This document shows positions 1 through 64,000 of a DNA stretch of 64,000 nucleotides, piece by piece. The first letter of the stretch is position 1, and every line of letters begins with the position of its first letter. Position numbers and translations under genes: made by a program. The notes beneath the pieces were generated by a model. It saw nothing but the letters and a program-made list of their open reading frames with translations. It was not told the DNA's origin and did not search any database. Origin of the DNA: Flavobacteriaceae bacterium (GTDB taxonomy: Bacteria > Bacteroidota > Bacteroidia > Flavobacteriales > Flavobacteriaceae); assembly GCA_027490305.1 (NCBI GenBank), contig JAIXYI010000023.1, forward strand, positions 1-64,000. Reading direction: 5' to 3'.

Positions 1-37
1 CCTAAAAGTTCGGCGGTGGCTACAAATGACGGGTGCA

Positions 38-649
38 TCACGTCCTGGATTTCGAACCGGGCGCTTCTTTCTCGTTCCGCATGGCGTTGAAGAAAGCGGC
101 ACGGCTAAGGGGTTCGTATTCTTCCGTTTCGCCGAGCATCACCAGTTGGTCGCTGTCGGCTTTACGGAAACTGTAGTTGGCGAGGTTGCCGGTGCGGGTG
201 CACACAGCGTGTACTTTCGTGACATACTCGGCCGTAGCCATTAGTGCCGGCATAGGGCCGAATGGATTGCCTTTGAAGTCCATGTCGAGTCCGGCCACGA
301 TAACCCGTATGCCCGAATTCGCCAAATCGTTGCAGACCGCCACGATCTCGTCGTCAAAGAATTGGGCTTCGTCGATACCGACCACGTCGCATCCTTGTGC
401 CAGGATGGCGATATTGGCTGCGGCGGGCACCGGTGTTGAGCGGATTTCGTTGCTGTCGTGCGAGACCACCATCTCGTCATGGTAGCGGGTGTCGATGGCC
501 GGCTTGAAGATTTCAACCTTCTGGCGGGCAAACTGCGCGCGCTTCAGGCGACGGATGAGTTCTTCGGTTTTCCCCGAAAACATCGAGCCGCAGATGACTT
601 CGATCCATCCAAATTGCTCCTTGTGGTTGACGGTATTTTCGAGAAACAT
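38..649 (-). CDS. tdk: thymidine kinase
   Basis: In-frame part of ORF 38..1378; Walker [23 protein letters not shown] and [15 protein letters not shown] motifs; start [12 protein letters not shown]. Confidence 0.95.
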
Positions 650-751
650 TTTTCGTTTTTTCTGTCCCGGAACAGGATAGATTTTTTTACTTTGTGACAG
701 AAACAAATGTATTAAAAAAGGTACGCCTTCTCTACCGATATTCCAAAAGTT

Positions 752-1726
752 ATGAAAAAAAAGCTCGAAGCCGAACTCATCAGTATTGCACACCGGATCC
801 TCCAGATGAAGAACAAATCGGACCTTGACCAGTTGTATGTCGAGACCCGCCGACTGTATGAGAAATTGGCCGTGATGCGGTTTGTGGAAGCCCATTTCGA
901 CGGCGCAAAGCCTACCCTGGGGCGTGCCGACGTTGAGGCGCTGATTGACGATGAGGTAGAACCGACCGCGTTTGATGCCGAAGACGTAACAGAACCGACG
1001 GAGGCTGTTGTTTTGGAAACCATACCGGAAATAACTCCCGAAGTGTCGCCGGAAGTGCCTTCCGAAGACGCCGCACCGGAATCGGAGGAAGCGCTTGAGG
1101 AAGAGGAAGAAGCCATTGCCGAGGCAGAAGAAACGGCAATAGAAACACCCGAATCGGCTGAACCGGAAGAAGCCGTTGCCGAGCCGGAAGACACGGTTAT
1201 AGAACCCGAGCCTGTTGCCGAAGCACCGCAAACCGACCCGGAACCCGCACCAAAACCGGTGCAGGCCTCGTTTGAAGATTTGCTGATGCACCACTATGAC
1301 GAGCCGGTGTTCGTGAAAGCAGGAGAAGAAGATAAAAAAGAGGAAGTGGCAGTTGACGTGCCGGAAACGCCGTTGCAACCAGAAGCTGTTGAGGAGGTTG
1401 CATTCGCCCTGGCCGGAACGCCGGAACCCGAAACGCGGTCGATGCCGGATCCTGAAAAATTTGAGGCACCCAAACCATCACCGTTGGCCGATACCGGCAA
1501 GGCCATCGTGGTTGGCCTGAACGACCGCATCGGTTTCGAAAAGAACCTCTTCGGCGGCAGCAGCGAAGACCTGAACCGCGTACTTTCCCAACTCAATACC
1601 CTCGCCACTTTCGAAGAAGCACAGCAGTTCATTGAACAGATGGTAAAGCCTGACTATAACAACTGGACCGGCAAAGAGGACTACGAACAGCGGTTCCTCG
1701 AAGTCGTCGAGCGTAAATTTAGTTAA
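752..1726 (+). CDS. hypothetical protein with Glu/Pro-rich central linker and conserved-looking C-terminal domain
   Basis: 324 aa ORF; acidic low-complexity middle; C-terminus [42 protein letters not shown] looks like a folded domain; overlaps rsmI start. Confidence 0.8.
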
Positions 1727-2427
1727 TGTCTGCCGGAACGCTCTTTATCGTACCCACGCCTATCGGCAATCTCGACGACATGACCTTTCGCGCTATTAAG
1801 GTGCTGAAGGAGGCCGATCTCATCCTGGCGGAAGATACGCGCAACAGCGGCCGCCTGCTCAAGCATTTCGAAATAGAAACGCCCATGCAGTCGCACCACA
1901 TGCACAACGAGCACAAGACGACCGAGGGACTGGTTTCCCGTCTCAAAGGCGGACAGTCTATCGCGTTGATTTCAGATGCCGGAACGCCCGCCATTTCTGA
2001 CCCCGGGTTCTTCCTGACGCGTGCTGCTATCGAAAATGGAATTCGCGTGGAATGCCTGCCGGGCGCCACCGCTTTTGTTCCCGCGCTGGTCAACAGCGGA
2101 CTTCCCAACGACCGCTTCCTCTTTGAAGGCTTCCTGCCTGATAAGAAAGGACGACAAACCCGCTTTTTGGCACTGGCCGCCGAAACCCGTACGATGGTGT
2201 TTTATGTGTCGCCCCATAAACTGGTGAAGACGCTCGCAGAGTTTGTGCAGTATTTCGGCGCTGACCGTCCGGTTTCGGTTTCGCGCGAGCTGTCGAAACT
2301 GCACGAAGAGACGGTTCGTGGTATGGCCGCTGAGGTGCTTGCCCATTTCACGGCCCGTCCGCCGAAGGGCGAAATCGTGGTGGTGGTCGGCGGCGCTGTT
2401 TCCGGAAAAGACGCGGAAAAACCGTAA
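1726..2427 (+). CDS. rsmI: 16S rRNA (cytidine(1402)-2'-O)-methyltransferase
   Basis: LFIVPTPIGNLDDMTFRAIKVLKEADLILAEDTRNSGRLLKHF and SDAGTPAISDPGFFL motifs of the RsmI family. Confidence 0.95.
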   Translation: MSAGTLFIVPTPIGNLDDMTFRAIKVLKEADLILAEDTRNSGRLLKHFEIETPMQSHHMHNEHKTTEGLVSRLKGGQSIALISDAGTPAISDPGFFLTRAAIENGIRVECLPGATAFVPALVNSGLPNDRFLFEGFLPDKKGRQTRFLALAAETRTMVFYVSPHKLVKTLAEFVQYFGADRPVSVSRELSKLHEETVRGMAAEVLAHFTARPPKGEIVVVVGGAVSGKDAEKP

Positions 2428-2489
2428 TTCCGTCCCCTCAAAACCTCCTATTTTTGCATGACGATTCCTTACACGCCATGCCAACACCT

Positions 2490-4187
2490 ATGAGATGGAC
2501 CCTTATCCCGAAACCCGACGCCGCGCAGGTCAGCGAATTGGCGGCGGCATTGAATGTGACCGAACTTGTCGCGCGTTTGCTCGTGCAACGCGGCATTAGC
2601 ACGTTTGACGAGGCGAAGGCGTTTTTCCGGCCTGCGCTCGAATCGTTGCACGACCCGTATCTCATGAAAGACATGGACAAAGCCGTTGCCCGTATCGAAC
2701 GCGCGATGGCAGCGGGAGAGCACATTTTGGTATTTGGGGATTATGATGTAGACGGAACCACAGCGGTGGCGTTGCTGTCGACCTATCTGCGCTCTCTCCA
2801 CGAGAACGTTGACACGTATATCCCCGATCGCTATGACGAGGGGTATGGTGTATCTTATAAAGGCATCGATTATGCCGATGACAACGGCGTGACACTTATC
2901 ATCGCACTCGATTGCGGTGTCAAGTCGGTTGCGCATGTGGCGTATGCCAAAGAAAAAGGCATCGATTTCATTATCTGCGACCACCATCGTCCGGGACCCG
3001 AACTTCCGGATGCCGTGGCGGTGCTCGATCCGAAGCGCGATGATTGCACCTATCCTTACGACGAATTGTGCGGCTGCGGCGTAGGATTCAAACTAATACA
3101 GGCGCTCGGAGCCAACCGACAGCAGGGCCTGCTGGATTTGTATCCCTATCTGGATTTGGTGGCGACGGCGATTGCGGCCGACATCGTGCCTATTACGGGA
3201 GAGAACAGGGTATTGGCCTACTACGGATTGAAGGTGATGAATACGCAACCGCGTCCGGGACTCAAGGCGTTGTTATACCAGACCCGAAAGGCGGTGATTG
3301 ATATTTCGGATGTTGTGTTCATCGTGGCTCCGCGAATCAATGCTGCGGGTCGCATCCGTCATGGACAGCATGCCGTCACCTTATTATGCGAGACCGATTT
3401 CAACCAGGCGCTGGAATACGCGAAGGAAATCGAACAATACAATGCTGACCGAAAGGATCTGGATAAAGCCATCACCCAACAGGCGTTGTGGCAGATCGAG
3501 GAGAACGGAGAGCAAGACCGTTACACGACCGTCGTGTTTCAGGAAGACTGGCACAAAGGAGTGATTGGGATCGTGGCGTCGCGGCTGATCGAAACCTATT
3601 ACCGACCGACGTTGGTGTTCACGAAAAGTGGCGACAAGTATGCCGCGTCGGCGCGCTCGGTTTTGGGTTTCGACGTATACAATGCGCTGGAAAACTGCTC
3701 GGAACATCTGGAGCAATTTGGCGGGCATATGTATGCTGCCGGTATGACGTTGCGCCCTGAGAACTACCAGCACTTCAAGGATGCCTTTGAGGAAACCGTG
3801 AAAAAGACGTTGCCGGAGGCGTTGCGGGTGCCCGAAATCACCGTCGATGCTGAGGTGGCGTTTACGGATCTGGACGCGAAGATGCGTCGGATTTTGAAAA
3901 TGTTCGAGCCGTTCGGACCGGGAAACCGCATGCCGGTATTTTTATCGCGTAACGTGCATGATACGGGCTATGCCAAGCACATTGGTGCAAACGGCGAACA
4001 CCTAAAGATGTTTGTTCGTCAGGTAGATTCTGAAGGCATCGGCGCTATCGCATTTGGCTTGGGCGATCGCCTCGAACAGGTAGCGAACCGACGCCCCTTT
4101 TCACTTATTTTTTGTCTGGAAGAGAATGAATGGAACGGCAAAATTACGCCCCAGTTGCGAGTAAAAGACATCCGGCAAAATTTCTGA
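2490..4187 (+). CDS. recJ: single-stranded-DNA-specific exonuclease RecJ
   Basis: DYDVDGTTAVALL, DCGVKS, CDHHRPG and GRIRHGQHAV motifs (DHH/DHHA1). Start placed at MRWTLIPKP; the TTG start at 2454 falls inside a TATTTTTG promoter-like box. Confidence 0.93.
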   Translation: MRWTLIPKPDAAQVSELAAALNVTELVARLLVQRGISTFDEAKAFFRPALESLHDPYLMKDMDKAVARIERAMAAGEHILVFGDYDVDGTTAVALLSTYLRSLHENVDTYIPDRYDEGYGVSYKGIDYADDNGVTLIIALDCGVKSVAHVAYAKEKGIDFIICDHHRPGPELPDAVAVLDPKRDDCTYPYDELCGCGVGFKLIQALGANRQQGLLDLYPYLDLVATAIAADIVPITGENRVLAYYGLKVMNTQPRPGLKALLYQTRKAVIDISDVVFIVAPRINAAGRIRHGQHAVTLLCETDFNQALEYAKEIEQYNADRKDLDKAITQQALWQIEENGEQDRYTTVVFQEDWHKGVIGIVASRLIETYYRPTLVFTKSGDKYAASARSVLGFDVYNALENCSEHLEQFGGHMYAAGMTLRPENYQHFKDAFEETVKKTLPEALRVPEITVDAEVAFTDLDAKMRRILKMFEPFGPGNRMPVFLSRNVHDTGYAKHIGANGEHLKMFVRQVDSEGIGAIAFGLGDRLEQVANRRPFSLIFCLEENEWNGKITPQLRVKDIRQNF

Positions 4188-4202
4188 GCTTGATTATTTA
4201 GA

Positions 4203-4577
4203 ATGAATTTAAATAGCTATCTTTGGGATATGGATAGCATCGCACCTCTGTATATCAACGACATCGGGATCGTGTTTTATTGGAAGAGAGACGGAACGCT
4301 CTTGTCGCACCGGATGCAATTGGTGTTTCGCGACACAGGATTTTACCTTACGGAAGAGGAACTAGTGTCGTTCGGTACACACATTCGTCACGCTGTACGA
4401 AAGGGCTGTAACGGTTGTCCGGCGGGATGTGAGCAAAAAAGGCTATTAACCACGCCGTATCCGCAAATCGAGTTGGCCGTTTCCACGTTGGAATTACAGT
4501 TGTTGGAGGATTTGGTAGAAGGCACTCTATTTCGCCTTCGCCTGCTTGACTTTGTAAAAGGAGTAGGCCGTAATTAA
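4203..4577 (+). CDS. hypothetical protein with C-x2-C-x3-C motif (DUF6686-like)
   Basis: 124 aa ORF with RKGCNGCPAGCEQKR; true start may be ATG 4230 (MDSIAPLYINDIGIVFYW), just after a TATCTTTG box. Confidence 0.75.
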   Translation: MNLNSYLWDMDSIAPLYINDIGIVFYWKRDGTLLSHRMQLVFRDTGFYLTEEELVSFGTHIRHAVRKGCNGCPAGCEQKRLLTTPYPQIELAVSTLELQLLEDLVEGTLFRLRLLDFVKGVGRN

Positions 4578-5350
4578 CCGGGGAAGGTGTTCAGTTTGAA
4601 TTCCGTTCCGTCAAACACACCATAGGTAAAGTACCCGATCCAATCACCAAGATTCACGTATTGCGATTTTTCTCCCACCGAAATCACCATGGGTAAGTGG
4701 CGGTGTCCGAAAACCAGGTAATCATAGTGTTCGGTCTCAAGTTTACGACGACTATATTGTACTAACCATTCCTTATCCTCACCCAGGAAGCGAACGTCAG
4801 CATCGCCCGAGATCAGTTTGTTCTTGACCGATAGGTACTGCGCAAGACGCACACCCAAATCAGGATGGAGCCAGCGAAACAGCCATTTCGAAAAAGGGTT
4901 CGTAAAAACCTTTTTCATCCGCTTGTAGCCCTTGTCACCGGGTCCTTTTCCATCTCCATGTCCGACCAGAAAACGCTGTTGCCGCAGTTGATAAACCTGG
5001 TTGTCATAGAATACGGGTATATCGAGCTCCTTTTGGAAGTAATCGTGCATCCACAAGTCGTGGTTCCCAACAAAAAAATGGATAACGATGCCGCAGTCGC
5101 GCAGTTCTGCCAGTTTGCCCAATACCCGCACAAATCCTTTCGGAACCACGGTGCGGTACTCAAACCAGAAGTCGAAGAGATCCCCTACCAAAAACAGCAC
5201 CTCCGCATCTTTTTTGATGGTATCGAGCCAGGCTACAAACCGGTCTTCACGCGGTCGGCTTTCCTCGGTCGTGGGGGCGCCAAAGTGCTGGTCGGAGGCG
5301 AAATACGCTTTCTTTCCGTCAAGTAGGGAAAAGCTGTTCATCGCTGCCAA
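4574..5350 (-). CDS. lpxH: UDP-2,3-diacylglucosamine diphosphatase
   Basis: Calcineurin-like motifs SDQHFG, VGDLFDFWFEY, GNHDLW, HGDG, GHRH. Confidence 0.88.
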   Translation of the reverse strand: MAAMNSFSLLDGKKAYFASDQHFGAPTTEESRPREDRFVAWLDTIKKDAEVLFLVGDLFDFWFEYRTVVPKGFVRVLGKLAELRDCGIVIHFFVGNHDLWMHDYFQKELDIPVFYDNQVYQLRQQRFLVGHGDGKGPGDKGYKRMKKVFTNPFSKWLFRWLHPDLGVRLAQYLSVKNKLISGDADVRFLGEDKEWLVQYSRRKLETEHYDYLVFGHRHLPMVISVGEKSQYVNLGDWIGYFTYGVFDGTEFKLNTFPG

Positions 5351-5546
5351 AGATAGTAAAAATACGAAGAGAGGAAGAGATGGGATTTGTAATGAAATCG
5401 CGCCTTTTTAGCGAAATGTTACATAAAATCGCAATTTTACACATTTTGTGAAATAACCAAAGATTAAGATTTTCTTGGCAAAAATCCTTATTTTTGAAAC
5501 TATCCCTTTTTTTGATAAAGGACTACCATTTTAAACTTCAAATTGC

Positions 5547-8500
5547 ATGAAAAAAATTACCTTACTGCTGCTGATGCTGTGGAGTTGCATCAACTACGCC
5601 CAGCTCAACGAAGACTTTGAAAGTGCGTTCCCGCCGACCGGTTGGACGACCAGCAGCGTAGTGGGAGGCTCCTTCGTATGGGAGTGGTCTCCCGCCGCCA
5701 TTACAGCCTGTAGTGGCACAAAGGGAGCCTACATCAACAACGAGAACATCGGCCAGGGCAATACCGAGCAAGACTGGTTAATCACCAAACAGGTGACGGT
5801 GCCAACCGACGGGCAACTCCGGTTCCTCGTTCGCCAGTTCCAAATCGGTGATGTCAACACGAAGTTCCGGGTGATGATTACGACCGGCGCGCAAACGGAT
5901 CTGGCGTCCTATCAACTGGCAAAGGCCTGGACCGAAGCAGAATTAAACGACTTTGATGATGGAGATGTCACAGACTGCGATCTCCGCACGGTGGAATTCG
6001 CCAATACCTTTTTCGGACAGCAAGTCTATATCGCGTTCGTTCGCGAGTATACCCAACCTACTCCGGCACGTACCGGTGAGCGTTTTCTGATCGACAACGT
6101 CAGCCTGGTGCAACAGTGCCAGCCGGTGACCGATCTTACGGTAGGTGCCGCCTCTTGTTCCGGAGCGCCGATCGGATGGACCGCGCCAGCCGGACAAACC
6201 AATTTTCAGGTGTTGGTGATTCCGGAAGGCAATCCAATCAACGAAGCATTCGCGGTTCCCGTAACAGGCACAACCTACACACCTACTACGTTGCTGCCCA
6301 GTACCGTGTATTCTATTTACGTACGCACCGATTGCGGCGACAATAATTTCAGCGCGTGGGTAGGACCGCTTAATTTTACAACCATTCCGGCAGGGTCGCT
6401 TTGTAGCTGTCCGATTCCCATAACCACGTGCCCGGCACAGTTTTCGGGTAGCACACAAGACTATGGTGACGATTTCGACACTATTCAGTCGCCGGCCGCT
6501 GGTTCGCTATGTGGCGCGGTGCCTGCTACCGTCAACTACATGGCCGGACCCGAGGTGGTATATGCCTTTACGGCCACAGCCGACCAGACCATCAACCTTT
6601 GGATGGATCCCGTACAGAGCAATTCCGGGGTGTTTGTCTACAGCAGTTGCGCTGATATTGGCGTGAACTGTATCGCCGGCGCGGCCAACAACAACGCGAA
6701 TCCGCGCACATTTAATTTTGATGTAACGACGGGTAACACCTATTATATTGTCATCTCGTCTACGGCAGCGGTCACTAATGTCGTATATGATCTGGTGCTG
6801 CAGTGCGTAACGCCACCACCACCGCCATGTGTGACCATTGCGCCGCCTGCCTGTGCCGCCGTAACGAACCTGACTGCTACCTCGGCCACGCTCAACTGGT
6901 CAGCAGGTGCGACAGCCTCCGGGGCCTACACCAGTTGGAACATTGTGGTGCAGCCTGCCTCTTCTCCGGTTCCTACCGGGGGCGGCACGTTGGTTACCGG
7001 TGCGCCCACTTACAACGCCACATCGCTTACGGGTGGTATCGCCTATGAGTATTGGATTCAGGGGATATGCACGGATGGCAGCGGCCAAACATCGGTGTGG
7101 TACGGACCTTGTTCCTTCACAACACCGCTTTGTAACGACGCCGACAAGTGTACCTATACCTTCCGCATGACCGACTCGGCCAACAACGGATGGAACGGTG
7201 CCCGGATGCAGATCGTACAGAACAACGCCGTGATAGCCACCATCGGTTCTACCTATAATGCAGGTGCAGGGCCGATTGATGTTGCCGTGCAGCTTTGCCC
7301 GGGCCAACCCTTCAGTGTTTTCTGGAGCGTGGCCGGCACACAACCGCAACAGTGTATCCTAACAATACTGAACTCGGCTTCACAGGCGATTTTTCTCAAG
7401 CCTGCGGGAGCCAGCGGTGTCAACCAAACCGTATACTCCGGTGTCGTTAGCGCTGCGTGTGCCGACACAACCTGTAACACCTTTGCAACAGGCCTCACCA
7501 TTTCAGGTGTTTTCACCACCAGTTTGACGGCAAGCTGGACGTCTCCGGGGGTGGATACATGGGACGTCTACGTGGCCCCTACCGGGGGTCCGGCGCCGGA
7601 TGATGCGACGACTCCAACCTATGACGACATTACGTCTAACCCGTTTTCAACGATCGTTCCTTTGACTCCGGACACGCCATATGATGTTTGTGTTCGCGTA
7701 CAGTGCGACTTTACAACGCCGGATTGGGTGTGTACGACGGTCACTACATTGCCGACCTGTCCGAAGCCAACTAACCCTACGGTGACCAACATCACACTGA
7801 ACTCGGCTGATTTTGGATGGACGCCAGGAACACCCACCGATTCGCAATGGGAGATCCTGATTATTCCAGGATGGCCAAATGCACCGGCACCTCCGGGTGT
7901 GAACCCTGCTGTGGGCACCATCTATCCGGTGAGTGCGGCTCAGGTCGGAGCCCCTCCTGGACCGTATACGTTCAACATTGCCGGCCTGACCCAGGCGACT
8001 ATTTACTACTACTACATCCGTACGGTATGTCCGGGTGATGATAAGAGTACCTGGACCGGCCCGGTTATCTTCAATACCATCACATGCGACGCGGCTGACA
8101 AGTGTACCTATAAGTTCGTCCTAACCGATTTAGGTTCGAATGGATGGAACGGTGCCCGTCTGCAGGTACGCCAGAACGGCATTCCGATTACACCGGTTAT
8201 TGGCGGCACCATCAACGGGGCAGGTCCGACGACCGTGAATATCTCACTTTGTGACGACATCCCATTTGATGTGTTCTGGCAAACAGCAGGAACCGCACCG
8301 GATGAAATCGGATTTACGGTGCAGAATCCGTTCACGGATATCATCTATACCTATGAGCCTGGAACCGGAACGCCTGGAACGGTAATTTGGAACTCGGTGA
8401 CGGAATGCGATCCGCCAACCTGTCCGAAGCCAACGGCACTGAGCGTCAACTTGGTGGCCACTACCCAAACAACGGCTGAACTTACCTGGATACCGGGTGG

Positions 8501-11500
8501 GTCGGAGACACAATGGGAGGTATATGTGGTGCCGGTTGGTGGACCTCTTCCAGTTAACGGACAGCCTTTGGCCGACCCGACCAACACCACTGACAACTAT
8601 TATGTAGCCAATGCACCGCTACCTTTTACCGTAACCGGTTTGCTTCCGGGAACGAACTATATCTATTACGTACGTGCTATATGCTCGGGTTCTGACGTCA
8701 GTACCTGGACGATACTGAATCCGAAAACCTTCACTACTAAACCAGTGAACGACGAGTGTACGGCGGCCATTAACGTGCCGGTTAACCCTACCCGCGAATG
8801 CGTAGACGATGTATCAGGCAGCACGGTGGGTGCTACGCTGTCGTCTCAACTCGCCGGATGTCCGGGACAAGAGGATGACGACGTATGGTATATGTTCACG
8901 GCTACGAATGATATCCACATCATCACACTTAGCAATGTAGTAGGCGGTGGCGGCGATGTCAACCATACCGTATACGCACTGGCAGGGCCGGATTGTTCGA
9001 CCATGACGCAGTTGTACTGCTCGAACCCGAACGTGAGCATAGCAAATGGCCTTACACCTAATAATGTGTATTACATCCGCGTATACAGTAACGGTAACAC
9101 ACAAACCAATGCTATTACGTTTGATCTCTGTATTACGACACCGCCGGACATCACCAATGATGACTGTAGTACAGCCATTGTCGCCTCGGTTAACGAGGGC
9201 TTTGAGTGCGTGACGACTACCCCTGGAACCGTAACGGGAGCAACACCGTCGACAGGTTCGTTTACAAATGCTTGTGCTGGGTCTGAGGACGATGACGTAT
9301 GGTTCCAGTTTACGGCCAACGGGGCTAAGCAGATCATTAGTTTAGAGAATATACAAGGGACCTCCGTAAACGTCAATTTCCAGGTGTTTTCAACGGCCAC
9401 AGATTGTAGTGCCCTTACCTCTCTCGGATGTTTTACGGAAAATCAGGCCGTACTTAACAACACAACGGAAGGCGCAGTCTATTTTATAAGGTTGTGGTCG
9501 GAGGAAAACACGTTACAGGACATTGTATTTGATATTTGTATAGGGAAAGTACCTCCTCCCATCTATACAAGTACTACAGATTATACTATTACCGAATTAG
9601 TGGAAGACGTTTTTATTGATTCCGATTGTGCATTGGTTTCGAATATCACGTCATCCGCTGCGGGAGTGGGTTATTTCAACAAAGCAAACTCTGAGTTCGC
9701 TTTGACGGAGGGTATTATCCTGACTTCCGGCAACGTTTTGGCGGCCCCGGGTCCGGAGACGGGCATTCAGAGTTTTGATAATGGGAACCCTGCGGATGCC
9801 GATCTCACCGCGTTGATTAACCAAGTAGACCCTGACGGAGGAATCAGTTCGAACGTCGCCAGACTCGAGTTTGACTTCACGCCGATCACAAACTACATAT
9901 TCTTCGATTTCATTTTTGCATCTGATGAATATGGGACCTTTCAGTGCAGTTTCAGTGATTTCTTCGCCTTCTTCCTTACGAATACCGTAACCGGGGAAAC
10001 CATCAACATGGCGGTTGTTCCAGGAACGGACGATCCCGTATGTACTTTTACCGTCAGGAACAATATCTTCAATACAGCCTGCACCTCAGAAAATGTCGAG
10101 TGGTTTGATTATTTGTATGACGATTTTCTTCCAGGTGGTACTCCGGCCATCGTTTCCATGACCGATTTTCGAGGGATTACCAAGAAGATGATCGCGGAAG
10201 CAAACGTGACGCCTGGTACGTTGTATCATATGAAGATTGTACTGGGGGACGACGGAGGTTTCGGAGGTTTCGATACCGCTTACGATTCGGCTGTATTTAT
10301 CCAGGATTTTGAGATTGGCGATGTAGAGTTGGGGGTTGACCTTACGGTAGATAATGGGAACGCGATTTGCGTGGGCGATGAGTATACCATACAAAGCGGA
10401 CTGGATCCGGTGAATTATACGTTTGAGTGGTATAACGGAACCGATTTGATCTCAGGTGAAACAGGGCCGAACCTGACAGTAACACAGCCCGGGGCGTATA
10501 CCATAAAGGCACTGTTTAATAACACTTCCTGTCAGGCAACCGACACAGTGACTATTGAGTACTATCAGGATGCGCTACCCGGCACGCCAGAAAACCTCAT
10601 CAACTGTGATGCTTCTGGTTCTGCCTTATTCGATCTTACAGAGAATGCCGATAACATCCTGGCGCCGTTCACTGCGGGTACCCACACGATTGCGTACTTC
10701 CTGAATGAAGACGATGCGAGCGATAATGTCAACGATATCGATGATCCAACCACGTTTACCGGAAATGACGATCAGGTTATATGGGTTCGGGTCAACAACA
10801 CGGCTACAGGATGTAAGCAATTGATATCGTTTACTCTTACCGTACAAGACCTTACACCGCAATTTACGCTTGATGGTAAATTGGCTATTTGTCCGGATGA
10901 GTCGACAACCCTTACCGTACAGCCGGTAGCAGGTAATTTCGATCCTACGTTGGTTACCTACGTTTGGACAGGGCCATCGGGCACGCTTCCTGACACAGGC
11001 CAGTCGATCACGGTAGTGGGTGCAACGGGCTATGGTTCGTACTCAGTATTGGTGAACAACCAGGGCTGTACCGCTACCCAGACATTCGACATAATAGAGA
11101 ATACGGAAGAGTGGACGGTATCAGTCAATACGCCTGCGACCCTTTGTCCGTCTGAATCGGCAACTATCGCGGTAAGCATCGGCAATAACACGAACGGCGA
11201 TCCGGTGGAATACACCTACACGACACCTGGGGGCACCCCTGTAGTGAGTGCCAGCAACTCGTTCGTTATTACGGGTCCTGGTGATTACAACGTAAACGTC
11301 AACATTTTGGGTTGCGATACGGATTATCCGTTCACCGTAGGTACGTCAACGCCGGCGTGGGCCGTGAGCGTTACGGGCAACACACCGCTTTGTCCGGATG
11401 AAAACGGAACTGTGACCGCCACCGTGGCCAATCCACCGGCCGGAGCTACTATCACCTATACGTTTACACGACCAAGTGGAGGCGATGTTACCAACACCAC

Positions 11501-12344
11501 AGGTGTATTGCCGGTAGACGAAGCAGGCGATTATACGGTGAGTGTGGATATCTATGGATGTCCGTCTACACCGCAACCATTTGCAATCGCGGAGGGCGCT
11601 ATTGACTACACGGTATCGTTTGTGGGAGAGCCGTATACGATATGCGACAACCAGAGTGTACTGGTTTCGTTCACAGCCAATAATTTCGACATCAACGATC
11701 CGCTGGTGAGTTTCACGTGGATCCGACCAGACGGGTCAACCGCCACGGGTGCTACTATCAGTGCCGATCAGGTTGGGACGTATCAGTTGACCATCGAACG
11801 TTTGGGTTGCCAGGCCGGACCGTTCCCAGTTAACGTAGGAGAGAACAATACGACCGTGACCATCGGAAGCGATAACAGTTGTGAGAACAATGTATTCCTT
11901 ATCCGCGCCATTCCGGTGAACAACTCCTTCGATCCGGCGACCGCTACATTTGAGTGGACGGGAACTGCGCCGTTCCAACCGGGCACCGAACCGTGGATCA
12001 TCAGGGTAACGGAAGGAGGTACTTATACGGTTACTATAACAACACCTGACGGATGTAAATCCATACAGCCGATTACCGAGAACTTCGTCGCCTGCGGCAT
12101 CCAGCGTGGTATTTCTCCGAATGGGGATGGTAAGAACGACACGTTTGATTTGAGTGGTTATAACGTCAAGAAGTTGACGATTTTCAATCGTTACGGTACT
12201 CAGGTTTATGAGTATGCGAACTACACCAACCAGTGGGATGGTCATTCTGCTGGCGGAGAGACGTTACCTTCGGCTACGTATTTTTATGTTATAGAGACGG
12301 CAGAGGGAGACCAACTGACGGGTTGGATTTACATTAACAGATAA
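5547..12344 (+). CDS. very large T9SS type B sorting-domain surface adhesin (Fn3-like repeats, choice-of-anchor L-like region)
   Basis: 2265 aa; signal peptide MKKITLLLLMLWSCINYAQ; repeated Fn3-like segments; NDDC..DDVWFQFTA repeats; C-terminus GISPNGDGKNDTFDL..LTIFNRYGTQVYEY..GWIYINR is the gliding-motility/type B CTD. Confidence 0.95.
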   Translation: MKKITLLLLMLWSCINYAQLNEDFESAFPPTGWTTSSVVGGSFVWEWSPAAITACSGTKGAYINNENIGQGNTEQDWLITKQVTVPTDGQLRFLVRQFQIGDVNTKFRVMITTGAQTDLASYQLAKAWTEAELNDFDDGDVTDCDLRTVEFANTFFGQQVYIAFVREYTQPTPARTGERFLIDNVSLVQQCQPVTDLTVGAASCSGAPIGWTAPAGQTNFQVLVIPEGNPINEAFAVPVTGTTYTPTTLLPSTVYSIYVRTDCGDNNFSAWVGPLNFTTIPAGSLCSCPIPITTCPAQFSGSTQDYGDDFDTIQSPAAGSLCGAVPATVNYMAGPEVVYAFTATADQTINLWMDPVQSNSGVFVYSSCADIGVNCIAGAANNNANPRTFNFDVTTGNTYYIVISSTAAVTNVVYDLVLQCVTPPPPPCVTIAPPACAAVTNLTATSATLNWSAGATASGAYTSWNIVVQPASSPVPTGGGTLVTGAPTYNATSLTGGIAYEYWIQGICTDGSGQTSVWYGPCSFTTPLCNDADKCTYTFRMTDSANNGWNGARMQIVQNNAVIATIGSTYNAGAGPIDVAVQLCPGQPFSVFWSVAGTQPQQCILTILNSASQAIFLKPAGASGVNQTVYSGVVSAACADTTCNTFATGLTISGVFTTSLTASWTSPGVDTWDVYVAPTGGPAPDDATTPTYDDITSNPFSTIVPLTPDTPYDVCVRVQCDFTTPDWVCTTVTTLPTCPKPTNPTVTNITLNSADFGWTPGTPTDSQWEILIIPGWPNAPAPPGVNPAVGTIYPVSAAQVGAPPGPYTFNIAGLTQATIYYYYIRTVCPGDDKSTWTGPVIFNTITCDAADKCTYKFVLTDLGSNGWNGARLQVRQNGIPITPVIGGTINGAGPTTVNISLCDDIPFDVFWQTAGTAPDEIGFTVQNPFTDIIYTYEPGTGTPGTVIWNSVTECDPPTCPKPTALSVNLVATTQTTAELTWIPGGSETQWEVYVVPVGGPLPVNGQPLADPTNTTDNYYVANAPLPFTVTGLLPGTNYIYYVRAICSGSDVSTWTILNPKTFTTKPVNDECTAAINVPVNPTRECVDDVSGSTVGATLSSQLAGCPGQEDDDVWYMFTATNDIHIITLSNVVGGGGDVNHTVYALAGPDCSTMTQLYCSNPNVSIANGLTPNNVYYIRVYSNGNTQTNAITFDLCITTPPDITNDDCSTAIVASVNEGFECVTTTPGTVTGATPSTGSFTNACAGSEDDDVWFQFTANGAKQIISLENIQGTSVNVNFQVFSTATDCSALTSLGCFTENQAVLNNTTEGAVYFIRLWSEENTLQDIVFDICIGKVPPPIYTSTTDYTITELVEDVFIDSDCALVSNITSSAAGVGYFNKANSEFALTEGIILTSGNVLAAPGPETGIQSFDNGNPADADLTALINQVDPDGGISSNVARLEFDFTPITNYIFFDFIFASDEYGTFQCSFSDFFAFFLTNTVTGETINMAVVPGTDDPVCTFTVRNNIFNTACTSENVEWFDYLYDDFLPGGTPAIVSMTDFRGITKKMIAEANVTPGTLYHMKIVLGDDGGFGGFDTAYDSAVFIQDFEIGDVELGVDLTVDNGNAICVGDEYTIQSGLDPVNYTFEWYNGTDLISGETGPNLTVTQPGAYTIKALFNNTSCQATDTVTIEYYQDALPGTPENLINCDASGSALFDLTENADNILAPFTAGTHTIAYFLNEDDASDNVNDIDDPTTFTGNDDQVIWVRVNNTATGCKQLISFTLTVQDLTPQFTLDGKLAICPDESTTLTVQPVAGNFDPTLVTYVWTGPSGTLPDTGQSITVVGATGYGSYSVLVNNQGCTATQTFDIIENTEEWTVSVNTPATLCPSESATIAVSIGNNTNGDPVEYTYTTPGGTPVVSASNSFVITGPGDYNVNVNILGCDTDYPFTVGTSTPAWAVSVTGNTPLCPDENGTVTATVANPPAGATITYTFTRPSGGDVTNTTGVLPVDEAGDYTVSVDIYGCPSTPQPFAIAEGAIDYTVSFVGEPYTICDNQSVLVSFTANNFDINDPLVSFTWIRPDGSTATGATISADQVGTYQLTIERLGCQAGPFPVNVGENNTTVTIGSDNSCENNVFLIRAIPVNNSFDPATATFEWTGTAPFQPGTEPWIIRVTEGGTYTVTITTPDGCKSIQPITENFVACGIQRGISPNGDGKNDTFDLSGYNVKKLTIFNRYGTQVYEYANYTNQWDGHSAGGETLPSATYFYVIETAEGDQLTGWIYINR

Positions 12345-12361
12345 ACGGCAACCTAAATTCA

Positions 12362-12383
12362 GGCCTGCCCGAAAGGGCAGGCT
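12362..12383 (+). other. intergenic hairpin with GNRA loop (GCCTGCCC-GAAA-GGGCAGGC)
   Basis: Perfect 8-bp stem plus one G-U, GAAA loop, no U-tract, between the adhesin and PorP/SprF-like gene. Confidence 0.6.
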
Positions 12384-12399
12384 ATAAATTACCATACAG

Positions 12400-13323
12400 A
12401 TGAAGAAACTATATTTGGCGGCGTTAGCCGTTTTACTGGGTGCTACGGGTCTTTATGCGCAGCAGGATCCGCACTATACGCAGTATATGTATAATATGAA
12501 CGTAATGAACCCGGCGTATGCGGGCTCGAAAGACCATTTGTCGATGGGTCTTCTCTACCGCAAGCAATGGGTGAATATAGACGGAGCCCCTGAGACGGCG
12601 ACCTTCTCGGGTTCGATGCCTGTTGGCCGGAACGTTGGTTTGGGTTTATCGGTTATATCAGACAAGATTGGTCCGGTAGAGGAGCAGAACGCCTATGGTG
12701 ATTTCTCCTATACCCTTCGTTTGAACGGCGAGCACCGCCTGGCCTTTGGTTTGAAGGCAGGTGCTACCTTCCAGCGGATCGGATTGTATAGCGACATCAA
12801 CAACGGGAACCTTCCCGACCCGAGCGATGATGCCTTCCAGGAGAACACCAACAATGTGTATTTGAACATCGGGGGCGGTGTTTTCTACTACACGGATCAT
12901 TACTACCTGGCCTTCTCGGTTCCGAACATGCTCAAGGCAACGCAACTGGACTACAACGGTCGGAAGTTCGGCAGCGAGACGCGCCACTTCTTCCTTACCG
13001 GTGGTTATGTCTTCAACCTGAGCCCTACGGTTAAGTTCAAGCCCTTTGCGATGTGGAAAGGCGCCTTTGATGCCCCTACGTCGCTGGATGTCTCGACGAA
13101 CTTTCTCTTCAATGAGAAGTTTGAGCTTGGAGCTACCTACCGTGTAGACGACAGCTTCGGGGGTATGGTGAACTATGCGATCAACCCGAACATCCGCATC
13201 GGTTATGCCTATGACCATGTGATCTCGGATATCAAGACCGTTACCACGTCTTCGCATGAGATTATCCTTTTGTTCGATCTGGACTTCCCGAAGAAGGTAT
13301 CACGTTCACCACGTTTTTTCTAA
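12400..13323 (+). CDS. PorP/SprF family type IX secretion system membrane protein
   Basis: AQQDPHYTQYMYNMNVMNPAYAGSKDHLSMGLLYRKQWVNIDGAPET signature. Confidence 0.93.
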   Translation: MKKLYLAALAVLLGATGLYAQQDPHYTQYMYNMNVMNPAYAGSKDHLSMGLLYRKQWVNIDGAPETATFSGSMPVGRNVGLGLSVISDKIGPVEEQNAYGDFSYTLRLNGEHRLAFGLKAGATFQRIGLYSDINNGNLPDPSDDAFQENTNNVYLNIGGGVFYYTDHYYLAFSVPNMLKATQLDYNGRKFGSETRHFFLTGGYVFNLSPTVKFKPFAMWKGAFDAPTSLDVSTNFLFNEKFELGATYRVDDSFGGMVNYAINPNIRIGYAYDHVISDIKTVTTSSHEIILLFDLDFPKKVSRSPRFF

Positions 13324-13342
13324 CATAAACCTGAACACGACA

Positions 13343-15226
13343 ATGAAAAAAACAGCACTTATATTCAGTTTTGTGTTAGCTGCGGCATTCTCCTCGGTGC
13401 AGGCACAGAACAGAGACACAGAGACGGCCGATAAGCTCTTCCGTCGATTGGAATACGTAGATGCCGCCAAGGAATACGAATCGTTGGTGGAGAAGAAGAA
13501 AGGCAGCAGCTATGTGTATAAACAACTGGCCGAAGCCTACTACAATATGTTCAACCCGAAGGAAGCAGCCAAGTGGTATGCCCGTATTATCAACGAGCCA
13601 CAGGATGCCGAGACCTACTTCAAGTACGCCCAGATGCTGAAGATGAACGGTAAGTACGAAGAGGCCAACAAATGGATGAAGAAGTTCGCCTCGATGGCTC
13701 CATCGGACCAACGTGCGGTGGAGTTCATGAAGAACCCGGACTACCTTCCCAAACTACTTGACAAGAGCAAGGCCTTCAACGTAAAGACAATGGCCATCAA
13801 CAGCCCGGAGTCTGACTTTGGCGCGGTATTGTCAAACGACAACTTCCTTTACTTCACCTCGGCCCGCAACAAGTCGCGCAAGACCTATGGCTGGAACGAT
13901 GAGCCGTATCTGGATATGTACCAGGCAGTACGCAACGCCGATGGCAGCTATGCAGAACCTACCCCTATCGTAGGCATCAACAGCAAGTGGCACGACGGCC
14001 CGGCTACGGTAAGCGCCGATGGTAAGACAATGTACTTCTCTTCGGAGAGCTTCAAGGAAAAGGAATATGTAAAGGACAGAAAGGTAAAGAACGCGAAGCT
14101 CAACCGCGGACAGGTCTATATCTACAAAGCCACCAAAGCCGGCGACGGCTGGGGCAATGTAAAGGAAGTACCTTTCAACAACAAGGAATACTCTACGGGC
14201 AATCCAAGCCTTTCCAAAGACGGCAAGACACTGTACTTCTCATCGGATATGCCAGGCGGCTTCGGAGGCTCTGACATCTGGAAGGTATCCATCAACGGAG
14301 ATACCTACGGCACGCCGGAGAACCTGGGCAAGATGGTCAACACCGAAGGCTCGGAGAACTTCCCATCAATCACCGACGACGGACTGCTGTATTATGCTTC
14401 AAATGGCAAACCGGGCCTTGGCGGACTCGACATCTTTGTCTTCGATACCAAGAAACCAGCCGAGGCCACCAACGTAGGCAAACCGGTCAACAGCGAGAAA
14501 GACGACTTCGCTTTCAGCTTCAACACGGCCCAGAACATCGGCTTTTTGGCCTCGAACCGTTCGGGCAATGACGATCTTTACATCGCTGACCCGATCTGTA
14601 GCGTAGAGGCCACAGTAGTGGTAACCAACGCCAAGACAGGCCAACCGATTGATGGTGCCCGTGTGGCGATCCTCGACGATAAGAAGAACGTGATTGAGAC
14701 GCGCAACTCCGACTCAAACGGAGCTGTGGTCTACACGGTAGAGTGTAACAAGTCCTACACCGTCCAGGCGATGAAAGACGGCTTTGAGAGCGGCACCTTC
14801 GGCATCGAGAAGAACAAGGGCGGCAAGGTAGAGGTAGCGGCGGCATTGAACCCAATCGATGTGATCGTGACCGAAACCGAAATCATCCTCAAAGACATCT
14901 TCTTCGAATACAACAAGAGCAACATCACTCCGGAAGGCGCCTTCGAACTCGACAAGCTCGTACAGGTGTTAAGCAACAACCCGAACATGGTGATACTGGT
15001 CAAGTCGCACACCGACAACCGCGGTTCGGACAAATACAACCTCGATCTCTCCGATCGTCGTGCGAAGGCAACGGTGGCGTATGTCATCTCGAAAGGCATC
15101 TCCAAAGAGCGCATCTCGGGCAAAGGCTATGGCGAGAGCGAGCCGAAGGTCGACTGCAAAGAGGCCTGCACCGAAGAGCAACACGCGATGAACCGCCGAA
15201 GCGAGTTCTTGATCGTGAAAAAGTAA
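13343..15226 (+). CDS. OmpA family protein with TPR, PD40-like propeller and carboxypeptidase-regulatory-like domains (PorE-like)
   Basis: Start MKKTALIFSFVLAAAFSSVQAQ; SKDGKTLYFSSDMPGGFGGSDIWKV repeats; C-terminal SHTDNRGSDKYNLDLSDRRAKATVAYV peptidoglycan-binding domain. Confidence 0.92.
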   Translation: MKKTALIFSFVLAAAFSSVQAQNRDTETADKLFRRLEYVDAAKEYESLVEKKKGSSYVYKQLAEAYYNMFNPKEAAKWYARIINEPQDAETYFKYAQMLKMNGKYEEANKWMKKFASMAPSDQRAVEFMKNPDYLPKLLDKSKAFNVKTMAINSPESDFGAVLSNDNFLYFTSARNKSRKTYGWNDEPYLDMYQAVRNADGSYAEPTPIVGINSKWHDGPATVSADGKTMYFSSESFKEKEYVKDRKVKNAKLNRGQVYIYKATKAGDGWGNVKEVPFNNKEYSTGNPSLSKDGKTLYFSSDMPGGFGGSDIWKVSINGDTYGTPENLGKMVNTEGSENFPSITDDGLLYYASNGKPGLGGLDIFVFDTKKPAEATNVGKPVNSEKDDFAFSFNTAQNIGFLASNRSGNDDLYIADPICSVEATVVVTNAKTGQPIDGARVAILDDKKNVIETRNSDSNGAVVYTVECNKSYTVQAMKDGFESGTFGIEKNKGGKVEVAAALNPIDVIVTETEIILKDIFFEYNKSNITPEGAFELDKLVQVLSNNPNMVILVKSHTDNRGSDKYNLDLSDRRAKATVAYVISKGISKERISGKGYGESEPKVDCKEACTEEQHAMNRRSEFLIVKK

Positions 15227-15247
15227 ATTTTCTTTTTGACGTATACT

Positions 15248-15274
15248 AAGCCGGACCTGTTGTCCGGCTTTTTT
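15248..15274 (+). terminator. Rho-independent terminator
   Basis: AAGCCGGAC-loop-GTCCGGCTT followed by T-tract, after the OmpA-family gene. Confidence 0.85.
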
Positions 15275-15352
15275 ATGCCCGTAGACGAACGATGGTAGAT
15301 CGGGAAACTTTTCTATTTTTGCATTTCCTTAACAAAACCAAAGCACATAAGC

Positions 15353-16099
15353 ATGAGAAAAATTGCGTTGAGCCTTGTTGCGTTTGCCGGGCTGCTCTTT
15401 ACAGGATGCGCGGCCAATCCCGACGAGGTCTGCTACCTGCCAAGTCCAACGTTTACCGTAAATGGGCAGCCACTTACGAACGACCCGATAGAAGTAGAGG
15501 TAGTTGATAACGGTATTCTGGAATTCGGAGTAGAAAACCTGGATGGCTACGACTTCTTTTGGACCGGACCCAACAATTTTCAGTCATCCGCGACCCATCC
15601 CGTTATCCCCGCGCCAACTTCCGCGAATTCCGGAACGTATACGCTGACCATCAGTAAGGGAATCTGTACGGGAGACGTTTCTGCAAATGTAAACGTAACG
15701 GTAATCAGTCCGCAATGCACACCGATAAACAATCGAATAACATTTGATTCAGGCCTTCTGAACTCGGTCAATTTCAATTCTGTTTCTGCGTTTACCTCGG
15801 CCGATCAATTCCGGATCTCTGCCTACGCATGGCCGTGTGACCTGACTATAGGTTTCGCTTCCGCCGTGGAACCTGCCACAGGCGTCTATTCCATCAACAC
15901 TGAATGTCCGACATCCTTTCTGGAAGGGAATCAAGTGTGTGTGTCCATGGTTTACAGCGGGCAGTATTGCGTCGCACAGGGCGGGCAGGTGTTCGTAACC
16001 CGGCTTGATAATGGAAAATATACGGCGACCTTCTGCTCAGTAGAATTCAATGGTTTTCAGGTTCCCGTCATAGCAAGTACTAAAATAACGGAGCCATGA
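15353..16099 (+). CDS. hypothetical lipoprotein with Ig-like/PKD-like region
   Basis: Lipobox LLFTGC; ..DFFWTGPNNFQSSATHPVIPAPTSANSGTYTLTIS.. Ig-like segment. Confidence 0.8.
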   Translation: MRKIALSLVAFAGLLFTGCAANPDEVCYLPSPTFTVNGQPLTNDPIEVEVVDNGILEFGVENLDGYDFFWTGPNNFQSSATHPVIPAPTSANSGTYTLTISKGICTGDVSANVNVTVISPQCTPINNRITFDSGLLNSVNFNSVSAFTSADQFRISAYAWPCDLTIGFASAVEPATGVYSINTECPTSFLEGNQVCVSMVYSGQYCVAQGGQVFVTRLDNGKYTATFCSVEFNGFQVPVIASTKITEP

Positions 16100-16674
16100 G
16101 GACTTGCATGCTACTTCTGCTATGTCTCTGTGGGTGTATGTCGCACGGGCAGAACACGGTCATATACGATAAGCAAGGGAACAAGAAGATTGTTCGCGAT
16201 GATGCCATTGAAATTATCCTGCTTGACAAGCGCGTTTCTTACAAAGAAGTGGGGAAGACATGGGAAAAATATATCACGTTCAAAGATCTTGATCGTGTAG
16301 AAACCGAAACTTCCGTGTTGCGTTCAGTTCGGCTGGATCATAAGAAGAAGGACGAAGGATTTTACGTGTTGGCCGAAACCGCCGATCGTATCTGCCTCGT
16401 CCGCGCTATTGAGGTAACATCCTCTGGCAGAAGGTTTTCCTCTAGCATCACGTACTATTCCCTGTTTATTACAGATAAACAATACAATACGATTGAATCA
16501 CTTGAATTTAATTCACTGCCTAAGGATATTGTGAAGGGGTCCGGTATCGTGTCTCTTATCCGCAAGTACTTCGGGAATTGCCCTGGATTGGCGGAAAGAC
16601 TTAATGCGTTAGCAGGGCCTTACGAATCCCAGTTAAATCTCATAACCAGCCCTGTTTATAATGTTTGCAAATGA
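16096..16674 (+). CDS. hypothetical secreted protein
   Basis: 192 aa, N-terminal signal sequence MRTCMLLLLCLCGCMSHGQ, start overlaps the upstream stop. Confidence 0.75.
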   Translation: MRTCMLLLLCLCGCMSHGQNTVIYDKQGNKKIVRDDAIEIILLDKRVSYKEVGKTWEKYITFKDLDRVETETSVLRSVRLDHKKKDEGFYVLAETADRICLVRAIEVTSSGRRFSSSITYYSLFITDKQYNTIESLEFNSLPKDIVKGSGIVSLIRKYFGNCPGLAERLNALAGPYESQLNLITSPVYNVCK

Positions 16675-16690
16675 CCATCTAACCAACAAC

Positions 16691-17392
16691 ATGAAGCGCG
16701 CACTATTTTTCATTTTTCTTTTCTCAGCCGTCACCGTCACCGCCCAGGCACCGCGGGGAGTCTATTTTGCCGCGGGCCTGAACCAATCTTCCCTGCAGTC
16801 GGATGACCTTTTGGCAACATCTGCTTTAGGCTGGCGGGTGGGCGTTAATGCTAATTTCGGTTACCACGAAACCTACAATTACCAAATTGAAATCGCCTTT
16901 AATCAATCGACTTTCGACTTGCTAACGATAGATGCTGGCACATTTGAGCCCTCTGGTAAAAGCAAGTACAAAATGGAGTCTTTTGAAGTCGGAGCGTATT
17001 TCAACTATTACATCCTCAAACCACAGGAAGATGCCTTTTTCCTGGGTTTGCAGGCCGGTCCTATGGTGGCTTTTGGAAACAGTCTGGTACCAAAGAGCGG
17101 ACAGGATACTTCCGGCGAACTGTACCTTCCTTACCAGCTTAACGAAGATAGTTTCCGGCTAAGCATGCCAAAAATGACCTTGAATGTCGGCGTTGGTCTC
17201 ACAGGGGGTTACAATAATATCCGGTTTGACCTGCGCTACACAAAAGGATTTACGAACTTACTGTCAGATGTAGAGACAAGTAATAGTTACGATGAGTCCG
17301 GACAATACATCGGTCCGGCTCTTGAGGCTAAGGTAGACGTAGTTTCGCTGGCTCTTAGCTACAATCTGGCCCGACTGTTCGGCTTTCAATAG
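16691..17392 (+). CDS. outer membrane beta-barrel protein (PorT-like)
   Basis: Signal peptide MKRALFFIFLFSAVTVTAQ; alternating beta-strand pattern ending in ALSYNLARLFGFQ. Confidence 0.8.
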   Translation: MKRALFFIFLFSAVTVTAQAPRGVYFAAGLNQSSLQSDDLLATSALGWRVGVNANFGYHETYNYQIEIAFNQSTFDLLTIDAGTFEPSGKSKYKMESFEVGAYFNYYILKPQEDAFFLGLQAGPMVAFGNSLVPKSGQDTSGELYLPYQLNEDSFRLSMPKMTLNVGVGLTGGYNNIRFDLRYTKGFTNLLSDVETSNSYDESGQYIGPALEAKVDVVSLALSYNLARLFGFQ

Positions 17393-17417
17393 CGGCTCGT
17401 GAATCTAATGGCAGGTT

Positions 17418-17870
17418 TTATGGATTGTCAGACGCGTACCATTCCGCGAAGGAAGATTCCGTTTCCTGCAACTTTAAAGAGAAAAGAGATATGTTCGCTG
17501 GTAGTCTTGATTTGATTTTCGAAGCGAAGTCGATTACCATGTTCTCGCTGGTGGGCTGGTAGTCTGCCAGGATGACGTGGTGTCCGCGGTCCCGGAGCTG
17601 CTGGGCAAGTTCTGCGTGCGGAGTGCGGCCATTGAACACCGTCGCATGGTCGAAGACATCCACGATTTCCTCTTTGACAATCCGCTTTAGGTCAGTGAAA
17701 TCTATAACCATGCCGAATTTCACGTGGGTTGGATCGGTGATGGGTGTGCCAATAACGGTGACAGACAACTTATAGCTGTGGCCGTGCACGTTTCGGCATT
17801 TGCCATCATATCCAAATAGGGCATGCCCGGTTTCGAACGTGAATTGTTTGGTGATACGGATCTTGGTCAT
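17418..17870 (-). CDS. queD: 6-carboxytetrahydropterin synthase
   Basis: FETGHALFGYDGKCRNVHGHSYKLSVTV and MVIDFTDLK motifs of the QueD/PTPS family. Confidence 0.93.
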   Translation of the reverse strand: MTKIRITKQFTFETGHALFGYDGKCRNVHGHSYKLSVTVIGTPITDPTHVKFGMVIDFTDLKRIVKEEIVDVFDHATVFNGRTPHAELAQQLRDRGHHVILADYQPTSENMVIDFASKIKSRLPANISLFSLKLQETESSFAEWYASDNP

Positions 17871-17923
17871 AGAAACTTTATTTGCAAAGGTACGCGAACC
17901 AACCTATTTGCGAAACATACGGG

Positions 17924-18682
17924 CTACTTCCTGAACGCTTTCAGCGCCTGTCGCGTAAAATCCGACAGCACCAGACTACCCGAAATCGCCGCGCGCTCAT
18001 ACAGCAAGGTGCCCCAGTGATCGGTGCCTTCCCACAACGCTTTCTTCATTTCCGACAACGCTTCCGGATTACAGCCGCCCAGGGTTTCGACAAAGTTGTC
18101 CAATGCCACATCCATTGACGCGATATCGTCGCATAGGCGCGAGAAAAGCCCGCGTTGCAGGGCCCACGACGCATCCTTCCATTCCGATGGCGCAAACGAG
18201 AGTTCTGCGAGTCCGGATTTACCCACCTTCCGCTCGACGGCCGGCGCAATGACGAAGGGACCAATGCCAATCGCCAATTCCGATAACCGAACCGACGCCG
18301 CATGGGTAGCGAATACGTAATCACAGGCCGCAGCCAATCCCACGCCACCGCCCACGGCTTTTCCCTGTACGCGACCTATGATTGGTTTCGGGCAACGTCG
18401 CATCGCGTTGATGACGTTGGCAAAACCCGAAAAGAACCGCGTGCCGGCATCCGGGTCGGTGATCGACAACAGTTCATCGAACGAGGCACCTGCACAGAAC
18501 GCCCCGTCGCCGCTACTTTGCAGCACCACCAACGCCACCGTTGGATCGTGCGCGAGTTGCCCCAGGGCTTCCGTAAGTTTCAGCAATTGAGAGGATGGAA
18601 AGGAATTTCCGGCCGGATGACCGAACGTAACATACGCCGCATTACCGCGCATCGAGACCGAAAGAAAACCGGAATCGGACAT
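17924..18682 (-). CDS. enoyl-CoA hydratase/isomerase family protein
   Basis: Crotonase fold signatures GDGAFCAGASFDEL and VQGKAVGGGVGLAAACDYVFA. Confidence 0.9.
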   Translation of the reverse strand: MSDSGFLSVSMRGNAAYVTFGHPAGNSFPSSQLLKLTEALGQLAHDPTVALVVLQSSGDGAFCAGASFDELLSITDPDAGTRFFSGFANVINAMRRCPKPIIGRVQGKAVGGGVGLAAACDYVFATHAASVRLSELAIGIGPFVIAPAVERKVGKSGLAELSFAPSEWKDASWALQRGLFSRLCDDIASMDVALDNFVETLGGCNPEALSEMKKALWEGTDHWGTLLYERAAISGSLVLSDFTRQALKAFRK

Positions 18683-18725
18683 AGTAGAATGTTTGTGACA
18701 AGGTACGATTTTTGGGCAAACCGTT

Positions 18726-18754
18726 TTGGGATTGGCTTGAAAATACTATATTTG
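18726..18754 (+). promoter_or_regulatory. Bacteroidota-type promoter of tRNA-Ala
   Basis: TTG - 18 nt - TATATTTG (consensus TTG/TAnnTTTG) just upstream of the tRNA. Confidence 0.6.
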
Positions 18755-18767
18755 CCTCCACTTAGCC

Positions 18768-18844
<77 letters not shown>

Positions 18845-18875
18845 AAAGCCTGAACGTATCGTTTGGGCTTTTTTG
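18845..18875 (+). terminator. Rho-independent terminator of tRNA-Ala
   Basis: AAAGCCTGAACG-TAT-CGTTTGGGCTTT followed by T-tract. Confidence 0.8.
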
Positions 18876-18952
18876 TTGTAGCGAAGTCGTTTTTTTAACC
18901 TTCTAAGGCGCTTCTTTCCGAAATAATCCGGTTGGCCTAACCACATAAAAAC

Positions 18953-18980
18953 AAAAAGGACGCCTTCAAGCGTCCTTTTT
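18953..18980 (-). terminator. terminator downstream of the YceI operon
   Basis: AAAAAGGACGC-CTTCAA-GCGTCCTTTTT perfect stem; symmetrical, may work in both directions. Confidence 0.8.
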
Positions 18981-18997
18981 ACGATTTATTTCCTGTC

Positions 18998-19540
18998 TTA
19001 CGCCTTCTTCTCCAAATCAAAAGAAAGCACAATATTGACTTTATCGGCGATCTTATTCTTGACCACGGCCGGAATCGAAATACCGTAATCCTGCGGTTTG
19101 ACCGAGAACGTGCCTTTGGCCGATAGCTTGTCACCCGAGGGTACAAACGTCATCGTCGTTTTCACATGCTTCGTCACGTTGTGGATGGTCAAATCGCCCT
19201 CCACGTCGCACACCTGCTTCTGCTTGGAGTTTGGGTTGAAACCGCTGACCTTCCCTTTGAAAGTGGCTTTCGGGTATTTGTCCGACTCCATATAATTTTC
19301 ATTGAAGTGCTCTTCCATCAAAGGAACTTTGAAATGGAAGGCCTTCACCAGCACCAGTGACACGAACTCACCTGTCGACGTATCGAACAGGCAGGAAGCC
19401 GTGTTGGTCTTTGCCGCAATCTCTTCAAGAGCCGGCATCGATGCTTCAAAACTGATTTCACCCGAGCGGGTAATCATTTTCTGGGCCGAGGCACCAGCGA
19501 ACGGGAGGGTCGCCAACAAGGCAACAAGCCATTTTTTCAT
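18998..19540 (-). CDS. YceI family protein
   Basis: Signal peptide; NENYMESDKYPKATFKGKVSGF and GDLTIHNVTKHVKTTMTF typical of YceI. Confidence 0.92.
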   Translation of the reverse strand: MKKWLVALLATLPFAGASAQKMITRSGEISFEASMPALEEIAAKTNTASCLFDTSTGEFVSLVLVKAFHFKVPLMEEHFNENYMESDKYPKATFKGKVSGFNPNSKQKQVCDVEGDLTIHNVTKHVKTTMTFVPSGDKLSAKGTFSVKPQDYGISIPAVVKNKIADKVNIVLSFDLEKKA

Positions 19541-19546
19541 AACTAG

Positions 19547-19888
19547 TTAATTAGGGAATCCGTTTTCGGCCCAAGTTGTAACGATATTGATTTTGCTCTG
19601 TGGCATCCGACCTGATTCCGGCATCCCGTCGCCCGATGACGCTGAGATTTCGTCTAGAAGGCCGTTTTCGATTACGGCGTTCCGCACCTGGTCGTAGGTT
19701 TCGAGATACGGCTCCTGATTGCCGTCCACGCTGTGGCAACTGGTGCAGTTTCCGCTCATGATCGGTTTAACATCTGCCGTATAGGTGGGGTCGGTCACCG
19801 TGGCCGACACTTCATCATACGTTCGTGATTCGCATGACACGGCCACAAAGGCCACTGCTGCGATAAGTAAGGTTCCAATCGTCTTCAT
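19547..19888 (-). CDS. monoheme c-type cytochrome-like lipoprotein
   Basis: Start MKTIGTLLIAAVAFVAVSC (lipobox); heme motif CTSCH; MPQSKINIVTTWAENGFPN C-terminus. Confidence 0.85.
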   Translation of the reverse strand: MKTIGTLLIAAVAFVAVSCESRTYDEVSATVTDPTYTADVKPIMSGNCTSCHSVDGNQEPYLETYDQVRNAVIENGLLDEISASSGDGMPESGRMPQSKINIVTTWAENGFPN

Positions 19889-19889
19889 C

Positions 19890-20750
19890 TTAAAATACTC
19901 TATACATGTTAAATCCAAAGAAAATGCCGCCGCCGTCCCAGTTGCCGGCTGCGTTCGTAAAATACGCCACATCGTTCATGGCCTGGCTGTTCGAGAACAG
20001 TAGCTGGAATACGTGTCCGCCGGTTTCGATGTCGAGTCCTACCGTCAACGGGTTCGTATACATATCCATTTCCGGTTGGCCCATCCGCGCCGCATACTCA
20101 AAGTTGATGCTGAGGCGTTTCGAAACTTTATAACGTCCGCCCGCCGCAACCAAAAACTGGTCTTTCTTTTCCGAAAGCGCGTCGTAGAGGTTCTTGTGCA
20201 CGTAAACCGGGTTCAACTCCATTGAAAAAGACTCCGAGAACTTCCGCGAAATCGGCAACTGGGCCGTATACGCCAAACGGTCGGAACCATTCAGGTTAGG
20301 GTATTCGTCCGTACTGAGCTTCGTATTGACGTCCATCGTACCATAGGCCACGATCGTCACCGGAAACCCGTCGTTTTGCTGTGGGAAGAGCCGCAATTTG
20401 GCACTTCCTTCAAATACTTTGTTATACGTGTGACGGGAAAGTCCGAGGGAAAGCCAGTCGGTTACGCCATAAATACCGCCAATCTTGGTGTAGGCGTTAT
20501 CGAGGCCGAAGAAATTATCGAGTCCGTTGGTCAAATCGCCAAATCGATGCGAGACCACAAAATACCATTCGTTTTTTGCAGCCAGTTTGGTCGACTGCAT
20601 GGTCACGACCTGTACACCTTTGAAGGCAGCGGTAGCGATTTCCTTATCGTCCGCTTTTTGGTCAATCTCTTTCATCAGGTCATCGTCCTGGGCCATCGCC
20701 GATCCGGCAAACAGCATCGACAGACCCAGCATCATTGCATAGTGTTTCAT
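19890..20750 (-). CDS. DUF5777-like outer membrane beta-barrel protein
   Basis: Signal peptide MKHYAMMLGLSMLFAGSAMAQ; NEWYFVVSHRFGDLTNGLDNFFGLDNAYTKIGGIYGVTDWLSLGLSR. Confidence 0.8.
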   Translation of the reverse strand: MKHYAMMLGLSMLFAGSAMAQDDDLMKEIDQKADDKEIATAAFKGVQVVTMQSTKLAAKNEWYFVVSHRFGDLTNGLDNFFGLDNAYTKIGGIYGVTDWLSLGLSRHTYNKVFEGSAKLRLFPQQNDGFPVTIVAYGTMDVNTKLSTDEYPNLNGSDRLAYTAQLPISRKFSESFSMELNPVYVHKNLYDALSEKKDQFLVAAGGRYKVSKRLSINFEYAARMGQPEMDMYTNPLTVGLDIETGGHVFQLLFSNSQAMNDVAYFTNAAGNWDGGGIFFGFNMYRVF

Positions 20751-20756
20751 GTTTTA

Positions 20757-21146
20757 TCAGTTGGTTAAAGAGCAATTGTCAAGTTTGATTTCTCCCAGCA
20801 GGTCGTCATAGCCGAGCAGTCGTCCCTTTACGGTGACGGATGTGCCGCCCGCAACGGTTGTAGCCGCGGTGAACGAGCAAATAATCGTACCATCCAACAC
20901 CACCTCTTTGTCTTTGACCGAGGAAACCGGCCCCGTGACTTCGATGGTTTTGTTCAGATACAGCGCCGTCGATTTGGCTGCGTCCGCACTGAATGCGTCC
21001 GTCAACTGCTTTGACGATAGCACAAAGGCCGCGTCTTCGGAGGCGACGTCACGGGCGCCGGCGTGCATGACGTAATAATACCCGCCGCCGACCCCGATTG
21101 CCAGTACTATCAGGGCGATAAGCCCCCATTTGAGTCGTTTCTTCAT
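20757..21146 (-). CDS. OB-fold (tRNA_anti-like) membrane-anchored protein
   Basis: N-terminal TM helix; YLNKTIEVTGPVSSVKDKEVVLDGTIICSF..VTVKGRLLGYDDLLGEIKLDNCSL. Confidence 0.75.
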   Translation of the reverse strand: MKKRLKWGLIALIVLAIGVGGGYYYVMHAGARDVASEDAAFVLSSKQLTDAFSADAAKSTALYLNKTIEVTGPVSSVKDKEVVLDGTIICSFTAATTVAGGTSVTVKGRLLGYDDLLGEIKLDNCSLTN

Positions 21147-21180
21147 ATTATTCTATTACGATTTTTTTTACAGTATGGTT

Positions 21181-21912
21181 TTAATCAGCGGCAATTTCGA
21201 TAAAATAAATACCGTATGCAACACCGGATAAAGATACAGGAATGTCGGCATCATCCGCATAGATGTTAATTTCTTTCCCCAATTGCGCTTCCGTATTGTA
21301 GATGGCAACACGTTCAATGCGTGTGCGGAAGTCATTTTTGATCGACAGTTTTTCCTTACACGGGTTCGGATATACCGATAATTTGTCGTCAAGCGAAGGC
21401 TCGTCGAGTCCGAGTACGGTCGTAAACGTCACCGAACTGCTTCCTTTCGATGCGTGCTCGCTGTTTACATTGGTCGATGGCCCGACAGCCCAAATGATAC
21501 TCATTGAGGTCATCGAGTACGTAAGGGTGTAGTCGTTGGCATCGCCCGTGCTGAACGGACGTGTGGCGACAACCGTGCGGGTGGTGCCGCTCACGGTATT
21601 ACTCACCAGCGTGTAGTTTTGTGTGGCGTCGGTAATCGCTGCGTTGTGGCCACCGGAAAGGTGCTGGTCGAGCAGCGAAGTAGAAAAGGTCATACAGTCG
21701 ATCGGGGTGTTGCTCGACATGGTGGTGGCATGGAGGCCAACCGTAAGCCATTTTGTAGAAGGTCCGGTCATGGTAAACGTGGCCAACGACGTTGCCTGGT
21801 TGAGGTCAATTTTAATGGTCATTGACCCAATGTTCTTTACGCCCGTGGTTTTTACCTGGGCACCGGCTAGGGAAGAAAGCGCCAAAAGCGCACATACAAG
21901 GATTTTTTTCAT
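21181..21912 (-). CDS. secreted DOMON-like protein with truncated T9SS type A sorting domain
   Basis: Signal peptide MKKILVCALLALSSLAGAQ; ..WLTVGLHATTM..NYTLVSNTV..IIWAVGPS..; C-term LSVYPNPCKEKLSIKN..GIYFIEIAAD then TAA. Confidence 0.75.
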   Translation of the reverse strand: MKKILVCALLALSSLAGAQVKTTGVKNIGSMTIKIDLNQATSLATFTMTGPSTKWLTVGLHATTMSSNTPIDCMTFSTSLLDQHLSGGHNAAITDATQNYTLVSNTVSGTTRTVVATRPFSTGDANDYTLTYSMTSMSIIWAVGPSTNVNSEHASKGSSSVTFTTVLGLDEPSLDDKLSVYPNPCKEKLSIKNDFRTRIERVAIYNTEAQLGKEINIYADDADIPVSLSGVAYGIYFIEIAAD

Positions 21913-22439
21913 GATTTCGAGGTGTCAAGTGAGATGATGAGTTCCGTATTTTGGTTGAATCGTGCCATATCAAGCGCCGTTCGGCCCTCGTGGTCTTTTT
22001 GGGTTTTGTCAGCCCCGCTCTTGATAAGCAGGCGGGCGATGTCGTTTTTATTGAAGAAAACAGCATACATCAGCGCGGTTTTGCCGTCGTCATCGGTGGT
22101 GTCGAGGTTGACGTGACGCGCGATCAATGCTTTTACGATTTCGATGTCATTCCCCATGACGGCGGACATCAATGCTGTGCCACGGCCACAATTGTAGTTG
22201 AGATCGGCGGTTTTATCACAAAGGAATAAGGCCACGTCACGGTTTCCACGATAGGCGGCCAGTATCAGCGCGTTGGCTTTCGATTCGTTCAATTGCGAAG
22301 TAACGGTAGGATCCGCCTCATACAGCGCCTTCATTTCGGCCAGTGTGCCTTTGCAGGCCACATCGAAAACCGTAGATTGTTGTGCCCATGCACTAAAAGA
22401 TAGGCAAAGAATTAACAGGAAGGCCGCGCTAGTTTTCAT
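21909..22439 (-). CDS. ankyrin repeat domain-containing protein
   Basis: Signal peptide; KANALILAAYRGNRDVALFLCDK, DDDGKTALMYAVFFNKNDIARLLIKSGAD, DHEGRTALDMARFN. Confidence 0.9.
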   Translation of the reverse strand: MKTSAAFLLILCLSFSAWAQQSTVFDVACKGTLAEMKALYEADPTVTSQLNESKANALILAAYRGNRDVALFLCDKTADLNYNCGRGTALMSAVMGNDIEIVKALIARHVNLDTTDDDGKTALMYAVFFNKNDIARLLIKSGADKTQKDHEGRTALDMARFNQNTELIISLDTSKS

Positions 22440-22469
22440 CTATTTTAAATTTCTCTACAAAACTATTGG

Positions 22470-22489
22470 CAGAATCTATTTCAATTCTG
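22470..22489. promoter_or_regulatory. inverted repeat in divergent intergenic region (candidate operator)
   Basis: CAGAAT-N8-ATTCTG between the ankyrin-led operon and the two-component system. Confidence 0.35.
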
Positions 22490-22612
22490 TAGAAAAAAAA
22501 TGGAAATTTAAGAGGATGAAAAAGCCCGGCAACAAAATGCGGCAAACGGCTACAGGATTACGATAGAATCGGATGCCACCTTTGCACGCCAACCTTACAT
22601 GACCCAAACTAA

Positions 22613-23293
22613 ATGAAGATACTTGTAGTAGAAGACGAACCCGGGCTCCGCGACAGCATACGCCAATACTTCGAGACCGAAGGAAATATCGTGGAAGAAG
22701 CCACCGATTACATCCGGGCGGCCCAGAAAGTAGCCGAATATGAATACGATTGTATCCTGGTTGATATCACCTTGCCACACGGATCGGGCCTCGACCTGAT
22801 TCGCGATATCAAAAACCGGAAATCACCCGCAGGCGTTATCATCATTTCCGCGAAAGATTCCTTAGACGATAAAATCGCCGGCCTTGACCTGGGTGCCGAC
22901 GACTACCTGCCGAAGCCCTTCTACCTGCCCGAACTCAATGCACGGGTAAAAGCCCTGATACGCCGCCGGAAATTCCAGGGTGAGAACGACATCGTATTCA
23001 ACGAAATCACGGTAGTGCCCGCCGAGCGAACGGTGATGGTGCACCACAAAAACATCACGCTCACCGGCAAAGAGTATGAGCTTTTGATGTATTTCATCGC
23101 CAATAAAAACCGCGTACTGAGCAAAAGCTCACTGGCCGAGCACATTTGGGGTGATTATGCCGACGGACTCGACAATTTTGACTTCCTTTATAACCACGTG
23201 AAGAACCTGCGGAAGAAACTGCTGCAACAGGGCTGTACCGATTATATCCATACGGTGTACGGTCTGGGCTACACGTTCAAGGCTACCGAATGA
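22613..23293 (+). CDS. OmpR-family response regulator transcription factor
   Basis: MKILVVEDEPGLRDSIRQYF receiver; C-terminal winged helix LTGKEYELLMYFIANKNRVLSKSSLAEHIWG. Confidence 0.95.
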   Translation: MKILVVEDEPGLRDSIRQYFETEGNIVEEATDYIRAAQKVAEYEYDCILVDITLPHGSGLDLIRDIKNRKSPAGVIIISAKDSLDDKIAGLDLGADDYLPKPFYLPELNARVKALIRRRKFQGENDIVFNEITVVPAERTVMVHHKNITLTGKEYELLMYFIANKNRVLSKSSLAEHIWGDYADGLDNFDFLYNHVKNLRKKLLQQGCTDYIHTVYGLGYTFKATE

Positions 23294-24564
23294 AACTCGT
23301 AACGCGCACCAGTCTCTACTACCTTGTTTCAGGTATCCCGGTCATGATTGTTTCGGGCTTTATCTGCTATTCGATTGCGACGGAGGAAATACGCGAAAAC
23401 AGCGACCTGCTGCTCGGTCACGTGCGGTATCAGGTCGAAGGACTGGTAAAAAGGAAGGACACCGCTTCGTTGAATGCCCTCATCCGCAGCGGCGAAGCCC
23501 ATGTGCGACGGATACCCAAAGTGGACGAGCCTACGGTCGCCTTTTCCGACACGTTGATTGCCGATCCGGCTGATCCGGGAGAAGACGAATTGAATGTCAA
23601 CCGGATGATCACGGCAAACGTCAACATCCAAAACAAGGGCTATCGCATCAAAGTATGGCGCACGACGATGCAATCAGGGCAATTGGTGCTGGGTATTTCC
23701 GCAGCGGTGCTGACGGTGCTGTTATTTCTCTGCGGAATCTATTTCATCTTGAATTATTACACCTCACAATGGCTGTGGCGGCCCTTCTACCGCGCGCTCG
23801 ACAACCTTCGGGGTTTCCGCGCCAGCGAAGGGGAGACGCCAGCCTTTTTGGATAGCAAGATCACAGAATTCAAAGAACTAAACGCCTCACTGGCGCAAAT
23901 GATGCAGACGATGGTTGCCGATTATGGCCGCCAGAAGAAGTTTTCGGAATCGGTGTCGCATGAAATCCAAACGCCGTTGGCGGTGATCCAGTCGAAGATC
24001 GATATCCTGATCCAGTCGCCCGACCTTACCGACCAGATGGCGCCCCTTGTGGCCAGTATCGCCGATGCGTGCTCGAAACTCATCCGGATGAGCCGGTCGC
24101 TGATTTTGCTGGCACGTATCGAAAACAAACAGTTTCCGGCGACAGACCCGGTTTCCTTTCTAAGGAAAGTAAGGAGTGCGCTGGCCTTGTTCGACGACCA
24201 CCTGAAGGAGAAAAACCTTTCGCTTTGCATCGAAGAAAAAGCCGATTTCACGTTGAAGGCCAATGCCGACCTGTGCCTGGTGCTCGTTAACAACCTCGTG
24301 CAAAATGCCATCCGGTATAACTATCCGGGCGGTTCCATTGACGTAACGGTCGAGGAAAACCTTTTCCGGATCGCCAATACCGGGCCGTCTGTAGCGCTAC
24401 AGAAAGAAGGACTTTTCAAGCGATTCAACAAGAATGAGGAGGTCAAAGACTCGATTGGCCTTGGACTTTCCATCGCTGCGGAGATCGCGAACGCCAGTGG
24501 TTTGGTGTTGCGGTACGACTTTGAAGACGGCCTCCACGTGTTTCGCCTGACGCGGGCCGAGTGA
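23290..24564 (+). CDS. sensor histidine kinase
   Basis: Two TM segments; FSESVSHEIQTPLAVIQSKID H-box; NLVQNAIRYN N-box; SIGLGLSIAAEIA G-box; overlaps the RR stop. Confidence 0.95.
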   Translation: MKLVTRTSLYYLVSGIPVMIVSGFICYSIATEEIRENSDLLLGHVRYQVEGLVKRKDTASLNALIRSGEAHVRRIPKVDEPTVAFSDTLIADPADPGEDELNVNRMITANVNIQNKGYRIKVWRTTMQSGQLVLGISAAVLTVLLFLCGIYFILNYYTSQWLWRPFYRALDNLRGFRASEGETPAFLDSKITEFKELNASLAQMMQTMVADYGRQKKFSESVSHEIQTPLAVIQSKIDILIQSPDLTDQMAPLVASIADACSKLIRMSRSLILLARIENKQFPATDPVSFLRKVRSALALFDDHLKEKNLSLCIEEKADFTLKANADLCLVLVNNLVQNAIRYNYPGGSIDVTVEENLFRIANTGPSVALQKEGLFKRFNKNEEVKDSIGLGLSIAAEIANASGLVLRYDFEDGLHVFRLTRAE

Positions 24565-24593
24565 CATCCAACCGGAAATACTATATTTAGGGG

Positions 24594-25781
24594 ATGAAAA
24601 AGTGGTGGCTCTTCAGCATCGCAGTAGCGTGTGCCTTTTCCTGTAACCGTGAACCGGAGTACTATGACCCGCGCGGACCGGAGTTTGCCGGCAGTGCTTC
24701 GTGTGTGGAATGCCACGCTGACATCCACCAACACTATACGCAAACCGCACACTGGCTTGCTACGGCACCCGGAGATCCCGGTCAGGTGCTGGGCCTCGGC
24801 GGAAAAACCGGATTCGATTTCGGCAACGGCACTGTCGTAAAGGTCGAACAGCGCGGCGACAGCGTCTACCACGTCGTCTACCAAAACCGGGTGGAGAAAA
24901 AGGCGTATCCGGTTGCGGTGGTCTTCGGTTCCAGGCATGCCCAAACGGCGGCCTACTGGCGCGATCACAACACCTATGAACTGCCGGTGTCGTATTACAA
25001 AGACGCCCGCGCCTGGGGTATGAGTCCGGGGTTTGAACCCGTAGGCGCCTACTTCGACCGCAAGATTCCCAAAGACTGCTATACGTGCCATGCCTCTTTC
25101 GCCGCCGCCCATCCCCGCACCGGAGCGGGTGGCTTTGCCGACTACGATGCCCAGGATTTCATTGACCCGCAGGCATTGGTATTGGGCATCGACTGTGAAC
25201 GCTGCCATGGTCCCGCCAAACAGCATGTGGAAGCGCATCGGGAGCATCCGAACCTAAAGTCGGCCCGGTTTATGACGTCTTTTGCCTCCCTTACACCCAA
25301 ACAACAAAACGATGCCTGTGCCATTTGCCATTCGGGAGTGGACGGCGCACGCGTGAAAACCCCGTTCGATTTCCGGCCAGGCGATGTGTTGGAAGATTAC
25401 TACCGCATCATCCCCAAGGAAAAATACGATGTACACGGCAACCAGTATGCGGCTTTGTCGAAGAGTGCCTGTTTTCAGGGAAGTGGGAAGATGACGTGTG
25501 TTTCCTGCCATGATCCGCACGGCGATAGTTCGCACGATCCGGCCTTCTTCGGAAATACCTGTCTGCAATGCCATACGGGTGTCACACATAAAACGGGGCG
25601 GGCCGCTTCACTCGATGCCAAACGACTCGTGGCGCAATGTGTGGCGTGTCACATGCCTAAGGAAGCATCGTCGGCGATTACCTTCCGCCTTGACGGACAT
25701 ACCAAGCCTTCTGATTATCGGTTGGCGAACCACACCATCGGTATTTATCCGGTAAAAACTAATAGCGCACCGAAACCGTAA
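24594..25781 (+). CDS. multiheme c-type cytochrome lipoprotein
   Basis: Seven CxxCH motifs (CVECH, CYTCH, CERCH, CAICH, CVSCH, CLQCH, CVACH); lipobox-like AFSC. Confidence 0.92.
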   Translation: MKKWWLFSIAVACAFSCNREPEYYDPRGPEFAGSASCVECHADIHQHYTQTAHWLATAPGDPGQVLGLGGKTGFDFGNGTVVKVEQRGDSVYHVVYQNRVEKKAYPVAVVFGSRHAQTAAYWRDHNTYELPVSYYKDARAWGMSPGFEPVGAYFDRKIPKDCYTCHASFAAAHPRTGAGGFADYDAQDFIDPQALVLGIDCERCHGPAKQHVEAHREHPNLKSARFMTSFASLTPKQQNDACAICHSGVDGARVKTPFDFRPGDVLEDYYRIIPKEKYDVHGNQYAALSKSACFQGSGKMTCVSCHDPHGDSSHDPAFFGNTCLQCHTGVTHKTGRAASLDAKRLVAQCVACHMPKEASSAITFRLDGHTKPSDYRLANHTIGIYPVKTNSAPKP

Positions 25782-26571
25782 AGGCGAAACTCAAGTCGTC
25801 TTGTTCGTTCCATTTGCCCTGCGCGGCGGCCCGGGTGATGATTTTGGGTCCGGAATAATCGGCGTAAAAGTGGAGTCCGCCTTCTCCCAAGTCCTCAATC
25901 CATTCAAGGGAAAGGAAGAAATCCCCTTCCGCCACGATGCCGTAGTCCGACAGATCGACTTCCAATACGCCCTTACGGATGGTACTCGTCACGATGATGT
26001 TGTCGGTCAGCAATGATTCGCCCGGCAGGCCGTCTTTCATGGCATACACATTCAGGCGGAACCGCATCTCTTCATATCGGTTGTAGGCGACCTGGGCCTT
26101 GAACTTCATCAGTTTCACGGGTTTTTGCCGTGCTTTGATGACCATACCGAGTTCATTACCCAGTTTGTTGTTGACGAAACCGGCGTCGACCTTTTCTTTC
26201 CGTGAAATGCGGGTGTTGCCCCATTCGTCGGCGTGTGCGAAGTGGCGTACGGTCACTTCACGAAGGGCCTTTACATCGGGTTTTAGCTGGATGACTGTAT
26301 TTTCACCGCGTTTTCGGAAGTCGGCTACCGATGCTTCGAACGATACATATCCCAAGGCGGAAATCCGTACCGTGCCGTCGACTCCTTCCGGAAGGGACAG
26401 CGAAAACGATCCGTCGCTGCCGGAAACCGTACCGATATTGCGTCCGACGACGCCAATACTGGTGTAGGGTACTGGTGCGCCCGAACCCGCTTCTATTACT
26501 TTCCCGGTGACGGTTTGGCCAAAAGCCGCCACCGACATCCATCCCCATACAAACAAACACCATCGAATCAT
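25759..26571 (-). CDS. carboxypeptidase-like regulatory domain-containing protein
   Basis: GKVIEAGSGAPVPYTSIGVVGRNIGTVSGSDGSFSLSLPE CarboxypepD_reg-like domain; signal peptide. Confidence 0.88.
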   Translation of the reverse strand: MIRWCLFVWGWMSVAAFGQTVTGKVIEAGSGAPVPYTSIGVVGRNIGTVSGSDGSFSLSLPEGVDGTVRISALGYVSFEASVADFRKRGENTVIQLKPDVKALREVTVRHFAHADEWGNTRISRKEKVDAGFVNNKLGNELGMVIKARQKPVKLMKFKAQVAYNRYEEMRFRLNVYAMKDGLPGESLLTDNIIVTSTIRKGVLEVDLSDYGIVAEGDFFLSLEWIEDLGEGGLHFYADYSGPKIITRAAAQGKWNEQDDLSFAFTVSVRY

Positions 26572-29258
26572 GCCGGCAAAGGTAGGTAAATGTGGAACGT
26601 CGCGCCCTCTCCGGGTTGCGATTCCGCATATAGGATGCCCTCGTGGTTTTCGACGATTTTGTTGCAGATGGCCAGGCCGATACCGGTACCTTCATAGTCG
26701 CCGCGGGAGTGGAGGCGCTGGAATACTTCGAAGATCTTCGTCGCATATTCCGGTTCGAATCCGATCCCATTGTCGGCCACCGCAATGTGTACGTAGCGGC
26801 GGCCGGGATCCGCTTTTTCGTGCGTCACGTCTTTCCCATTGACCGACTCGGACGTGATCCGGATGACGGGTGGTACTTCAGCCCGGGTGAATTTCAGCGC
26901 GTTCGATACCAGGTTGATGAACAGTTGCCGTAACTGGAAGGGGATGCCGTTCACCACAGGAAGATCGTCGATTAGGATGCGGGCGCCTTTCGCCTCGACC
27001 GCATCGGATAGTTCCGCCGTTATTTCGCCCAGTATCGTATTGAGGTGGGTGGGTTCGAATACTTTTTCACCGTTATTGGCCCTGGAGTAGGTGAGTAGGT
27101 CGTTGATCAGCGTCTTCATCCGGTTGGCGGCAATTTGCATACGCTCGAAGTTCCTGCGTCCGGCTTCCGACAGGTTGTCGTGGTCGGTCTTCATGATGAT
27201 GCTGACAAACGTCTGGATTTTCCGAAGCGGCTCCTGCAGGTCATGGCTTGAGATATAGGCAAACGACGACAGTTCTTTGTTGCGGCCTACGAGTTCCATA
27301 TTCGCCCTTTTGAGTTCGAAGGTGCGTTCCTCTACGACCTTTTCGAGTGTTTGTTGGAAGTCCTTTTGGTCTTGGATGTCCGTGGCGGTTCCGACCCATT
27401 GCGTCACCTGGCCGCTTTCGTTTTGCAGCGGTACGGCCCGACTGAGGTACCAACGATACTGGCCGTCGTAGCCACGCAGGCGGTGTTCGAAGGTGTAATC
27501 GTCGCCCGAATGCAGCGAATGCAGCCATCGTTTCCGATAGCCGGTACGGTCATCGGGGTGGACGATTTCGAGCCAGCCTTTGCGGGCGAGTTCGGCCGGA
27601 CTCTTGCCGCAGTATTGGTAGACGGAATCGCTGTAGTAGTCGATATTGCCGAGGGCATCCGCCGTCCAGATGAGTTGTGGAATGGTATCGGTCAGCAGGC
27701 GGAACTTCTCTTCACTTTCCCGCAACGCCTCTTCTGCTTTCTTCCGTTCGGTGATGTCGATCATCACTTTCGAAGCCCCGATCCTGCGTCCGTCTTCGTC
27801 ATGCAGCATCCGTGGATACACGATCACATGGCGTCGTTCGCCGTTTTCGCGCACCATATACAGTTCTTCCTCCAATGACTGACCGTTGCGGAAGGCCAGG
27901 GCCATGGGGCAGGAATCATGTGGGATGGGCACGCCGTCAAGGGAATACAACTGGTAGGCACCGCACCAGCGGTCGACCCCCGGCAACGGATGCCGTCCCC
28001 ATACCGTGGCGGCGGCCTGGTTGTAGAGGTCGATATAGCCGTTTTCATCGATGGTATACATCCCTACCGGCAGCGTTTCGATGAGGTGGCTATAGCGCAC
28101 CTGGGCCGATTCGAGCAGTTTGCGGGCCCGCACCTTTTCGGTGACATCGTTTACCGTACAAATCACGCCTTCCGCTTTTCCTGACGACGGCATAAGAGGC
28201 GCATAGTCGTAATCAACGTAAAACGAACGCGGTCCGTCAGGCCCATCCACAACAGCCAGTGCTTCGCGGTCGCGGTGGGGCTGGCCCGTTTCAATTACAT
28301 GGCGCAGCAGTCGCGGAAAGGGCTGGTTTTCGAGTTCGGGAAAGACTTCCATCAGCGGATGTCCCATTACATCCGCATCCGATCGCCGCCAGAGCGTTTC
28401 AAGCATCGTGCGGTTGGCCAAGTCAATTACAAGGTCGGGGCCTTTAAAGATGGCAATGGCAATAGGAGACTGGGTCACGATGTTGCGGAATTCGCGTTCC
28501 TTTTCCGAAAGCACCTGTCTGGATAATACGATGCCTGTAACTTCGCTACACACGACGATGATACCCGTGACGGTGCCGTCGTCTTCGCGCAGGGGTTGGT
28601 ACACAAAGTTGAAGTAGGTCTGCTCGTCGCGCTGGTGGCGATGCAGGATTACGCCATGTTCGTAGCCTACGTGCGGCCGCCCGGTTTGGTAGACCTCGAA
28701 CAGCATGTTTTTGACAGACTGCGTTTTCAGTTCCGGAAGTGCCTCCAGGAAGTTTTTCCCTATAAAGTCGGGCCCTTTGTCGATGAGCGAGAGGTAGAGC
28801 GGATTGGCGTGTTCGACCCGCAATTCAGGACCCCGTAGCACGCAGATGCCAATGGGCGCCTGGCGGAAGAATACTTCGAGGTCCCGCTGGGTGCGGGCGC
28901 GGGTGCGATCAAGTTCGTCGGCCTGCTCGCGGTAACGTGCGTTTAGGTCTTCGATGCGGCGTTCGATTTCGTCGAATTCGGCGTCGGAGTGATGGTGTTC
29001 GCCCTGGTCGTTCCAACGCAAGGTAATGAGATCGATCAGGGTGATGAGGTGGCGGATACCGATCTTTCGCCAGGAAGAGGATACGTCACCGGCCTCGTGC
29101 AGTTTGAGGAAGGTATCGTGAAAATCAAGGATTTCGGGTAGCGTTTCGGTATCAGGCCTTTTTCCGAACGGGTTGGCGATGGCGGGCAACGGATCGCCTT
29201 CCCCAGATACCAGAGCTTTATTGAGGGCGTTGCGGGCGTTGGCGATTCGTTGTTGCAT
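26568..29258 (-). CDS. multi-PAS domain sensor histidine kinase
   Basis: Several PAS/PAC units (..VHPDDRTGYRKRWLHSLHSGDDYTFEHRLRGYDGQYRWYLSRAVP..); FAYISSHDLQEPLRKIQTFVS; GTGIGLAICNKIVENHEG. Confidence 0.95.
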   Translation of the reverse strand: MQQRIANARNALNKALVSGEGDPLPAIANPFGKRPDTETLPEILDFHDTFLKLHEAGDVSSSWRKIGIRHLITLIDLITLRWNDQGEHHHSDAEFDEIERRIEDLNARYREQADELDRTRARTQRDLEVFFRQAPIGICVLRGPELRVEHANPLYLSLIDKGPDFIGKNFLEALPELKTQSVKNMLFEVYQTGRPHVGYEHGVILHRHQRDEQTYFNFVYQPLREDDGTVTGIIVVCSEVTGIVLSRQVLSEKEREFRNIVTQSPIAIAIFKGPDLVIDLANRTMLETLWRRSDADVMGHPLMEVFPELENQPFPRLLRHVIETGQPHRDREALAVVDGPDGPRSFYVDYDYAPLMPSSGKAEGVICTVNDVTEKVRARKLLESAQVRYSHLIETLPVGMYTIDENGYIDLYNQAAATVWGRHPLPGVDRWCGAYQLYSLDGVPIPHDSCPMALAFRNGQSLEEELYMVRENGERRHVIVYPRMLHDEDGRRIGASKVMIDITERKKAEEALRESEEKFRLLTDTIPQLIWTADALGNIDYYSDSVYQYCGKSPAELARKGWLEIVHPDDRTGYRKRWLHSLHSGDDYTFEHRLRGYDGQYRWYLSRAVPLQNESGQVTQWVGTATDIQDQKDFQQTLEKVVEERTFELKRANMELVGRNKELSSFAYISSHDLQEPLRKIQTFVSIIMKTDHDNLSEAGRRNFERMQIAANRMKTLINDLLTYSRANNGEKVFEPTHLNTILGEITAELSDAVEAKGARILIDDLPVVNGIPFQLRQLFINLVSNALKFTRAEVPPVIRITSESVNGKDVTHEKADPGRRYVHIAVADNGIGFEPEYATKIFEVFQRLHSRGDYEGTGIGLAICNKIVENHEGILYAESQPGEGATFHIYLPLPA

Positions 29259-29689
29259 CAGGGCGTCAGGATAAAGCGTTCTTTCTCAGGTTGCGCGAGC
29301 TGTACGGACCAGTCGATAGTCAGCGCTTTGCGTACGACCGATTTCAGTTGGCCAAAATCATTGGGTTTCCTGATATAGAAGTGCGCACCCTGTTGGTAGA
29401 CCGCGTTGATACTGTCTTCTTGCTGGCTGGTGGTGAAGATCACGACCGGAATGTGTCGGAGCGTCTCGTCGCGCCGTATTTCGGCCAGGCATTCGTAGCC
29501 GTTTTTCTTCGGCATGTTGAGGTCGAGGAACAATACGTCGGGTTGCGGGTTGCGGCGGTCGCGGAGGACTTCCATCAGTCGTTCGCCATTATCAGCCATC
29601 ACCAGCAATGACTTCGTGCATACCTCTCGAAGTGCTTCTTCAAAAAACAGGCGGTCATCTTCATCATCGTCAGCCAAAAACACATTCAT
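29258..29689 (-). CDS. response regulator (receiver domain only)
   Basis: FLADDDEDDRLFF..DVLFLDLNMPKKNGYECL..VVIFTTSQQ; adjacent to the PAS kinase. Confidence 0.93.
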   Translation of the reverse strand: MNVFLADDDEDDRLFFEEALREVCTKSLLVMADNGERLMEVLRDRRNPQPDVLFLDLNMPKKNGYECLAEIRRDETLRHIPVVIFTTSQQEDSINAVYQQGAHFYIRKPNDFGQLKSVVRKALTIDWSVQLAQPEKERFILTP

Positions 29690-29770
29690 GAGGGTTGCGT
29701 GTAGGTTGTAGAGTAAATATACGGAATATAAAGTCGCAATTTGTTAAGATTTGTGGAAGGGAGAAGAGAG

Positions 29771-29798
29771 TGGGCAGTAGTTAGTAGGCAGTAGTCAG
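29771..29798. repeat. degenerate heptanucleotide array
   Basis: TGGGCAG TAGTTAG TAGGCAG TAGTCAG. Confidence 0.6.
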
Positions 29799-29977
29799 TG
29801 TGTGGGCCGGAGATTGAATTCGGACTTAGATGCAGTGGCGCCGGTTTATTGGAATCCGGGCTGACGTGTTTAAGGTGCGGAGGGTTCTCCCGGCTGAAGA
29901 ATTTGAGGGTATTCTTTACTTTCTACGAGGAAAAGCTTTAGTGCCGTGAGGGTTTTATTTTCTATGGCCGGTTGCAG

Positions 29978-29998
29978 ACTGTTTACTGCCTACTGCCA
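29978..29998. repeat. degenerate heptanucleotide array, inverted relative to 29771-29798
   Basis: ACTGTTT ACTGCCT ACTGCCA. Confidence 0.55.
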
Positions 29999-30009
29999 AC
30001 TTCAAAAAG

Positions 30010-30083
30010 TGGTCCCACTTGGGCTCGAACCAAGGACCACCTGATTATGAGTCAGGTGCTCTAACCAACTGAGCTATAGGACC
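30010..30083 (-). tRNA. tRNA with CAT anticodon (Met elongator or tRNA-Ile2)
   Basis: GGTCCTATAGCTCAGTTGGTTAGAGC..CCTGA-CTCATAA-TCAGG..GGTTCGAGCCCAAG TGGGACC A; 7-bp acceptor stem. Confidence 0.93.
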
Positions 30084-30131
30084 GGGTTAGGGCTGCAATA
30101 TTACGACTATTTTCGGTTCGGTGCAAGGGAG

Positions 30132-30171
30132 TTTGGAAGTCGGGAAGTCGGAAGGTCCGGAAGTGCGAAAG
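30132..30171. repeat. degenerate octanucleotide array
   Basis: TTTGGAAG TCGGGAAG TCGGAAGG TCCGGAAG TGCGAAAG. Confidence 0.5.
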
Positions 30172-30183
30172 GGGTAATGACTG

Positions 30184-30225
30184 CAAACCGTCAACCCTGA
30201 ACCTTGAACTCTCAACTACAAACTA
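30184..30225. repeat. degenerate heptanucleotide array (NNAACNN x6)
   Basis: CAAACCG TCAACCC TGAACCT TGAACTC TCAACTA CAAACTA; the last unit includes the stop codon of the phytanoyl-CoA dioxygenase gene. Confidence 0.6.
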
Positions 30226-31050
30226 CTTCAACGCCTCATCCTTATCCTTTTCCAGAAAGTCCATGCTGTCGGTCAGGCCGTGCGTAGCGCTGTCAAGCAG
30301 GGCGCTGTCGGGTACGACCTCGAGGGGTTTGATGCAACTGAGGTTGGGTTCATTATAGGGTACATTCGAGGCGCGGTTATAGCAGGAAATCAGGCTCCAC
30401 CGCGCGTGGTCTGACAGGTTGGCCTCTGAGCGGTGCAGGAGGTTGGGGTGGAAGAAAAGCGCATCGCCGGCTTTCAGTTCAACATAAACGAGCGGCATCG
30501 TCTTCAACGCCAGGTCGACATAGTGCTGCGAGGCTCCTACCTGCTCGCCGGAAAACCCATGTTCGATGCGGCCCATTTTATGCGTGCCTTTTATAACCTG
30601 CAGGCAGCCGTTTTCTTTGTTGGCATCCGTGATTGCCACCATTACCGACAGCATCTGGTCGGGAAACAAGAATTCGTTCTTATACCAATAGCCGTAATCC
30701 TGGTGCCACTCCCATGCGCCGCCCACACGAGGTTCTTTTTGCATCAGCTTCGAATGGAAATGGCAAACAGGGCCTTCGCCGTCCATCAACAGGTCGCCAT
30801 TGTGCACCATACGCTCTGATTTTGAGAGCAAGCCGTACATGTCGTCACCCGGTGTGTACCACAAGGTCAGTTTGGTCTTTTTGCCGGTTTGATCGTTTAG
30901 GTCGAACGCATTTCGGCGCATGACATCATCGGTTACTGCAATGTCGTGCAGTTTGCGTGTTTCTTCCGCGGAAAGAAAGCCGTTTACGATCACATACCCA
31001 TCACGGTGATAGGCGGCGATTTGGTCGGTGGTGAGTGTGGAATAGGCCAT
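30223..31050 (-). CDS. phytanoyl-CoA dioxygenase family protein
   Basis: QIAAYHRDGYVIVNGFLSAEE; WHQDYGYWY Fe-binding HxD; LFFHPNLLHRSEANLSDHARWSLI. Confidence 0.9.
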   Translation of the reverse strand: MAYSTLTTDQIAAYHRDGYVIVNGFLSAEETRKLHDIAVTDDVMRRNAFDLNDQTGKKTKLTLWYTPGDDMYGLLSKSERMVHNGDLLMDGEGPVCHFHSKLMQKEPRVGGAWEWHQDYGYWYKNEFLFPDQMLSVMVAITDANKENGCLQVIKGTHKMGRIEHGFSGEQVGASQHYVDLALKTMPLVYVELKAGDALFFHPNLLHRSEANLSDHARWSLISCYNRASNVPYNEPNLSCIKPLEVVPDSALLDSATHGLTDSMDFLEKDKDEALK

Positions 31051-31113
31051 AATTTTGTTGGTTGTGGAGGTGGTTTTAGAGAGTGTCGCTTTTACGCGCC
31101 AATGCTTTACGAA

Positions 31114-31247
31114 TTTAACAATAAGTACGGTTTTTCCGCACGGCCATGTCCGGCGGAATCAGTATTTTGGTATTGGGGAGGGGCCATGGCAGTCCCTACA
31201 AAATGCAGCGGAATTTTAGGTACGGGAAACCCGTATATTTTGTTAAA
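31114..31247. repeat. 134-bp intergenic repeat, copy 1 (MITE-like, imperfect terminal inverted repeats)
   Basis: Starts TTTAACAATAAGTAC, ends GTATATTTTGTTAAA; contains TACGGGAAACCCGTA hairpin; about 95% identical to copy 2. Confidence 0.8.
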
Positions 31248-31274
31248 GTTCATCATCCTTTCACGCCGGTATAG

Positions 31275-31408
31275 TTTAACAATAAGTAAGGTTTTTCCGC
31301 ACGGCCATGTCCGGCAGAATCAGTATTTTGGTATTGGGGAGGGGCCATGGCAGTCCCTACAAAACGCGGCGGAATTTTGGGTAAGGGAAACCCGTATATT
31401 TTCTTAAA
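31275..31408. repeat. 134-bp intergenic repeat, copy 2 (MITE-like)
   Basis: Same length with no indels; 7 substitutions versus copy 1 by eye; same orientation, 27-bp spacer. Confidence 0.8.
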
Positions 31409-31566
31409 ATTTACCATGGTTTCTAAGTGCGATAAAGGCTTGGGTTGCTTCGGTTGCGCAGTCTACCATCGTCCGAACTCCCCTTAGCCTACAAGGTTAT
31501 GAAAACCGTCCAGATTGTATCCGTCTCTTTCGGACTCCTGATCGCCCCAACTTCCTAACTCCTTTT

Positions 31567-32988
31567 CTACTTCTTCTCAAAATACGGACTCCGGAATCCC
31601 AGTCGTTTCAACCCCCTCTGTATTTCCGGGATCTTCATGAAGAGTTTCCAAATCAGGCCGCTGCGGTGGTTTTCAATCATCACCACAATCGGCCCCTGGT
31701 CAATCGCCAGATAGGTGTTCGACGACCAGTCGTGTCCGAGGTCAAAACCATCATGGAACCCGTATTCACCCCATATCTTACCGCCCAGTTCCTCATAGAA
31801 ATACCGCATCGCTTCCATGCTTTCCTTCGGTGTGAACGGCATCGATGAAATCGCGGCCGTTGGCTGGATGACGCCTTTGTCGCTTGACGGACTGTGCGCG
31901 ACATAGCCTTTATAGCTGTCGCCCGCCGTCAATCCCCAGCATTTGCTGCTATACCCTTTGAATTTCTTGGGGTTTTCGATACAATACGCCCGGTTGATGA
32001 GGGTATGGTTGCGGGCCTGTAGGGCGTAATCGATTCCCAGTGAATCCTTTAGGCCGTTGGGGTCGATTCCCTGGAAGGTGTACTGCTCGAAGAACAAAGG
32101 ACCGCCCTTGTCTTCTCCGTAATTCCCCAAAGGAAGTTCGAGTCCGTAATACTTTTGCGTATTCCGGAACCCCTGGCTTCCGACCCAGGTGCCGTCGTAA
32201 GCCGATTTCGGAATGGCATGCCAGTTCGACGATGCGGCAATGATATACGTGATCAGTGCCTCGTTCCACCCCCAGATCGGGAAGTTCATGTCGAAGCCCT
32301 GATAGGGCGACCAATGCCAGTAAAGCTTGGGCTCGTTGTTGGTGAACCATTTCCAGTTGATGGTGTCCCACATGTCGGTGATCCGACGGCGGAGGTACAC
32401 TTCCTTCTGCGTCTTTCCATCAAAATACTCGCGGGCACAGAGGAATCCCATCATAAGATACGACGTTTCGACCAGGTCGGCCGCATCGTCAAGACGACCG
32501 AACGGGATGGTTTTACCCGTTGCACCGTCCATAAAGTGCGGGAAGGCACCGTGGAACCGGTCCGCTTTCGTGAGGAAATCCGCGATCTGGATCAAACGGT
32601 CGAGAGCGGCGTCACGACTGATCCACTTCCGCTCGACGGCAATGACGGTTGAAAGGATGCCGAAGCCCGTGCCTCCCACGGCAATCGCTTCCGGGCCGAA
32701 CGAGCCTTTGCTAAGGTTGGGCTCGTCCCAGGCTTCGTTGATGTAATCCCAATAATAGTTGCAGGTAACGGTGTTGCTGCGCTCGCGGGCCATGCCCGAC
32801 ACCGGATGTCCGTAGTGCCAGAAATACCGGAAGGTTTGCCGTTGCACGGTTTCCATCAATTGCTCGTCGGTCAGTCCTTTGACGACACCCACCACGGGGA
32901 TTTTTTCGGTGACATTCGCTTCGTTCGGCTTCTGTGCAAACAACGCTGCACACGAGAGCAGCAGGGCGGAGAGGGTTATTTTTCCCAT
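31567..32988 (-). CDS. glucoamylase family protein (GH144-like)
   Basis: QTFRYFWHYGHPVSGMARERS, YWHWSPYQGFDMNFPIWGWNEALITYIIAASS, SMPFTPKESMEAMRYFYEELG, DQGPIVVMIENHRSGLIWKLFM. Confidence 0.85.
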   Translation of the reverse strand: MGKITLSALLLSCAALFAQKPNEANVTEKIPVVGVVKGLTDEQLMETVQRQTFRYFWHYGHPVSGMARERSNTVTCNYYWDYINEAWDEPNLSKGSFGPEAIAVGGTGFGILSTVIAVERKWISRDAALDRLIQIADFLTKADRFHGAFPHFMDGATGKTIPFGRLDDAADLVETSYLMMGFLCAREYFDGKTQKEVYLRRRITDMWDTINWKWFTNNEPKLYWHWSPYQGFDMNFPIWGWNEALITYIIAASSNWHAIPKSAYDGTWVGSQGFRNTQKYYGLELPLGNYGEDKGGPLFFEQYTFQGIDPNGLKDSLGIDYALQARNHTLINRAYCIENPKKFKGYSSKCWGLTAGDSYKGYVAHSPSSDKGVIQPTAAISSMPFTPKESMEAMRYFYEELGGKIWGEYGFHDGFDLGHDWSSNTYLAIDQGPIVVMIENHRSGLIWKLFMKIPEIQRGLKRLGFRSPYFEKK

Positions 32989-35231
32989 AATACGGTTTTG
33001 GTTTGGAGGTTTTCAGAATCGGTGCCAATCATGATGTCGAAGGCGCCCGCTTCCCAATCAAAAATAAGGTCTTCATTGTAAAAGGACAGCAGTTCAGGCG
33101 TGATGTCAAAACTGATCACACGGCTTTCCCCTTTTGCAAGGCTGATTTTCTGGAAGCCTTTCAGTTCTTTAACCGGCCGGGTAATGCTGGCGGCCTGATC
33201 GCGGATGTACAATTGTACGACTTCCGTGCCGTCAACGCGTCCGGTGTTTTTCACGGTGATGCTCGCCCGAAGGGTTTCATTGCCGTTCAGCCGCTCTTTC
33301 GATACGGTCAGTTTCGAGTAGTCGAACGTGGTATAGCTCAGGCCAAACCCAAACGGAAACAGCGGTTCGTTGCGAACATCGAGGTAGTTTGAACGGTATT
33401 TCTCGAATTTACCGTCCTGGTTGCCAATCGGGCGTCCGGTGTTTTTGTGGTTGTAATAAATCGGCACCTGACCCACCGCCCTCGGGAAGGTCATCGTCAG
33501 TTTGCCGGAAGGATTTACGTCTCCGAACAAGACGTCGGCAATCGCATAGCCTGCTTCGGTACCCGGAAACCACACGTTCAGCAACCCGTCGGTGAGCGGC
33601 AGCAATTTCGTGAGGTCAAGTGGCCGGCCGGTGAACAGCACAACACTCATAGGTTTCCCCAGTGCCCGCATTGCCGTCACCAGTTTCAATTGGTTTTCTG
33701 GAAAGGCAATGTCGGAGCGACTGGCACTTTCACCGGTCATTTCCGATGCTTCTCCCAATACAAGCACGATGCGGTCGGCTTTTTTCGCAACCGCCAGCGC
33801 CTCCGCCAACAACTTTTCAGGATTGTCAATCGGCGTCTTGATCCAAACATTTTCAGCCATTTTCGGGTCATCCGTAAGGTTGCAGCCTTTGGCAAAGGAG
33901 AACCGTTCACGGTCAGTGCGCTCGTTCAGGGCTTGTTTCAGCGTTACGGCCTTGTCCGATTCTACGGCCACCGCCCAGGTTCCGGGCATGTTGGTTTTAT
34001 CGTCTAACAGCGGCCCGATAAAGGCTACCCGTTCAGACGTAGGCAGTGGCAATGCTTTCCCGTCGTTTTTCATCAACACGAAAGAGGAAGCGGCTGTACG
34101 ACGGGCCTCGGAACGGTTTGCTGTGGTGAAAATTTCCGTATCACGACGTTTGCTGTCGAGGCGAAGGAACGGATCGCGGAAGAGTCCGAGGTCGTATTTA
34201 ATGGAAAGGATGCGACGGCAGGCACGGTCAATATCCGCTACCGTTACTTTTCCTTCTTTTACGGATGTCGCCAGGGTGTTTAGGAAATCCTCACCGACCA
34301 TATCCATGTCGGTTCCGGCTTTGAGCGAGCGCGCCGCGACCTGTGGACTGTCGCCGAGTCCGTGCGCAATAAGTTCCTTGATAGCCGTAAAATCCGTGAC
34401 AACGAAACCGCCAAAGTGCCATTGGTCACGCAACACGTTTGTCAATAACCATTTATTGGCCGTCGACGGCACGCCGTTGATGTCGTTGAAAGACGTCATG
34501 ACACTGCCGGCACCTGCCTCAACTGCGGCTTTATACGGAGGGAAGTACTCGTTATACATCCGGTTCGGACTCATGTCAACGGTATTGTAATCGCGTCCGG
34601 CTTCGGCACCGCCATACAAAGCGAAGTGTTTCACACAGGCCAGGATGCTGTTGGGCGACGACAGCGATTGTCCCTGATAGCCTTTTACCATGGCCGCCGC
34701 CATTTTGGAACCGAGGAACGGGTCTTCTCCAAATCCTTCCGCCACACGTCCCCAACGCGGATCGCGGCTGATGTCGCACATGGGCGAGAAGGTCCAGTCG
34801 ATACCATCTGCCGTAGCCTCGGTCGCAGCAATCCGCGCCGCGCGTTTCACCGCTTCCGGATCCCAGGTAGCGGAAAGACCAAGCGGAATCGGGAATTGTG
34901 TTTTATAGCCGTGGATGACATCCAACCCGAATAAAAGCGGGATTTTCAGGCGACTTTTGGTGACGGCGATTTCCTGCGTCTTGCGGATGCGGTCAATGGA
35001 TGTCATATTGAGGACAGCGCCGAGTTTTCCGTCGATGATGTACTTTTCAGCGTCGGAGCTGACGGCGGCCCCGGTGGATATATCCCCTGGTGGCGAGATG
35101 AGGTTGAGTTGCCCGATCTTCTCCTCAAGCGTCATTTTAGACAGCAATTGGTCGAGGAAGGCGTCTTTAGTGGTGCTCTGTGCATAGCTGAACGAGGCGG
35201 CCAGCAACAGAAGTGCATACAGGTGTTTCAT
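32976..35231 (-). CDS. bglX: glycoside hydrolase family 3 beta-glucosidase
   Basis: Start MKHLYALLLLAASFSYAQ; MTLEEKIGQLN, GLDVIHGYKTQFPIPLG, KHFALYGGAEAGRDYNTVDMS, VVTDFTAI; C-terminal Fn3-like domain. Confidence 0.94.
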   Translation of the reverse strand: MKHLYALLLLAASFSYAQSTTKDAFLDQLLSKMTLEEKIGQLNLISPPGDISTGAAVSSDAEKYIIDGKLGAVLNMTSIDRIRKTQEIAVTKSRLKIPLLFGLDVIHGYKTQFPIPLGLSATWDPEAVKRAARIAATEATADGIDWTFSPMCDISRDPRWGRVAEGFGEDPFLGSKMAAAMVKGYQGQSLSSPNSILACVKHFALYGGAEAGRDYNTVDMSPNRMYNEYFPPYKAAVEAGAGSVMTSFNDINGVPSTANKWLLTNVLRDQWHFGGFVVTDFTAIKELIAHGLGDSPQVAARSLKAGTDMDMVGEDFLNTLATSVKEGKVTVADIDRACRRILSIKYDLGLFRDPFLRLDSKRRDTEIFTTANRSEARRTAASSFVLMKNDGKALPLPTSERVAFIGPLLDDKTNMPGTWAVAVESDKAVTLKQALNERTDRERFSFAKGCNLTDDPKMAENVWIKTPIDNPEKLLAEALAVAKKADRIVLVLGEASEMTGESASRSDIAFPENQLKLVTAMRALGKPMSVVLFTGRPLDLTKLLPLTDGLLNVWFPGTEAGYAIADVLFGDVNPSGKLTMTFPRAVGQVPIYYNHKNTGRPIGNQDGKFEKYRSNYLDVRNEPLFPFGFGLSYTTFDYSKLTVSKERLNGNETLRASITVKNTGRVDGTEVVQLYIRDQAASITRPVKELKGFQKISLAKGESRVISFDITPELLSFYNEDLIFDWEAGAFDIMIGTDSENLQTKTVLWEK

Positions 35232-35345
35232 TATTGGAAAAATGAGAGGTACTAGAATATAATTTCTCGTCAGGTCAGCCGAAGGATAAGGCAGGAACGA
35301 AACCCAAAAGCCCCCAAACGGAGGCTTTGTCGGCATTGCGATGGC

Positions 35346-37082
35346 TTACTCTACTTTTTTAACCTGCGTACGCTCGGATACGCCGTTTTCGTTGATGGCT
35401 TCGATGGTGAAATAATAGGTTTTCTGAAGGTCCATCGCCTTGAACCAATACTCGTTGAAGTCGTGCACCATGATACAACTGTAGAGTTTATCAGGAGCGG
35501 TTCCGTAGTAAAGGTTATAGGCATACGCATTATCGACCGGCGACCATTTGATGTAGGCGCTGCGTTTGTCTTTCTCCGTACGCAGGACGATCAGTTCTTT
35601 TACCGCGTCAGGTTTGGCGCCGCCGCCATTTCCAAAGACCCGAAGTCCGCTGATCGCAAATTTGCCCGTTGGCATGTGGAGGTTTTCCAATTTGATGAAA
35701 CGCGTCCTCACCGGTTGGGCGAGTTCGACATAATCGTGAGGCACATCCGTTTTATTCTTGCTTTTATCTACAAGTAACGTCCACTTCTTGCCGTCATTCG
35801 AGCAATAGAGACGGTATTGGTGGTAGGTAGTGGTTTGTTTTCCGAGGAATTCCACGTCCTGGTCAGCATAATTGATTTGGATGGCATTGACGGTCGAAAC
35901 TTGTCCGAGGTCGCTTTGGATCCATTCCCCCGGGTTCGCCGTCTTGGCACTCCAATAGGTTTTGATGCTTTCGTCGACGGCGTTATTGGCGAAGAAACTG
36001 CCCAACGTCGACGATACCGTCACCGGTTTTTTGTAGTTCAGCAGCATCCATCCCGGAAAGGCCTTACCGTCTTTTCGCGCTTCCGGAAGGTACTGCGGAT
36101 AATCACCGAAGGCCGTGTTACACCACATTACATCGTCTTTGTCAAACCCTGTCGGCCAAATGCCCATGCGTCGTTCCCAGGTGTTCTTGACGCAGACGAT
36201 GCTGGTCGAAATGTGCCAGTAATTGCCATATTTATCCTGAAAAGTCGACCCGTGTCCCGCTCCCCGCGAAAACCCGCCGGGCTTGAAACTCAACGGATCC
36301 GATTGTGCAAAGGTTTCAATGCCGTCGAACAATGGTTTGCTGCCCATGACAACGCCATCGGCATAACCACTGAATTCGGTTCCCGGTGCACCGTATTGGA
36401 AATAGTATTTGCCGTTGTGCTTCGTCATCCACGCCCCTTCGATGAACGGGTCGAGGAAGGTGTTGTCCATATACTCCCCAAAACGCTGCCAACCGTAGCG
36501 CCAGTCTTCCAAAAGATACATCGGCATACGGGTGCCAATCGGCTCGAAGGTCTTGCGGTTCAGCTCGACGCCCCATACCGGGTAGCGGTTGCTGCTGCCA
36601 TTGTACATATAGAAGCGGCCATCGTCGTCGGTAAAGAAGGCCGGATCCCAGCCACCGATTTCAAGCGAGTCTTTAATGACGAACCATTTGTTGTGTTCGG
36701 GGTCGGTGCTGCCCCACAGGCTGAAATTCTTTTTATACGTACTGCCGAACACGACCATCGTGTCGCCGATGACGCCTACGCCCGGGGCGCACAATTCATC
36801 TTTTTCAGGGTTCCACGGGCGAAGGAAACGCTTTTCATGGAACTTCCAGTTCAGCATGTCGTTGCTATGCCAATAGCCCCATTGGTTGGTAGAAAACAGG
36901 TAAAGATCGCCTTTGTAGTTCACCACTACCGGGTCGGCTGTGGCACGATGGCGTCCCCAGGCGGTAAAGCTCTCAAAAGGAGTGTAACCATAATCGACAT
37001 TGATGGGGTTACAGAAGGTTTGTTGTTGGGCGGTGGCGGATAAGCAGCATACGGTCGCCACCAGTGCGAAAAAATATTTCAT
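35346..37082 (-). CDS. family 43 glycosylhydrolase with discoidin/F5-8C-like C-terminal region
   Basis: GRHRATADPVVVNYKGDLYLFSTNQWGYW propeller; IKTYWSAKTANPGEWIQSDLGQVSTVNAIQINYADQD discoidin-like; Fn3-like end. Confidence 0.85.
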   Translation of the reverse strand: MKYFFALVATVCCLSATAQQQTFCNPINVDYGYTPFESFTAWGRHRATADPVVVNYKGDLYLFSTNQWGYWHSNDMLNWKFHEKRFLRPWNPEKDELCAPGVGVIGDTMVVFGSTYKKNFSLWGSTDPEHNKWFVIKDSLEIGGWDPAFFTDDDGRFYMYNGSSNRYPVWGVELNRKTFEPIGTRMPMYLLEDWRYGWQRFGEYMDNTFLDPFIEGAWMTKHNGKYYFQYGAPGTEFSGYADGVVMGSKPLFDGIETFAQSDPLSFKPGGFSRGAGHGSTFQDKYGNYWHISTSIVCVKNTWERRMGIWPTGFDKDDVMWCNTAFGDYPQYLPEARKDGKAFPGWMLLNYKKPVTVSSTLGSFFANNAVDESIKTYWSAKTANPGEWIQSDLGQVSTVNAIQINYADQDVEFLGKQTTTYHQYRLYCSNDGKKWTLLVDKSKNKTDVPHDYVELAQPVRTRFIKLENLHMPTGKFAISGLRVFGNGGGAKPDAVKELIVLRTEKDKRSAYIKWSPVDNAYAYNLYYGTAPDKLYSCIMVHDFNEYWFKAMDLQKTYYFTIEAINENGVSERTQVKKVE

Positions 37083-37229
37083 GGTTTATGAGGTTGGTAA
37101 CGCTAAAGTAACGAAAAGAGAAATGAGGACACCGGCGTCGGACTTTCTCAAAACTACATCAACCCCTATTTTTTTTCGCGTATTTACTGATTTTTGACCA
37201 CTTTACGCGGCAGTACCACTACATCATCG

Positions 37230-37637
37230 CTATTCAGGCGTGATGGATTGGCACAACTCCACCAAAACGCCATTCGTTCCCTTCGGATGCAGGAACGCCA
37301 CGAGTTTGTTATCGGCTCCTTTCTTGGGTGTTTCGTTCAAAACAGTGAACCCTTCGCCTTTTAACCGGGCCATTTCCGCTACGATGTCGTCTACGTCAAA
37401 GGCGATGTGGTGGATGCCTTCCCCTTTTTTCTCCAGGAACTTCGCAATCGGGCTATTGTCATGTGTGGCTTCCAGCAACTCGATTTTGTTCGGGCCCGAC
37501 AGGAAAAACGAGGTACGCACGCCTTCACTCTCCACTTCTTCCATTTTATACGGCGCCACGCCCAGCAGTTTTTCAAAAAGGGCGTTAGAGGCGGCGAGGT
37601 CTTTTACGGCGATTCCGAGGTGTTCGATTTTGTTCAT
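37230..37637 (-). CDS. mce: methylmalonyl-CoA epimerase
   Basis: KIEHLGIAVKDLAASNALFEKLLGVAPYKMEEVESEGVRTSFF; GEGIHHIAFDVDDI. Confidence 0.93.
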   Translation of the reverse strand: MNKIEHLGIAVKDLAASNALFEKLLGVAPYKMEEVESEGVRTSFFLSGPNKIELLEATHDNSPIAKFLEKKGEGIHHIAFDVDDIVAEMARLKGEGFTVLNETPKKGADNKLVAFLHPKGTNGVLVELCQSITPE

Positions 37638-37670
37638 GGGACGTTTGTAGATAGAAAACGGGTCAGGAAT

Positions 37671-38012
37671 TTATCGCAAAGAGAGAATTTCAAAGCAACC
37701 AAAATTCGGGTCTTCCAGAAACTTCTCCAGCTCTTCAAGATGGTCAATTAAGATATTCGCAATTATTTCGGTTCTAAGGTTTCCTGTTCGGATCCAAATA
37801 ATCTTGGGCGGAAAACCTAAAAGAGAATTTAGGTCATTGAAGTCGGAATCCTGGGTTACAATGGTAAAATCCGATGATCGGGCAAACTGCCATATCGCCT
37901 TGTCGGTACTATCTGTAAGATGGAATTGCTTGACGCTAGCCGATCCCTCAAACCGTGCTGGTAGCAGTTTTACGATGCGATGTGAAATGTTCTGGTCGAA
38001 CAACAACTTCAT
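37671..38012 (-). CDS. DUF5615-like PIN-like protein (putative toxin)
   Basis: MKLLFDQNISHRIVKLL, TQDSDFNDL, KIIWIRTGNLRT. Confidence 0.85.
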   Translation of the reverse strand: MKLLFDQNISHRIVKLLPARFEGSASVKQFHLTDSTDKAIWQFARSSDFTIVTQDSDFNDLNSLLGFPPKIIWIRTGNLRTEIIANILIDHLEELEKFLEDPNFGCFEILSLR

Positions 38013-38236
38013 ATCGCCACTTGGTAGATTTTATTCTCCCGGTCTGCGGCATAGCTCAGGGCGGCAAAAATATCCTCCTGCGTCAATTCGTCGAAGTCGA
38101 TCAGAATTTCGGCAATCGTCATGCCAGACGCCAGCCAGCTCAATATGTCATTTACTGTAATTCGCATGCCGCGTATGGTGGGCTTACCACCACGTTTTCC
38201 GGGTTCAATCGTGATGATTTGTTTATAATCCAACAT
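38009..38236 (-). CDS. DUF433 domain-containing protein (putative antitoxin)
   Basis: GKRGGKPTIRGMRITVNDILSWLASGMTIAEILIDFDELTQEDIFAALSYAADRE; start MLDYKQ; 4-nt overlap with the toxin-like gene. Confidence 0.88.
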   Translation of the reverse strand: MLDYKQIITIEPGKRGGKPTIRGMRITVNDILSWLASGMTIAEILIDFDELTQEDIFAALSYAADRENKIYQVAI

Positions 38237-38309
38237 CTCGCTCTTTTTGGTAAAGCTACAATAAAGAAACGATTGAGACAATATACCGCAGCCCAACGCC
38301 AATAATGTC

Positions 38310-38337
38310 TTTCGACTTTCAGCTTTCGGCTTTTAAC
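38310..38337. repeat. degenerate heptanucleotide array
   Basis: TTTCGAC TTTCAGC TTTCGGC TTTTAAC. Confidence 0.5.
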
Positions 38338-38368
38338 TTCCCTTCCCCACTTTCCGTATCTTTGCCCC

Positions 38369-38761
38369 ATGGAAACGAACAGACAAAAGAAAATAGGAGG
38401 CCTCTTGCAGCAAGATCTAGTCGACATCCTGCAAGGGGAAGTGCGCAAAAACGCCATCCCGAACCTGGTGATTTCCGTTTCGAAAGTGGCGGTTACCAGC
38501 GACCTTTCGATCGCTAACGTCTACCTGAGTATTTTCCCAAGCGACAGGGCGCAGGCTACCCTGGCCGCCATCAAGTCGAACGGACCGCTCATCAAACATG
38601 ACCTCGCGCAACGCGTCCGGCAACAACTGCGCAAAGTGCCCAACCTGCAATTCTTCATTGACGACTCCCTCGAGTATATCGCCAAGATTGACCGTGCGCT
38701 TACGGGTGCCGACAACCCACTCGAAAACCCCGAACTGTTGGCCCGTCGGAAAAAGTCCTGA
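38369..38761 (+). CDS. rbfA: 30S ribosome-binding factor RbfA
   Basis: GGLLQQDLVDILQGEVRKNAIPNLVISVSKVAVTSDLSIANVYLSIFP; LEYIAKIDRAL. Confidence 0.93.
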   Translation: METNRQKKIGGLLQQDLVDILQGEVRKNAIPNLVISVSKVAVTSDLSIANVYLSIFPSDRAQATLAAIKSNGPLIKHDLAQRVRQQLRKVPNLQFFIDDSLEYIAKIDRALTGADNPLENPELLARRKKS

Positions 38762-38764
38762 CAC

Positions 38765-39967
38765 GTGAATTTCCCGCTCTACATCGCGAAGCGTTACCTT
38801 CGGAGCGCCAGCAAGAACAATGCGATCAACATCATCAACCGCATCGCAGCCATTGGCGTCGTAGCCGGTGCGATGGCGCTGTTCGTGGTGATGTCGGTGT
38901 TCAGCGGACTCGTCGATTTCAGCCTTTCTTTTTCCAACACCTCCGATCCCGACCTGAAAGCCACGGCCCGCGTCGGTAAGACGTTTATCGTTACGCCGGC
39001 CCAGGAACAGGAGCTCCGGCAGGTGAAAGGCATAGCCCAGGTAAGCAAAACCGTCGAAGAACGGGTGCTCTTCTCGTTCAAAGGAAAGGAAATGGTCGCC
39101 TACCTCAAAGGAACCGATACGCTTTATAATAAGGTAAGCACCGTAGAAAAATCCCTGCAGGATGGGCAGTGGTGGACACCCAACACCCTCGAATGTGTCG
39201 TAGGCTACGGTATCCTCGACCGCCTTTCTATCGGACTCGTCGATGCCAATAACCTGCTCGAAGTATACGTGCCGCGACCCGGTACGGGCACCATCGATTC
39301 GCCCGACGAGGCACTCACCCGCGCCCAATTAGTACCTGTAGGTTTCTTTGCCCTCAGCGAGGACCTCGATTCCAAGTACGTTTTCGCCGACATTCGCCTC
39401 GTGCAGGCGATACTCGAATACCCGCCCGCCCGTATTTCCTCGCTTGAAATCGCACTGGCACCTGGCGCCGATGAAGACGCCGTCCGCAAAGGCATCGCCT
39501 CCATTTTCGGAACGTCGCTCAACGTAAAGAACCGTGCCGAACTCAATGCCTCGCTCTACCGTATGCTCAACACCGAAAACATGGTGTTGTATCTGATTTT
39601 CACCCTCGTTATCATCATCGCGCTCTTCAATCTAGTAGGTGCGCTCACCATGATGATCATCGAAAAGCAATCGAACCTGCGCACCCTTTTCAGCCTGGGG
39701 TCGACACTGCCCGAACTGCGCCGCATCTTCTTTTTACAAGGCGCGCTCCTGACGGTTTTCGGCGGAGCACTCGGCATCGCGCTCGGGGCACTGCTCGTCT
39801 TTGTCCAGCAACAGTTTGAATTGGTTATGATTACCATGACGCAGCCCTATCCGGTGAAGTTCGAAATGGTCAATGTCCTGATTGTGTTTGCCACCATCGG
39901 CACTTTGGGCACCCTGGCATCCTTTATCGCGTCACGCCGCATCAGCGCCGCCCTCCTTCGCAAATAG
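38765..39967 (+). CDS. FtsX-like/LolE-type ABC transporter permease (GTG start)
   Basis: IAKRYLRSASKNNAINIINRIAAIGVVAGAMALFVVMSVFSGL; FtsX domain with C-terminal TM helices. Confidence 0.92.
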   Translation: MNFPLYIAKRYLRSASKNNAINIINRIAAIGVVAGAMALFVVMSVFSGLVDFSLSFSNTSDPDLKATARVGKTFIVTPAQEQELRQVKGIAQVSKTVEERVLFSFKGKEMVAYLKGTDTLYNKVSTVEKSLQDGQWWTPNTLECVVGYGILDRLSIGLVDANNLLEVYVPRPGTGTIDSPDEALTRAQLVPVGFFALSEDLDSKYVFADIRLVQAILEYPPARISSLEIALAPGADEDAVRKGIASIFGTSLNVKNRAELNASLYRMLNTENMVLYLIFTLVIIIALFNLVGALTMMIIEKQSNLRTLFSLGSTLPELRRIFFLQGALLTVFGGALGIALGALLVFVQQQFELVMITMTQPYPVKFEMVNVLIVFATIGTLGTLASFIASRRISAALLRK

Positions 39968-39974
39968 GCATAAA

Positions 39975-39998
39975 AAAACCCGGCGTTAACCGGGTTTT
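39975..39998. terminator. bidirectional terminator between convergent genes
   Basis: AAAACCCGG-CGTTAA-CCGGGTTTT. Confidence 0.8.
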
Positions 39999-40013
39999 GA
40001 CGAGTGATCTCGT

Positions 40014-40622
40014 TTATTTTTCAACAGCGTAACGCCGTGCGACCTCCGTCCAGTTGATGACGTTGAAAAACGCCTCGATATAATCCGGACGACGGTTTTG
40101 ATAATGCAGGTAATACGCGTGCTCCCAAACGTCCATACCCAAGATCGGCGTGCCATCGCAACCGGTGTCAGGCATCAGCGGATTGTCCTGGTTGGCGGTG
40201 CTGCATACTTCCAGCTTGCCACCTTTGTGAACACAAAGCCACGCCCAGCCCGAGCCGAAACGCGTGGTGCCTGCTTTCGCGAAACGCGCCTTGAACTCGT
40301 CAAAAGTCCCAAAGTCGCGGTCAATGGCGTCGGCCAGTTCGCCGGTCGGCTTTCCACCGCCGTTCGGTCCCATGATGCTCCAGAATAGGGTGTGGTTGTA
40401 ATGACCACCTCCGTTGTTGCGTACCGCCGCATTCTTCATGTCAAGGTTGATCAGGATGTTCTCGATCGTTTTCCCCTCCATGTCCGTACCGGCAATCGCC
40501 GCGTTGAGGTTGGTCACATAGGTATTGTGGTGTTTGGTGTGATGTATCTCCATCGTCCGCGCGTCGATATGCGGTTCCAGCGCGTCGTAGGCATACGGCA
40601 GTTTCGGTAACTCAAAAGCCAT
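40014..40622 (-). CDS. superoxide dismutase (Fe/Mn)
   Basis: [63 protein letters not shown]. Confidence 0.95.
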
Positions 40623-40730
40623 AATAGTCTGTTTTTAATGGTTTGTAAATATCCTATCAAAGTTACGGATTAATGGCATTCAAAAAAACTCGGCGTGATT
40701 TTTCCGATTTTCGTTTTTTGGGCAGCATTT

Positions 40731-40860
40731 CCGGCTATCCGCTGCAAGCTTTCTCCGATCGCGGGCGGCGGCATCGGGCGCCAGTGGCTTCCGTTGGTCG
40801 CCCCCGCCGTCCGTCCGCCGTGCCGCTCCCGTTCGAAAGGCTTTCCGCTGCTATCCGGGC
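40731..40860 (-). repeat. structured intergenic element, copy A
   Basis: Minus strand: GGATAGCAGCGGAAAGCCTTTC ... GAAAGCTTGCAGCGGATAGCCGG; shares both end blocks with copy B at 60616-60699. Confidence 0.6.
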
Positions 40861-40927
40861 TGCCTCCTTCTACCGTCAAACATCCACTATAATTCCACCA
40901 AAGTCGTACATTTACGAGGCAAACACC

Positions 40928-43900
40928 ATGATCTACGAACAACCTTCCTTTTCCGTTTACGATGCGTCCGCCGGTTCGGGCAAGACCTACACGCTTGTGA
41001 AGGAATACCTTCGAATCATCCTCACCGCCGAACGTCCCGACGCGTACCGCAACATCCTCGCAATTACGTTTACCAATAAAGCGGTGCACGAGATGAAGTC
41101 GCGCATCGTCGACAGCCTCGTCGGCTTTGCCTCCGACACCCCGTCTGAAAAGACCGTCAGGCTTATGGAGGTGCTTGCTGCCGAAACGGGGCGTTCGCTT
41201 CCGCAGTTGAAAGCGAAGGCAAACGCCATCCTGCGGCACCTGATTCACAACTACGCCGCCTTCGATATTTCCACCATCGATAAATTCACCCACCGCGTCA
41301 TCCGTACGTTCGCGCACGACCTTGAATTGCCGCTGTCGTTCGAAGTGAGCCTCGATACCGAAAACCTTTTGGCCGAGGCCGTCGATGCGGTGATTGCCCA
41401 GGCGGGCGAAAACGCTGAACTCACCGAGTTGCTGCTGTCGTATACCCTCGAAAAAACCGACGACGACAAAAGCTGGGACGTGTCGCGCGACATCCTCGAT
41501 ACGGGAAAATTACTGCTGCGTGAGACCAATCGTACTGAAATCGCAACCTTGTCTGACACCAGCATCGGCCAGTTCCGCACCATCCGCGACCGGCTACGCG
41601 ACACCCTGAAAGCCATCGAGGCCGAAAGCCGCGAACTGGCCGGCCAGGCGTTGGCGCTTATCGGGCAACACGGCATTGACCCGGCTTCTTTTTACAGTAG
41701 CTATGTGCCAAAGCACTTTCTTCGGGTGCAACAGGGCGCCATTGAAATCAAGGAAGGCCATTATAAATACCTCGAAGCCGCCGAAGGAAAACGCTTTCCG
41801 GCCAAAGCCCCGGCATCCGACAAAGCCGCCATCGACGGCATCGCCGATACATTATTGGAAATGCTGGTTGCCCTGAACGCCCTGGCTGCCAAACACCTTT
41901 TTTATACCGCCCTCACGCGAAATATCACACCCTTGTCGCTGTTGAACACGGTCGCGCAGCAAATCGCTGTCATCCGCGACGAGCAGCACCTGCTGCCGAT
42001 ATCCGAGTTCAACGCGATTATCCATAACGAAATCAAGAACCAACCTGCGCCGTTCATCTATGAACGCATCGGGGAACGCTACCGCCATTTCTTCATCGAC
42101 GAGTTTCAGGATACGTCTGAAATGCAATGGGGCAACCTGGTGCCGCTGATCGACAATGCGCTTTCCGGCACCGACGACTACGGACAAAAAGGAACGCTGC
42201 TGATCGTGGGCGACCCGAAGCAGTCGATCTACCGCTGGCGCGGGGGCAAAGCCGAACAGTTTATCGAGCTGTCGAAAGGCAAACATCCGTTCAAAAACCC
42301 CGACTGGAAGCTGTTTTCACTCGAAACAAACCGCCGCAGCGCTACCGAGGTCATCCACTTTAACAACGATTTTTTCCGCTACCTGTCGGGCACCTTCGAG
42401 CATCCCGATTACGCGGATTTATATGAAAACCGCAGCGCCCAGAAAACAAACGACAAAGTCGGCGGGTATGTGCGGCTTTCCTTCCTTCCCACCATCGCTA
42501 CTGATGACGAAGACGAAACGACCGACATCCGGTTTGCCAGAGCGACTGCTGCTACGATAGAGGAGGTGCGCGACCGCGGGTTCTCTTATGCCGATATAGC
42601 CGTCCTGACGCGTAAAACCGGGCAGGGCATTGCAGTGGCGCGCTATCTTACCTCTTTGGGCATCCCGATTGTATCATCAGAAACACTGCTGATCGCCAAC
42701 GCACCCGAAGTGCAATTGCTGCTGGCCGCGTTCCGCTATTTGAACCATCCCGGCGATGCCGAATCCAAGGCGTTGTTCCTGTTCCACGTCGGTTCAAAAG
42801 CGGGGAAAGCGCCGTTGCACGATTTTATCGCCGCCGGACTTGCCTGCGCGGATGAGACGGCACTCGAACACTGGCTCGAACGCGAAGGCCTCCCGTTTCG
42901 CTTTTCCCATGCCCGAACAAAAGGGATGTACGAAATGGCCGGTTTGTTGGCCAGCGTTTTCCTTACGGGCAGCCACAATGCCTACACACAGTATTTTCTC
43001 GACTTGGTACTAGAACGTGAGCAACGGGGCCAGGGCGGCCTTGCCGATTTTCTCGAGTATTGGGAAAAGAAAGGCCAAACGTTCAGCATTCCGTCGCCGG
43101 AGGGTCGCGATGCCGTGCGTATCCTAACCATACATAAATCAAAAGGACTCGAGTTTCCGGTGGTCATCATGCCTTTCGCGGAGGAAGATTTCTCTAAAAA
43201 GCCCCGCGAAAAGCTGTGGCTTGACGCCGAGGACCCCGAGTTGGGCCTTTCTAAAGTGTTGGTTGACAGCAGTTCTTCGGTGCTGCAGTTTGGGCCTGCG
43301 GCTCGGGAGGTGTATACCGCCCGGAAACAGGAGGAACTTCTTGACAACGTCAACGTGCTCTATGTGGCATTGACCCGGGCAGAAGAACAACTATATGTCA
43401 TTTCTTCACTGAATTTGAGTCTGAAAGGCGAACCCAAACCCAATACCTTATCCGGTTTTTTCCTGGGCTACTTACTGCAAAAAGGACTATTTGAAACCGA
43501 TCGCACCGACTACGTTTTCGGCAACCCAACGCGTCTCGCTACTACGCCCGCGCCGCTGCGCCAGGCCAACCCTATCACAAGAGTGGCGCGCCCGCTTGAC
43601 TTTCAGGCCATCCGCATTGCCCGTCGGGAAGCTTCTATGTGGGGCACGCGGCAGCAGGAAGCCGTCGCCTATGGTACGATGCTGCACGAGATACTGGCAT
43701 CAATACGCACGGCCGATGACATAAAGTGGGCGGTTCAGGACGCGGTATCATCCGGCAGGCTGGCGCCCGACCAACTCGAGACAGTCACGCGCGATATCGA
43801 GGGCATCGTAGCACATCCGGACCTGCAGGCGTTTTTCTCCGCCGAAACCGTCGTACTTAACGAACGCAGCCTCGTAGGGCCGGCTGGCATCGCCCGTCCA

Positions 43901-44080
43901 GACCGCATCGTGCTTTCAGGTCATTCGGCCCGACTGTTGGATTACAAGACCGGCGCGCGCTCGAATGCCCACTTCGCGCAGATCGAGCATTATGCTTCAC
44001 TACTCGAAGGGATGGGGTACGAAGTAGTGAAAAAGGCACTGGTATATACCGGGGCGGAGACGGAAGTCGTACTTTTGTAA
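40928..44080 (+). CDS. UvrD/AddA-like helicase-nuclease
   Basis: Start MIYEQPSFSVYDASAGSGKTYTLVKEYLR; FIDEFQDTSEMQW; VGDPKQSIYRWRGG; C-terminal nuclease-like RPDRIVLSGHSARLLDYKTG. Confidence 0.93.
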   Translation: MIYEQPSFSVYDASAGSGKTYTLVKEYLRIILTAERPDAYRNILAITFTNKAVHEMKSRIVDSLVGFASDTPSEKTVRLMEVLAAETGRSLPQLKAKANAILRHLIHNYAAFDISTIDKFTHRVIRTFAHDLELPLSFEVSLDTENLLAEAVDAVIAQAGENAELTELLLSYTLEKTDDDKSWDVSRDILDTGKLLLRETNRTEIATLSDTSIGQFRTIRDRLRDTLKAIEAESRELAGQALALIGQHGIDPASFYSSYVPKHFLRVQQGAIEIKEGHYKYLEAAEGKRFPAKAPASDKAAIDGIADTLLEMLVALNALAAKHLFYTALTRNITPLSLLNTVAQQIAVIRDEQHLLPISEFNAIIHNEIKNQPAPFIYERIGERYRHFFIDEFQDTSEMQWGNLVPLIDNALSGTDDYGQKGTLLIVGDPKQSIYRWRGGKAEQFIELSKGKHPFKNPDWKLFSLETNRRSATEVIHFNNDFFRYLSGTFEHPDYADLYENRSAQKTNDKVGGYVRLSFLPTIATDDEDETTDIRFARATAATIEEVRDRGFSYADIAVLTRKTGQGIAVARYLTSLGIPIVSSETLLIANAPEVQLLLAAFRYLNHPGDAESKALFLFHVGSKAGKAPLHDFIAAGLACADETALEHWLEREGLPFRFSHARTKGMYEMAGLLASVFLTGSHNAYTQYFLDLVLEREQRGQGGLADFLEYWEKKGQTFSIPSPEGRDAVRILTIHKSKGLEFPVVIMPFAEEDFSKKPREKLWLDAEDPELGLSKVLVDSSSSVLQFGPAAREVYTARKQEELLDNVNVLYVALTRAEEQLYVISSLNLSLKGEPKPNTLSGFFLGYLLQKGLFETDRTDYVFGNPTRLATTPAPLRQANPITRVARPLDFQAIRIARREASMWGTRQQEAVAYGTMLHEILASIRTADDIKWAVQDAVSSGRLAPDQLETVTRDIEGIVAHPDLQAFFSAETVVLNERSLVGPAGIARPDRIVLSGHSARLLDYKTGARSNAHFAQIEHYASLLEGMGYEVVKKALVYTGAETEVVLL

Positions 44081-44100
44081 GCACAAACACACTCTAGTAT

Positions 44101-45294
44101 ATGTACGGTAAACTGAAAGACCACCTGACGGCCGAACTGCAGGCTATCGAAGAAAACGGACTCTTCAAAAAGGAACGCATCATCACGTCGCCGCAGGGAG
44201 CCGAAATCACCGTTTCGACCGGTGAGACGGTATTGAATTTCTGTGCGAACAATTACCTCGGACTTTCCTCGCATCCGGAGGTGATCCAGGCGGCAAAAGA
44301 GGCCCTTGACACCCACGGATTTGGGATGTCGTCGGTGCGTTTTATCTGCGGCACGCAAGACATCCACAAACAACTCGAGAAAAAGATCGCCGACTTTTAC
44401 GGAACGGAAGACACCATTCTCTACGCCGCGGCTTTTGATGCCAACGGAGGTGTTTTCGAGCCCTTGTTCGGGGAGCAGGACGCCATCATTTCCGATAGTC
44501 TTAACCATGCTTCGATTATCGACGGCGTGCGCCTTTGCAAAGCCATGCGGTTCCGCTATGAGAACAGCGATATGGCCGACCTTGAACAACAGTTAATCAA
44601 AGCCAACGAGGCGGGTGCCCGTTTCAAGATCATTGTTACCGACGGCGTATTCTCAATGGACGGCCTGGTGGCGCCACTTGACCGTATTTGCGACCTCGCT
44701 GACCAATACGACGCCCTCGTGATGATTGACGAGTGCCACGCCGCTGGTTTCATCGGCGCAACGGGCAAAGGCACACCGGAGGCCAAAGGTGTAATGGGCC
44801 GAATCGATATAATCACAGGCACGCTCGGCAAAGCACTCGGCGGTGCCATGGGGGGCTACACCACCGGAAAGAAGGAGATCATTGAAATGCTGCGCCAACG
44901 CTCGCGGCCGTACTTGTTTTCGAACTCGCTTGCCCCTTCGATTGTCGGCGCTTCCATCAAAGTTTTCGAATTGTTGGAAAAAGACACTACGCTCCGCGAC
45001 CGGTTGGAGTGGAATACCCAGTATTTCAAGGAAGGCATGAAGAAAGCCGGTTTCGACATCATCGACGGCGATTCGGCGATTGTGCCCGTAATGTTATACG
45101 ATGCCAAACTCGCCCAGCGCATGGCCGAGAATTTGTTAACAAAAGGGATTTACGTCATCGGGTTTTTCTTCCCCGTGGTGCCGAGGGAAAAAGCACGTAT
45201 CCGCGTGCAACTTTCCGCAGCCCACACGCAGGAACATCTTGACAAAGCAATTAAAGCCTTTGTTGATGCAGGAAAAGAATTAGGTGTTATATAA
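44101..45294 (+). CDS. kbl: glycine C-acetyltransferase
   Basis: [64 protein letters not shown] lysine motif. Confidence 0.95.
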
Positions 45295-45339
45295 TTATAA
45301 GATGAGCGAAAAAATATGTTATTTTTTTAACACTTACTT

Positions 45340-45369
45340 TTGTCGTTCAAAATCTACAGTTTACCTTTG
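45340..45369 (+). promoter_or_regulatory. Bacteroidota-type promoter of the OmpA-family gene
   Basis: TTG - 19 nt - TACCTTTG. Confidence 0.65.
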
Positions 45370-45402
45370 TGTTAATATTTAGAACTAAAAATAAAATCAA
45401 GT

Positions 45403-46797
45403 ATGAAAAACCTTAACAAATTCCTGGTCGTGGCGCTTCTGGCATTGGGCTTCGGTAGCCAGGCACAGGATGCTGACAATCCATGGGCGGTCAGTTTCGG
45501 TGCAAATGCCGTTAGTACAAGGCCTGGTGCCGGTGACGGAGGTCTGCATCGTTTCGACCAGTTCTTCAGTGTTAAAGACAACTGGAACATCCTTCCATCT
45601 GTTTCGTACCTTACTGTTAGTAAGTATGTAGGAGGCGGATTCTCTTTCGGCGTTACAGGATCGGTAAACAAAATCGACAAATTCGTCGTTCGTAGCACCT
45701 CAAATCCAAAAGACTTCGAAACGTTTAACCCTGGTGATCTTAGCTACTATGCTGCCGATGCGCAGATCAAGTATAGCTTCATGCAAATGATCGGTGCCAA
45801 GTGGTTCGACCCTTCACTTGCTGTAGGTGGTGGTTACACCTGGATGGGTGACTACAACCAAGGTACGGCTAATGCGTCACTCGGATTTACTTTCTGGTTC
45901 ACAGAAACAGTAGGTCTTGAGTTGCGTTCAACGTACAAGCACTCGTTTGCTGACAACCAGGCAAACTTCCCTATCCACTTCCAGAACTTCGCAGGTCTGA
46001 CCTTCAAATTCGGCGGTAGCGACAAAGACAACGACGGTATCTATGACAAATATGATGCATGTCCGGATGATGCAGGTCCGAAAGACCTTAATGGTTGTCC
46101 TGACCGCGATGGCGACACCGTTCTTGACAAAGACGACACGTGTCCAGACACAGTAGGTCTTCCACAATTCCAGGGATGTCCTGACACAGATGGAGACGGC
46201 ATCCAGGATAGCGCTGATGCGTGTCCGGATGTAGCAGGTCTTAAGAACCTTCAAGGTTGTCCTGACAAAGACGGCGACGGTATCACCGACAAGTCTGATA
46301 AGTGTCCTGACACAGCCGGTCCAAAAGAAAACGGTGGATGTCCATGGCCAGATCGTGACGGCGACAGCGTTCTTGACAAAGACGACAAGTGTCCGGATGT
46401 GAAAGGAACAGTAGCTAACAACGGTTGCCCTGAAATTTCAGATGCAGCAATCAGCCAATTGAACGCTTACGCTAAAGTAATCTTGTTCGACAGCGGAAAA
46501 GCAAGCTTCCTGCAACAAACATACCCAGTGCTTCAATCTATCGTAGCTATCCTGAAAGAGTACCCAACTGCTAAATTCAGCATCGAGGGTCACACAGACA
46601 GCGACGGATCAGATGTTAAGAACCAAAAACTGTCAGAAGACCGTGCAGGTGCAGTGAAAAACTACCTGGTTCAGAACGGTATAGGAGCTGACAGGCTGAC
46701 ATCAGCAGGCTTCGGTGAGTCAAAACCAATTGACACCAACAAAACCAAAGCTGGTAAAGCAAACAACAGAAGGGTAGAGGTAAAACTTATCAAGTAA
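45403..46797 (+). CDS. OmpA family protein with thrombospondin type 3 (calcium-binding) repeats
   Basis: Repeated CPD..GDGIxDxxDxCPD units; C-terminal [32 protein letters not shown]. Confidence 0.94.
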
Positions 46798-46821
46798 TCC
46801 CTCCGCTTCAATAAAACCAAA

Positions 46822-46850
46822 AGCGCCCCGGTAATTCGGGGCGTTTTTTT
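46822..46850 (+). terminator. Rho-independent terminator
   Basis: CGCCCCG-GTAATT-CGGGGCG followed by T-tract. Confidence 0.85.
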
Positions 46851-46861
46851 ATTTTTATAGC

Positions 46862-49618
46862 ATGGCACAACCCACGTTTCTCGATCACCTTGCTGCCGAT
46901 ATCCTGGCACATTATCCCCATACGATTGACCTGACGGTGGTGCTTCCGAATAAGCGGGCGCGGATCTTTCTGTTGGAAGCCATCCGTAAACAAACGCCAC
47001 ACCCGTTGTTGGCACCCCGAATCGTAAGTATTGAAGAGATGGTCACCGAAATGTCCGGTTTGAAGGCGGTTGACAATGTCGAGCTATTGTTCGTTTTTTA
47101 TGCCGTCTACCTCGAGGTGACGCCCGCAGCGCAGGCGCAGCCCTTTGACTTGTTTTCAAATTGGGCGGTGACGTTGTTGCAGGACTTCAATGAGATCGAC
47201 CGGTACTTACTCGACCCGGATCGCGTATTCTCGTACCTGAAAGACATCGATGATATCAAACGCTGGAACATCGGGCAAGACGAGAAAACCCCTCTTATAG
47301 AAAAGTATGTCGGCTTTTGGCAACAATTGCCGCTTTATTACGACGGCCTCCAGCAAAAATTGCGCGCCGAAGGTAAAGGCTACCAAGGGATGCTCTACCG
47401 GGAGGCCATCCACAATCTGAAGCACGTGGCAGCCACGCTGTCAGATGACACGCTGCTATTTGCCGGCTTCAACGCACTCAATGCCGCAGAAGAGACGTTG
47501 TTCCAACACCTGTTAGTCACGGGGAAAGCACGCGTTATCTGGGATGCGGAGAAGACTTTTCTTGATGATCCGTTGCACGATGCCGGACTTTTCCTGCGCC
47601 GCTACCGCGATACGTGGCGTTACTACCGCTCGCATCCCTTTGAATGGATGGGCACGGCTTTTTCCGATCCTAAGGAGATCCAAGTTATTGGCACGCCTAA
47701 GTCTGTTGGGCAGGCCTATATCGTAGGTTCGCTTCTCGAGACCCTGGAAGCGGCCCAACCCAGTAACGTGGCCGATCAAACGGCCGTAGTGTTGGGCGAC
47801 GAGAGCCTGTTACTTCCGGTGTTACACGCCCTTCCCGACGCCTTTTCCGCGCTCAATATCACCATGGGATATCCGGCAAAAGGCAACCCGGTTCAGGTGC
47901 TTTTGTCCCGTATATTTCGGCTGCACGTAAACGCTTCCGGAAAATCGGGCTATGTGTTTTACCACCGCGACTTGCTCGAAATCCTCGACCATCCGATGAT
48001 GGCGCGACTAGGCGACTACAGGGTGCTAGCAGCGGTCTTGCGTCGGAACAACTTCACCTTTGTGCGTCCGGAACGATTGCACGACCTGTTCGGCAAACGC
48101 GATCCCATCTTCGAGTTGGTATTTTCACGTTGGGACGGTGCGCCGACGCAAAGCCTGAATCGGCTATCGGAGCTCCTGCTGGCCATACGCCATACCCTCG
48201 ACACCCACGACAATGCGGATGCCATCACAGGCGCTTTCGTCTATACCCTCTATCAGACCCTGAACAAATTGGCCCACTATTGTGGTTCGCACGCCTACGC
48301 CACGTCGCTGGAAACCATTTATGCGCTGTATAGGCAGGCGGTGCAACTGGCCGAGGTATCGTTTGAAGGGGAACCACTCGGCGGGTTGCAGATCATGGGC
48401 GTCCTGGAGAGTCGCGTGTTGGATTTCGATACCGTGATCCTGACATCGGTGAACGAAGGAAGCTTTCCGGCAGGGAAATCGTCGAATTCGTTTATCCCGC
48501 ATGATGTGAAGCGCGAACTCGGACTTCCCACCTACAAAGAAAAAGACGCGATTTATACGTACCACTTTTACCATCTGCTACAACGGGCGCAACACGTCTA
48601 TCTGTTGTATAATACGGAAAGCGAAGGACTTGACGCGGGCGAGAAGAGTCGCTTCATCACCCAACTCGAGATCGAGACCCAGCCAAACCACCGTCTTACC
48701 CATACGATATGGAACGCGCCGGTTCCGGAGGGCGATCCGGCACCCGTTGTTATTGAGAAGTCCGTTGCCGTCCAGGATCGGTTGAAAGAGATTGCGAATA
48801 GCAGTTTTTCTCCATCCGCACTTACAACCTATGTCCGCAACCCCATCGAATTCTACTTCCGTCGGATCCTGCGCATCCGGGAGGCCGATGAGGTGGAAGA
48901 GAACATTGCCGTCAATACGCTGGGTACGATTATCCATGGCACACTAGAGCGACTCTACCGCCCCTTGATTGGCAAGCGCCTGACGGTGGCCGATATCGAA
49001 GGCTGCGAAGCGGGGCTGGATGATGAGGTTGCCTATCAGTTCCGCGAGGTCTACCGCGAGGGCGACATCCGAAAAGGGAAAAACTTATTGGCGTTCGAGG
49101 TGGCCCGGCGGCACGTATCGAATTACCTGAAACAGGAAAAAGCACAGCTAGTCGACGAAAATGCCGACATCACCGTGTTGGCCCTTGAGCAGGAATACCA
49201 AAGATGGATCCACCACCCGCGACTGCCGTATCCGGTATTATTAAAAGGAAACGTTGACCGCATCGAGCAGCGGGATGGCCGTATCCGGATCGTCGATTTC
49301 AAGACCGGACGGGCCGAGCAACGAAACCTGACCTTGGGCGATTGGGATGCGTTGATCGCACCGGATCACGACAAAATCATCCAGGTGTTGGCGTATGCCT
49401 ATATGTATGAGGAGCAGGCGGATGGTATGCCGATGGAAGCCGGCGTGGTATCCTTCAAAAACCTCAAATCCGGATTCTTGGGTTTCCGCATGAAAGGCGA
49501 GCAGGTGCCTGCTGTCATCGACCGCACGGCGCTTGAAGCGTATGAAGAGGCGTTGGTAGGGTTGCTGTCGGAGATACTTGACCCGACGGTGCCGTTTGCC
49601 GAGCCGGTATTAGCGTGA
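46862..49618 (+). CDS. PD-(D/E)XK nuclease family protein (AddB-like)
   Basis: N-terminal VVLPNKRARIFLLEAI; C-terminal nuclease GNVDRIEQRDGRIRIVDFKTGRAEQR and FSPSALTTYVRNPIEFYFRRIL. Confidence 0.9.
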   Translation: MAQPTFLDHLAADILAHYPHTIDLTVVLPNKRARIFLLEAIRKQTPHPLLAPRIVSIEEMVTEMSGLKAVDNVELLFVFYAVYLEVTPAAQAQPFDLFSNWAVTLLQDFNEIDRYLLDPDRVFSYLKDIDDIKRWNIGQDEKTPLIEKYVGFWQQLPLYYDGLQQKLRAEGKGYQGMLYREAIHNLKHVAATLSDDTLLFAGFNALNAAEETLFQHLLVTGKARVIWDAEKTFLDDPLHDAGLFLRRYRDTWRYYRSHPFEWMGTAFSDPKEIQVIGTPKSVGQAYIVGSLLETLEAAQPSNVADQTAVVLGDESLLLPVLHALPDAFSALNITMGYPAKGNPVQVLLSRIFRLHVNASGKSGYVFYHRDLLEILDHPMMARLGDYRVLAAVLRRNNFTFVRPERLHDLFGKRDPIFELVFSRWDGAPTQSLNRLSELLLAIRHTLDTHDNADAITGAFVYTLYQTLNKLAHYCGSHAYATSLETIYALYRQAVQLAEVSFEGEPLGGLQIMGVLESRVLDFDTVILTSVNEGSFPAGKSSNSFIPHDVKRELGLPTYKEKDAIYTYHFYHLLQRAQHVYLLYNTESEGLDAGEKSRFITQLEIETQPNHRLTHTIWNAPVPEGDPAPVVIEKSVAVQDRLKEIANSSFSPSALTTYVRNPIEFYFRRILRIREADEVEENIAVNTLGTIIHGTLERLYRPLIGKRLTVADIEGCEAGLDDEVAYQFREVYREGDIRKGKNLLAFEVARRHVSNYLKQEKAQLVDENADITVLALEQEYQRWIHHPRLPYPVLLKGNVDRIEQRDGRIRIVDFKTGRAEQRNLTLGDWDALIAPDHDKIIQVLAYAYMYEEQADGMPMEAGVVSFKNLKSGFLGFRMKGEQVPAVIDRTALEAYEEALVGLLSEILDPTVPFAEPVLA

Positions 49619-50383
49619 TTTCAGGAAGTCGAGCAGGGTATTTTCCAACTCTTCGCGGTTTTCGATATGCGACATGTGTCCGTCCGGAAACGTCACCAAT
49701 CGTGCGTCAGTTCCTTCGACCTGCGCGCGATTTTCATCGTATTTCAGCACCTCGTCCTTTTCACCGAGTACCAATAGGATGGGATAGGGCGCGAAGTGCA
49801 GCAGTACCGCCCGGTCTTTCCGAATTTTCATCCCTTCGAGCGACGCCACGATACCCTGAAGCGGTGTGGCAAGCGCTTCCTGTTTGACCTCTTCGATCAC
49901 GTCTGCCAGACGCGCCCGATTGTCGGCGCTGAAGAGGTTGGAAATCGACATCCGCACGAAGTTGGCATGGTTTTGTTTCACCGCCACGATGGCGCGGTCA
50001 CGATTGACACGGCGTTCTTCGCTATCTGCTCGTGATGTGCTGTTGATGAGGGCGAGTCCCTTTACCATATCCGGATACAATTCGGCGAAGGCCAGTGCTA
50101 CATACCCGCCCATTGAGTGACCGACGAACACGGCTTTTCTTATCTTCAATTCGGCTAAGACGGCGTGCACCATGTCGGCATTGTCTTCCATTCCGTGCAC
50201 ATACCCAAGGCAATCCGTGCCCCCATGCCCGAGCAAGTCGATGGAAACGACACGATATTTGCGGGCCAGCGCCGGGGTGAGCGCCTTCCACATGGTGCTG
50301 TTCTCCAGAAAACCGTGTAGCAGTACGACGGCCATACCTTTGCCGGTATCCGAAAACGAAACATGGATGTTTTTATAGGTCAT
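49610..50383 (-). CDS. alpha/beta hydrolase
   Basis: VVLLHGFLENSTMWKALTPAL; VGHSMGGYVALAFAELYP nucleophile elbow; start MTYKNIHVSF. Confidence 0.92.
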   Translation of the reverse strand: MTYKNIHVSFSDTGKGMAVVLLHGFLENSTMWKALTPALARKYRVVSIDLLGHGGTDCLGYVHGMEDNADMVHAVLAELKIRKAVFVGHSMGGYVALAFAELYPDMVKGLALINSTSRADSEERRVNRDRAIVAVKQNHANFVRMSISNLFSADNRARLADVIEEVKQEALATPLQGIVASLEGMKIRKDRAVLLHFAPYPILLVLGEKDEVLKYDENRAQVEGTDARLVTFPDGHMSHIENREELENTLLDFLKSR

Positions 50384-50435
50384 ACGAAGCACACTGAGGC
50401 GCAAATATAGTGCGTCCGTTGCCCGATACAAAGGC

Positions 50436-50585
50436 TCAGAATGCGCTGTCCGGATAGAAGTTATACCAATCGTATTGAATGTCTTCTGTGATATCCGTGA
50501 TTTCGTCGTTGCTCTCGGCTTCGCGGATGTCTTGCTGCCCGTCGTACGCGTCGGTCAGCCGGTAGGGAAATTGTAGGGTTCTCAT
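50436..50585 (-). CDS. small hypothetical protein (49 aa)
   Basis: My translation: MRTLQFPYRLTDAYDGQQDIREAESNDEITDITEDIQYDWYNFYPDSAF*; shorter than the supplied ORF cutoff; fills an otherwise empty gap. Confidence 0.4.
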   Translation of the reverse strand: MRTLQFPYRLTDAYDGQQDIREAESNDEITDITEDIQYDWYNFYPDSAF

Positions 50586-50680
50586 GGTGGTGGGGATTAC
50601 GATCACGTTCACAGTAAAGGTACCGCCTCCATGTTCCGCCGTTGTTGTGGGATTGTTATGAAACGTTGCAGTTTAAATCA

Positions 50681-50718
50681 AAAAAGCGGATGAAACAGGG
50701 CTCCATCCGCTTTTTTTT
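50681..50718 (-). terminator. terminator downstream of the aminopeptidase P gene
   Basis: AAAAAGCGGATG ... CATCCGCTTTTTTTT stem; overlaps the aminopeptidase stop. Confidence 0.75.
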
Positions 50719-52009
50719 ACGCATTCATCAACGTTTCGATGTGATCGGCCTCAATCGGTATGTTCCGCATGAGGTTAAACGGTTCGCCCGTTTCCTGCAC
50801 CACGACGTCGTCTTCGATCCGGATGCCGAAACCTTCTGCCGGGAGATAGATGCCCGGTTCAACCGTAAAGACCATATTCGCCTTCATCGGTTCGTGCAGC
50901 AGTCCGTAATCGTGGGTGTCGAGTCCGAGGTGGTGCGACGTACCGTGCATAAAGTACTTTTTATACGCCGGCCAGTCCGGATTTTCGTTTTGTATGTCGG
51001 CTTTGTCCAACAGTCCGAGACCGAGGAGTTCCGATGTCATCAGTTTTCCGACCTCCTTATGGTATTCCTTCCACAGTGTGCCCGGCACCAGCATTTTGGT
51101 AGCTTCGGTTTTCACCCGCAGCACGGCGTTGTAAACGTCTTTCTGTCGGGCGGTATAGCGGCCCGACACTGGGATGGTGCGCGTCAGGTCAGACGAATAA
51201 TTCGCATATTCCGATGCTACATCCAACAGTAACAAGTCGCCTGCCTTGCACTCCTTGTTGTTTTCGACGTAGTGCAGGACGTTGGCGCTGGCGCCCGAGG
51301 CGATGATCGCGCCGTATGCGAAACCACGCGCGCGGTTGCGGACGAATTCGTGTAGGAGTTCCGCTTCCACTTCATATTCCATCACGCCGGGTTTGACGAA
51401 CGACAACAATCGTCGGAACCCTTTTTCAGTGATGTCGCATGCCGTTTGGATGAGTTCAAGTTCTTCCGCTTCCTTCACCGACCGCAGGCGCTGCAGAATC
51501 GGATTGCTTTTCGCCACCGTATGGGCCGGATATTTCTTTTTCGCCCACTCGATGAAGCGGTCTTCCCGCGTTTGGGTTTCGACGGCCGAGCGGTAATGTT
51601 CGTTGGTATTGATATACAGCGTCTCGGCGTAGGTCATGATTTCAAAAAAGATCTTTTCGAAATCCTGCAGCCAATACACCGATTTGATCCCCGACACCTC
51701 AAATGCCTGGTCTTTGTTCAGTTTGGCACCGTGCCAGATCGCGATGTGTTCGCTGGTTTCAGTCACGAACAGCACTTCTTTGAGGTGGGGATACGGCGCG
51801 TCGGGGAACAGCACGAGGATGCTTTCTTCCTGGTCGACGCCGCTCAGGTACAAAATGTCACGGTGTTGCTGGAACGGCATGGTGCTGTCGGCACTGATAG
51901 GATAGATGTCGTTCGAATTGAACACCGCTACCGCGTTCGGCTTCATCTGCGCCATGAACTTCTGGCGGTTTTTGATAAAAAGGGAATTGGGAATAGGATG
52001 GTATTTCAT
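50717..52009 (-). CDS. aminopeptidase P family protein (Xaa-Pro aminopeptidase)
   Basis: AMP_N domain plus LLLDVASEYANYSSDLTRTIPVSGRYTARQKDVY, HGTSHHLGLDTHD, MVFTVEPGIYLP. Confidence 0.94.
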   Translation of the reverse strand: MKYHPIPNSLFIKNRQKFMAQMKPNAVAVFNSNDIYPISADSTMPFQQHRDILYLSGVDQEESILVLFPDAPYPHLKEVLFVTETSEHIAIWHGAKLNKDQAFEVSGIKSVYWLQDFEKIFFEIMTYAETLYINTNEHYRSAVETQTREDRFIEWAKKKYPAHTVAKSNPILQRLRSVKEAEELELIQTACDITEKGFRRLLSFVKPGVMEYEVEAELLHEFVRNRARGFAYGAIIASGASANVLHYVENNKECKAGDLLLLDVASEYANYSSDLTRTIPVSGRYTARQKDVYNAVLRVKTEATKMLVPGTLWKEYHKEVGKLMTSELLGLGLLDKADIQNENPDWPAYKKYFMHGTSHHLGLDTHDYGLLHEPMKANMVFTVEPGIYLPAEGFGIRIEDDVVVQETGEPFNLMRNIPIEADHIETLMNA

Positions 52010-52091
52010 AGTGAATGTATGATCGTGTTGAAGGCAAATGTAGTAAGAATGTCGGGTCAGGATGCAGCCAAATGGCCGGAAAACGACCCGA

Positions 52092-52682
52092 TTAAAAATG
52101 GGATTTCCGGATGCGGCTCATATGACGGTCCGATATCCCGAGGAACGACGCCAGGTGGCGGAGTGGGATTTCCAGCAGCAATTTAGGTTCGGTGGCCAGG
52201 AGTTTGCGATAGCGGGCCTCGGGCGTTAGGGTAAGTAGGTCAATTCTGTATTCATCGATGAGGCAGATCTGGCGCTCGATGAGCCGGTGATAATAATCGC
52301 GGAAATGGGGGTCTTCCGCCATCCGTTTTTCAAAACCCGGGCGGTCGATGACCCAAACCGTGCTGTCGGCAATCGCTTTGATGCTCTTGCGCGAGGGCGT
52401 TCCCGACAGGAAACTCCTAAGCGAGGAGGTGAAGGTGTTTCGCAGCGCCAAATACGTCGTTTTTTCGCCGTTTTCCACCTCTACAAGATGCTGGAGTATT
52501 CCGCTTTCCACATAGCAAAACCACGGGCACACCTCGCCTTGTCGGACGATCAGCTCGTTTTTTCGAAACCGCTTCTTCACAAAACGCACGGCACCACCCT
52601 CTATAAAAAGGCGTAACGCGTTGCTGTCGTCAGGGTCGTTTTTGGGATACATAGCTTGTGTTGACTTGGTAAAATTACACAA
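52092..52682 (-). CDS. Crp/Fnr family transcriptional regulator
   Basis: cNMP-binding-like RFRKNELIVRQGEVCPWFCYVESGILQHLVEVENGEKTTYLAL; C-terminal HTH LRHLASFLGISDRHMSRIRK. Confidence 0.9.
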   Translation of the reverse strand: MCNFTKSTQAMYPKNDPDDSNALRLFIEGGAVRFVKKRFRKNELIVRQGEVCPWFCYVESGILQHLVEVENGEKTTYLALRNTFTSSLRSFLSGTPSRKSIKAIADSTVWVIDRPGFEKRMAEDPHFRDYYHRLIERQICLIDEYRIDLLTLTPEARYRKLLATEPKLLLEIPLRHLASFLGISDRHMSRIRKSHF

Positions 52683-52767
52683 TTGACGTTAGGATTGTCG
52701 GTTGGTCTTATAGCTTTGTTAAAGCGCCAAGCGGGCATCCCCTTTTTTATATTTTTGTTCAAAATCG

Positions 52768-53370
52768 TTGGTTATGAGGTTAATGGTGTTTTTCTTATTG
52801 ATGTCATTGTGTGCAACGGGCCAAACCCGGCTTGTTTCGTTCCGTAGCCACAGCGGCGACATGCGGCACTTCCGGAATGCAATTGAACATCGAGCTTTTG
52901 ACCTAGAGGCGTCGAACCTGGGCGAAACGCCTAAAATGGAACTCGAAATGGCGCGGCTGGACTCCGTTATCCGTTTACCTGACGGGAAAATAGTGTTGGT
53001 AACCAGTAAAGATTATAGCGCGGTACGGTTGTCAACGGACGGAACGACACTTCCCGCGGAACGGTTGCCTCGTCGCGATACCGTCATGCATCAGCTGACG
53101 TTCCCGAAATATAACGATGTCGACTCTATCAAGAAGTTCCTAAGATCTGAGTACCGTTTCCGCAACAATATAGATAGTGTCGCTTTCGTCGGTTATGGCA
53201 AAAAGGAAAAGGCCAAAAAATCCAGAAAGAAAGGAGTGGTTCCGGCGATATGGGTACAGTGGCCCAAAATGGGACTTTTCCTCCTTCTTGCGATCGGCTC
53301 GGGTCTTGTGGCGTTCTCGTTCTGGCGGTTGAAAGCACTTGAAACGTCCTTGGCCACGTCATACAAATAA
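52768..53370 (+). CDS. hypothetical secreted/membrane protein, paralogue 1
   Basis: Signal peptide; QTRLVSFRSHSGDMRHFRNAIEHRAFDLEASNLGE; C-terminal TM WPKMGLFLLLAIGSGLVAFSFWRLKALETSLATSYK. Confidence 0.8.
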   Translation: MVMRLMVFFLLMSLCATGQTRLVSFRSHSGDMRHFRNAIEHRAFDLEASNLGETPKMELEMARLDSVIRLPDGKIVLVTSKDYSAVRLSTDGTTLPAERLPRRDTVMHQLTFPKYNDVDSIKKFLRSEYRFRNNIDSVAFVGYGKKEKAKKSRKKGVVPAIWVQWPKMGLFLLLAIGSGLVAFSFWRLKALETSLATSYK

Positions 53371-53485
53371 TGTTCCCGACGGTGTTCAGTTGTTTCCATC
53401 TGGGAAACGCATACAGTGGATCTCGACCTTGTTAATGGCGGGAATGCGTGTTTGGTTTGTGTATTTTTGTCTAAATGCGGTGCTT

Positions 53486-54076
53486 ATGAAGTTAATGGTA
53501 TTTTTCTTTTTGTGTTCCCTTGGGGCGATGGGCCAAACCCGGCTTGTTTCGTTCCGTAGCCACAGCGGCGACATGCGGCATTTCCGTAACGCGATCGAGC
53601 GCCGGGCTTTCGATTTGGAAGCATCCAATTTAGGTGCCGCGCCTACCGAGACCGTCAAGAATGCACAACTTGACTCCGTTATCCGCCTGCCGGACGGCAA
53701 AGCGGTTTTGGTAACCAGCGAATATTGTGACGAAACAAACCGTCGCAATTGTAGGGTCGTGTCAACAACAAAATGGTCAGCGGGGCGCGATACGGTTAGC
53801 GGGCATCCGTTGTTTTCGAAATACCATTCACTGGATTCCGTAAAAGATATCCTGGCAAAGGACTATAATTTCCGAAATAATATAGAGGAGGTGGTTTTCG
53901 TGGGCTACGACAATCATAAGAAGCCGCCGAAAAAAACGAAGAAAAAGAGCGTTGTCTTTCTTTTTTGGAACAAGTGGCCGCAAATCGGACTTTTCCTGGT
54001 TCTCGCCATCGGGTCCGGACTCGTAGCTTTTTCGCTATGGCGACTTCGGGGCCTGAAAACGTCTCTCGCCACGTGA
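53486..54076 (+). CDS. hypothetical secreted/membrane protein, paralogue 2
   Basis: MKLMVFFFLCSLGAMGQTRLVSFRSHSGDMRHFRNAIERRAFDLEASNLGA; same architecture as 52768-53370. Confidence 0.8.
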   Translation: MKLMVFFFLCSLGAMGQTRLVSFRSHSGDMRHFRNAIERRAFDLEASNLGAAPTETVKNAQLDSVIRLPDGKAVLVTSEYCDETNRRNCRVVSTTKWSAGRDTVSGHPLFSKYHSLDSVKDILAKDYNFRNNIEEVVFVGYDNHKKPPKKTKKKSVVFLFWNKWPQIGLFLVLAIGSGLVAFSLWRLRGLKTSLAT

Positions 54077-55215
54077 TCCAACGGGTGTTTTCGATGGGGA
54101 CTGCGCTGTTCTTTGCCGGCACGATGCTGTTCCTTCCATTCGACGCAGGAGTAAGTTGGCAGCGACGCCTATCATTATTCGTATTCGGAGATATTGTAAC
54201 CGGCATTTCCCCTTTCGTTCACGCCCATCCGCTGCCGGCAGATTTCTCCTCCGACACCCTGTCCCTTTTGATACTGATCGGCCTGCTCGCTATCCTGGCC
54301 GCCGTCCTGGGTTGGATTTTGTCAGCTTTAAAGACAGACTTTCCGTTGACCAAATGGGTCCGCATCGGCGGCAGCTATTACCTTGCCTATGTCCTGCTGT
54401 GTTATGGCGTGGGGAAAATACTGGGATTACAGTTTTACATCCCCGAAGCCAACGTCCTTTTCACGCCCTTTGGCCAACTGACCAAAGACATTCTCTTTTG
54501 GAGCACGGTAGGCACGTCGCGCTCCTTCAATGTGGCGACCGGCGTCATTGAATGCGCCATTGCGTTGCTGTTGCTTTTGGGACGAACACGTGTGGCGGGT
54601 TTGTTTTTGTCACTGTTCGTTTTGCTGGGGATCGTACTCCTCAATTTCACTTTCGATATATCGGTCAAATTGTTCTCATTACTGCTCACGGCGCTGAACC
54701 TGTATTGCCTGTGGCCGGTACTACCCGCGTTGGTACGTTTTTTCTTAGGGAAGGGCGTCGTTTCGCTCAACGGACTTTTCCCTCAATGGTCGATTCGCTC
54801 TGTTTGGACGCTGTGGTCGCAAGTGTTCCTCGCATCGGTAATTGTCATGACGGCGATTTGGCCGCAACTCCCGACCCACAGGCACCGCGCCTTTCCGAGT
54901 GGTGCTTATGATGTGATTTCCGGAGAACCGTCCGGCATACGGCGTTTTTTCATCCACAGCCGCGATTACCTGATCCTACAGGATACGGTCGGGCATTTGG
55001 CGGATTACCATTTCCAGGTGGTAGGCGCGGCACTTTGGGTAGAGGATTATGACGGGAAAAAGACTCTTGGCACGTTCCGCTTTTCCAGAAAAGACAGTCT
55101 ACTGCGCCTCGAAGTGCCCGAAAGGGGCTGGGTGCTGAACGGGAAGGCTATCGATATCCGGAAACTTCCTGCATCACAGGATGAGACGCATTTTCTCTTA
55201 GACGACTTTAGGTAA
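54037..55215 (+). CDS. multi-pass membrane protein (DoxX-like)
   Basis: Several TM helices (GSYYLAYVLLCYGVGKILGLQF; VIECAIALLLLLGRTRVAGLFLSLFVLLGIVLLNF); start estimated at MATSGPENVSRHV. Confidence 0.7.
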   Translation: MATSGPENVSRHVIQRVFSMGTALFFAGTMLFLPFDAGVSWQRRLSLFVFGDIVTGISPFVHAHPLPADFSSDTLSLLILIGLLAILAAVLGWILSALKTDFPLTKWVRIGGSYYLAYVLLCYGVGKILGLQFYIPEANVLFTPFGQLTKDILFWSTVGTSRSFNVATGVIECAIALLLLLGRTRVAGLFLSLFVLLGIVLLNFTFDISVKLFSLLLTALNLYCLWPVLPALVRFFLGKGVVSLNGLFPQWSIRSVWTLWSQVFLASVIVMTAIWPQLPTHRHRAFPSGAYDVISGEPSGIRRFFIHSRDYLILQDTVGHLADYHFQVVGAALWVEDYDGKKTLGTFRFSRKDSLLRLEVPERGWVLNGKAIDIRKLPASQDETHFLLDDFR

Positions 55216-56568
55216 AGACCCCGCCCATTCGTAATACCGCGCGCCGATAAGGTTTTGACGTGTCGTTTCAATGGAAGCCAACCCCCATTCCCCGGAGGGT
55301 TTTCGGACGCTTTCCTCCCGCTCTTTACGGTGCAACGATTCGTAGGTATCAAAATCCATCTCATGGCTTTCCGCCAGGGTTTCGAACAAACGGATTTTTT
55401 CGGTTTGCGTCTTCCAGCCATTTTCCACAGTTCCTTCAAATACTTTCGATTTCGAGCCGCTTCCATAGGCCATAAAGCCAAAAGTCGATCCCAATAGTTC
55501 GGTGTTCTTTTCCGCAGCGTCAGCAAAAGTCGACAGCAAGCCCATAAAGATGGAGCCCGTATAAAGGTTTCCGATAAGTGACGAAGCCCGTTCTGCCGGC
55601 TGTAACTTTTCCGTTACGAACGCACGGTAGGCCTCCGATTTGGCCAGGTCTTTTAGTTTTTGCGGGAATTCGGCATCACTGGCGTCCAGCGACAAACCAC
55701 CGTCCAATGCGAAAATCTCGGTCAGCATCCGCCGTCCCTGGAAGGCGTAGGGCAGGTGCATGATGATGCGGCTCCAGGAGTCGTAAAGCGTAGCCGGGGC
55801 GTTCTTTTTTCCTTTCAATGAAAAATAGGCCTGCCGGGTACGATCCATATAGCATTGATTCGAGTATTGACCGTCAAATACCGGCTGGTCTTTGTGTATT
55901 TCGAGATGGGCTTCGAGATGCCCGAACCAAGGTGTATTGTCTTTTCCGTCGAGGATGTCGGCTTTGGCTATCGTACGATACGGCTTGAAAAAGTCAAACA
56001 CGCCTTTTGTGCTGACGGCCCAGTCAGTGCCTAGCGACAGTAGCCGGGGTTGTGCCGATACGAGTAAGGCTACGGCGCCGGCGCCTTGCGTATATTCACC
56101 GGTGGATCCCAGATCATATTTCGCAAAATCCGTCGCTACCACAATCGCTTTTTCCGCTGGATGAAGACGGATGTAATCAAGGCAATTCTGCAACGCATCG
56201 ACTGCCCCGATGCAGGCGAAGGTAAAATCGACCGTATCGCAGTTTTCGAGCACACCGTCGCCAAACTGTTGCTCCATCAATGCCGTCAGGAACGACCCGA
56301 TGGGCTTGGCATTGTCGATGCCGCTTTCCGATCCAACATACAGTCGCGTGATCGTGCGGAAGTCGAGGTTTTCCTGGTTGGCGAGTCGTGTGAGGGCATT
56401 CGCGGCAAATACCACCGCATCCTGGTGCACATCCGGAAAGGTCATCCGGGTCAGTCCAAGTCCTTTTTCCAGCTTTTCCGGGTCAATGCCACGGGCAGCG
56501 GCCAATGAGGTGATAGGTAAATGGATACGGGCAACATCAAACGCAACAGCATCGATTCCGACAGTCAT
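55198..56568 (-). CDS. hydroxymethylglutaryl-CoA synthase family protein
   Basis: VGIDAVAFDVARIHLPI; DTVDFTFACIGAVDALQNCLDYI; HLPYAFQGRRML; NLYTGSIFMGLLSTFAD; GSGSKSKVFEG. Confidence 0.9.
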   Translation of the reverse strand: MTVGIDAVAFDVARIHLPITSLAAARGIDPEKLEKGLGLTRMTFPDVHQDAVVFAANALTRLANQENLDFRTITRLYVGSESGIDNAKPIGSFLTALMEQQFGDGVLENCDTVDFTFACIGAVDALQNCLDYIRLHPAEKAIVVATDFAKYDLGSTGEYTQGAGAVALLVSAQPRLLSLGTDWAVSTKGVFDFFKPYRTIAKADILDGKDNTPWFGHLEAHLEIHKDQPVFDGQYSNQCYMDRTRQAYFSLKGKKNAPATLYDSWSRIIMHLPYAFQGRRMLTEIFALDGGLSLDASDAEFPQKLKDLAKSEAYRAFVTEKLQPAERASSLIGNLYTGSIFMGLLSTFADAAEKNTELLGSTFGFMAYGSGSKSKVFEGTVENGWKTQTEKIRLFETLAESHEMDFDTYESLHRKEREESVRKPSGEWGLASIETTRQNLIGARYYEWAGSLPKVV

Positions 56569-56764
56569 AAGTAGGATTTTGAGGTGCAAAAATACGATAT
56601 CCGGACGCTGTAAGAAACCCGGAGCGCCTTTACAGCCAACTTTTTACGGATATGACGGAAATCTTAACACGATTTTTTGAATCGCTGATAAAAACGCGGA
56701 ATTTCAGGTCGGGGAAACGTTTTCGCTTCAACATTTTATACTGATTATAAATTACGAAACTCCT

Positions 56765-56794
56765 TTGTGTTAAAGGTCATAAGCCTTACTTTTG
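56765..56794 (+). promoter_or_regulatory. Bacteroidota-type promoter of sdhCAB
   Basis: TTG - 19 nt - TACTTTTG, 26 nt upstream of sdhC. Confidence 0.65.
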
Positions 56795-56820
56795 TTTGAT
56801 TTTTAAAACCGTTATTCCGT

Positions 56821-57711
56821 ATGGCAAAATCCGCTTTACTGAAGTCGTCGCTGGCGAAAAAATACTGGATGGGCATGACCGGACTTTTCCTCTGCCTGTT
56901 CCTTGTAGGACACTTGCTGGGGAACCTCCAGATCCTCTACGCCGATGCACATCAATTCAATGCGTACGCGCTCTTCATGACCACCAATCCGGCGGTGAAA
57001 GTGCTCTCGTACCTGACGTATTTCTCCATCCTTTTCCACGCGGTCGACGGCCTGTTGCTGACGATCCAGAACGCAAAAGCGCGTCCGGTGGGATATGTAA
57101 AGAACAATCCGTCGCAAAACTCCACCTGGTCATCGCGTAACATGGGCCTCCTCGGAACGCTTCTGTTGGTGTTCATCGTTACCCACATGATGAATTTCTG
57201 GGCTGTGATGCACTTTGACGACAAAATGCCGTTGGAGAAATTCGAGTTGGTTCTCGACAAAGACCAAATGATGCCCGGACAGGATCTGCCAACCCTCTAC
57301 ACGACCACCAACCCGGGCGTATTGGTAGACAGCGCGAAAGTCGGTGCTACCAATGAAGAGGCGAAGAAAGACCGGAAGACCTATTACGTCGAAGACCGTA
57401 CGAAATTTATGTATACGGGCACCAACGTGCAATATGCAGAAGGCTATAAAGACCTGTATGCGATTACCATCGCGTTCTTCAAAGACAAGTCGTTCGGACT
57501 CATCTACACCCTGCTTTATGTGTTGGCGATGGCTGTACTGGCCTTCCACCTCGACCACGGGTTTGCCAGCGGCTTCCAGAGTCTGGGTGTGAACCATCCG
57601 AAGTGGAGTCCGCTCATCAGCGCCTTTGGCCGCGGCTTTGCCATTCTCGTGCCGTTGGCGTTCGCGATCATCCCGCTCTGTGTTCACTTTGATATTTTCC
57701 GTACGTTTTAA
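56821..57711 (+). CDS. sdhC: succinate dehydrogenase cytochrome b subunit
   Basis: [54 protein letters not shown]; followed by sdhA and sdhB. Confidence 0.93.
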
Positions 57712-57722
57712 TCCTTAGCGCC

Positions 57723-59732
57723 ATGAATCTAGATTCCAAGATACCACAGGGTGATATTGCCGATAAGTGGACCAATCATAAGAACCATCTCAAACTCGTT
57801 GCGCCGAACAACCGTCCGAAGATCGATATTATCGTCGTTGGAACCGGACTCGCAGGTGCTTCTGCAGCCGCTTCATTTGGCGAGATGGGATATAATGTAA
57901 AAGCCTTCTGCTTCCAGGATTCGCCCCGTCGCGCGCACTCCATTGCGGCACAGGGCGGTATCAACGCAGCCAAGAACTACCAGAACGACGGCGACTCTAC
58001 CTACCGTCTTTTCTATGATACGATTAAAGGAGGCGACTACCGCGCCCGCGAAGCAAACGTCCACCGTTTGGCAGAAGTTTCCGCCAACATCATCGACCAG
58101 TGTGTTGCGCAGGGTGTTCCGTTTGCCCGCGACTACGGCGGACTCCTCGACAACCGTTCCTTCGGTGGTACGCAGGTGCAGCGTACCTTCTACGCAGCCG
58201 GCCAAACCGGGCAACAGTTGTTGTTGGGTGCCTATTCGGCGCTGTCCCGTCAAATTGGACTCGGACGCGTGCAGATGTTCAACCGCCACGAAATGCTCGA
58301 CATCGTTAAGGTGGATGGCAAGGCGCGCGGCATCATCGCCCGTAACCTCGTCACCGGTGAATTAGAGCGTCACTCCGCCCACGCCGTGATCATCGCATCA
58401 GGCGGCTACGGAAACGTCTACTTCCTTTCGACAAATGCGATGGGCAGCAACGTTACGGCCGGTTGGAAAATCCATAAAAAAGGGGCGTTGTTCGCCAACC
58501 CGTGCTTCGTACAGATCCACCCGACCTGTATTCCGGTACACGGCACCAACCAGTCGAAACTGACGCTGATGTCGGAGTCACTACGTAACTCGGGCCGTAT
58601 CTGGGTACCGAAGAAAAAAGAAGATGCGGAAGCCATCCGTGCGGGCAAACTGAAGCCAACGCAAATCGCCGAAGAAGACCGCGATTATTTCCTCGAAAGA
58701 AGGTATCCTGCCTTCGGTAACCTCGTGCCACGTGACGTAGCATCACGCGCGGCGAAAGAGCGTTGCGACGCCGGTTTCGGTATCGAGGCGAATGACACGA
58801 ACGAAGGGGTGTACCTCGATTTCGCGTCTGAAATCCGCAGCAAAGGACGTCAGGCAGCGTTTGCGCAGGGCGATCATAATCCATCCGAAGAGACCGTCCT
58901 GAAACTGGGCAAAGCCTGGATCGAGGAGAAATATGGTAACCTCTTCCAGATGTACCAAAAAATCACCGACGAGAATCCATACGAAACACCAATGAAAATC
59001 TACCCGGCGGTGCACTACACCATGGGCGGCGTATGGGTGGATTATAACCTCGAAAGTACCATTCCGGGCTGTTTCGTCGCCGGTGAAGCCAACTTCTCTG
59101 ACCACGGCGCCAACCGTCTCGGTGCCTCTGCCCTGATGCAGGGTCTGGCGGACGGGTATTTCGTATTGCCGTACACGGTATCGAACTACCTCGCCGACGA
59201 AATCCGTACCGGGAAAATCTCAACCGACCTTCCGGAGTTTGCCGAAGCGGAAAACAACGTCCGTTCGCAGATCGACCGTTTCCTTGGCAACAACGGAACA
59301 CGCTCTGTCGACTATTTCCACAAACGCCTCGGCCTCATTATGTGGAACAAAGTCGGTATGGCGCGGAACGAGAAAGGCCTCAAAGAAGCCATCAGCGAGA
59401 TTGCCGCACTTAAAGCCGAGTTCTATCAGGACGTTTTCGTACCGGGAAGTGCCAACGAACTCAATCCTGAACTGGAGAAAGCCATGCGTGTGGCGGATTT
59501 CATCGACCTCGGCCAATTGATGGCGCAGGATGCCCTCCAACGGAACGAATCGTGTGGTGGTCACTTCCGCGAGGAGTATCAGGACGCGGAAGGTGAAACC
59601 CTTCGCGACGACGAGAACTTTAAGTTCGTGGCTGCGTGGGAGTACAAAGGCGATGACATCAGCCAGGAAGTCCTTCACAAAGAAGAACTTAAGTACGAGT
59701 TCATCAAGATCGCCGCACGGAATTACAAATAA
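57723..59732 (+). CDS. sdhA: succinate dehydrogenase/fumarate reductase flavoprotein subunit
   Basis: [66 protein letters not shown]. Confidence 0.97.
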
Positions 59733-59747
59733 GAAAAGACGCTTTTT

Positions 59748-60506
59748 ATGGCAACGAAATATATCAACATCACCCTAAAGGTTTGGCGCCAGAAAGACGC
59801 ACAATCAAAAGGACAAATGGAGACCTACAAGCTCGACAAAGTGTCGACGGATAGCTCCTTCCTTGAAATGCTCGACCAATTGAACGAGCAGTTGATCAAC
59901 GAGCGGAAAGCGCCGATTGCCTTCGACCACGACTGTCGCGAGGGCATCTGCGGAAGCTGCTCCCTGTATATCAACGGGCGCGCCCACGGCCCGGATCGTT
60001 TTATCACCACCTGCCAGTTGCACATGCGCAGCTTCAAAGACGGCGAGACGATTTACGTAGAACCATGGCGCTCGAAAGCCTTCCCGGTTATCAAAGACCT
60101 CGTTGTCGACCGTTCGGCATTCGATCGTATCCAACAAGCCGGTGGTTTCGTATCGGTCAACACCTCCGGTCGCACGATCGACGCCAACGCTACGCCAGTG
60201 CCGAAAGCCGACGCCGACCGTGCCTTCGAAGCGGCTGCCTGCATCGGATGTGGCGCCTGCGTGGCGAGCTGTAAAAACGGATCGGCCATGCTTTTCGTTG
60301 GCGCGAAAGTATCGCAATACGCACTGTTGCCGCAAGGCCGCGTGGAAGCACATGACCGCGTTCTGAACATGGTCCGCCAGATGGACGAAGAAGGATTCGG
60401 TAACTGTACGAACACCGGCGCCTGCGAAGTCGAGTGCCCGAAAGGCATTTCCCTCGAGAACATCGCCCGCATGAACCGCGAGTACCTCAAGGCCAGTTTA
60501 TCGTAA
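59748..60506 (+). CDS. sdhB: succinate dehydrogenase/fumarate reductase iron-sulfur subunit
   Basis: [53 protein letters not shown]. Confidence 0.97.
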
Positions 60507-60530
60507 GAGAACAATCAGAGTATAGAAAAA

Positions 60531-60562
60531 ACGCGCACTTCGGTGGGCGTTTTTTTTTTTTT
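60531..60562 (+). terminator. Rho-independent terminator of sdhCAB
   Basis: ACGCGCAC-TTCG-GTGGGCGT (one mismatch) followed by T-tract. Confidence 0.85.
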
Positions 60563-60615
60563 GGCGTTGCCGCTCATTCGAATCGATGGTTATAATGACG
60601 TATCCGGTTCGCGGC

Positions 60616-60699
60616 CCGGCTGTCCGCTATAGCTTTTTGCGCGGATGGTTTCGGGGTTCCGGGCGTTCCCACGGCGCAAAAAGGCTGCCGCTCCCATCC
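60616..60699 (-). repeat. structured intergenic element, copy B
   Basis: Minus strand: GGATGGGAGCGGCAGCCTTTTTGCGC ... GCGCAAAAAGCTATAGCGGACAGCCGG; 9-bp perfect inner stem TTTTTGCGC/GCGCAAAAA. Confidence 0.65.
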
Positions 60700-60740
60700 G
60701 TAACGCGGATTCCGTATCTTTGGGTACCAACCGTTTCACC

Positions 60741-63545
60741 ATGAGGTCTCCCATCGTTTTTGTCTTCCTTCTGATTTCCTTCTTCGGCCACGCCCAACAC
60801 CAACACGTCAACCCCCTAATCGGAACCGGTGGCCATGGGCACACCTTTCCCGGGGCGACGTTGCCTTTCGGTATGGTGCAACTGTCGCCTGATACCCGCA
60901 TCGACGGCAGTTGGGACGGCTGTTCCGGCTATCATTATTCCGACCATGTCATCTACGGCTTCTCGCATACGCACCTGAGCGGTACCGGTTGCTCTGATTA
61001 TGGCGATGTGATGCTGATGCCTACCATGGGAACGCCTTCGCTTGACAAAGAGCAGTACGCGTCGCGGTTTTCCCACAACTTAGAAAAGGCGTCCGCGGGC
61101 TACTATGCCGTCCACCTCGACGATGACGACATTGACGTCGCCCTTACGGCTTCTACCCGGGTCGGGTTCCACCAATATACCTTCCGGAAGAAGGGGCAGG
61201 CCAATTTTATTCTCGACCTCAACCACCGCGACAAATTGTTGATGGGCGAGGTGCGCATCATCGACGACAAAACAATCGAAGTCATGCGACGCAGCCAGGC
61301 ATGGGCACGCGACCAGTATATTTTTGCGCGGATCGAGTTCAGCAAACCCGTAAAAGTGACGGATCTCAACAACAACGCCTTTGCGCGTCCCCGCAACACC
61401 GATTCTTTTTTTGCGGGCTCTGTTCTCGCGATTTCCTTTTCGGCCAATGTCCGTGCTGGAGAGAAAATCAACGTCAAAGTCGCGCTATCGCCCACTTCCT
61501 ATGAAGGTGCCGAACGCAACATGTCAGAAATAAAAGGCTGGGATTTCGGCAATGTGAAATCGGCCGCCGAAGCCGCCTGGGATAAAGAATTGGGTAAAAT
61601 CGACCTCAAGGAATCCGATGCGGATAAACGAACCATTTTCTACACGGCGCTATACCATACCATGACACAGCCCAACGTGGCACACGACATAGACGGACAG
61701 TACCGGGGGCGCGACAACCAGGTGCATCCCAATCCGGGGTTTGGGTATTATTCGGTTTTTTCACTGTGGGATACCTTTCGGGCGGCCCATCCGCTGTATA
61801 CCCTCATCGACCGTAAGCGCACCGCCGATTTCATCAACACCTTCCTTCGGCAATATGAAGAAGGAGGACGGCTTCCCGTTTGGGAACTCGCGTCGAATGA
61901 GACCGATTGCATGATTGGATACCATTCCGTCTCCGTGATGGCCGATGCGATGGCGAAGGGTATAAAGGGTTTTGATTACGAAAAGGCGTTCCAGGCGGCC
62001 AAACACAGCGCCATGCTCGACCACCTCGGACTGGCAGCTTATAAGAAGAACGGCTTCATCGCTATTGACGACGAACATGAGAGTGTCTCGAAGACATTGG
62101 AATATGCCTACGACGACTGGTGCATCGCGCAAATGGCGAAGCTCACGGGTCATAAAGACGACTATGATTATTTCATGATGCGGTCGCAGAACTGGAAGAA
62201 CCTTTTCGATCCGTCAACGGGTTTCATGCGTCCGAAACGCAACGGAGGGTGGGACAAACCCTTTGATCCGCGGGAAGTCAACAACAACTTTACCGAAGGA
62301 AATGCCTGGCAATACTCGCTCTTCGTACCACACGATATCGATGGGCTCGCAGGCGCACTGGGCGGACAAGAGGCCTTGGCGCGGAGACTCGACGATTTGT
62401 TCAGCGCCCCCACCAAAACTACCGGTCGCGAGCAGGCCGACATTACCGGGCTTATCGGGCAGTATGCACACGGTAACGAGCCCAGCCACCATATGGCCTG
62501 GTTGTATGTGCCGGCCGGGCAGCCGCAAAAGGCGCAGGAGAAAATTCAGTTTATCCTCGATAATTTCTACAAGAACACACCCGATGGTCTGATAGGAAAT
62601 GAAGATTGTGGGCAAATGAGTGCCTGGTACGTATTGTCTACTCTTGGGATGTACGCCATTTGTCCGGGTCAACCCGCCTGGACGTATCTGGCGCCTTCCG
62701 CTTACGCGACGGTGCATCTCGAAGACGGCTCTAAAAGGCCGGTTTCTGATGTTACGCCGCCTTTCGAATACTGGTTTCCTGATTACCGTCGTGAATTGGC
62801 GACCGAAACCTCGGGTGTCTTACTTCCGGTTCCCGCCATTGAGGCGCCTTCGCGCGTGTTCACCGAAAAGATGCCGGTTTCGATCAAAACCGTTGATCGC
62901 GACGTCCGGTGTTACTACCGCATCCAGGAAATAGGGCATCGCGACGAGAAGAAGGATTTTATGGTGTATCAGGGCCCTTTTTTCATTGAACAAAGCGGCA
63001 CGGTGGAAACCTATGCCGAACAAGTGCCGGGAATTGCCAGCACCGTGGTGACCGGGACGTTCATCCGGAAACCCAACGCGTATACGGTGGAGATCCGTTC
63101 GACTTACAATCCGCAGTACCACGCCGGTGGCCCGGAAGGCTTGCTGGATGGCATCCGCGGAAGCGAAAACTGGCGAAAAGGCGATTGGCAGGGCTATCAG
63201 GCTCAGGATTTCGAAGCCGTAGTAGACCTGAAGGAAATGCGGAGTGCGAAGGAGATCAGTGCGGGCTTCCTGCAAGACAGCCGCTCGTGGATCCTGATGC
63301 CGCGGGAGGTGGAGTTTCTGGTGTCGACCGACGGACAGAAGTTCTTTCCGGTCGGGAAGAAAATCATAACCGATGAAGACCCGCAACGGGAGGATACCTT
63401 TATCAAAGAATACGGCTTGAAAGATCCGATTGGGAAGTTCCGATACGTGAAAGTCATCGCTCGCAACTTCGGTAAACTACCCGCGTGGCATCAGGGTGCC
63501 GGCGGTGACGCTTTTATCTTTATCGACGAAATTACCATCCGATGA
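60741..63545 (+). CDS. GH92 family glycosyl hydrolase (alpha-mannosidase-like)
   Basis: VNPLIGTGGHGHTFPGATLPFGMVQLSPDTR; YSVFSLWDTFRAAHPLYTLI; NEDCGQMSAWYVLSTLGMYAICPGQP; start MRSPIVFVFLLISFFGHAQ. Confidence 0.95.
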   Translation: MRSPIVFVFLLISFFGHAQHQHVNPLIGTGGHGHTFPGATLPFGMVQLSPDTRIDGSWDGCSGYHYSDHVIYGFSHTHLSGTGCSDYGDVMLMPTMGTPSLDKEQYASRFSHNLEKASAGYYAVHLDDDDIDVALTASTRVGFHQYTFRKKGQANFILDLNHRDKLLMGEVRIIDDKTIEVMRRSQAWARDQYIFARIEFSKPVKVTDLNNNAFARPRNTDSFFAGSVLAISFSANVRAGEKINVKVALSPTSYEGAERNMSEIKGWDFGNVKSAAEAAWDKELGKIDLKESDADKRTIFYTALYHTMTQPNVAHDIDGQYRGRDNQVHPNPGFGYYSVFSLWDTFRAAHPLYTLIDRKRTADFINTFLRQYEEGGRLPVWELASNETDCMIGYHSVSVMADAMAKGIKGFDYEKAFQAAKHSAMLDHLGLAAYKKNGFIAIDDEHESVSKTLEYAYDDWCIAQMAKLTGHKDDYDYFMMRSQNWKNLFDPSTGFMRPKRNGGWDKPFDPREVNNNFTEGNAWQYSLFVPHDIDGLAGALGGQEALARRLDDLFSAPTKTTGREQADITGLIGQYAHGNEPSHHMAWLYVPAGQPQKAQEKIQFILDNFYKNTPDGLIGNEDCGQMSAWYVLSTLGMYAICPGQPAWTYLAPSAYATVHLEDGSKRPVSDVTPPFEYWFPDYRRELATETSGVLLPVPAIEAPSRVFTEKMPVSIKTVDRDVRCYYRIQEIGHRDEKKDFMVYQGPFFIEQSGTVETYAEQVPGIASTVVTGTFIRKPNAYTVEIRSTYNPQYHAGGPEGLLDGIRGSENWRKGDWQGYQAQDFEAVVDLKEMRSAKEISAGFLQDSRSWILMPREVEFLVSTDGQKFFPVGKKIITDEDPQREDTFIKEYGLKDPIGKFRYVKVIARNFGKLPAWHQGAGGDAFIFIDEITIR

Positions 63546-64000
63546 AAATTGCGCTCGTCCAAACTGACCTTGTGTGGGAACAATCACAGGAAAACCGGGA
63601 GCGGCTTACGGAAATGCTACAATCCGTCACGGCTGACCTTATCGTACTGCCCGAGATGTTTACCACAGGCTTCACGATGCGTCCCGACGCCGTCGCTGAA
63701 ACCATGGACGGCCCCACACTAAGCTGGATGAAAGAGATGACGGCCGAACGACAAGCCGCGATTACGGGTAGTGTCGTGATGGAGGAGGAGGGCGCTTTCC
63801 GAAACCGTCTCCTGTTTGTATATCCCTCCGGTGATGTGCGGTACTACGATAAACGACATCTCTTTACCCTGGCTGGGGAAGATGTTGCCTATGCGGCGGG
63901 TCAGGATCGGCTGATTCTTGATTATAAAGGCATCCGGATATGTCCGTTGATCTGCTATGATCTTCGATTTCCCGTCTTTTCCCGCAATACAGAGTCTTTT
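63542..64000 (+). CDS. nitrilase/omega-amidase family protein (partial, runs off the window)
   Basis: My translation: MKIALVQTDLVWEQSQENRERLTEMLQSVTADLIVLPEMFTTGFTM...YYDKRHLFTLAGEDVAYAAG...ICPLICYDLRFPVFSRN; overlaps the GH92 stop. Confidence 0.9.
   Translation, partial: MKIALVQTDLVWEQSQENRERLTEMLQSVTADLIVLPEMFTTGFTMRPDAVAETMDGPTLSWMKEMTAERQAAITGSVVMEEEGAFRNRLLFVYPSGDVRYYDKRHLFTLAGEDVAYAAGQDRLILDYKGIRICPLICYDLRFPVFSRNTESF

What the first reader, a model, noticed from the sequence alone, without database searches (positions are those of the whole stretch)
21151..21183. In-frame TAA removes the last 10 codons of a T9SS type A sorting signal
Seen: the minus-strand gene 21181-21912 ends ..GIYFIEIAAD-TAA; reading on in frame gives AAC CAT ACT GTA AAA AAA ATC GTA ATA GAA TAA = NHTVKKIVIE*, the expected end of a type A CTD (..YPNP...GIYFIEI..xxVKKIVIE). 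Established: extreme C-terminal residues of T9SS CTDs matter for secretion (shown for RgpB of Porphyromonas gingivalis). So this is either a recent nonsense mutation that should trap the protein in the periplasm, a readthrough/recoding site, or a sequencing error. If genuine, loss of export would change the role of this protein from surface to periplasmic.
Basis: partly seen in the sequence, partly recalled or inferred. Interest (0 to 1): 0.7.

Follow-up and report, generated by a model that had tools for sequence, protein, structure and literature searches.

The report
Premature stop cuts secretion signal short
In this Flavobacterium-type genome a stop codon inside the export tag of a predicted surface haem protein removes the tag's last strand, so the protein is probably trapped under the outer membrane; this looks like an ordinary recent loss-of-function mutation or a sequencing error, not a new mechanism.

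Summary
A TAA at 21181-21183 (minus strand) interrupts a gene whose next ten codons (NHTVKKIVIE, then TAA at 21148-21150) complete a type A T9SS sorting domain (CTD). The gene encodes a Sec signal peptide, a DOMON domain and the CTD. All 26 orthologues aligned read through this point with a sense codon and end in the same V-K/R-K-I-type tail; seven were checked and sit in the same six-gene operon. The tail match is not chance (0 of 100,000 shuffles). In this genome it is the only one of 88 CTD hits with an internal stop. AlphaFold2 places the stop in the turn before the last beta strand, so exactly that strand, with its conserved lysines, is lost. In P. gingivalis RgpB, losing two terminal residues already traps the protein in the periplasm. 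The likeliest reading is a recent nonsense mutation that should block export of a predicted b-type cytochrome. An assembly or sequencing error cannot be excluded without reads. Programmed readthrough is unlikely. The CTD upstream of the stop evolves fast on this lineage, while the tail is still conserved, so the stop is recent. Interest is low: a clean natural truncation allele, not a new kind of system.

The parts
21181..21183 (-). in-frame TAA interrupting the CTD, in the turn between its last two strands
21151..21180 (-). ten lost codons, NHTVKKIVIE: final beta strand of the type A CTD, including the conserved K-K
21148..21150 (-). ancestral stop codon, one base before the next gene's ATG (21146-21144)
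   Evidence: the stop and next start are within 25 nt in most close orthologues
21184..21912 (-). truncated gene, 243 aa: signal peptide with Q after the probable cleavage site, DOMON (31-144), CTD from 180
21184..21375 (-). remaining part of the type A CTD (Por_Secre_tail)
20757..21146 (-). downstream operon gene, tRNA_anti-like (OB fold) protein, intact
21909..22439 (-). upstream operon gene, ankyrin-repeat protein, overlapping by 4 nt, intact
18998..20750 (-). rest of the conserved operon: DUF5777 barrel, CxxCH-containing protein (19547-19972), YceI

Best explanation
This is an ordinary T9SS cargo gene (Sec signal peptide, DOMON domain, type A CTD) in which a recent single-codon change to TAA removes the last ten residues. 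Those residues are the terminal beta strand of the CTD, with its conserved lysines. The passenger domain should still be made, exported by Sec and folded. The CTD lacks the strand that completes its sandwich, so the protein should stay in the periplasm or be degraded instead of reaching the surface. Shown here: derived stop, ancestral intact tail, lost strand (predicted structure). Inferred: that the base is real, and the change of location.
For: All 26 orthologues aligned have a sense codon and an intact tail. Six-gene synteny holds in seven genomes. The tail match is non-random. It is the only stop among 88 CTD hits of this genome, and the one stop flagged among listed CTDs of three relatives is a natural gene end. 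SprA is intact, so the T9SS translocon is present. AF2 (mean pLDDT 88.8) puts residues 245-253 as the last strand and the stop at 244 in the turn. The CTD fold matches the F. johnsoniae NucA CTD in the translocon, 8glk_D, TM 0.83 by target. RgpB lacking two residues is retained in the periplasm (PMC11285876). A functionally important lysine near the CTD C-terminus is near invariant (PMC10994853). The CTD branch of this lineage is long (0.762 against 0.108 for DOMON; holding it at 0.16 costs 15.6 log units), consistent with relaxed constraint on the tag.
Against: No read data, so a base-calling or assembly error gives the same picture. The sister sequence L039 also has a fast CTD (0.531 against 0.132) with an intact tail, so CTD acceleration alone does not show loss of function. 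No export experiment exists for this protein. PPAD tolerates loss of two residues though not four (PMC11285876), so tolerance differs between cargoes.
Confidence: 0.55

Rival explanations
1. Sequencing, assembly or strain-mixture error: the organism has a sense codon and an intact, exported protein.
For: The ten codons after the stop still look selected: nonsynonymous difference 0.29 against synonymous 0.69 per site to the nearest orthologue, with synonymous change near saturation. The genome is a draft in 88 contigs. No other CTD is broken.
Against: No other sign of poor consensus: no stops inside 41 ABC-transporter domain hits or 87 other CTD hits, SprA a single frame of 2486 aa, no other broken gene evident in the window by coding score. 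A lone substitution without a frameshift is also what a real mutation gives.
Confidence: 0.33
2. Programmed readthrough or recoding of the TAA makes a mixture of periplasmic and exported protein.
For: The downstream codons are intact and in frame; the next base is A, not the +4U that reduces readthrough (abstract of PMC5289835).
Against: No orthologue has a stop here. No unusual downstream RNA structure (z -0.73). TAA is the normal end of 19 of 28 CTD genes examined in this genome, with no CTD-like extension after it, so no general suppression.
Confidence: 0.04
3. The truncated CTD still works, or the protein now has a useful periplasmic role, and the stop is maintained by selection.
For: DOMON is well conserved (76% to L038) while the CTD is fast-evolving (44%). 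The operon also encodes YceI and a CxxCH-containing protein, which would be at home in the periplasm.
Against: Loss of a whole strand is more severe than deletions known to block export (PMC11285876). A long-maintained stop would have let the tail decay, and it has not.
Confidence: 0.08

Closest known systems
T9SS type A sorting domain (TIGR04183 / PF18962 Por_Secre_tail)
   Same: YPNP start, G-x-Y-F in the penultimate strand, V-K-K-I tail; PF18962 44.4 bits over the full profile when read through
   Different: an in-frame TAA removes the last strand
RgpB C-terminal truncation mutants of P. gingivalis
   Same: loss of extreme C-terminal CTD residues; expected periplasmic retention (PMC11285876, PMC4804311)
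   Different: here a natural allele (or error), ten residues, another genus and cargo, no experiment
Orthologous DOMON-CTD genes of the same genus (e.g. L038 in G309, L039 in G332)
   Same: same operon and domains, 62-64% identity by BLAST
   Different: their CTDs are complete
DOMON b-type cytochromes (cellobiose dehydrogenase cytochrome domain, ethylbenzene dehydrogenase gamma)
   Same: fold match; Met65 and a His near residue 152 in all 36 aligned sequences, as haem ligands would be
   Different: haem binding untested; low sequence identity (12-14%)

Membership tests
T9SS type A cargo (ancestral gene) | N-terminal Sec signal peptide | tested here: inconclusive
   MKKILVCALLALSSLAGA-Q by inspection, helix 2-15 in the model; not run through a signal-peptide predictor
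T9SS type A cargo (ancestral gene) | C-terminal TIGR04183/PF18962 domain over the curated cut-off | tested here: met
   TIGR04183 30.2 bits against cut-off 23 when read through; PF18962 32.5 bits against 27 even truncated
T9SS type A cargo (gene as sequenced) | complete seven-strand CTD reaching the C-terminus with its conserved lysine | tested here: not met
   last strand 245-253 lies after the TAA
T9SS type A cargo (ancestral gene) | host has the T9SS translocon | tested here: met
   SprA 2808.8 bits, one frame
T9SS type A cargo (gene as sequenced) | T9SS-dependent secretion | not testable with these tools
   needs fractionation or a reporter
Recoded (readthrough) gene | stop conserved among orthologues with coding sequence on both sides | tested here: not met
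   sense codon in all 26 orthologues
DOMON family | match to PF03351 over the cut-off | tested here: met
   35.4 bits against 32.7

The most novel reading that the evidence does not exclude
A T9SS cargo cytochrome moved from the cell surface back to the periplasm by a single stop codon and kept there as a functional periplasmic protein.
Probability: 0.06. Interest if true: 0.5.

Novelty: new member of a known kind. Interest (0 to 1): 0.22.

Why it matters
If the base is real, this is a natural counterpart of the laboratory CTD truncations, in the same GTDB genus group as many Flavobacterium-type genomes and close to the F. johnsoniae model, with the break exactly at the last strand. It shows how a surface protein could be relocated by one mutation. 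It also warns annotators that a truncated CTD still passes the Pfam cut-off, so the protein would be wrongly listed as secreted.

Tried and rejected
Chance match of the tail: rejected by shuffles and by all post-stop decapeptides of the window. Orthologues that naturally end at the same point: none found. A general habit of broken CTDs: not seen in this genome, and the one stop flagged in a relative (G332) turned out to be the normal gene end. A recoding structure after the stop: none. Closer relatives: 400 genomes of the genus, then draws around the two nearest relatives, gave nothing above 62-64% (the last repeated much of the same draw). The named-genome scan gave only distant CTD hits. Original RgpB truncation paper not held; its result is cited from PMC11285876 and PMC4804311. 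No paper was found on premature stops in CTDs of Flavobacterium cargo.

Full report
OBSERVATION. The minus-strand gene 21912-21181 ends in TAA at 21183-21181, and the frame continues for ten codons, NHTVKKIVIE, to a second TAA at 21150-21148, one base before the ATG of the next gene. The 243-residue product has a DOMON domain (PF03351, 35.4 bits, cut-off 32.7) and a T9SS CTD (PF18962, 32.5 bits, cut-off 27) that reaches only profile position 64 of 75. Read through the stop, the CTD reaches position 71 of 72 of TIGR04183 and position 75 of 75 of PF18962 with 44.4 bits.

ORTHOLOGUES. Searches of the genus gave orthologues up to 62-64% identical. In seven genomes examined the gene lies in the same run of ankyrin protein, DOMON-CTD, tRNA_anti-like protein, DUF5777 barrel, CxxCH-containing protein and YceI. 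All 26 orthologues aligned carry a sense codon at the position of the TAA (a variable turn position) and end in a V-K/R-K-I-type tail. The stop is therefore derived and the CTD ancestral. The match of the tail to this profile is beyond chance: 0 of 100,000 shuffles, and first of 3828 post-stop decapeptides in the window.

HOW UNUSUAL. Of 88 PF18962 hits in this genome (81 over the cut-off), this is the only one with a stop inside. Among the listed CTDs of three relatives one stop was flagged, and it proved to be the natural end of that gene. SprA, the translocon, is intact, so the machine to export this cargo is present as far as tested.

STRUCTURE. AlphaFold2 on the read-through protein with 35 homologues gives mean pLDDT 88.8 and puts strands at 234-242 and 245-253. 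The stop (residue 244) lies in the turn between them, so the loss is exactly the final strand. The CTD resembles the NucA CTD seen in the F. johnsoniae translocon (8glk_D, TM 0.83 normalised to the target), whose tail aligns with ours. In F. johnsoniae cargo structures an almost invariant, functionally important lysine close to the C-terminus contacts PorV (PMC10994853). The lost stretch holds the conserved K-K; that one of them is that lysine is inferred from the alignment. [quoted passage not shown] PMC4804311). Retention of our protein is inferred from these.

TIMING. Synonymous sites are near saturation between this gene and the nearest orthologue, yet the ten codons after the stop differ less at nonsynonymous (0.29) than at synonymous (0.69) sites (only ten codons, so weak). 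Their profile score is within the orthologues' range, at the low end. So the stop arose late on this branch, or is an error. The CTD before the stop has changed fast: terminal branch 0.762 against 0.108 for DOMON, with the whole-tree ratio 1.5; holding the branch at 0.16 costs 15.6 log-likelihood units (other branches were not re-optimised). A glycine and the YPNP-adjacent serine that are conserved in orthologues are changed. The sister L039 also has a fast CTD with an intact tail, so this is suggestive of relaxed constraint, no more.

REAL OR ERROR. No reads are held and no nearer strain was found. Control domains show no internal stops and no other broken gene stood out in the window, but a single substitution error in a draft of 88 contigs cannot be excluded. 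I put a real nonsense mutation with loss of export at about 0.55 and an error at about 0.33.

READTHROUGH. There is no conserved stop in orthologues, no marked RNA structure downstream, and TAA is the ordinary terminator of most CTD genes here with nothing CTD-like after it.

THE PASSENGER. The DOMON model matches haem-b cytochrome domains (cellobiose dehydrogenase, ethylbenzene dehydrogenase gamma). Met65 and a histidine near residue 152 occur in all 36 aligned sequences. A b-type cytochrome is a reasonable inference and is untested.

VERDICT. A correct and well-read observation, most likely a recent nonsense mutation in one export tag. It is not a new system. The genus is not named by the tools; Flavobacterium or a close relative is inferred from the gene content and (a Flavobacterium stagni contig among the few named hits).

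Noticed in passing
window 18998-22439, minus strand: Conserved operon of ankyrin protein, DOMON-CTD, OB-fold protein, DUF5777 barrel, CxxCH-containing protein and YceI; with a predicted haem-b DOMON it looks like an envelope redox module of unknown function.
   Followed up: partly
L002 / L103 (own genome, contig C34:23365-24060): A paralogue of the DOMON-CTD gene (34-37% identity) with an intact CTD and an ankyrin gene next to it, but without the rest of the operon; it might compensate for the truncated copy.
   Followed up: partly
L034 (CALPVI020000008.1): A metagenome bin titled Actinomyces viscosus carries a T9SS CTD-encoding gene, a Bacteroidota feature; probably a mislabelled or contaminated bin.
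   Followed up: no
window 1-64000: GC content is 0.523, high for a relative of Flavobacterium.
   Followed up: no

Follow-up and report, generated by a model that had tools for sequence, protein, structure and literature searches.

A family of short MITE-like intergenic repeats in one genus of Bacteroidota

A pair of 134-bp direct repeats in a 64,000-nucleotide stretch of a Flavobacteriaceae genome (the whole stretch is called the window here) belongs to a repeat family that is new but of a known kind, is found in one genus of Bacteroidota, and has the size of the enterobacterial ERIC elements. We consider it likely that the family consists of short, non-coding, MITE-like intergenic repeats with an ERIC-like palindromic build. 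The literature searched, of which the accessible part lay mostly outside subscription journals, gave no description of the family. The name of the genus, probably Flavobacterium, rests on matches to the Flavo-1 RNA model and on general likeness.

Results

The repeat pair in the window

A sequence-only reading of the window had described two direct 134-bp copies with 7 differences and a 27-bp spacer, and alignment confirmed this description: the copies (Table 1) differ by substitutions at element positions 15, 42, 95, 98, 109, 114, and 133, with no indels. Chance was excluded as the origin of the pair, because a core 18-mer with up to 3 mismatches matched the window at the two copies only (0.03 matches expected) and copy 1 matched dozens of other places in the genome. 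The absence of an open reading frame accounting for the element also held, the 153-aa frame at 30946-31407 being without a Pfam match. Three details had to be amended. The terminal inverted repeats (TIRs) are present but are about 26 to 27 bp long and not 15 bp; the perfect hairpin TACGGG-AAA-CCCGTA is found in copy 1, whereas copy 2 has TAAGGG instead; and the GCCATGGC palindrome exists in the window pair but is peculiar to it, the usual core of the family being GGGGCGGATGCGTCCC.

Table 1. Positions of the repeat pair and its surroundings in the window, and sites of a second repeat type in the same genome
Feature	Position	Strand	Remarks
Copy 1 of the 134-bp element	31114..31247	+	Matches dozens of further genomic sequences
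Copy 2 of the 134-bp element	31275..31408	+	Same orientation as copy 1, with 94.8% identity
Left TIR, copy 1	31114..31140	+	TTTAACAATAAGTACGGTTTTTCCGCA
Right TIR, copy 1	31221..31247	-	
Left TIR, copy 2	31275..31301	+	
Right TIR, copy 2	31382..31408	-	Diverged (CTTAA, TAAGGG)
Core of copy 1	31162..31205	+	GTATTTTGG..GGGGAGGGG..CCCTACAAAA; part common to the species
Core of copy 2	31323..31366	+	
GGGGAGGGG in copy 1	31175..31183	+	GGGNAGGG pattern
GGGGAGGGG in copy 2	31336..31344	+	
Spacer separating the copies	31248..31274	no strand	27 bp
Flanking gene, PhyH dioxygenase family (context)	30223..31050	-	Pfam PF05721
Flanking gene, putative glucoamylase (context)	31567..32988	-	Pfam PF10091
Second repeat type	C67:73669, C34:105669, C34:175281, C51:28266, C53:8803, C53:105368, C11:6706, C64:16521		Eight sites in the source genome (contig:position)

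Degenerate 7-bp repeats (e.g., CAACCCT CAACTCT CAAC) were seen in intergenic DNA at about 30180-30230 of the window. Repeats of this type are frequent immediately to the left of element copies and occur in the left flanks of many.

Copies in the source genome

Further genomic copies, whose absence would reduce the pair to a mere local duplication, were readily found. A search with a covariance model of 37 copies gave about 48 dispersed copies in the source genome, the window pair included; the count is approximate, since several copies lie at contig ends (C46, C19, C22, C43, C34), where the assembly may have been interrupted by the repeats. Copy length is nearly fixed (132 to 136 bp), and the mean pairwise identity of 39 copies aligned with both flanks is 74%. 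By a simple ORF rule for gene calls, all copies are intergenic and clear of convincing genes. Where both neighbors were seen, the neighboring genes were in tandem in 26 cases, convergent in 7, and divergent in 4, showing no fixed relation to the element. The collection of genome contigs that was searched contained no exact match to a 22-mer from the core.

Seven local tandem groups were found, each with two or three copies in one orientation and with starts of neighbors 161 to 369 bp apart; one such group is the window pair. Identity within the groups is 89 to 98.5%, compared to the family mean of 74%. Because the members of all seven groups are such close kin, the adjacency of the window pair is best read, from sequence similarity, as a local tandem duplication of one insertion, in agreement with one of the options offered in the sequence-only reading. 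The dispersed copies are mostly 70 to 80% identical and so give no sign of current movement, a point against the MITE-like reading.

The TIRs of about 26 bp have the consensus TTAACAAAATnTGCGGTTTTCCCGTA, with TTAA outermost at both ends. Column conservation among the copies of the source genome averages 0.88 to 0.90 for the TIRs and 0.85 for the core (positions 49 to 92), with values of 0.56 to 0.71 in between. About 13 solo TIRs were also present, and 8 cases among them form a second repeat type in which the palindrome AGACCTCAAAGGTTTTnAAAACCTTTGAGGTCT is followed by one TIR about 29 to 35 nt on (Table 1); further solo TIRs are without the AGACCTCAAAGGTTTTnAAAACCTTTGAGGTCT palindrome. Target-site duplications, which the sequence-only reading had suggested looking for, were not seen outside TTAA at the flanks of these copies; TTAA sits at both ends and as a target-site duplication is indistinguishable from the TIR itself. 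An autonomous transposon bounded by the TIRs was rejected for the source genome, as pattern searches of the draft gave no TIR-bounded gene among the first 100 places listed.

Distribution among relatives and absence at an orthologous site

Among 399 further genomes sampled within the genus, 10 had clear relatives of the element (G113, G173, G187, G257, G284, G328, G334, G373, G406, and G422). An order-wide search of 398 genomes from 110 genera, the source genome included, with a cross-species model gave no match in the 397 others; the filters were fast and the candidates taken from each genome few, so that weak matches could be missed. An origin from plasmids, phages, or viruses was rejected, as no match was found in the collections of such sequences that were searched. 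The GC content of the DNA around the copies is 38 to 52% in the carriers and about 51 to 52% in the source genome; the value for the non-carrier G010 is about 34%.

The core GTATTTTACCTTCAGGGAAGGGGnnnATGnaTCCCTACGAAA is common to most carrier species, and the TIRs vary by species: they read TACGG..CCGTA in the source genome, TACAG..CTGTA in G406, and TGGTGTG..ACGTA in G257. The outermost TTAAC/GTTAA is absent in G373, G173, and G422, and the left boundary box is TTTAAG in several relatives.

In the source genome, the gap between rplY and pth contains a copy of the element, which was absent in 25 of the 25 relatives having both genes on the fetched stretch. The exact junction was unreadable owing to strong divergence of the intergenic DNA. 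In three tested relatives (L397, L403, and L416) the gap contains a Flavo-1 RNA (RF01705). Flavo-1 RNA is like our element in being intergenic in Flavobacterium genomes and in filling the rplY-pth gap, there in the relatives, but the element copies that were searched failed to match the Flavo-1 model. The one Flavo-1 match in the window (60609-60709, minus strand) lies elsewhere than rplY-pth.

Covariation of the two ends between species

When 43 sequences from 11 genomes are aligned, the left and right TIRs pair in 82% of cells, compared to 36 to 49% in slid controls, and show 113 double changes, compared to 63.4 in shuffles. The small palindrome within each TIR covaries across species as well. 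Within genomes, the two ends of the same copy do not match better than shuffled ends in the source genome (21.42/26 versus 21.60/26) or than cross-copy ends in G406, G257, and G113; in G187 the same-copy match is slightly higher, a value reached by 101 of 500 shuffles. For the inner palindrome, which is only weakly formed in G257 (0.57 of pairs) and in G113 (0.66), a copy-level signal is missing in the source genome, G406, and G257 and weak in G113 and G187. Mismatches of the G-T and A-C types are about equally frequent in the source genome (38 versus 42).

The combination of double changes between lineages with missing copy-level matching indicates one end sequence per lineage, present at both ends. 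This is what a coevolving DNA protein predicts and what selection on an RNA stem in each copy does not. The pattern therefore fits DNA ends recognized by a protein acting in trans, whose existence we infer from these alignments, rather than an RNA stem. No candidate for it came from the search for a TIR-bounded gene in the source genome or from that for a RAYT-type transposase in the source genome and four carriers.

The sequence-only reading had also considered a functional RNA. A structured RNA, an array of cis-regulatory RNAs, or a terminator working in both directions that is retained for its transcript would be in line with the conservation of the core across species, with the folding of copy 1, which is better than that of shuffles (z = -2.86), and with three hairpins in the pair that resemble terminators, some of them facing outward in copy 1. 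However, the folding of copy 2 does not exceed that of shuffled sequence (z = 0.77), no match to the curated covariance models of Rfam was obtained, and the gene context is not fixed. As the same-copy ends also fail to match preferentially and G-T mismatches are not in excess over A-C mismatches in the source genome, we regard this explanation as quite improbable.

Strand polarity

Replichores of the complete genomes G113 and G257 were assigned from third-codon-position GC skew after correction for gene strand. In the sampled stretches, every copy follows the strand presumed to be leading, which is G-rich (11/11 in G113 and 15/15 in G257). Where local skew was clear (|z| >= 2), agreement was 9/9 in G406, 6/6 in G187, and 2/2 in G334, some of these copies being in tandem and not independent. 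Polarity is thus strong in the relatives; in the source genome, 13 of 20 copies agree with the leading strand (p = 0.26), and contigs C15, C67, and C88 have copies in both directions.

The motif GGGNAGGG in the core has the letters that PMC2680272 gives for KOPS, the FtsK-orienting sequence, of E. coli. Within the elements of G113 and G257 it is strictly leading-strand biased, and outside the elements it occurs 28 times on the leading and 10 times on the lagging strand of these genomes (p = 0.005). In the same data, GGGNNGGG as a class gave 88 leading versus 43 lagging occurrences, G-rich octamers being biased in general, and GGGNAGGG is nearly absent in G010 (2 occurrences in 400 kb). On these grounds, KOPS appears unlikely as a genus-wide signal. 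The most strand-biased octamers were traced to one attC-like array.

The element might be a strand-polar chromosomal repeat whose conserved G-rich core GGGNAGGG stays on the leading strand in either replichore, owing to insertion into single-stranded DNA at the replication fork by an undescribed enzyme or to selection against copies in the wrong orientation; we regard this as rather unlikely. Polarity in the relatives also suits the single-strand mechanism of REP/BIME-like elements, in which a REP-like palindrome of about 26 bp would occur alone, paired in inverted orientation (the 134-bp element), or joined to a different palindrome and be moved by a single-strand nuclease of RAYT or IS200/IS605 type. 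The small covarying palindrome in each TIR and the existence of solo and composite units argue for such a system, and REP/BIME units, too, are palindromic, extragenic, and species-specific and occur alone or as inverted pairs, as far as described in PMC2817692. Unlike in REP/BIME systems, however, the Y1 transposase domain PF01797 is absent from the source genome (G000) and from G113, G187, G257, and G334, several of them copy-rich, and the inner palindrome is weak in two of these carriers. RAYT-dependent movement was rejected accordingly, and the REP/BIME-like explanation as a whole appears unlikely.

Comparison with integron attC sites

Integron attC sites have similar boundary letters and an imperfect palindrome. 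The copies, with ends TTTAAC...GTTAAA, could in principle be such sites or their scattered remains, and one integrase of the source assembly scores 237.6 bits against TIGR02249, close to the cut-off of 265. This integrase, however, is encoded on a contig of 15 kb that also codes for phage-like proteins and is free of element copies, and no integrase above the cut-off was found in any of the eight carriers searched. Tandem copies follow each other at 161 to 369 bp from start to start, with no cassette genes, several relatives have the left box TTTAAG, and an attC-like array in G113 is of different look. The attC explanation is largely refuted by these results and seems extremely improbable.

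The array in G113 (G113:C1:3200001-3220000) comprises about 25 evenly spaced attC-like repeats (TAACGTCCGGCGGCTTCACGTC...ATTGCGTGAAACCGCTGTTA) with 35% GC in a genome of 47% GC and has the look of an integron cassette array on the chromosome. The integrase contig of the source assembly (C85, 15.4 kb) is of high GC content and encodes a protein of 1796 aa that is phage-like; it may represent contamination or a phage and not part of a Flavobacterium chromosome.

Discussion

The proposal that the element is a non-autonomous mobile element is supported by the many dispersed intergenic copies, the TIRs, the restricted spread, and the absence at an orthologous site. Judged by the features of bacterial MITEs given in PMC2229807, the family is non-coding, shorter than 200 bp, and multicopy (134 bp, about 48 copies, no Pfam match), has terminal inverted repeats (about 26 bp, with own ends matching at 21.4/26), and differs in presence among related genomes at rplY-pth. 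The core kept between species is more than a simple internal-deletion MITE would need and was counted against the MITE-like reading.

In the mechanism that we propose for these MITE-like repeats, a trans-acting DNA protein, a transposase or recombinase, would bind both ends and would have spread the element to intergenic sites; it would be encoded elsewhere or lost by now. TTAA would be the target or else belong to the end itself, and the window pair would stem from local duplication of one insertion.

Among known systems, as far as listed in PMC2229807, ERIC (IRU/RU-1; 127 bp, enterobacteria) resembles the family in length and shares its intergenic location, many diverged copies, TIRs, and lack of an own transposase, but occurs in a different phylum and is listed with TIRs of 7 bp, compared to about 26 bp here. 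A target-site duplication was not seen here, and the relation to ERIC, compared by features alone, is one of kind and not of descent. The Correia/NEMIS elements of Neisseria are likewise short and non-coding with long TIRs (24 bp in the same source), but belong to another host and are listed there with a target-site duplication, of which we saw none beyond TTAA.

The ends of this new repeat family vary in step between species, which offers a way to search for the protein that would read them. If the polarity seen in the relatives is general, a small repeat family would be tied to replication or segregation.
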